This document shows positions 1-20,088 of a stretch of 20,088 bases of DNA, piece by piece. The stretch is from a virus. Both the position numbers and the translations under genes were made by a program. Where the stretch lies: the IMG/VR virus record IMGVR_UViG_3300032236_000465, positions 1 to 20,088 of that record. One strand, 5' to 3'. Position 1 is the stretch's first letter. Every line of letters begins with the position of its first letter. Below the pieces are notes generated by a model. It made no database searches. It was given only the letters and a program-made list of their open reading frames with translations, and was not told where the DNA came from.

Positions 1-1001
1 CAGCCTATCCCATTAACTCCGGTGGCTTTAACACCCCCGGTGGTCAGGTAGCCTATTCCGGCACCGCCTACTCTGGCTCCTTCATTCCAGCCCTCTGGTC
101 TGGCAAGTTGGCTCAGAAGTTTTACGCAGCCACCGTGTTCGGCGAAATTGCTAACACCGACTGGCAAGGCGATATCACCGGTATGGGCGATACCGTGATC
201 ATCAACACGATTCCTTCGATCACCATCAACAGCTACTCTGTTGGCCAGAACTTGGCTTATGAAGTTCCCGCTCCTTCGACCATCACTTTGGTGATCAACA
301 AGGGCAAGTACTTCGGTGTGAACGTGAACAACGTGTTGGAATTGCAAGCCAAGCCCAAGTTGATGGACATGTTCACCAACGACGCTGCAATGCAAATGAA
401 GATCAACATCGACAAAGACGTGTTGTATTCGACCTTCAACCAAGGCGACGCAGCTAACCAAGGCGCTACCGCTGGTGCGATCTCTGGTGGCTACAACCTC
501 GGTATCGATACCGCCGCCATCACTTTGACTGCCTCTAACATCTTGTCGAGCATCACTGCTCTGTCGAGCGTGTTGGACGAAGCCAACGTGCCCGAGACTG
601 ACCGTTGGTTGATCATCACCCCCACTGAGCGTCAAATCTTGATGCAATCGAACTTGGCTCAAGCCCAGTTCATGGGTGACGCTTCCAGCGTTCTGCGTAA
701 CGGCAAGATTGGCATGATCGACCGCTTCACTGTGTACGTCAGCAACTTGGTGCCACGCGGCGCTGCTGGCAAAACTTGGATGAATCCCAACACTGGTACT
801 GATGCAACTTCTGCTTCCGCAGTTAAGCGTCACGCCGTGATTGCCGGGCACAAGTCTGCCATCACTTTCGCTTCGCAGATCGCCAAAGTTGAGAGCCTGC
901 AAAACCCCAACGACTTCGGTACTCTGGTGCGCGGCTTGAACGTGTACGGTACCCAAGTTGCTCAGCCCAAAGGCTTGGCACTGTTGGTCGCCGCAGGTTA
1001 A
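1..1001 (+). CDS. Major capsid protein, 5'-truncated by the window edge
   Basis: This is the C-terminal 332 residues of what looks like the major coat protein, which would form the icosahedral head shell. The frame is already open at base 3, so the true start lies upstream; the TTG at 108 is only an internal Leu codon. The visible part begins AYPINSGGF and continues with FIPALWSGKLAQKFY and VFGEIANTDWQGDI, a pattern I associate with HK97-fold coat proteins of podoviruses and related marine/freshwater phages. The rest alternates beta-rich and helical stretches and ends in LALLVAAG. There are no Cys residues in the visible part. Position fits: it precedes the adaptor genes, and portal, scaffold and terminase would be expected upstream. 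The gene is followed by a strong hairpin terminator. Family assignment is by pattern memory, not a search. Confidence 0.85.
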   Translation, partial: AYPINSGGFNTPGGQVAYSGTAYSGSFIPALWSGKLAQKFYAATVFGEIANTDWQGDITGMGDTVIINTIPSITINSYSVGQNLAYEVPAPSTITLVINKGKYFGVNVNNVLELQAKPKLMDMFTNDAAMQMKINIDKDVLYSTFNQGDAANQGATAGAISGGYNLGIDTAAITLTASNILSSITALSSVLDEANVPETDRWLIITPTERQILMQSNLAQAQFMGDASSVLRNGKIGMIDRFTVYVSNLVPRGAAGKTWMNPNTGTDATSASAVKRHAVIAGHKSAITFASQIAKVESLQNPNDFGTLVRGLNVYGTQVAQPKGLALLVAAG

Positions 1002-1018
1002 TCTCCGCAAGGAGCTGG

Positions 1019-1042
1019 GTAGGGGCTTCGGCCCCTGCTTTT
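1019..1042 (+). terminator. Intrinsic terminator after the capsid gene (UUCG tetraloop)
   Basis: Bases 1021-1036 form a perfect stem AGGGGC / GCCCCT closed by a TTCG tetraloop, extendable by a T-G wobble and a G-C pair to 1019/1038. It is followed by TTTT. It lies 18 bases after the capsid stop codon and 22 bases before the next start. The T-tract is short, so read-through into the downstream genes is likely; the hairpin may also protect the 3' end of the capsid mRNA. Confidence 0.72.
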
Positions 1043-1064
1043 AAATTAACCCTAGGAGAACGAC

Positions 1065-1316
1065 ATGGCAGTAATTGACGATCTGATCATCAGCGGCTTA
1101 TCGTATCCACAAGCTTTGGCGGTGATCGCCGAAGACACAGTTGGCGACTACACCGATGGTTTGGTTGCTGCGGGTTTTACTACCACTGAAGCGCAGGCTA
1201 TGCACGCGTATGATGTGAGCAAGACAGCAGCAAACGCGGACGTTATCGTCCAGCAAGGCATCTGGTTTGGCACCACTCTTGTGGCCGTTAAAGCAGCTCT
1301 TGATGTAACACCGTAA
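1065..1316 (+). CDS. Small protein of unknown function in the head region (83 aa)
   Basis: I do not recognise this 83-residue protein. It begins MAVIDDLIISGLSYPQALAV and has a GFTTTEAQAMHAYD stretch that could be a short helix-turn-helix-like or helical hairpin segment; no signal peptide, membrane segment or Cys is visible. It starts 9 bases after an AGGAG ribosome site and ends 7 bases before the next gene. Lying between capsid and adaptor genes, it may be a small head-completion or decoration protein, but nothing in the sequence proves this. Confidence 0.75.
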   Translation: MAVIDDLIISGLSYPQALAVIAEDTVGDYTDGLVAAGFTTTEAQAMHAYDVSKTAANADVIVQQGIWFGTTLVAVKAALDVTP

Positions 1317-1323
1317 GGCGAAC

Positions 1324-2013
1324 ATGGGCACGGTAACAGCAAAAACCATCATCGACAAAGCTACGATTCAGCTGATCGACTTGACCAACATCCGTTGGAC
1401 ACGGGCCGAACTGCTTTCATGGCTCAACGATGGTATGCGCCAAACTGTGCTCATCCAGCCGAGCGCGGCATCAACCACAGCAGTGATCCAGCTACAAGCT
1501 GGCACTCGCCAATCCATCCCGGACGACGGTTGGCTGTTGCTCAACATCTACCGCAACATGGGCACGAGCGGCGCTACGCCCGGACGAGCTATCCGTATTA
1601 TCTCGCGTGAGATTCTGGATAACTTCAATCCCAACTGGAACACGGACACAGCAACAGCTGAAGTTCGTAACTACATGTACACCAACCAAGATCAGTTGGC
1701 GTTTTACGTGTACCCACCCAACACTGGTGTGCAGAAGATTGAGATTAACTATTCTTCGCAGCTTACCGACCTGACTTCCGAATCGCAAGTCATCCCAATT
1801 TTTGACATCTTCCAATCTGCATTGGTTGACTACATCTTGTACCGCGCTTGCAGCAAAGACGCCGAGTATGCTCCCGGTGTTGCGTTGGCGCAACAGTACT
1901 CTTCTGCATTCGTCGCTGCCATCCAAGGCAAGACTCAGTCCGAAATCACTAATGACCCATCGCAGGCGCTTAACCCGCCTAATCCTACGATGCGTGGAAC
2001 AGGCTCAGCATGA
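1324..2013 (+). CDS. Head-to-tail adaptor-like protein (DUF6682-like)
   Basis: This 229-residue protein probably sits at the neck, connecting the portal to the tail. The N-terminus (TIIDKATIQLIDLTNIRWTR, then ELLSWLNDGMRQTV at about 28-41) is the helical start typical of podovirus adaptor proteins annotated as DUF6682. A central beta-rich part follows, with FYVYPPNTGVQKIEINYSS around 126-144. A C-terminal helical part contains the SALVDYILYRACSKDAEYAPG motif (about 166-186), characteristic of this family. The Pro/Asn-rich tail looks flexible. The start is supported by AAGGCG just upstream, and the stop overlaps the next start by 4 bases, indicating translational coupling. The family name is from pattern recognition and is moderately secure; the structural role is inferred from position. 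Confidence 0.7.
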   Translation: MGTVTAKTIIDKATIQLIDLTNIRWTRAELLSWLNDGMRQTVLIQPSAASTTAVIQLQAGTRQSIPDDGWLLLNIYRNMGTSGATPGRAIRIISREILDNFNPNWNTDTATAEVRNYMYTNQDQLAFYVYPPNTGVQKIEINYSSQLTDLTSESQVIPIFDIFQSALVDYILYRACSKDAEYAPGVALAQQYSSAFVAAIQGKTQSEITNDPSQALNPPNPTMRGTGSA

Positions 2014-2660
2014 CCGCAGTATCTTACGAAGTCTTCTTGCCCGAGGTTATGCCGTACGTTCACGACGTGCCCGAGATCGTGGCTACACAAGCGATCCGTA
2101 ACGCGTGCATCGAGTTTTGCACTGAGACGCACTACCTTCAAGAAAGCCTTGATTCGATCACTGGCCAAGAGAACGTGGGCGACTACGATTTGGATGCCAA
2201 TGACTCCAACTACAAGGTGGTGGAGATCATGCAAGCGTACTATGGCGATCAGCTGCTGATTCCTAAGTCTCAGGAAGAGCTGAACCAGATTTACCGCACC
2301 TCCAACTGGGAAGACCTTAAGGGTAATCCCTACTATTACTACCGCCCTCGGGTGAGCGTGATCCGGTTGGTGACTAAGCCAATTCTCACCGAAGCCAACA
2401 AACTGAAGGTGAAAGCGGCTATCGCTCCATCTCGTGCGTCGACCACTGTGGACTCAGAACTGTTTGAGGTGTTCCTTGAGTACATCGCGCACGGCGCTCG
2501 CGCCCGCCTGTATAACACACCGAACCAACCGTACTACGACCCAAGAACTGCTATGGAGTACACCAAGCGCTTCAACGACGATATGGCTGAAGTTCGCACC
2601 CGTGTGTACAAGGGTCTCACCCGCGCAGCAGCAAAAATTGAATTCCAGAGGTTCGCATGA
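2010..2660 (+). CDS. Putative neck or tail-completion structural protein (216 aa)
   Basis: A 216-residue protein with no membrane segment or signal. It opens with SYEVFLPEVMPYVHDVPEIVATQAIRNACIEFCTETHYL, a pattern common in small podovirus neck proteins, where an N-terminal helix bundle precedes a beta domain. Tyr-rich NPYYYYRP lies in the middle. The C-terminal half has FLEYIAHGARARLYNTPNQPYYDP, followed by a long helical tail (about 185-216). The ATG overlaps the adaptor stop (ATGA) and its own stop overlaps the next ATG, so it is part of a tightly coupled adaptor-neck-tail string. It could be a tail-tubular or head-completion protein. I cannot name a family with confidence. Confidence 0.62.
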   Translation: MTAVSYEVFLPEVMPYVHDVPEIVATQAIRNACIEFCTETHYLQESLDSITGQENVGDYDLDANDSNYKVVEIMQAYYGDQLLIPKSQEELNQIYRTSNWEDLKGNPYYYYRPRVSVIRLVTKPILTEANKLKVKAAIAPSRASTTVDSELFEVFLEYIAHGARARLYNTPNQPYYDPRTAMEYTKRFNDDMAEVRTRVYKGLTRAAAKIEFQRFA

Positions 2661-2989
2661 GTGACAAAATCAAACTGGTTCAGAATGACACTCGCCCTGC
2701 GCTGGTATGTGTCTTGACGGATACGACTACAGGGGCGCCGATTGTGTTGACTGGTGCTTCATTGGTGCTTAAATTTCGAGCTGCTGGCACTTCTACGCTA
2801 CAAGCTACTGTGCCGGGTGTTGTGACCGACGCCTTAAACGGTGGCTGTGTGTTTTACCCCGCCTCGGCTCCTTCGATGCTGACTGGTACTCCCGGTGACT
2901 ACGAAGGGGAAATCCAGATTACATTTTCTGACGGGCAGATTCAGACTGTGTATGACACGCTGAAATTCAAGGTGCGTGGAGACTTCTAA
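2657..2989 (+). CDS. BppU-N-like Ig-fold tail protein
   Basis: A 110-residue, all-beta protein. KLVQNDTRPALVCVLTD at the N-terminus, then IVLTGASLVLKFRAAG and GDYEGEIQITFSDGQIQTVYDTLKF near the end, match the pattern of the N-terminal domain of baseplate upper protein BppU (DUF2479-type) found in many phages as a stand-alone Ig-like protein. It probably works in the virion as a tail or fibre attachment component. The start overlaps the upstream stop (ATGA) and the stop overlaps the next ATG (TAATG), so it sits in a coupled cluster just ahead of the fibre genes. Confidence 0.68.
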   Translation: MSDKIKLVQNDTRPALVCVLTDTTTGAPIVLTGASLVLKFRAAGTSTLQATVPGVVTDALNGGCVFYPASAPSMLTGTPGDYEGEIQITFSDGQIQTVYDTLKFKVRGDF

Positions 2990-3951
2990 TGGATGCCTCG
3001 GTCGGCGGGCCCTTAATCTCGGTCAGCGTTGTAGTCGTCGACCCCCTATCTACCGTAACTAGCGTAGACCCTACAGCCACGATTTCACATGTAGCTCCGG
3101 TTGCCGCCATAGCTCATACTGCTCCTATGGCGGTTGCAACTTGTGTTGTTCCTGTGCTACAGCTAGCGTATATTGAGATTGCTACCTCCGCTAGTATGGA
3201 CGATTCGGGGCGGTACCAGTTTAAAACTGACCTCATCGCAGTGGCGGATTCAACAGCATTTGCGTTCAGCCGTCCCGTAGCAGATACGTTTAGCTTTTTA
3301 GACGCGACCTCTGTCAGTACAAGTAAGCCGTTTTCTGATAGTTTTGGGTGCACTGATGTGTGCGTACCTATGCTGATCTTTTTGCGCGATTTTTCCGATA
3401 CATACGCAGCCTCAGACTCCGCAGTTTTGAGTATTGGGTTGAATCCGTCGGATTTGGCGGCTTTAAATGATAGCGCCCCGCTGTTTACAGTAGACAAATT
3501 GTTGGCCGATACGTTTGCTATGAATGACATGGCTGACATTGGCGACGGAATTGCTTTTCAATTCGATGACTACACGAACAACGTGGTCACTATGAGCGAC
3601 GGAACTGTAGTAGTGACTTCCCCAGCGTACTTTGATACTGCGGCCACAACGGACGCTACTACGCTGACTACTGCAACTTCGTACTCAGACTCTGTGGCAG
3701 GGACCGACGCTATTGTTATTTCTTCCAACACGGTGTATGCTGACAGCGCGACTTTGGCGGATAATATAGCAAACGACTTTAGCCGACCGCTCTCTGATTC
3801 GTTCACACAAAGTGACACCGCGACGTTGAGCACAAGTCTTGCACAAGCGGATAGCTTTGCTTTTTCTGAAGCCGGTGTTATTTCGATACAAGATTACGTA
3901 GACCCAACGTATTTTGCATCAGACTACGTCGGTGTTTCGTACACGTTTTAA
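2989..3951 (+). CDS. Repeat-rich fibre-like protein (320 aa)
   Basis: An acidic Ser/Asp/Thr/Ala-rich protein of 320 residues. The first ~65 residues are Val/Pro-rich with short near-repeats (HVAPVAAIAHTAPMAVA). From about residue 85 to the end there are roughly twelve degenerate units of 17-22 residues built on the pattern [FYL]-[SA]-D-[ST]-x-x-x-x-D-x-[AT], for example PFSDSFGCTD, DFSDTYAASDS, SYSDSVAGTDA and PLSDSFTQSDT. Such regular short Asp-containing repeats suggest an elongated shaft or a beta-solenoid-like rod, fitting a tail fibre or head fibre. The start overlaps the previous stop. Codon use looks looser than in the capsid gene (more GTA, CTA and TCC). Function is inferred from composition and place only. 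Confidence 0.6.
   Translation: MDASVGGPLISVSVVVVDPLSTVTSVDPTATISHVAPVAAIAHTAPMAVATCVVPVLQLAYIEIATSASMDDSGRYQFKTDLIAVADSTAFAFSRPVADTFSFLDATSVSTSKPFSDSFGCTDVCVPMLIFLRDFSDTYAASDSAVLSIGLNPSDLAALNDSAPLFTVDKLLADTFAMNDMADIGDGIAFQFDDYTNNVVTMSDGTVVVTSPAYFDTAATTDATTLTTATSYSDSVAGTDAIVISSNTVYADSATLADNIANDFSRPLSDSFTQSDTATLSTSLAQADSFAFSEAGVISIQDYVDPTYFASDYVGVSYTF
3241..3930 (+). repeat. Degenerate 17-22 residue coding repeats
   Basis: About twelve units, conserved at protein level but not at DNA level, run through most of the 320-aa protein. Conserved positions are an aromatic or Leu, Ser/Ala, Asp, Ser/Thr, then a second Asp five residues after the first. The low DNA identity shows the repeats are old and kept by selection on the protein, not recent tandem duplications. 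Confidence 0.55.
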
Positions 3952-3963
3952 TCAGGAGTACCC

Positions 3964-4422
3964 ATGCTGAACGACACCCTAAAAATAACTGGCGATGTGC
4001 AAATCGCTGTGTTTGACCAAGCCACTGGTGAAGTCAAAGACACTCGTGAGATCAAGAACCTTGTTGTGACCTCTGGCAAGACTTTCATCGCCGCAGCGAT
4101 GCTAAAGACTACCACTAATAGCCCTGTGGCGATGACCCACATGGCTTTAGGAACCGGCACAACTGCCGCTGCTGTTGGTGACACCACATTGCAGACCGCA
4201 ATCTCAGGGGCACGCGTAACTTTCTCTGCCGCTACTTCTTCGACGAACGTGGTGACCTACACTGCTAGCTTCCCTGCTGGTACTGGTACAGGCGCTGTGA
4301 CTGAAGCTGGTATTTTTAACGACCCAACTGCTGGCACTATGTTGTGCCGCACCGTTTTTTCTGTTGTGAACAAGGGCGCAAACGATGCGATGAGCATCAC
4401 TTGGCAGATCACGGTTAGCTAA
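3964..4422 (+). CDS. Short tail-fibre-like or tail-tip structural protein
   Basis: A 152-residue beta-rich protein beginning MLNDTLKITGDVQIAVFDQATGEVKDTREIKNLVVTSGK. The pattern 'property of the DNA-encoded strand, then xxIKNLVVTSGKTFIAAAML', followed by THMALGTGTTAA near the middle and EAGIFNDPTAG at about 115-125, is seen in small virion proteins of many phages, where it lies beside tail fibres. It has a single Cys near the C-terminus (MLCRTVF). The start is preceded by AGGAG at a good distance (ATCAGGAGTACCC). It ends 10 bases before fibre A. A role in fibre attachment or as a short side fibre is inference. Confidence 0.6.
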   Translation: MLNDTLKITGDVQIAVFDQATGEVKDTREIKNLVVTSGKTFIAAAMLKTTTNSPVAMTHMALGTGTTAAAVGDTTLQTAISGARVTFSAATSSTNVVTYTASFPAGTGTGAVTEAGIFNDPTAGTMLCRTVFSVVNKGANDAMSITWQITVS

Positions 4423-4432
4423 AGGATAGCTA

Positions 4433-5644
4433 ATGTCCACCATTGTCACCCGCGCTGGCAAAGGAACTCCGCTAACCAACACGGAACTCGATGCCAACTT
4501 CACAAACCTGAATACAGACAAGTATCAGGCTGGCGGAGCGCTTGGCACTCCAGCGTCAGGCACTCTAACAAACTGCACTGGTCTACCCTACGCAGGCTTG
4601 ACTGGTACGGTTCCTACATGGAACCAGAATACCACGGGGACTGCGGCGAACGTAACAGGCATAGTAGCTGTTGCTAACGGCGGCACTGGAGCCAGTACCG
4701 CATCTGCCGCCCTGACAAATTTGGGCGCTTACGCGGCTACGAACCCAAGCGGGTACACGAACAACACGGGTACAGTGACCTCTGTTGCGGGCACTGGTAC
4801 GGTTAGTGGTTTGAGTTTGAGCGGTACTGTCACCACTACAGGCAACATCACCTTAGGTGGCACTCTTGCTGTTACAGCTTCGAACTTTGCTTCTCAGCTT
4901 GCTAATACATTTTTGGCTGCGCCAAACGGTGCTGCTGGTGTGCCTACGTTTAGGACGGTTGTCGCAGCAGACATTCCAACATTGAACCAAAACACTACCG
5001 GTACAGCTGCTAACGTGACAGGCCTTGTCGCCGTAGCTAACGGTGGCACAGGCAACACTACTGCGCAAGCAGAGATGAACCGTGTCGCGGGTGCAGTGAC
5101 CTCCGGGTCTTACTTGCGTGGCAACGGTACGAACGTGGTGATGAGCACCATTCAAGCCGCTGACGTGCCGACCCTGAACCAAAACACTACGGGGTCCGCC
5201 GCTTCACTTTCAGCCAACCTCCCTGTAACACGTTTAAACAGTGGAACCAGCGCATCGGCGTCTACGTTTTGGCGTGGTGACGGCACATGGGCTTCTGGTG
5301 TTTCAGGCCCAACAGGTCCAACAGGCCCCACAGGCCCCGCAGGTAGTCCCGGTCCAACCGGCCCGACTGGCCCAACAGGCCCAACAGGCACCCCAGCCAC
5401 TTCATTTAATACTGTTGGTTCCTATGCGCAAGGTTTTTTGCAGCTTGGGGCCAGTGTGGCGGGTCCTAGCGGTTCTACATATGCGGCGGGTTCCGCTACC
5501 AACCAACTCCAATCAGCAGCAATTGCTGGGGGATTAAGTAACAACTTGTCTGGCACTTGGCGGTGGATGGGGTCTAACGTGCCCGGAATAAACTCCTGCG
5601 GCCAAGGTAACCAAATACAAGGTATTTTTTGCCGCACCGCGTAA
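4433..5644 (+). CDS. Tail fibre A with collagen-like segment
   Basis: A 403-residue Gly/Thr/Asn-rich fibre likely to contact the host surface. The N-terminus, STIVTRAGKGTPLTNTELDANF, is the common phage motif where a fibre or its trimer begins. Residues ~60-290 hold repeated modules: LNQNTTGTAANVTG followed by VAVANGGTG occurs twice (DNA near 4621 and 4984), and a third start, TLNQNTTGSAA, lies near 5175. SFWRGDGTW-like text precedes ten collagen triplets at residues 292-321. The last ~80 residues (FNTVGSYAQGF to IQGIFCRTA) form a tip domain shared with fibre B at 6627-7580, including GTWRWM and NVPGINSCGQG. The start has an AAAGGA site. It is followed after 9 bases by an oxygenase gene. The family is clear; the receptor is unknown. 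Confidence 0.85.
   Translation: MSTIVTRAGKGTPLTNTELDANFTNLNTDKYQAGGALGTPASGTLTNCTGLPYAGLTGTVPTWNQNTTGTAANVTGIVAVANGGTGASTASAALTNLGAYAATNPSGYTNNTGTVTSVAGTGTVSGLSLSGTVTTTGNITLGGTLAVTASNFASQLANTFLAAPNGAAGVPTFRTVVAADIPTLNQNTTGTAANVTGLVAVANGGTGNTTAQAEMNRVAGAVTSGSYLRGNGTNVVMSTIQAADVPTLNQNTTGSAASLSANLPVTRLNSGTSASASTFWRGDGTWASGVSGPTGPTGPTGPAGSPGPTGPTGPTGPTGTPATSFNTVGSYAQGFLQLGASVAGPSGSTYAAGSATNQLQSAAIAGGLSNNLSGTWRWMGSNVPGINSCGQGNQIQGIFCRTA
5306..5395 (+). repeat. Collagen-like Gly-X-Y triplets in fibre A
   Basis: Ten uninterrupted triplets: seven GPT, plus GPA, GSP and GTP. They would form a short collagen triple helix that trimerises the fibre between the beta-rich shaft and the C-terminal tip. Pro is mostly in the X position and Thr in Y. 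Synonymous codons vary (CCA, CCC, CCG; ACA, ACC, ACT), so the repeat is held at the protein level. Confidence 0.9.
5574..5609 (+). repeat. 36-bp exact repeat, copy 1 (fibre A tip)
   Basis: These 36 bases in the 3' end of fibre A are identical to 7510-7545 in fibre B. They encode NVPGINSCGQG. Flanking sequence in the same domain is clearly diverged, so the identity points to recent gene conversion or an imported tip rather than shared codon choice alone. Confidence 0.9.
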
Positions 5645-5653
5645 AGGATACTC

Positions 5654-6202
5654 ATGTCGCAACATCTTCCACTTTGGTACATAGGAGCCATACCTCCAGC
5701 GGTGTGTGACTGGGCTACGGCCAACTATATGACCCTTGAGCCTAAAGACGCGACAATGGGAAATGCTGGCGATGAGCTGTCGCACCTCCATCGTAATACA
5801 ACCGTGCGGTTTGCCCCGATTGAGGATTGGTTTGGCCACATGCTTCATGGGTTTGGGTTGCACGCCAACAAGGTATGCAACTGGGGGTTTGAGTTAACCG
5901 GGCATGAGGCCGTTCAGTATGCTCAATACGGCCCTGAGCAACATTACAGTTGGCACACAGACAACTTCCCATTGATGGGTTTGGCGACTGATCGTAAAGT
6001 CAGCGTTGTGTGTTTGATGTGTGATACCACTGAATTTGAAGCAGGTGAATTACAGTTGCGTTTTCGGCAAGAGTACACGGCGCCATTGACCAAAGGCTCA
6101 GTGATTGCGTTTCCGTCTACTGTGGACCACCGCGTGACCCCCGTGACTGCTGGGCTGCGTGCTAGTGCAACGATGTGGCTTAACGGCCCAAGGTTCCGTT
6201 AA
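5654..6202 (+). CDS. 2-oxoglutarate/Fe(II)-dependent oxygenase, PKHD/prolyl-hydroxylase type
   Basis: A 182-residue double-stranded beta-helix dioxygenase that would couple decarboxylation of 2-oxoglutarate to hydroxylation of a substrate using Fe(II) and O2. The full ligand set is visible. His101 and Asp103 lie in YSWHTDN, His159 in VDHRVTPV and the 2-oxoglutarate-binding Arg169 in GLRASATMW. EAGELQLRF and KGSVIAFPS are the usual strands of PKHD-type hydroxylases (PiuC/YbiX and P4H relatives). It has an AAAGGA ribosome site and lies directly behind the collagen-like fibre A. Such enzymes are common in phages, usually with unknown substrate. Candidates are the neighbouring fibre (Pro or Thr), a host surface protein, or a nucleotide. 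The family is well supported; the substrate is not. Confidence 0.88.
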   Translation: MSQHLPLWYIGAIPPAVCDWATANYMTLEPKDATMGNAGDELSHLHRNTTVRFAPIEDWFGHMLHGFGLHANKVCNWGFELTGHEAVQYAQYGPEQHYSWHTDNFPLMGLATDRKVSVVCLMCDTTEFEAGELQLRFRQEYTAPLTKGSVIAFPSTVDHRVTPVTAGLRASATMWLNGPRFR

Positions 6203-6205
6203 TGC

Positions 6206-6235
6206 TTGGCATCAAACGATACAACCGCTTAAAAT
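6206..6235 (+). promoter_or_regulatory. Candidate sigma70-type promoter before the Dps-like gene
   Basis: TTGGCA (6206-6211) and TAAAAT (6230-6235) each match five of six consensus bases, with an 18-base spacer. The predicted transcript would start near 6242 and reach the GGAG ribosome site (6248-6251) of the 6258 gene with a very short leader. It lies in one of the few intergenic gaps of the window. Sequence match only; no other evidence. Confidence 0.4.
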
Positions 6236-6257
6236 ACGGCGACTATTGGAGAACCCT

Positions 6258-6617
6258 ATGATCGGACGCCTGATTGCCCTACTATTTCTAGGCCGTGAGC
6301 TAGCTCACCGCGAGCACCTGCGCACAAAATCTTTCTCACAGCACATGGCGCTAAACACGTTTTATGACGAGGTCATTGGCATTGCTGACTCGATCGCTGA
6401 AGCTTATCAAGGGCGCAACGGCATCATTGACAGCATCCCGATGCTGACTGAAACGTCCGGGGGCGACATCATCACCGTGCTTGAAAAGCAGCTTGCTGCA
6501 ATTGAAAAGCTACGCTACACCGCTGTGAGCAAGGACGAAACCGCCATTCAGAACCTGATTGACGAAGCTGTGGCCTTGTACCTCAGCACCTTGTACAAGC
6601 TCAAGAATTTAAAGTAA
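6258..6617 (+). CDS. Dps/ferritin-like protein (DUF5856-like), possible ferroxidase
   Basis: A helical 119-residue protein. I chose ATG 6258, with GGAG six bases upstream, over an earlier open-frame start because the sequence before it is unlike a protein and runs into the oxygenase gene. His17, His29, Asp44 and Glu48 are spaced 12, 15 and 4 residues apart, exactly as the ferroxidase ligands of Dps proteins (H51, H63, D78, E82 in E. coli Dps), and DSIAE matches DTMAE there. The last helix (ETAIQNLIDEAVALYLSTLY) resembles the closing helix of that fold. The text AHREHLRTKSFSQHMALNTFYDE recalls phage DUF5856 proteins. It is shorter than Dps (about 160 residues) and may lack a helix. A candidate promoter precedes it. 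Iron oxidation or assembly into a shell is inference. Confidence 0.62.
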   Translation: MIGRLIALLFLGRELAHREHLRTKSFSQHMALNTFYDEVIGIADSIAEAYQGRNGIIDSIPMLTETSGGDIITVLEKQLAAIEKLRYTAVSKDETAIQNLIDEAVALYLSTLYKLKNLK

Positions 6618-6626
6618 GAGGCCACT

Positions 6627-7580
6627 ATGCCAGTACTATTTTCAAATAACGCATCGGCCACGTTAGCGTCGTCAATTTCTAGCTCGGCGACGTCTATCAC
6701 TGTGTCGACTGGTATGGGGGCGATGTTCCCTACTATTACATCAGGCGCGTACTTCATGGCTACGCTGACGGACTCAAGTAATAACCTTGAGATTGTAAAA
6801 GTCACTGGTCGGACGTCGGATGTACTAACTGTCGTTCGGGCGCAAGAGGGTACTGCTGCCCGCGCCTATGCTGCGGCTGACAAAATCGAGCTCCGCATTA
6901 CTGCTGCTGTACTGAATAACCTTGTTCAGTTGGATGGAGCTCAGACGATTTCTGGGGCCAATACATTTTCCGGGGCCAACACATTTAGTACTGCTCCGAC
7001 TCTGAATACAGCACTGGCTGTAAGTTCTGGTGGCACAGGAGCAACAACAGCTACAGGTTCAGGATCAGTTGTTTTAAGCAACAGCCCTACGCTCGTCACC
7101 CCCGCGTTGGGGACTCCATCTGCGTTAGTGGGCACCAACATTACAGGAACAGCCGCGAGTTTGAGCATTGGTGGTAACGCTGCTACCGCTACAACAGCTG
7201 CTGCATGCTCGGGCAACGCTGCTACTGCCACGTACGCTACCACTGCTGGGAATGGAGGCGTAACATCTGTTGTTGCAGGTAATGGTGTTTCTGTATCCTC
7301 CGCTACAGGTGCTGTGACAGTCAGCATTGCCGGTCAGGGGTTTAACACGGTAGGCTCATATGTTCTGGGTTTTGTGCAGCTTGGGGTAAACGTGGCTGCA
7401 TCTAGTGGCAGTACATATGCGGCGGGCTCAGGCACTAATCAGGTGATTTCGACGTCAATTCAAGGCGGGTCTACAAATAATTTATCCGGCACTTGGAGAT
7501 GGATGTGTGCTAACGTGCCCGGAATAAACTCCTGCGGCCAAGGTAGCCAAATGCAGGGTATTTTTTGTCGTGTTAGCTAA
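6627..7580 (+). CDS. Tail fibre B
   Basis: A 317-residue Ser/Thr/Ala/Gly-rich fibre. Residues 1-95 form a known fibre N-domain: LFSNNASATLASSI, then ITVSTGMGAMFPTI, LEIVKVTGRTSDVLTVVRAQEGT and ELRITAAVLNNL. A low-complexity shaft follows, with repeats ISGANTFSGANTFS and GGNAATATT / SGNAATATYATT. The last ~80 residues (FNTVGSYVLGF to MQGIFCRVS) match the tip of fibre A, including a stretch of identical DNA at 7510-7545. An AGAGG site precedes the ATG, 9 bases after the Dps-like gene. Having a different N-domain but the same tip as fibre A suggests two separately anchored fibres, or alternative fibres, with related receptor-binding ends. Confidence 0.83.
   Translation: MPVLFSNNASATLASSISSSATSITVSTGMGAMFPTITSGAYFMATLTDSSNNLEIVKVTGRTSDVLTVVRAQEGTAARAYAAADKIELRITAAVLNNLVQLDGAQTISGANTFSGANTFSTAPTLNTALAVSSGGTGATTATGSGSVVLSNSPTLVTPALGTPSALVGTNITGTAASLSIGGNAATATTAAACSGNAATATYATTAGNGGVTSVVAGNGVSVSSATGAVTVSIAGQGFNTVGSYVLGFVQLGVNVAASSGSTYAAGSGTNQVISTSIQGGSTNNLSGTWRWMCANVPGINSCGQGSQMQGIFCRVS
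7510..7545 (+). repeat. 36-bp exact repeat, copy 2 (fibre B tip)
   Basis: Identical to 5574-5609 in fibre A. Downstream of it the two copies stay similar but with scattered third-position and missense changes up to the stop codons. A 15-base identity (TACATATGCGGCGGG) also lies upstream in both tips. Confidence 0.9.
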
Positions 7581-7589
7581 GGAACAAAC

Positions 7590-7838
7590 ATGTTAACAAT
7601 TGAGTCAGCTACAAACCCAATCTATGCAAATGCTGAAGGCACTTGCATCATGCTTCAAGTTAAATTTGAAGAGTTTGCCGAAGTACTACCTTTTGGTGCA
7701 ACCCCCCATGACCCAATGCCTTATGGCGTGGAGTTATACAACCGTGCTGTTGCTGGAGAGTTTGGCTCTGTTGAGCCGTTCCCGGTTGTAGTTGCCACCG
7801 AGCCGCAGCCTGTGACTGAAGGCTCTCAAACACTATGA
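7590..7838 (+). CDS. Small fibre-associated protein (82 aa)
   Basis: An 82-residue acidic protein beginning MLTIESATNPIYANAEGTCI, followed by LQVKFEEFAEVLPFGATPHDPMPYGVELYNRAVAGEFG. This pattern is familiar from short genes placed straight after tail fibres in many phages; a fibre-assembly helper or small tail component is likely, but no function is established. It starts 9 bases after fibre B with AAGGA upstream, and its TGA overlaps the next ATG. Confidence 0.72.
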   Translation: MLTIESATNPIYANAEGTCIMLQVKFEEFAEVLPFGATPHDPMPYGVELYNRAVAGEFGSVEPFPVVVATEPQPVTEGSQTL

Positions 7839-7978
7839 TCTACCCCGGCTCTGTTCCAGAGTTTCGCTTGCTTGTAAGGGCAAGCGGCGCACAAGTTTTT
7901 CAGGTGCGCTACATAAACTCGGCTCAGGGGTACGTTGGTAAGTGGCAAGATATTCCTGTGGTGCAAGAGCATGGTTAA
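7835..7978 (+). CDS. Very small fibre-region protein (47 aa)
   Basis: A 47-residue frame starting at the ATG that overlaps the preceding stop (ATGA). It reads MIYPGSVPEFRLLV, then QVFQVRYINSAQGYVGKWQDIPVV. The 'VLQVRY...GKWQDVP' text is a recurring pattern in small phage proteins near tail fibres and looks like a beta-hairpin module. It overlaps the start of the cupin gene by 8 bases. Support is the coupled start, the plausible composition and its filling of an otherwise empty gap of over 130 bases. Function unknown. Confidence 0.62.
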   Translation: MIYPGSVPEFRLLVRASGAQVFQVRYINSAQGYVGKWQDIPVVQEHG

Positions 7979-8252
7979 AGCGCTGGAACCTACACACGCT
8001 GTTACGTATGATGGCGCGGTCATCAACGTAATGCACGCCAACAGAGGCGAAGGTCTGCCACGGCATCAGCATGTTTACGCGCATCTGACGATGTGTCATG
8101 CTGGGAGCTGCATCATTCGCAAAGAAGGTCGTGAGCTGGTCATGACGAAACACACCCAGCCTGTAAATCTTGTGGCCAATGAGTGGCATGAGATTGAAGC
8201 CCTTGAAGACGGCACTGTGATTGTGAACGTGTTTGCCGAAGGCAAGATGTAA
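7971..8252 (+). CDS. Single-domain cupin protein
   Basis: A 93-residue protein with the small beta-barrel (cupin) pattern. GLPRHQHVYAHLTMCHAGSCII gives candidate metal ligands His32, His34 and His38, and VNLVANEWHEIEALEDGTVIVNVF supplies the second motif with His73. Such minimal cupins bind a metal and can act as oxygenases, isomerases or purely as ligand-binding proteins; the sequence does not decide. The ATG at 7971 lies inside the end of the 47-aa gene. Starting further upstream in this frame would duplicate coding of that gene, so 7971 is preferred. It closes the adhesion module just before the lysis genes. Confidence 0.68.
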   Translation: MVKALEPTHAVTYDGAVINVMHANRGEGLPRHQHVYAHLTMCHAGSCIIRKEGRELVMTKHTQPVNLVANEWHEIEALEDGTVIVNVFAEGKM

Positions 8253-8253
8253 T

Positions 8254-8979
8254 GTGGACCCATTCAGCTTACTTATGCTGGCTCAAGGCGCGGTCGCTGC
8301 TATCCGCAGTGGCTGCCAGATGCTTTCAGAAGGCAAAGCCGAAATCGACAAGTTCAAAAAAACAGTCGAGCAAGGAGTCGGAGATGCCAAAGCCATCTAC
8401 GGACAAGTCACTGGACTCTGGGGTTGGATTACAGGACTCTTTGGCGGTAAGCCTAAGCCCGCCCAGCCCGCCGCCCAAACCACCGAGCCCCAAGCCAAGC
8501 CAGCCGCAAAAAAAGCAAAGCGCCAGCCAGAGCCGGAGCTCAGCTACGAAGAGTACCAAGCGCGGTCGATCCACGAAGTCTGCGAAAACCTGAAGGTATT
8601 TTTTGACATTCAACGCCGCCTCAAAGAGCATTGCAGGGAGCTAGAAGAACAGTCTAAGACCACTGAGAAAGTTGCCGATGCTGCGATTGATCGCATTGAG
8701 ATCGAGACCCAGCTCATTTCGTTGTCACGACAAATCCGGGAGGCCATGACCTACACACCAGAAGAACTAGGACTGCAAGACTTGTACGCCCGGTTCCTCA
8801 AAATGTACGGCCAGATTCTTGAAGAACAAGAGTTTGAACGACAGGTCAAGCTGAAACGCGCAAGGGATGAATCATGGCGACGAGAGCACCGCAACGAAAT
8901 CCTAACGTACAAAATGGTGTACGCAGTGTCGATGCTGATCGGACTACTGGAAGTGATTGGACTGTATTTAACTCTATGA
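8254..8979 (+). CDS. Coiled-coil protein with C-terminal membrane anchor (241 aa)
   Basis: I take GTG 8254 as start, giving MDPFSLLMLAQGAVAAIRSG. The 'MDP...A..A...IK.G' opening is typical of a phage protein seen before lysis genes. A TTG at 8233 would add seven residues inside the cupin gene and is less likely. Residues ~10-65 are helical with a Trp/Gly-rich GLWGWITGLFGG. A Pro/Ala/Lys linker follows (~66-95), then a long charged coiled coil (~97-215), and a hydrophobic segment at the extreme C-terminus (MVYAVSMLIGLLEVIGLYLTL). It is thus probably a tail-anchored inner-membrane protein. Its TGA overlaps the next ATG. A lysis or membrane role is inferred from place and topology only. Confidence 0.7.
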   Translation: MDPFSLLMLAQGAVAAIRSGCQMLSEGKAEIDKFKKTVEQGVGDAKAIYGQVTGLWGWITGLFGGKPKPAQPAAQTTEPQAKPAAKKAKRQPEPELSYEEYQARSIHEVCENLKVFFDIQRRLKEHCRELEEQSKTTEKVADAAIDRIEIETQLISLSRQIREAMTYTPEELGLQDLYARFLKMYGQILEEQEFERQVKLKRARDESWRREHRNEILTYKMVYAVSMLIGLLEVIGLYLTL

Positions 8980-9173
8980 AAGAATTTTGGCTGTGGATGA
9001 TCATCGTGACTTTGCTGATTGCTTGCATCATGGCGCTGTCCATGATGTGGCTACATGCGGAGGCACGCATCAACAAGCTAGATGCCATCGCCTACCGGCT
9101 GGAAGAAAGAGAGAAAAAACGCAATGAGAAGCCTCGTATTGATCCTAAGCCTGATGCTGGTGACGGCCTGTGA
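8976..9173 (+). CDS. Short single-pass membrane protein (65 aa), lysis region
   Basis: ATG 8976 overlaps the upstream stop (ATGA). The product is MKEFWLWMIIVTLLIACIMA with one membrane span (about 5-26), followed by a charged helical tail (EARINKLDAIAYRLEEREKKR) and a Pro/Asp end. The upstream in-frame extension to 8874 lies inside the preceding gene and reads unlike a protein. Its 3' end overlaps a lipoprotein gene by 50 bases in another frame. This resembles an inner-membrane spanin partner or a small holin/antiholin; it is shorter than usual Rz proteins. Function uncertain. Confidence 0.66.
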   Translation: MKEFWLWMIIVTLLIACIMALSMMWLHAEARINKLDAIAYRLEEREKKRNEKPRIDPKPDAGDGL

Positions 9174-9342
9174 GGACCGCTATCGGTACTACTGCCAAGA
9201 CCCGGCAAACTTCGGCGCCAAGCGTTGTCAGAAGCCTGATTGCTTGTTCACACAAGATTGCCCCGAGTACCTTGTAGCCCCTATCTTGGAGAAAAAAGTT
9301 GAATCCACTCAATCCCCCGCGAGCGCTGTTCCAAACAACTGA
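9124..9342 (+). CDS. Small Cys-rich outer-membrane-type lipoprotein (72 aa)
   Basis: ATG 9124 gives a clear lipoprotein signal peptide: MRSLVLILSLMLVTAC with lipobox V13-T14-A15-C16. The mature part is short and unusual: CEDRYRYYCQDPANF, then CQKPDC and FTQDCPEYL, giving five Cys at 16, 24, 35, 40 and 46, followed by a Ser/Ala/Pro tail. A longer frame from 9082 would put a charged stretch ahead of the signal, so 9124 is preferred. The ribosome site is weak (GAGAG), consistent with coupling to the overlapping membrane-protein gene. The CEDRYRY...CQDP pattern recurs in phage lysis regions. It could act as an o-spanin-like or envelope-modifying lipoprotein; this is inference. Confidence 0.75.
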   Translation: MRSLVLILSLMLVTACEDRYRYYCQDPANFGAKRCQKPDCLFTQDCPEYLVAPILEKKVESTQSPASAVPNN

Positions 9343-9835
9343 AGAACTCATCGCCTTTTGCGAGGTGATGGTGTGGGCCATTGTGGTCTGCGTCGTCATG
9401 CTTGTATTTGGCGGTCTGGTCTTTACCATGCTGTACTCGGTAACCTTTGTGCAGCAGCCATTGAAAACGATGGCTCCCATCGACATGGCCTATACCAAGA
9501 TGCTCAACGACATCGTCTTGTTGATGACCGGGTCGATCACCACGTTGATTGGTATGCGCGTGGCCAAGAAGGCATCAGAGATGATTGCCAACAAGGTCGC
9601 CCCCGTGTTGGCTCCTACACCGGCAGCCCCATCGCCTACCCCCTCTCCAGTTGTATACCCATCCGCGCCAGTTGTAAACTCATCGGTGCCCGATTGGAAC
9701 TTTATGGGGTACAAGAATCCTGAGCTGGATGAGTCTTGGACACCTCCACCGCCGCCCTCAACCCCGCCGCACCACATGGAGCCTGACCATGAACGAGAGC
9801 AATTGGCAGCAGCCAGAGCGGAGGCAGGAACATGA
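9299..9835 (+). CDS. Holin-like two-span membrane protein with Pro-rich tail
   Basis: A 178-residue protein with two hydrophobic segments: about 24-50 (VMVWAIVVCVVMLVFGGLVF) and 69-87 (LNDIVLLMTGSITTLIGM). The loop between them is QQPLKTMAPIDMAY, and a long Pro/Ser/Ala tail follows from about 103, including PPPPPSTPPHH. The start is probably TTG 9299, with GGAG seven bases upstream, overlapping the lipoprotein gene by 44 bases. ATG 9367 would begin right at the first span and lacks good spacing. Its place just before Rz and the endolysin fits a holin that opens the inner membrane for the endolysin, which has no signal of its own. The long Pro-rich tail is unusual for a holin. Confidence 0.68.
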   Translation: MNPLNPPRALFQTTEELIAFCEVMVWAIVVCVVMLVFGGLVFTMLYSVTFVQQPLKTMAPIDMAYTKMLNDIVLLMTGSITTLIGMRVAKKASEMIANKVAPVLAPTPAAPSPTPSPVVYPSAPVVNSSVPDWNFMGYKNPELDESWTPPPPPSTPPHHMEPDHEREQLAAARAEAGT

Positions 9836-10296
9836 TGCCCAACCCTTGGATGATCATTGGAGCTATCGTTGTGTGCATCTCTGCATATTTCTACGGCCAC
9901 CATGCCGGTTTTGCGCAAAGAGACCAAGAGATGCAAGCGGAGATAGCAGTCAAGAACGAGGAATCCCGCGTGAAGGAACAGGAGCTGAGTAAACAGCTCA
10001 ATGAGAACTCAACCAAACTTCAGGAGGCCAACAATGCCATCACTCAAAAACAGTCTGCTCTTGATCGCGCTATCAACGCTGGCCGCGTGCGGCTCCCCTC
10101 CGCAGGTTATGTACAAGCCAATGCAAGTACCCCCACTCCCGGTGGAAATAGCGACCAAGCGGGAAGCGAATCTGACAGAGAGACTCTCCGCCTTATTGCT
10201 CAAATCGCAGCCGACGGAGACCGGGCCATTAACCAGCTCAACGCCTGCATCGACGCCTACAACCAAGTAATGGAGAAGGTCAATGGTCAACGCTGA
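9832..10296 (+). CDS. Rz: Inner-membrane spanin Rz
   Basis: A 154-residue i-spanin: a short cytoplasmic N-terminus, one membrane span (PWMIIGAIVVCISAYFYGHH, residues 5-24), then a long periplasmic coiled coil (about 28-85) rich in Glu/Gln/Lys, and a C-terminal helical part with Cys near AINQLNACIDAYNQ. It would pair with Rz1 to fuse inner and outer membranes at the last step of lysis. ATG 9832 overlaps the stop of the holin-like gene (ATGA); a second ATG follows directly. Rz1 lies wholly inside it in the +1 frame, the classic nested arrangement. Its end overlaps the endolysin start by 14 bases. Confidence 0.88.
   Translation: MMPNPWMIIGAIVVCISAYFYGHHAGFAQRDQEMQAEIAVKNEESRVKEQELSKQLNENSTKLQEANNAITQKQSALDRAINAGRVRLPSAGYVQANASTPTPGGNSDQAGSESDRETLRLIAQIAADGDRAINQLNACIDAYNQVMEKVNGQR
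10034..10270 (+). CDS. Rz1: Outer-membrane spanin lipoprotein Rz1, nested in Rz
   Basis: A 78-residue lipoprotein read in the +1 frame of Rz. The start ATG 10034 has a perfect AGGAGG six bases upstream. The signal peptide is MPSLKNSLLLIALSTLAAC with lipobox L16-A17-A18-C19. The mature chain is Pro/Thr/Ser-rich (GSPPQVMYKPMQVPPLPVE), typical of o-spanins. The frame also opens upstream to 10001, but that extension would bury the signal peptide. It is completely contained within Rz, as in lambda-type embedded spanin pairs. Confidence 0.9.
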   Translation: MPSLKNSLLLIALSTLAACGSPPQVMYKPMQVPPLPVEIATKREANLTERLSALLLKSQPTETGPLTSSTPASTPTTK

Positions 10297-10882
10297 ACAA
10301 TTAGCCAAACTCAAGATCGGCCCCGAGTGGGTAGACGCGCTCAACCAAACTTTCTTGAGCTTCAACATCCTGACACCGCGCCAACAAGCTGCCTTCATTG
10401 GCCAATGCTCACACGAGTGCGGCAACTTCCGCATCCTAGAAGAGAACCTGAACTACAAGGCGGCCACGCTGATGCGCCTGTGGCCTAAACGCTTTCCAAC
10501 TTTGGAGGTGGCAAATGCTTACGCCGGAAACCCGAAAAAGATTGCGAACATGGTGTACGCCAGCCGCATGGGAAACCGAGACGAAGCTTCTGGTGATGGT
10601 TATCGTTTTCGTGGCCGTGGATGTATTCAGCTTACTGGCCACGCCAATTACTACCATGCTGGGCAGGCTCTGGGGGTCGATTTTGTAATGCAGCCTGATC
10701 TGGTGGCCACTCCAAAGTACGCAGCCCTGACCGCTGGTTGGTTCTGGGACACTCACAAAGTCAATATGCCTGCCGATGCGGGAGACAATGCCCGTGTTAC
10801 CAAGATCATCAATGGTGGTCTGATCGGTCTCGATGACCGTGTTGCGCACACCAATCAAGCATTGTCTGTCATGAGCGCTTAA
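10283..10882 (+). CDS. Endolysin, glycoside hydrolase family 19 (chitinase-like)
   Basis: A 199-residue single-domain lysozyme of the GH19 fold that would cleave the peptidoglycan sugar backbone. QCSHECGNF at 41-49 carries the catalytic Glu45. GDGYRFRGRGCIQLTGHANY at 104-123 is the family signature that lines the active site, and VTKIINGG at 172-179 is the usual C-terminal motif. There is no signal peptide or wall-binding domain, so it needs the holin to reach the periplasm, typical of Gram-negative phages. The ATG overlaps the Rz end, and AAGGT lies just upstream. Some GH19-type proteins act in the virion, but the spanin/holin neighbours favour lysis. Confidence 0.92.
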   Translation: MVNAEQLAKLKIGPEWVDALNQTFLSFNILTPRQQAAFIGQCSHECGNFRILEENLNYKAATLMRLWPKRFPTLEVANAYAGNPKKIANMVYASRMGNRDEASGDGYRFRGRGCIQLTGHANYYHAGQALGVDFVMQPDLVATPKYAALTAGWFWDTHKVNMPADAGDNARVTKIINGGLIGLDDRVAHTNQALSVMSA

Positions 10883-10890
10883 GACATAAT
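10862..10890 (+). promoter_or_regulatory. Candidate sigma70-type promoter before the second structural block
   Basis: TTGTCT (10862-10867; four of six consensus) and CATAAT (10885-10890; five of six), separated by 17 bases, span the endolysin stop codon. Transcription would begin near 10897, in the 39-base gap before the 10922 gene. It would allow independent expression of the virion and ejection genes after the lysis cassette. This is a sequence match only. Confidence 0.35.
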
Positions 10891-10921
10891 AGGGCGTGTT
10901 CAACCCCCTCTGGAGAAAAAA

Positions 10922-11152
10922 ATGGCATTAAGCTATGAGCAATTTATGGAAGCGTCTGGTGCAGAACTGTGCGCTGGCAACATCATCGTAGGCATCATGG
11001 GCGACCGTAAAAAAGTCGGCACGTTGGGCGACGATGGCGTGTTTAATTTGAATGACGAAGGCAAAGCTCTGGCTGAGGAACTGGAAACAGCTCCTGCCGA
11101 GCGAGCCACACGCAAGAAAAAAGCTGAAGCACCCGCCGAAGCTACTGAGTAA
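10922..11152 (+). CDS. Small acidic/basic protein of unknown function (76 aa)
   Basis: A 76-residue soluble protein. MALSYEQFMEASGAELCAGN is followed by IIVGIMGDRKKVGTLGDDGVFNLNDEGKALAEELE, a compact Gly-containing beta part, then a disordered tail of Lys/Ala/Glu/Pro (ERATRKKKAEAPAEATE). The ribosome site GGAG precedes the ATG, and the frame ends in a double stop (TAATAA). It opens the second structural block. I do not recognise the family; a small virion or chaperone role is possible. Confidence 0.72.
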   Translation: MALSYEQFMEASGAELCAGNIIVGIMGDRKKVGTLGDDGVFNLNDEGKALAEELETAPAERATRKKKAEAPAEATE

Positions 11153-11167
11153 TAAGTAGGGGGCGAC

Positions 11168-13006
11168 ATGCCATATTTGAAGCTAGATGGTTTCTCGGGT
11201 ATCTCGCCCCGTACGGGCCCAGCCCTGCTCCAGCCAAATCAGGCTCAGGTAGCGAGGAACGTCAAACTCCAGTCAGGAGAGCTGCGCCCATGGCGCAAGC
11301 CTGTTTCCACTTATGTCTGCGGCCTGTCTGACACGCATTCTATTTACCGTCTTGAAAACACCAGTACAGGCGGTACGGCATGGCTTGAATTCACTGCGGA
11401 TACGGATGTGGTGCCTAGTCCAGTTGCGGACGTCTCCGACTATCGGGTGTATTACACAGACGGTACAGCGCCAAAAAAGACTAACTGGAACTTGGCCACT
11501 ACGAGCGGAACTGGCACAAAACCTTTCCCAATTGCCTCATACAACATGGGCGTGCCAGCCCCGACGACTGCTCCCACACTTGTAAAATCAGGCGGTACAG
11601 GAACTATCCACGAGGATCGGGCATATGTATATACATACATTAGCACCTTTGGCTCTGTCCTTGAAGAATCTGCTCCCAGCCCTGCGGCAAAAATTTCTAC
11701 TGTTGAACCAGATGCTACCGTCACTGTCAGTGCTTTTGCCACTGCGCCGACTACCTCGGCTGGGTACAACATTACAGCGATTCGCATTTATCGCTCGGTG
11801 ACCAGCGCAACTAGCGCGGTCTATCTGTACGTGGGCACGGTCACTGTCACGCCCTCAACAGGTGTTGCCTCTGGTTCTTTTGCCGACACGGTGCTTGCCG
11901 CCAACCTCGGCATCTCCCTGCCATCGCTGTATTACACACCGCCCCCCGCCACTTTGCAGGGACTGATCGCCATGCCAAACGGCATCTTGGCTGGCTTCAC
12001 AGGAAACCAAGTATGGTTTTCGGAGCCATACCTTCCGCACGCGTGGCCTGTAGGCTACATGTTGACTGTGGGCGCACCCATTGTTGGACTTGGCGTATTC
12101 GGGCAAACCCTTGTTGTTTGCACGACACAGACTCCATATTTGATTACCGGTTCCCAGCCGGGCGCAATGACACAAGAAAAAGTGCCACTGCCTGAGCCAT
12201 GTGTGGCTAAGAAATCCATCACGTCTGATCAGTTTGGTGTGCTCTACGCTAGCCCCAACGGCTTGGTTTCCATCGCCCCGGGCACGCAGGATGTGATCAG
12301 CCGTCCGCTATTTACGCGAGACGAATGGCAAGCGTATGTGCCATCTAGTATGGTGGGTGTCATATATCAGAACATGTATATTGGCTTCTATCAAGTTGGG
12401 GCCACTAAGGCTGCACTTATCCTAATGCGCGGTGATACACCACCCTTGGTTGCTTTGGATGTAGCAGCTCAAGCCGTGTTTGTGGCCAAGTCGACAGCAA
12501 ACGTATACTATGTTTCTCCCACAAACAATACGATTTACCAGCTTGATGCTGACCCAGTCAACAATACATACTACGAGTGGCTATCAAAGACGTTCATCTT
12601 GCCTGAGCCAACAAACTTTGCGATCGCAAAAGTGCAAGCAGATTGGACATACATTGGTGACACCACTGCGTACAACGCGCTAGTAACCTCTATCACTGCG
12701 GCAAATCAGGCGTTGTGGGTTGCTGGGGCTCCGCTTAAAAGTACTATAAACAGCGTTACATTGAACGGCATGGCTGTGAACGGGAGCATTCTTGCTGACA
12801 TCCCGCCCGCTGCTGAAGCTCGTACAGTACAGGCGCTTGTGTACGCAAACCATAATTTGATTGCCTCCGCTGGCTTTACAGGCCAAGAGCCAATACGATT
12901 GCCAGCTGCACAAAAAGACTATATTTATGAAGTCAAGCTGACTGGCAACGCGCCGTTGCGGTCCTTCACCATGGCTTCATCTACTACCGAGTTGAAGCAC
13001 GTATGA
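11168..13006 (+). CDS. Large virion structural protein, possible tail hub (612 aa)
   Basis: A 612-residue beta-rich protein without signal or membrane spans. The N-terminus (LDGFSGISPRTGPALLQPNQAQVARNVKLQSGELRPWRKP) is a pattern I know from podovirus structural proteins whose body is built of repeated beta-sheets like a propeller. Internal text such as AYVYTYISTFGSVLEESAPSPAA (Fn3-like), ITAIRIYRSVTS, LQGLIAMPNGILAGFTGNQVWFSEPYLPHAW and YASPNGLVSIAPGTQD supports this. It probably belongs to the tail tube, hub or stopper region. It has a GGGGG-rich ribosome site, and its stop overlaps the next ATG. Its place right before the ejection genes suggests the tail channel. Confidence 0.66.
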   Translation: MPYLKLDGFSGISPRTGPALLQPNQAQVARNVKLQSGELRPWRKPVSTYVCGLSDTHSIYRLENTSTGGTAWLEFTADTDVVPSPVADVSDYRVYYTDGTAPKKTNWNLATTSGTGTKPFPIASYNMGVPAPTTAPTLVKSGGTGTIHEDRAYVYTYISTFGSVLEESAPSPAAKISTVEPDATVTVSAFATAPTTSAGYNITAIRIYRSVTSATSAVYLYVGTVTVTPSTGVASGSFADTVLAANLGISLPSLYYTPPPATLQGLIAMPNGILAGFTGNQVWFSEPYLPHAWPVGYMLTVGAPIVGLGVFGQTLVVCTTQTPYLITGSQPGAMTQEKVPLPEPCVAKKSITSDQFGVLYASPNGLVSIAPGTQDVISRPLFTRDEWQAYVPSSMVGVIYQNMYIGFYQVGATKAALILMRGDTPPLVALDVAAQAVFVAKSTANVYYVSPTNNTIYQLDADPVNNTYYEWLSKTFILPEPTNFAIAKVQADWTYIGDTTAYNALVTSITAANQALWVAGAPLKSTINSVTLNGMAVNGSILADIPPAAEARTVQALVYANHNLIASAGFTGQEPIRLPAAQKDYIYEVKLTGNAPLRSFTMASSTTELKHV

Positions 13007-13206
13007 TCAAACCATCTATTCCCGGTACAGGCTCGTTACAGCGCGAAATTGGTATGTTTATCGAGCCAATTAAAGCCAATATCGAACTCATCACGGGCTC
13101 CCGCCCCGGCGCGGTTTCGCTCACCCCACTTCCGGCTACAGCGACCTTAGCTGATGTCATAACACAACTGAACAAAATCCTTTCCCGGATTGAGCACTCA
13201 GGTTAA
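13003..13206 (+). CDS. Small virion-associated protein (67 aa)
   Basis: A 67-residue protein starting at an ATG that overlaps the upstream stop (ATGA). It reads MIKPSIPGTGSLQREIGMFI, with EPIKANIELITGSRPG, and closes with a helix ADVITQLNKILSRIEH. The C-terminal heptad-like helix could mediate oligomerisation. It sits between a large structural protein and the ejection proteins, so it is probably a virion or assembly component; family not recognised. Confidence 0.68.
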   Translation: MIKPSIPGTGSLQREIGMFIEPIKANIELITGSRPGAVSLTPLPATATLADVITQLNKILSRIEHSG

Positions 13207-13230
13207 ACTCTCCCCCTATGGAGGCGCCCC

Positions 13231-14160
13231 ATGAAACACTTAGACCTACTGCTTAGCCTAGTAAGCCCAACACACATTACCCGGAAGTTTTCGCTGGGGT
13301 TCCTTGACGACTTGTTTGGCGGCGGCAGCTCTGTGCCTACTCCTGTGGCTGACCCCAATATCGGGTTGGCGCAAAAGCAAATTGCGGACGTTACTGCTGA
13401 CCAGTGGAACACGTTTAAGACTGACACTTATCCTGAATTGATGCGTCAAGCCAAAGCGCAAGAGGCGCGTGCGCAATCGCAGTATGACTTGACCAGCGAT
13501 ATTGTAAAAAAACAACAGTCCTATGCGGATCAAGACCGTGCTCGCTATGAGCAAGGTGCAATTCCAGCGATGGAGAAGCTTAAGTCTGACGCTGATTTGT
13601 ACAACCAAGGGGCGTACCAAGAGCAGCTGGCACAGGGTGCCCGTGCAGATATTTCCACATCCATGGATAACCAGCGGCAACAACAAGAAATGCGTCAGCG
13701 CTCTTATGGGATTGACCCCACGTCAGGAGCCACTCAGTTTGGCAGCAACGCAATGGGCGCCAATCAAGCGCTGATGGAAGCCCAAGCAGCCAATCAAACA
13801 CGGGAAGCGGCAAAAGCCGTAGGCCTACAGAAGCAAGCCAACGTCTACAACATGTATGCGGGCTTACCCGCGCAAGGAAATGCGTCAACTGGTATTGCTC
13901 TCGGCGCTTCCGGCCAAGGGATTGCTGGTGGTCAGACCTCTATTGGCAACACTATGGGTATCAACACTGCTGCTAACCAGTCTGCACAAACAGCTAACCA
14001 AGGCTGGGGGCAGGTCGGCCAGCTTGGCGTCAGTAAATATGGCGCGGACGTTTCTGCATTCAACGCTTCCCAGCAAGCAGCTGCTACTTCCTCTGCTGGT
14101 TTTGGTCAGGCACTCGGTACAGGCTTAACCCTGTACGGCAAGTCACAAGGATGGTTCTAA
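13231..14160 (+). CDS. Internal virion / DNA-ejection protein 1
   Basis: A 309-residue Ala/Gln/Gly-rich protein, likely packed in the head and ejected with the DNA. GFLDDLFGGGSSVPTP near residue 23 is an amphipathic opening seen in such proteins. Residues ~50-200 form long Gln/Arg/Ala helices (AQEARAQSQYDLTSDIVKKQ, MDNQRQQQEMRQRSYGIDPT). The rest is Gly/Ala/Asn-rich and ends in GFGQALGTGLTLYGKSQGWF. The composition is that of T7 gp14 / P22 gp7-type ejection proteins, which help form a channel across the envelope. GGAGG lies six bases before the ATG. Two more probable ejection-type genes follow directly. Confidence 0.74.
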   Translation: MKHLDLLLSLVSPTHITRKFSLGFLDDLFGGGSSVPTPVADPNIGLAQKQIADVTADQWNTFKTDTYPELMRQAKAQEARAQSQYDLTSDIVKKQQSYADQDRARYEQGAIPAMEKLKSDADLYNQGAYQEQLAQGARADISTSMDNQRQQQEMRQRSYGIDPTSGATQFGSNAMGANQALMEAQAANQTREAAKAVGLQKQANVYNMYAGLPAQGNASTGIALGASGQGIAGGQTSIGNTMGINTAANQSAQTANQGWGQVGQLGVSKYGADVSAFNASQQAAATSSAGFGQALGTGLTLYGKSQGWF

Positions 14161-14161
14161 T

Positions 14162-15655
14162 ATGGCATTGAATCTCGGAGCTGCCCTTGGTGCAGCAGCA
14201 CAAAGTGGTATGAACACGTACCTCAAACTTGGTGAAGAACAGCGCCAAGCAGAAGAACTTGCCATGCGCAAGCAAGAAGCCGCGTATCAAGAAGAGCAGC
14301 GCAACCAAGAACGCAAGCTCAACGAGATCACCAGCCAAACACTTGGCATGGGGAACACGCGTGTCACCGGCGCCGACTACACCGGCGTGACCGGGGGGAT
14401 TGATACTGCTGAGCCTGCACTGAAGACTGAAGCCTACACGCCTCAGCAGCAGATGGCCGACTTCAAGCAGCGTGCCTTGTCTGCTGGTATCCCACTTCAG
14501 AAAGTCACCGCAGTGTCTGGTGCGCACCGTGCTGAGAAGTATGCAGAAAAAGAAGAGATGGCCTTGGGGTTTAATCAACAGGTCATGGAAGACGTCAAGG
14601 CAAACCCAACTGATTTGGGTGCTGTGTTCAAAAAGCATTTTCAGGATCAGTACAACGAGGGTAAGTTGCCCGGTCTAGGTGATGGTAAGACCGCTGATGT
14701 AGTTCCAAGTGCTACCGGGGGGCAGAGTATTGTCTTGAAGGATGACAAGGGTGCAGTTACAAAAACCATTCCCTTGAATGTTGACACTATTCATGCTTTG
14801 ACCGACAAGTGGACGGGAGCCATGCTGTCGTCCTCTAATCCTGCCAACTGGTGGAAGTCTCGTGAGCACGATCTGAAGCAACGCGAAGTTGATCTTAAAG
14901 GCCGTGAAGTTGAATTTAAAGGCCGTGAAGTTGGAGTCAAGGAAAAACTGCTGCCATCTGAAATTGCTAAGAACTTGGCTGCTGCTAATTTGTCAGGTAT
15001 GCACGCAAAGGTGTATGGCAATATGCTCGATGCTGCTAAAGACAACAAAGAGGCAAACGCAGCTATGAAGCCATTCCTTGACGAGTTTGCTGCCATGACT
15101 CCAGAAGACCAAGCTGGTCCTACGGGTCAGGCTGTGCTCTTGAAGGGCGCTACCGCAGGCGCTCAGAAATCGAAAGATTTGGCTGGCATTGTTACCATGC
15201 TGCGCAAGCCTGACCGCTCAGCTGTGTCGGCAGAACGTGACAAAGCCGCGCATGCAGCTCTCAACACTGCGATCGAGACAGGCGACCAGAAAAAAATTGA
15301 CTTTGTCAAGACTCAATACCAAGACGTGTTTGGAGAAGACCCGTTGGCTAAGCAAGTTCGTGAGGCTCTGGAAGCTAAGAAAAAAGCCGAGTCTGGTAAT
15401 AGAGCGGGTGCGGGTGGCTCAGACAACAAAGTATCAACTGCTATACCAACTACCCCACCTGCCGCCCCCAAGCCACAAACAACTGCATTGGCCAGCGTCG
15501 CTGCGCCTTACCAACAACGCCTTGGTGAACTGGCCCCCCTGATTGAGGCAGCTCAGAACAAAGTACGTGCTGGCGGGGGCTTGATCGCTGCACGAGAGTT
15601 GCAGACATTGACCCAAGAACGAGATAAAATTCTGGCCAACCCAGCGCTGAAATAA
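14162..15655 (+). CDS. Internal virion / DNA-ejection protein 2
   Basis: A 497-residue mostly helical protein without Cys. MALNLGAALGAAAQSGMNTY is a short amphipathic N-terminus. Charged coiled coil follows (about 20-60: EEQRQAEELAMRKQEAAYQE), then a mixed central part, then HDLKQREVDLKGREVEFKGR at about 237-256 with a tandem heptad duplication. The second half is helical (LAAANLSGMHAKVYGNMLDA onward), with a Pro/Thr/Ala linker at about 420-445 and a closing coil. This is typical of phage ejection or internal core proteins. The ATG lies one base after the preceding stop, so translation is probably coupled. Confidence 0.7.
   Translation: MALNLGAALGAAAQSGMNTYLKLGEEQRQAEELAMRKQEAAYQEEQRNQERKLNEITSQTLGMGNTRVTGADYTGVTGGIDTAEPALKTEAYTPQQQMADFKQRALSAGIPLQKVTAVSGAHRAEKYAEKEEMALGFNQQVMEDVKANPTDLGAVFKKHFQDQYNEGKLPGLGDGKTADVVPSATGGQSIVLKDDKGAVTKTIPLNVDTIHALTDKWTGAMLSSSNPANWWKSREHDLKQREVDLKGREVEFKGREVGVKEKLLPSEIAKNLAAANLSGMHAKVYGNMLDAAKDNKEANAAMKPFLDEFAAMTPEDQAGPTGQAVLLKGATAGAQKSKDLAGIVTMLRKPDRSAVSAERDKAAHAALNTAIETGDQKKIDFVKTQYQDVFGEDPLAKQVREALEAKKKAESGNRAGAGGSDNKVSTAIPTTPPAAPKPQTTALASVAAPYQQRLGELAPLIEAAQNKVRAGGGLIAARELQTLTQERDKILANPALK
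14891..14932 (+). repeat. Tandem 21-bp (heptad) duplication in ejection protein 2
   Basis: Two adjacent 21-base units differ by only three bases; they encode DLKGREV and EFKGREV. Weaker copies flank them (DLKQREV before, GVKEK after). Each unit is one coiled-coil heptad, so repeat number changes would shorten or lengthen the coil without breaking it. Confidence 0.8.
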
Positions 15656-15664
15656 AGGCCCTCC

Positions 15665-18600
15665 ATGGCGTCGATTGAACAATTAAGAGCAATGCTTCCT
15701 GACGGAAGCAAAATGTCAGACTACGATGTCGTGGACGAAGTCTCGAAGCTCATCGGCGCTGACCCTAAAGACATTGCAAGCAAGCTAGGTTTTGGGGAAG
15801 TCAAAGGCGGAGTCACAAAGCAGCAAGGTTCGTCCTCTATTGACCGCTATCAGGCTGGTTTGTACGGCGTTGGCGAAGCTGCTGCTGAAGGATTGGGTGC
15901 ACAAGGGGTAGCAAACTGGATGACCAAGGGTCGTCAGGAAAACGAACTTCGCGCTGATATTGCATCTCAACGTGCCCGCGACTTGGGCGCAGTTGACTCT
16001 TGGGAGAACGTCCACGGTGTAGGCGATTTCGGTAGCTACGCAAAAGGCATGGCTATCCAGTCTTTACCTTATGCTGCGGAAGCTTTGGCTGGTGGTCTTG
16101 CCGCTCGCGGTGCTATGTCTGGCACTCGTGCTGCTCTTATTGCGGCTAAAGAAGCTAAGGATATTGCAGGTGCTGCACGCGCTCAACGTGCGTTAAATCT
16201 TGGTTCTGAAGTCGGCGGTGTCGCTGCTTCCTATCCATCTGCTGTGGGCGACGTGCTCAGCAACCAACGTGAGCAATCAGGAGAAACCCGTGGTGGTGTC
16301 GCTGCTGCTCTGGCCGTGCCATACGCTGCTCTGAATGCTATTGGTGTTGAAGGCGCTCTGATGAAGGGCAATGCTTTCAAGAACACAGTCAATTTGCTTG
16401 ACCGTGGCACTGGCCTGACCGGCGCTGCTACTCGCATGGCTGCCACTGGTGCTGGTGTTGCATTTAAAGAAGGTGCTTCTGAAACTGGTCAAGAGATGCT
16501 GAACCAAGTTGGCCGCATGTCGGTTGACGCAAACGAAGCATTCCTAAGCGATGCTGCCCAAGAGCAGTTCAAAGAGTCTTTCATCGGTGGTGCAACTCTC
16601 GGCGGATTGGCCGGTGCTGGTCTTGGTGGATGGCGTCGTTCGGGTAATCAACCCCCAGTGAATGATGTGTCTCAGGCCATTGGTAGTAAAGACACTACAC
16701 AGCCTGACATCACAACACAACAGTTCCAACCTCGTGCATTGCCAGACAACGTCATGGCCGGTATGGTCGGCGGCGCCGCAGACCCATTGGCCGGTCGTTC
16801 GACTATGTATGATGGTGAGCTCCCAGTGCTGCCTCCACAAAACGCACCTATCACGGCTCCAGCAATCGCAGGCGGTACAACCGATGTAGCGCAAGCAGCC
16901 ACAGGTATTTCGCAAGCTCAGTTCGCCGATCAGCAACGCCAGCAACAGGACGAGGCAAACCGCCTTGCCCGTGAAAAAACTTTTCAAACCCTTGGCGCAC
17001 AGTACTCACCTGAGAACACAGGACAGCTCACTATTTTTGGTGGCACGCTATTTGACGACGCAAAGATCAATGTGTTTGGTAACACCTTGGCTGCCAAGTT
17101 CAATGCGTTGCCCGAGACTGCCCACACTGTGGCCGATGCCATTGCCCAAGCTAACGAGCTGACTGGCGGCAAAGTAATCAACGTCAAGTTAGATGCGGGT
17201 AATCCCGTAGGCTCTGCTGACAAAATCATGAAGGCATTGGCTAAGACTGCCGATGCGTATCAAATCGGCCATGTACAAAACGTACAGCAGGCCGCAACAA
17301 TTCTTGAGACTTTGTCTCAGACCGAGAAGGGCGCTAAGCTAGACCAGCTCAACGCTATCCACTACGCCTTAACAGGCGAAGATACCACTGGCTACACAGC
17401 CGCTCAACAAGCCCAAGCTACCAAAGGAGCTAAAAATGGAAAACTGCAACTGCAAACCAATGCCGGGATTCGAGAAGTTCCAGTCTCAGGCGGACCAACA
17501 GAAAATGGCGCTGGAGGAAATGGGCCTGTACGACCCACTGAAGTTCAACCCGTCGGAGCAACAAGTGTCGGAGCGGGATCGCTTGACCTCCAAACTGGAC
17601 AGCCATCAGCAGGCGGAGTACGGCCAAGCGCCGGAAATGTACCCAATGTTGGCGGTGGCGAAGCCCCTTCGACGCAAGTAAGTGAGGCTCCAAGTGAAGC
17701 AACTCAACCTACCAAGCCCAAAGCCAAACTCGGCGTACCCGTCCGAGTTAAAGCGGCAGGTAAACAAGGGGCTCCAAGTGTTCAACCAACACCTGCTCCA
17801 GCTCCTAAAGCAACACAACGCCAAGAAGCCAAGCTAAGCCCGGCTGAGGAATTGTGGAACGACATGGACGCTACGGACACTCCGTATGCGTCGCTTACTC
17901 CTGCGCTCAAACAAGCATGGGAGAGGGCTGTCGAGACCAAGCAAGCCACTGGTGACATCCAAGAGCAGATCGCGGATCAAGCCGGTGATCGCGAGCAAGA
18001 AAGCAAAGCCGACCGCCTTATTGCTGGCGTGTTGCAAATGGTCATTCGCCCATATGGGCGTTTGAATGAAGCCTCTGCGCAAAAGAAGCGTGAGTTTTTC
18101 CAAGCCTTCTGGGGTGGCGCTAAGCTCGACTCGTTGCCAGAAATTGCAAAGTCCATGGGCATCACTCCCGATCAAGCAGCCAAATGGCATGCTGAACTGC
18201 CCGGCTTTTTAGAGAAGAACAGCGCACAAATCATTTCGGCTGCCGCTACTGTGGCTGAGAGCCAAGGCATGACCATGCGCGACTTGGAGCAATTGCTCGA
18301 AGGTATTGAGGCTAAGAAGCAGAAGAACGCCGCTGCCGCTGCTCAGATCACTGGTGAAGAGGAAGACACCGGCCAAGGTACGTCTGCTACTGAAGAGCCT
18401 GTTGAATCCGACACCACAGGTGAGGAAGAGTTTGGTAAAGAAGCCGCTGATCTGATTGGCGCTCGTGAAGAAGAAGGCCCTGCCTTTGAGCCTGAAGTCG
18501 GGGAAGAAGCTGAGGCTGCCCCTGACTTGAACATTCGTACCCGCAAGAGTCTGAGCGTCCAAGAGAAGTTCAATGCGGTGGACACTAACCAAGCGCGTAT

Positions 18601-20088
18601 CGTTAAGCTGATGGACTACCTTGCGTCCATTGCTGGGGCACAAGACAGCGATAAGTCTTTCCCCAAACGGCGCGTGGAAGCTGCGGAAGCCAAATACGAA
18701 ACAGCTCTGCTGGACTTGACCCAGCTGAGCAATCAAGATTTGCATGTCCTTGCCTATGACCTAACTCAAAAGGGTAACGAAGGCGAGGCGTCTGTCTTCG
18801 TGGAAGAACTGCAACACCGTTTGGAAGCGCAGAAGAAGATCGCTATCGAGCAAGCCAAGAAGCAAACTGCTAAGGCAACTAAGGAGAAACCCAATGCCGT
18901 TCAAGTCGAAAGCGCAAATGCGGGAAATGTTCGCCAACCAGCCGGAGTTGGCGAAGAAGTGGGCCAAGCTAACGCCGAACCCAAAAAGCCTGCCCGAACA
19001 CGTAAAGCCAAAGTCGAAGCCAAGCCAGTCGAAGAAGTCAAAGAAGTAAAGACCGATGCAGAAAAAGCTGCTGACGCATGGGATGCAGTTGTTAAAGATA
19101 TTCCCGGCGCACCCCCATTCATGGCATTGACCAAGGATGAGCAAGAGACGTTCATTGAGTACGGTGAAGGCAACTGGACTCGCGCTGACGTGGTCGCTGA
19201 GCTGAAGAAGCTCAATGCCGCCCAACCGATCAAGGCTGCCACTACTGACGAAGAACGCAAGAACGCAGAAGATCACGCTGCTGAGCTGGGCGGGACGGTT
19301 GTATGGCAAGAAGGCCCATGGGCTTTGATCCGTGGCTATTCCATCCTATCCGGTCAGCCTGTTTACCTCCCTGCAAATGGAACTTCTCGCTGGCGTAAGG
19401 ACATTGGGGGGCTGCCTGAGACTGTGCCAATTCCAGCGGAGATGCGAGCTAAGTTGCTCGCCGCTAAACAAGAAGTTGAGTCTACTGACGCTGCCCAACA
19501 CGCTGCCAATCCATTTATCAAGTTCGCTGGTAATGGCATGGCGATCTCTAGCGGCGTTGACCGGCGCCTTGGTGGCGTGGTTGCTGGCTGGAAGAACCTG
19601 CTGAACATTAAATCCAATGTCTACATTACGACACTGGAAGACGCCCGTGCCGATAAAGACAAATTCACCGGCCCTCATCGCGCCATTGGTTCTGCTGGCC
19701 TAGACGCCAACGAAGCTGGTTCAATGCGCAAGATGGGTAGTGACTATTACATTGCCTTCACCAAAGGTACTAGCTATTTGAAGATGCTTGAGACCTTGGC
19801 CCATGAACTTGGCCACCTCCACCAAGCTGAAGCATTTAGCAATGCACCTGACGATGTCCAGTTGGCTATCCGCGAAGCCCATTCTGAATTTGTCAAAGCC
19901 AACAAGGGCAAGACAGCCCGTGAGTTTGTAACTGCTCTACGTGCTCGCACGACAGGCCGCGCCACTAAGCTGCCAGCAGGCATCCAAGCTACTGAGCTCA
20001 CAGAATACTGGAGAAGTTTTTCTGAGTGGTACGCAGACCAAGTGTCCAAGTGGGCAACTACATCTGAGAAGCAGATCGGAAGAGCACA
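15665..20088 (+). CDS. Giant internal-virion / polyvalent-type protein with zincin motif, 3'-truncated
   Basis: One frame stays open from ATG 15665 (AAAGG six bases upstream) to the window end, at least 1,469 genuine residues. Residues 131-155, 183-195, 209-232 and 306-323 are Gly/Ala-rich hydrophobic segments (for example IGGATLGGLAGAGLGGW), preceded by FKEGASETGQEMLNQ, a pattern I know from large phage polyvalent and ejection proteins. Low-complexity linkers lie at about 586-732, 893-960 and 1058-1140; between them are helical domains. Near the end LAHELGHLHQ places HExxH at 1380-1384, and FSEWYADQ gives a plausible third zinc ligand, Glu1454. A membrane-active, protease-bearing protein injected with DNA is the likely role. 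Two small genes are nested in its linkers. The last codons (from 20073) are adapter, so the true C-terminus is missing. Confidence 0.85.
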   Translation, partial: MASIEQLRAMLPDGSKMSDYDVVDEVSKLIGADPKDIASKLGFGEVKGGVTKQQGSSSIDRYQAGLYGVGEAAAEGLGAQGVANWMTKGRQENELRADIASQRARDLGAVDSWENVHGVGDFGSYAKGMAIQSLPYAAEALAGGLAARGAMSGTRAALIAAKEAKDIAGAARAQRALNLGSEVGGVAASYPSAVGDVLSNQREQSGETRGGVAAALAVPYAALNAIGVEGALMKGNAFKNTVNLLDRGTGLTGAATRMAATGAGVAFKEGASETGQEMLNQVGRMSVDANEAFLSDAAQEQFKESFIGGATLGGLAGAGLGGWRRSGNQPPVNDVSQAIGSKDTTQPDITTQQFQPRALPDNVMAGMVGGAADPLAGRSTMYDGELPVLPPQNAPITAPAIAGGTTDVAQAATGISQAQFADQQRQQQDEANRLAREKTFQTLGAQYSPENTGQLTIFGGTLFDDAKINVFGNTLAAKFNALPETAHTVADAIAQANELTGGKVINVKLDAGNPVGSADKIMKALAKTADAYQIGHVQNVQQAATILETLSQTEKGAKLDQLNAIHYALTGEDTTGYTAAQQAQATKGAKNGKLQLQTNAGIREVPVSGGPTENGAGGNGPVRPTEVQPVGATSVGAGSLDLQTGQPSAGGVRPSAGNVPNVGGGEAPSTQVSEAPSEATQPTKPKAKLGVPVRVKAAGKQGAPSVQPTPAPAPKATQRQEAKLSPAEELWNDMDATDTPYASLTPALKQAWERAVETKQATGDIQEQIADQAGDREQESKADRLIAGVLQMVIRPYGRLNEASAQKKREFFQAFWGGAKLDSLPEIAKSMGITPDQAAKWHAELPGFLEKNSAQIISAAATVAESQGMTMRDLEQLLEGIEAKKQKNAAAAAQITGEEEDTGQGTSATEEPVESDTTGEEEFGKEAADLIGAREEEGPAFEPEVGEEAEAAPDLNIRTRKSLSVQEKFNAVDTNQARIVKLMDYLASIAGAQDSDKSFPKRRVEAAEAKYETALLDLTQLSNQDLHVLAYDLTQKGNEGEASVFVEELQHRLEAQKKIAIEQAKKQTAKATKEKPNAVQVESANAGNVRQPAGVGEEVGQANAEPKKPARTRKAKVEAKPVEEVKEVKTDAEKAADAWDAVVKDIPGAPPFMALTKDEQETFIEYGEGNWTRADVVAELKKLNAAQPIKAATTDEERKNAEDHAAELGGTVVWQEGPWALIRGYSILSGQPVYLPANGTSRWRKDIGGLPETVPIPAEMRAKLLAAKQEVESTDAAQHAANPFIKFAGNGMAISSGVDRRLGGVVAGWKNLLNIKSNVYITTLEDARADKDKFTGPHRAIGSAGLDANEAGSMRKMGSDYYIAFTKGTSYLKMLETLAHELGHLHQAEAFSNAPDDVQLAIREAHSEFVKANKGKTAREFVTALRARTTGRATKLPAGIQATELTEYWRSFSEWYADQVSKWATTSEKQIGRA
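17423..17429 (+). promoter_or_regulatory. Internal ribosome binding site for nested gene 1
   Basis: AAAGGAG, six bases before ATG 17436, lies inside the giant gene. It is a near-perfect Shine-Dalgarno sequence, as strong as those of the stand-alone genes in the window, and supports independent initiation in the +1 frame. Confidence 0.7.
17436..17681 (+). CDS. Nested small gene 1 within the giant gene, +1 frame (81 aa)
   Basis: An 81-residue soluble protein read in the +1 frame of the giant gene and fully contained in it. It begins MENCNCKPMPGFEKFQSQAD, continues with KMALEEMGLYDPLKFNPSE and ends APEMYPMLAVAKPLRRK. The balanced, charged composition with aromatic residues looks like a real protein, unlike typical shadow frames. 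In the host frame the same stretch is a Gly/Pro/Ser/Ala/Val linker. That linker uses about ten GGA glycine codons, whereas flanking parts use mostly GGT/GGC, as expected if the +1 frame (needing GAN codons) constrains it. The internal AAAGGAG supports a start. Family not recognised; CNC near the N-terminus could bind metal or be incidental. Confidence 0.68.
   Translation: MENCNCKPMPGFEKFQSQADQQKMALEEMGLYDPLKFNPSEQQVSERDRLTSKLDSHQQAEYGQAPEMYPMLAVAKPLRRK
18881..18886 (+). promoter_or_regulatory. Internal ribosome binding site for nested gene 2
   Basis: AAGGAG, seven bases before ATG 18894, lies inside the giant gene. Sequence and spacing mirror the site of nested gene 1. Confidence 0.72.
18894..19049 (+). 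CDS. Nested small gene 2 within the giant gene, +1 frame: MPFKSKAQ-type phage protein (51 aa)
   Basis: A 51-residue basic protein in the +1 frame of the giant gene, fully inside it. MPFKSKAQMREMFANQPELA is followed by KKWAKLTPNPKSLPEHVK and a Lys/Ser tail. The opening 'MPFKSKAQ.R.MFA', the central Trp and the 'TP....LPEHV' ending are hallmarks of a small protein family that I recall from many tailed phages as a stand-alone gene of unknown function. This makes a chance frame very unlikely. AAGGAG lies seven bases upstream. The host frame here is a Lys/Ala/Glu/Val-rich disordered linker. The Lys-rich C-terminus and compact helical core hint at nucleic-acid or protein binding, but no role is established. 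Confidence 0.8.
   Translation: MPFKSKAQMREMFANQPELAKKWAKLTPNPKSLPEHVKPKSKPSQSKKSKK
20073..20088. other. Sequencing adapter remnant at contig end
   Basis: The last 16 bases, AGATCGGAAGAGCACA, equal the first 16 bases of the Illumina TruSeq read-1 adapter. They are therefore almost certainly not phage DNA. They keep the giant frame open by chance, so its final residues from this point (IGRA) are artefactual. Confidence 0.95.

Follow-up and report, generated by a model that had tools for sequence, protein, structure and literature searches.

The window analysed here, a virus record of 20,088 bases, carries a small phage gene, gene C, that lies wholly inside a giant open reading frame on the same strand. 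We conclude, with a probability of about 0.8, that gene C is a genuine small phage gene dual-coded within the giant gene and expressed by internal initiation, its product most likely being a head or packaging protein. Gene C spans 18894..19049 (+), including the TAA stop at 19047-19049, and translation from its ATG at 18894 gives the 51-aa protein MPFKSKAQMREMFANQPELAKKWAKLTPNPKSLPEHVKPKSKPSQSKKSKK. The offset between the two start codons (18894-15665 = 3229) places gene C in the +1 frame of the giant. A Shine-Dalgarno (SD) sequence, AAGGAG, is located at 18881..18886 (+), 7 nt 5' of the ATG. This start codon, its upstream AAGGAG and the 51-residue +1 frame had been pointed out in a first-pass annotation, and the window sequence agrees with that description in each respect. 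Gene C is more than a chance ORF because its product matches the protein family phrog_1375, because the product has about 400 relatives in IMG/VR, and because ATG, frame and SD are kept in relatives that were found through the host gene only. Gene C is thus a conserved coding sequence.

The first-pass annotation had likened the product to a widespread small phage protein and proposed a profile search as a check. In such a search the gene C product matched phrog_1375 with E 3.4e-5, residues 3-50 aligning with positions 17-64 of the 70 in the profile. The match covers most of the protein, by which we assign the product to the family, and 41 of the 50 scanned relatives matched the same profile, so that the proposed family membership is borne out. 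Such proteins had also been described as normally having a gene of their own, and this is often the case, as free copies occur among the IMG/VR relatives. Matches to the product in a phage collection began at E 2e-4 by tblastn, and 68 elemovirus records had a tblastn match. Pfam and NCBIfam returned no meaningful match, and a PDB sequence search returned chance matches only. The predicted fold, of low to medium confidence (mean pLDDT 75), consists of two short helices and a basic Lys-rich tail; a viral fold search with this model gave nothing at E 0.001, the best rows being uncharacterized phage proteins. The likeness to phrog_1375 is one of sequence family, whereas the library entry (function unknown) records the protein family only and not the nesting. 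In the papers searched we found no description of phrog_1375 as a nested gene, in either of its two unrelated kinds of host.

The host giant gene occupies 15665..20072 (+), comprises more than 1,460 codons and lacks its 3' end; we regard it as polyvalent or DarB-like from its position and from the domains of its relatives. No Pfam family, and hence no recognised large-polyvalent domain, was found in the window's own truncated giant. An LPD23 domain is present only in the giant of one relative (L011), and the giant's relatives display weak C-terminal similarity to POI1126 gp30. The internal virion protein of the window resembles those of podoviruses, for example Burkholderia BcepIL02, and podoviruses of this type carry a DarB-like giant at the place corresponding to the window giant. 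With its place behind the virion genes and these two features of its relatives, the host giant is of the same kind as the polyvalent or DarB-like antirestriction giants such as BcepIL02 gp70 and POI1126 gp30 (PMC5512222). In contrast to the window, the stretches of BcepIL02 and POI1126 gave no match to the small-protein profile, nor did those of Itty13 and Maribacter phage Panino. Around gene C the giant is poorly conserved and linker-like, in keeping with the enclosing linker that had been suggested at first pass. At the contig end, positions 20073-20088 read AGATCGGAAGAGCACA, the first bases of the Illumina TruSeq adapter; the contig end is artefactual and the giant gene is cut there.

Homologues of gene C are nested in two kinds of host gene. 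The first are giants of about 900-3,900 aa, which include those of the Flavobacterium elemoviruses and of MW202828. The second is an unrelated gene of ~400 aa between the portal gene and a head structural gene, in which the nested copy occupies the same frame as in the giants. We call this gene scaffold-position because only its place between portal and head structural gene fits such a role; it had no PHROG match, to a scaffold family or to any other. The nesting of phrog_1375 in a second, unrelated gene is a point absent from the first-pass annotation. As in the window, the giant 'structural protein' gene of a Flavobacterium elemovirus (gp20 of NC_062743) encloses a small-gene homologue in this frame, although most of its sequence bears no similarity to the window giant, and the NC_062743 record does not annotate the nested gene. 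Very different nested proteins (MPIKSKKQQQWL..., MPFKSEKQRRWMW..., MPFKHKRQMIAML...) occur at the same place and frame of the scaffold-position gene in L244, L246, L259, L265 and similar loci. In a contig of a Sulfuritalea MAG (L090), a copy at 6001-6147 is nested in a 1,746-aa ORF of the bacterial MAG, possibly as part of a prophage or a binned phage.

A first set of loci, fetched mostly by means of the small protein, comprised 199 distinct ORFs. Of these, 106 lay inside a longer ORF of the same strand, all with one frame relation, a count that includes one locus (L204) better read as free. The long frame of L204 looks like a terminase whose upstream extension is open by accident, and we rejected it as a nested copy. 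We disregarded antisense 'nesting' in six loci, which is probably a spurious effect of GC-rich DNA, and some of the 'free' calls represent nested copies truncated where the contig ends. Because this set had been chosen by the small protein, searches were run with the host genes only. The giant N-terminus, never the small protein, was used to collect 43 giant relatives, and the nested ORF was present in 37 of these, or in 37 of the 38 that could be assessed; in five (L343, L349, L352, L360 and L363) the sequence apparently stops at, or short of, the nested site, and one (L350) is a true absence in which the giant ORF is shortened. The C-terminal part of the ~400-aa gene was used to collect 79 newly fetched scaffold-position relatives, of which 70 contained the nested ORF, one was cut (L315) and eight lacked it. 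These eight and L350 indicate that the nested ORF is dispensable in place there. Every copy found in the two sets starts with ATG and lies in the same frame. An SD match of at least 4 nt was present in 32 of the 33 giant copies scored, compared with 13% of control internal ATGs, counts that are not phylogenetically independent. The SD is kept in the giants although the upstream host sequence differs between relatives, and elemoviral copies are often without a clear SD. The loss of the +1 frame or its start among relatives, which had been named as evidence against the gene, was not the pattern seen, both being kept in all but one of the assessable giants.

Selection was examined by comparing substitutions in the overlap with those in the host flanks. 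Among 13 pairs of giants and 32 pairs of scaffold-position genes, which are not phylogenetically independent, the overlap rates at small-frame positions 1/2/3 were 0.11/0.11/0.24 in the giants and 0.17/0.15/0.30 in the scaffold-position genes, and the flank rates at host positions 1/2/3 were 0.13/0.08/0.33 and 0.15/0.09/0.33, respectively. The rate at the host third position is thus lower in the overlap (0.11 and 0.15) than in the flanks (0.33). A scan of the giant identified only two places where the host wobble position is conserved, at about 17420-17680 and 18896-19000 in window coordinates, corresponding to gene A (described below) and gene C. We conclude that the nested small frame is under purifying selection. 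Were the small frame a by-product of a conserved peptide motif of the giant (AVQVES...), with the openness of the +1 frame incidental, the host-frame peptide over the overlap should be recognisable across relatives, as indeed it is. We consider this extremely improbable, since substitutions avoid the third position of the host and use that of the small frame, the SD is conserved, and homologues occur as free genes without a host frame.

Allelic differences were also observed around the nested site. For most of the giant's length the window shares about 90% identity with one relative (L321), but over about 18455-19050 identity is 0.2-0.7; a block of ~600 bases around gene C has been replaced between the two, and the new allele keeps frame and start. 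In several scaffold-position pairs, host identity is 66-82% and small-protein identity 36-48%.

In the proposed mechanism, internal initiation at the AAGGAG-ATG of the late mRNA would yield a strongly basic protein of 51 aa, and ribosomes translating the giant would decode this stretch in their own frame into a hydrophilic linker. From the conservation of the SD, the ATG and the frame we consider it very likely that gene C is translated in this manner. Programmed frameshifting from the giant, by which the small frame would serve as an alternative C-terminus, would also account for the shared strand and the constant +1 relation, but it is very improbable: the small frame of many relatives extends no further than about 6-11 codons 5' of the ATG, the sequence preceding the ATG varies from relative to relative except at the SD, and this ATG is also the start codon of the free genes.

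Additionally, we identified a second conserved nested gene in the same giant, beyond what had been described at first pass. Gene A, at 17436..17681 (+), encodes 81 aa of no known family in the same +1 frame and is preceded by a strong SD, AAGGAG, at 17424..17429 (+), 6 nt 5' of its ATG. Its own profile matched 49 loci; in 47 it lies inside a giant in the same frame, and the remaining two are cut by contig ends. Gene C is found in the same giant in 40 loci. Searches against protein families and named phages gave no match for gene A. A doubtful ORF, B, begins with GTG directly behind the gene A stop (17682..17837, +); it is present in many relatives and variable between them, and we did not accept it as a gene, there being no clear selection signal.

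Some copies have evidently changed place. In L034, L077, L208, L211 and L223 the small gene is free, at most 10 nt behind the giant's stop, and the ORFs preceding it show homology to parts of giants that hold a nested copy. Copy number was checked in 17 records, and each of the eight with a match contained exactly one copy. The eight scaffold-position records lacking the nested ORF and L350 had no copy elsewhere, several of these being short contigs. In the elemoviruses a homologue of the scaffold-position gene is present, yet the small gene sits in the giant. Together the relocated free copies, the single copies and the elemovirus arrangement indicate that it is the gene that is kept and not the linker.

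The constancy of the frame calls for an explanation. All 98 of 98 nested copies use one frame, whereas free genes have either sense frame open with equal frequency (18 of 65 each), and we judged stop-codon permissiveness insufficient as a cause for this reason. GC-matched recoding, a crude null, even favours the other frame. The mean charge of the nested proteins is +11.8 and that of the host translation of the overlap is -7.0, the Lys codons AAG AAG becoming Glu codons (GAA GAA) one frame over. Either common descent of the overlap or charge complementarity could be sufficient to account for the constant frame.

A role in head assembly or DNA packaging, in which the gene C protein would act in trans, is suggested by gene neighbourhood, because free copies adjoin genes for terminase, portal and head proteins. 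We compared 52 large genes next to free copies with protein families: a single portal family accounted for 11 of them and a single terminase-large family for another 11, further matches fell in related families, and Pfam gave portal and terminase matches as well. The scaffold-position host follows the portal. We propose this role tentatively, at somewhat less than even odds. An alternative, suggested by the swapping of alleles between relatives, is a role in host interaction. Gene C would then be real and nested, but a rapidly exchanged host- or phage-interaction factor (e.g. for counter-defence), delivered or made late. The swap between the window and L321, the low small-protein identity in scaffold-position pairs with higher host-gene identity, and the polyvalent or DarB-like kind of the giant are consistent with such a factor; the location of free copies with terminase and portal genes argues against it, and we regard it as unlikely.

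Lambda Rz/Rz1 and phiX174 B, E and K are familiar cases of a small phage gene enclosed by a larger one and out of frame with it, and gene C resembles these in arrangement. They differ in that the proteins are unrelated, that they represent lysis or small-genome overlaps with no giant virion gene, and that, unlike phrog_1375, they are not known to occur in two unrelated host genes. Conserved nested genes of tailed phages may escape annotation, since full overlap is something that gene callers avoid, and the elemovirus and Manatee Spring records examined list no nested gene. For elemoviruses with a cultured Flavobacterium host, translation and function are directly testable. We give even odds to a broader reading, in which the giant hides at least two conserved genes (A and C, and perhaps B) in one alternative frame and gene C has moved as an exchangeable cassette among free positions and two unrelated virion genes, always taking the frame that turns its Lys-rich code into a Glu-rich linker. 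Gene A suggests that giant polyvalent genes may hide more genes. With phrog_1375 occurring free, nested in the giant and nested in the scaffold-position gene, the family provides a natural series on gene enclosure and frame use.
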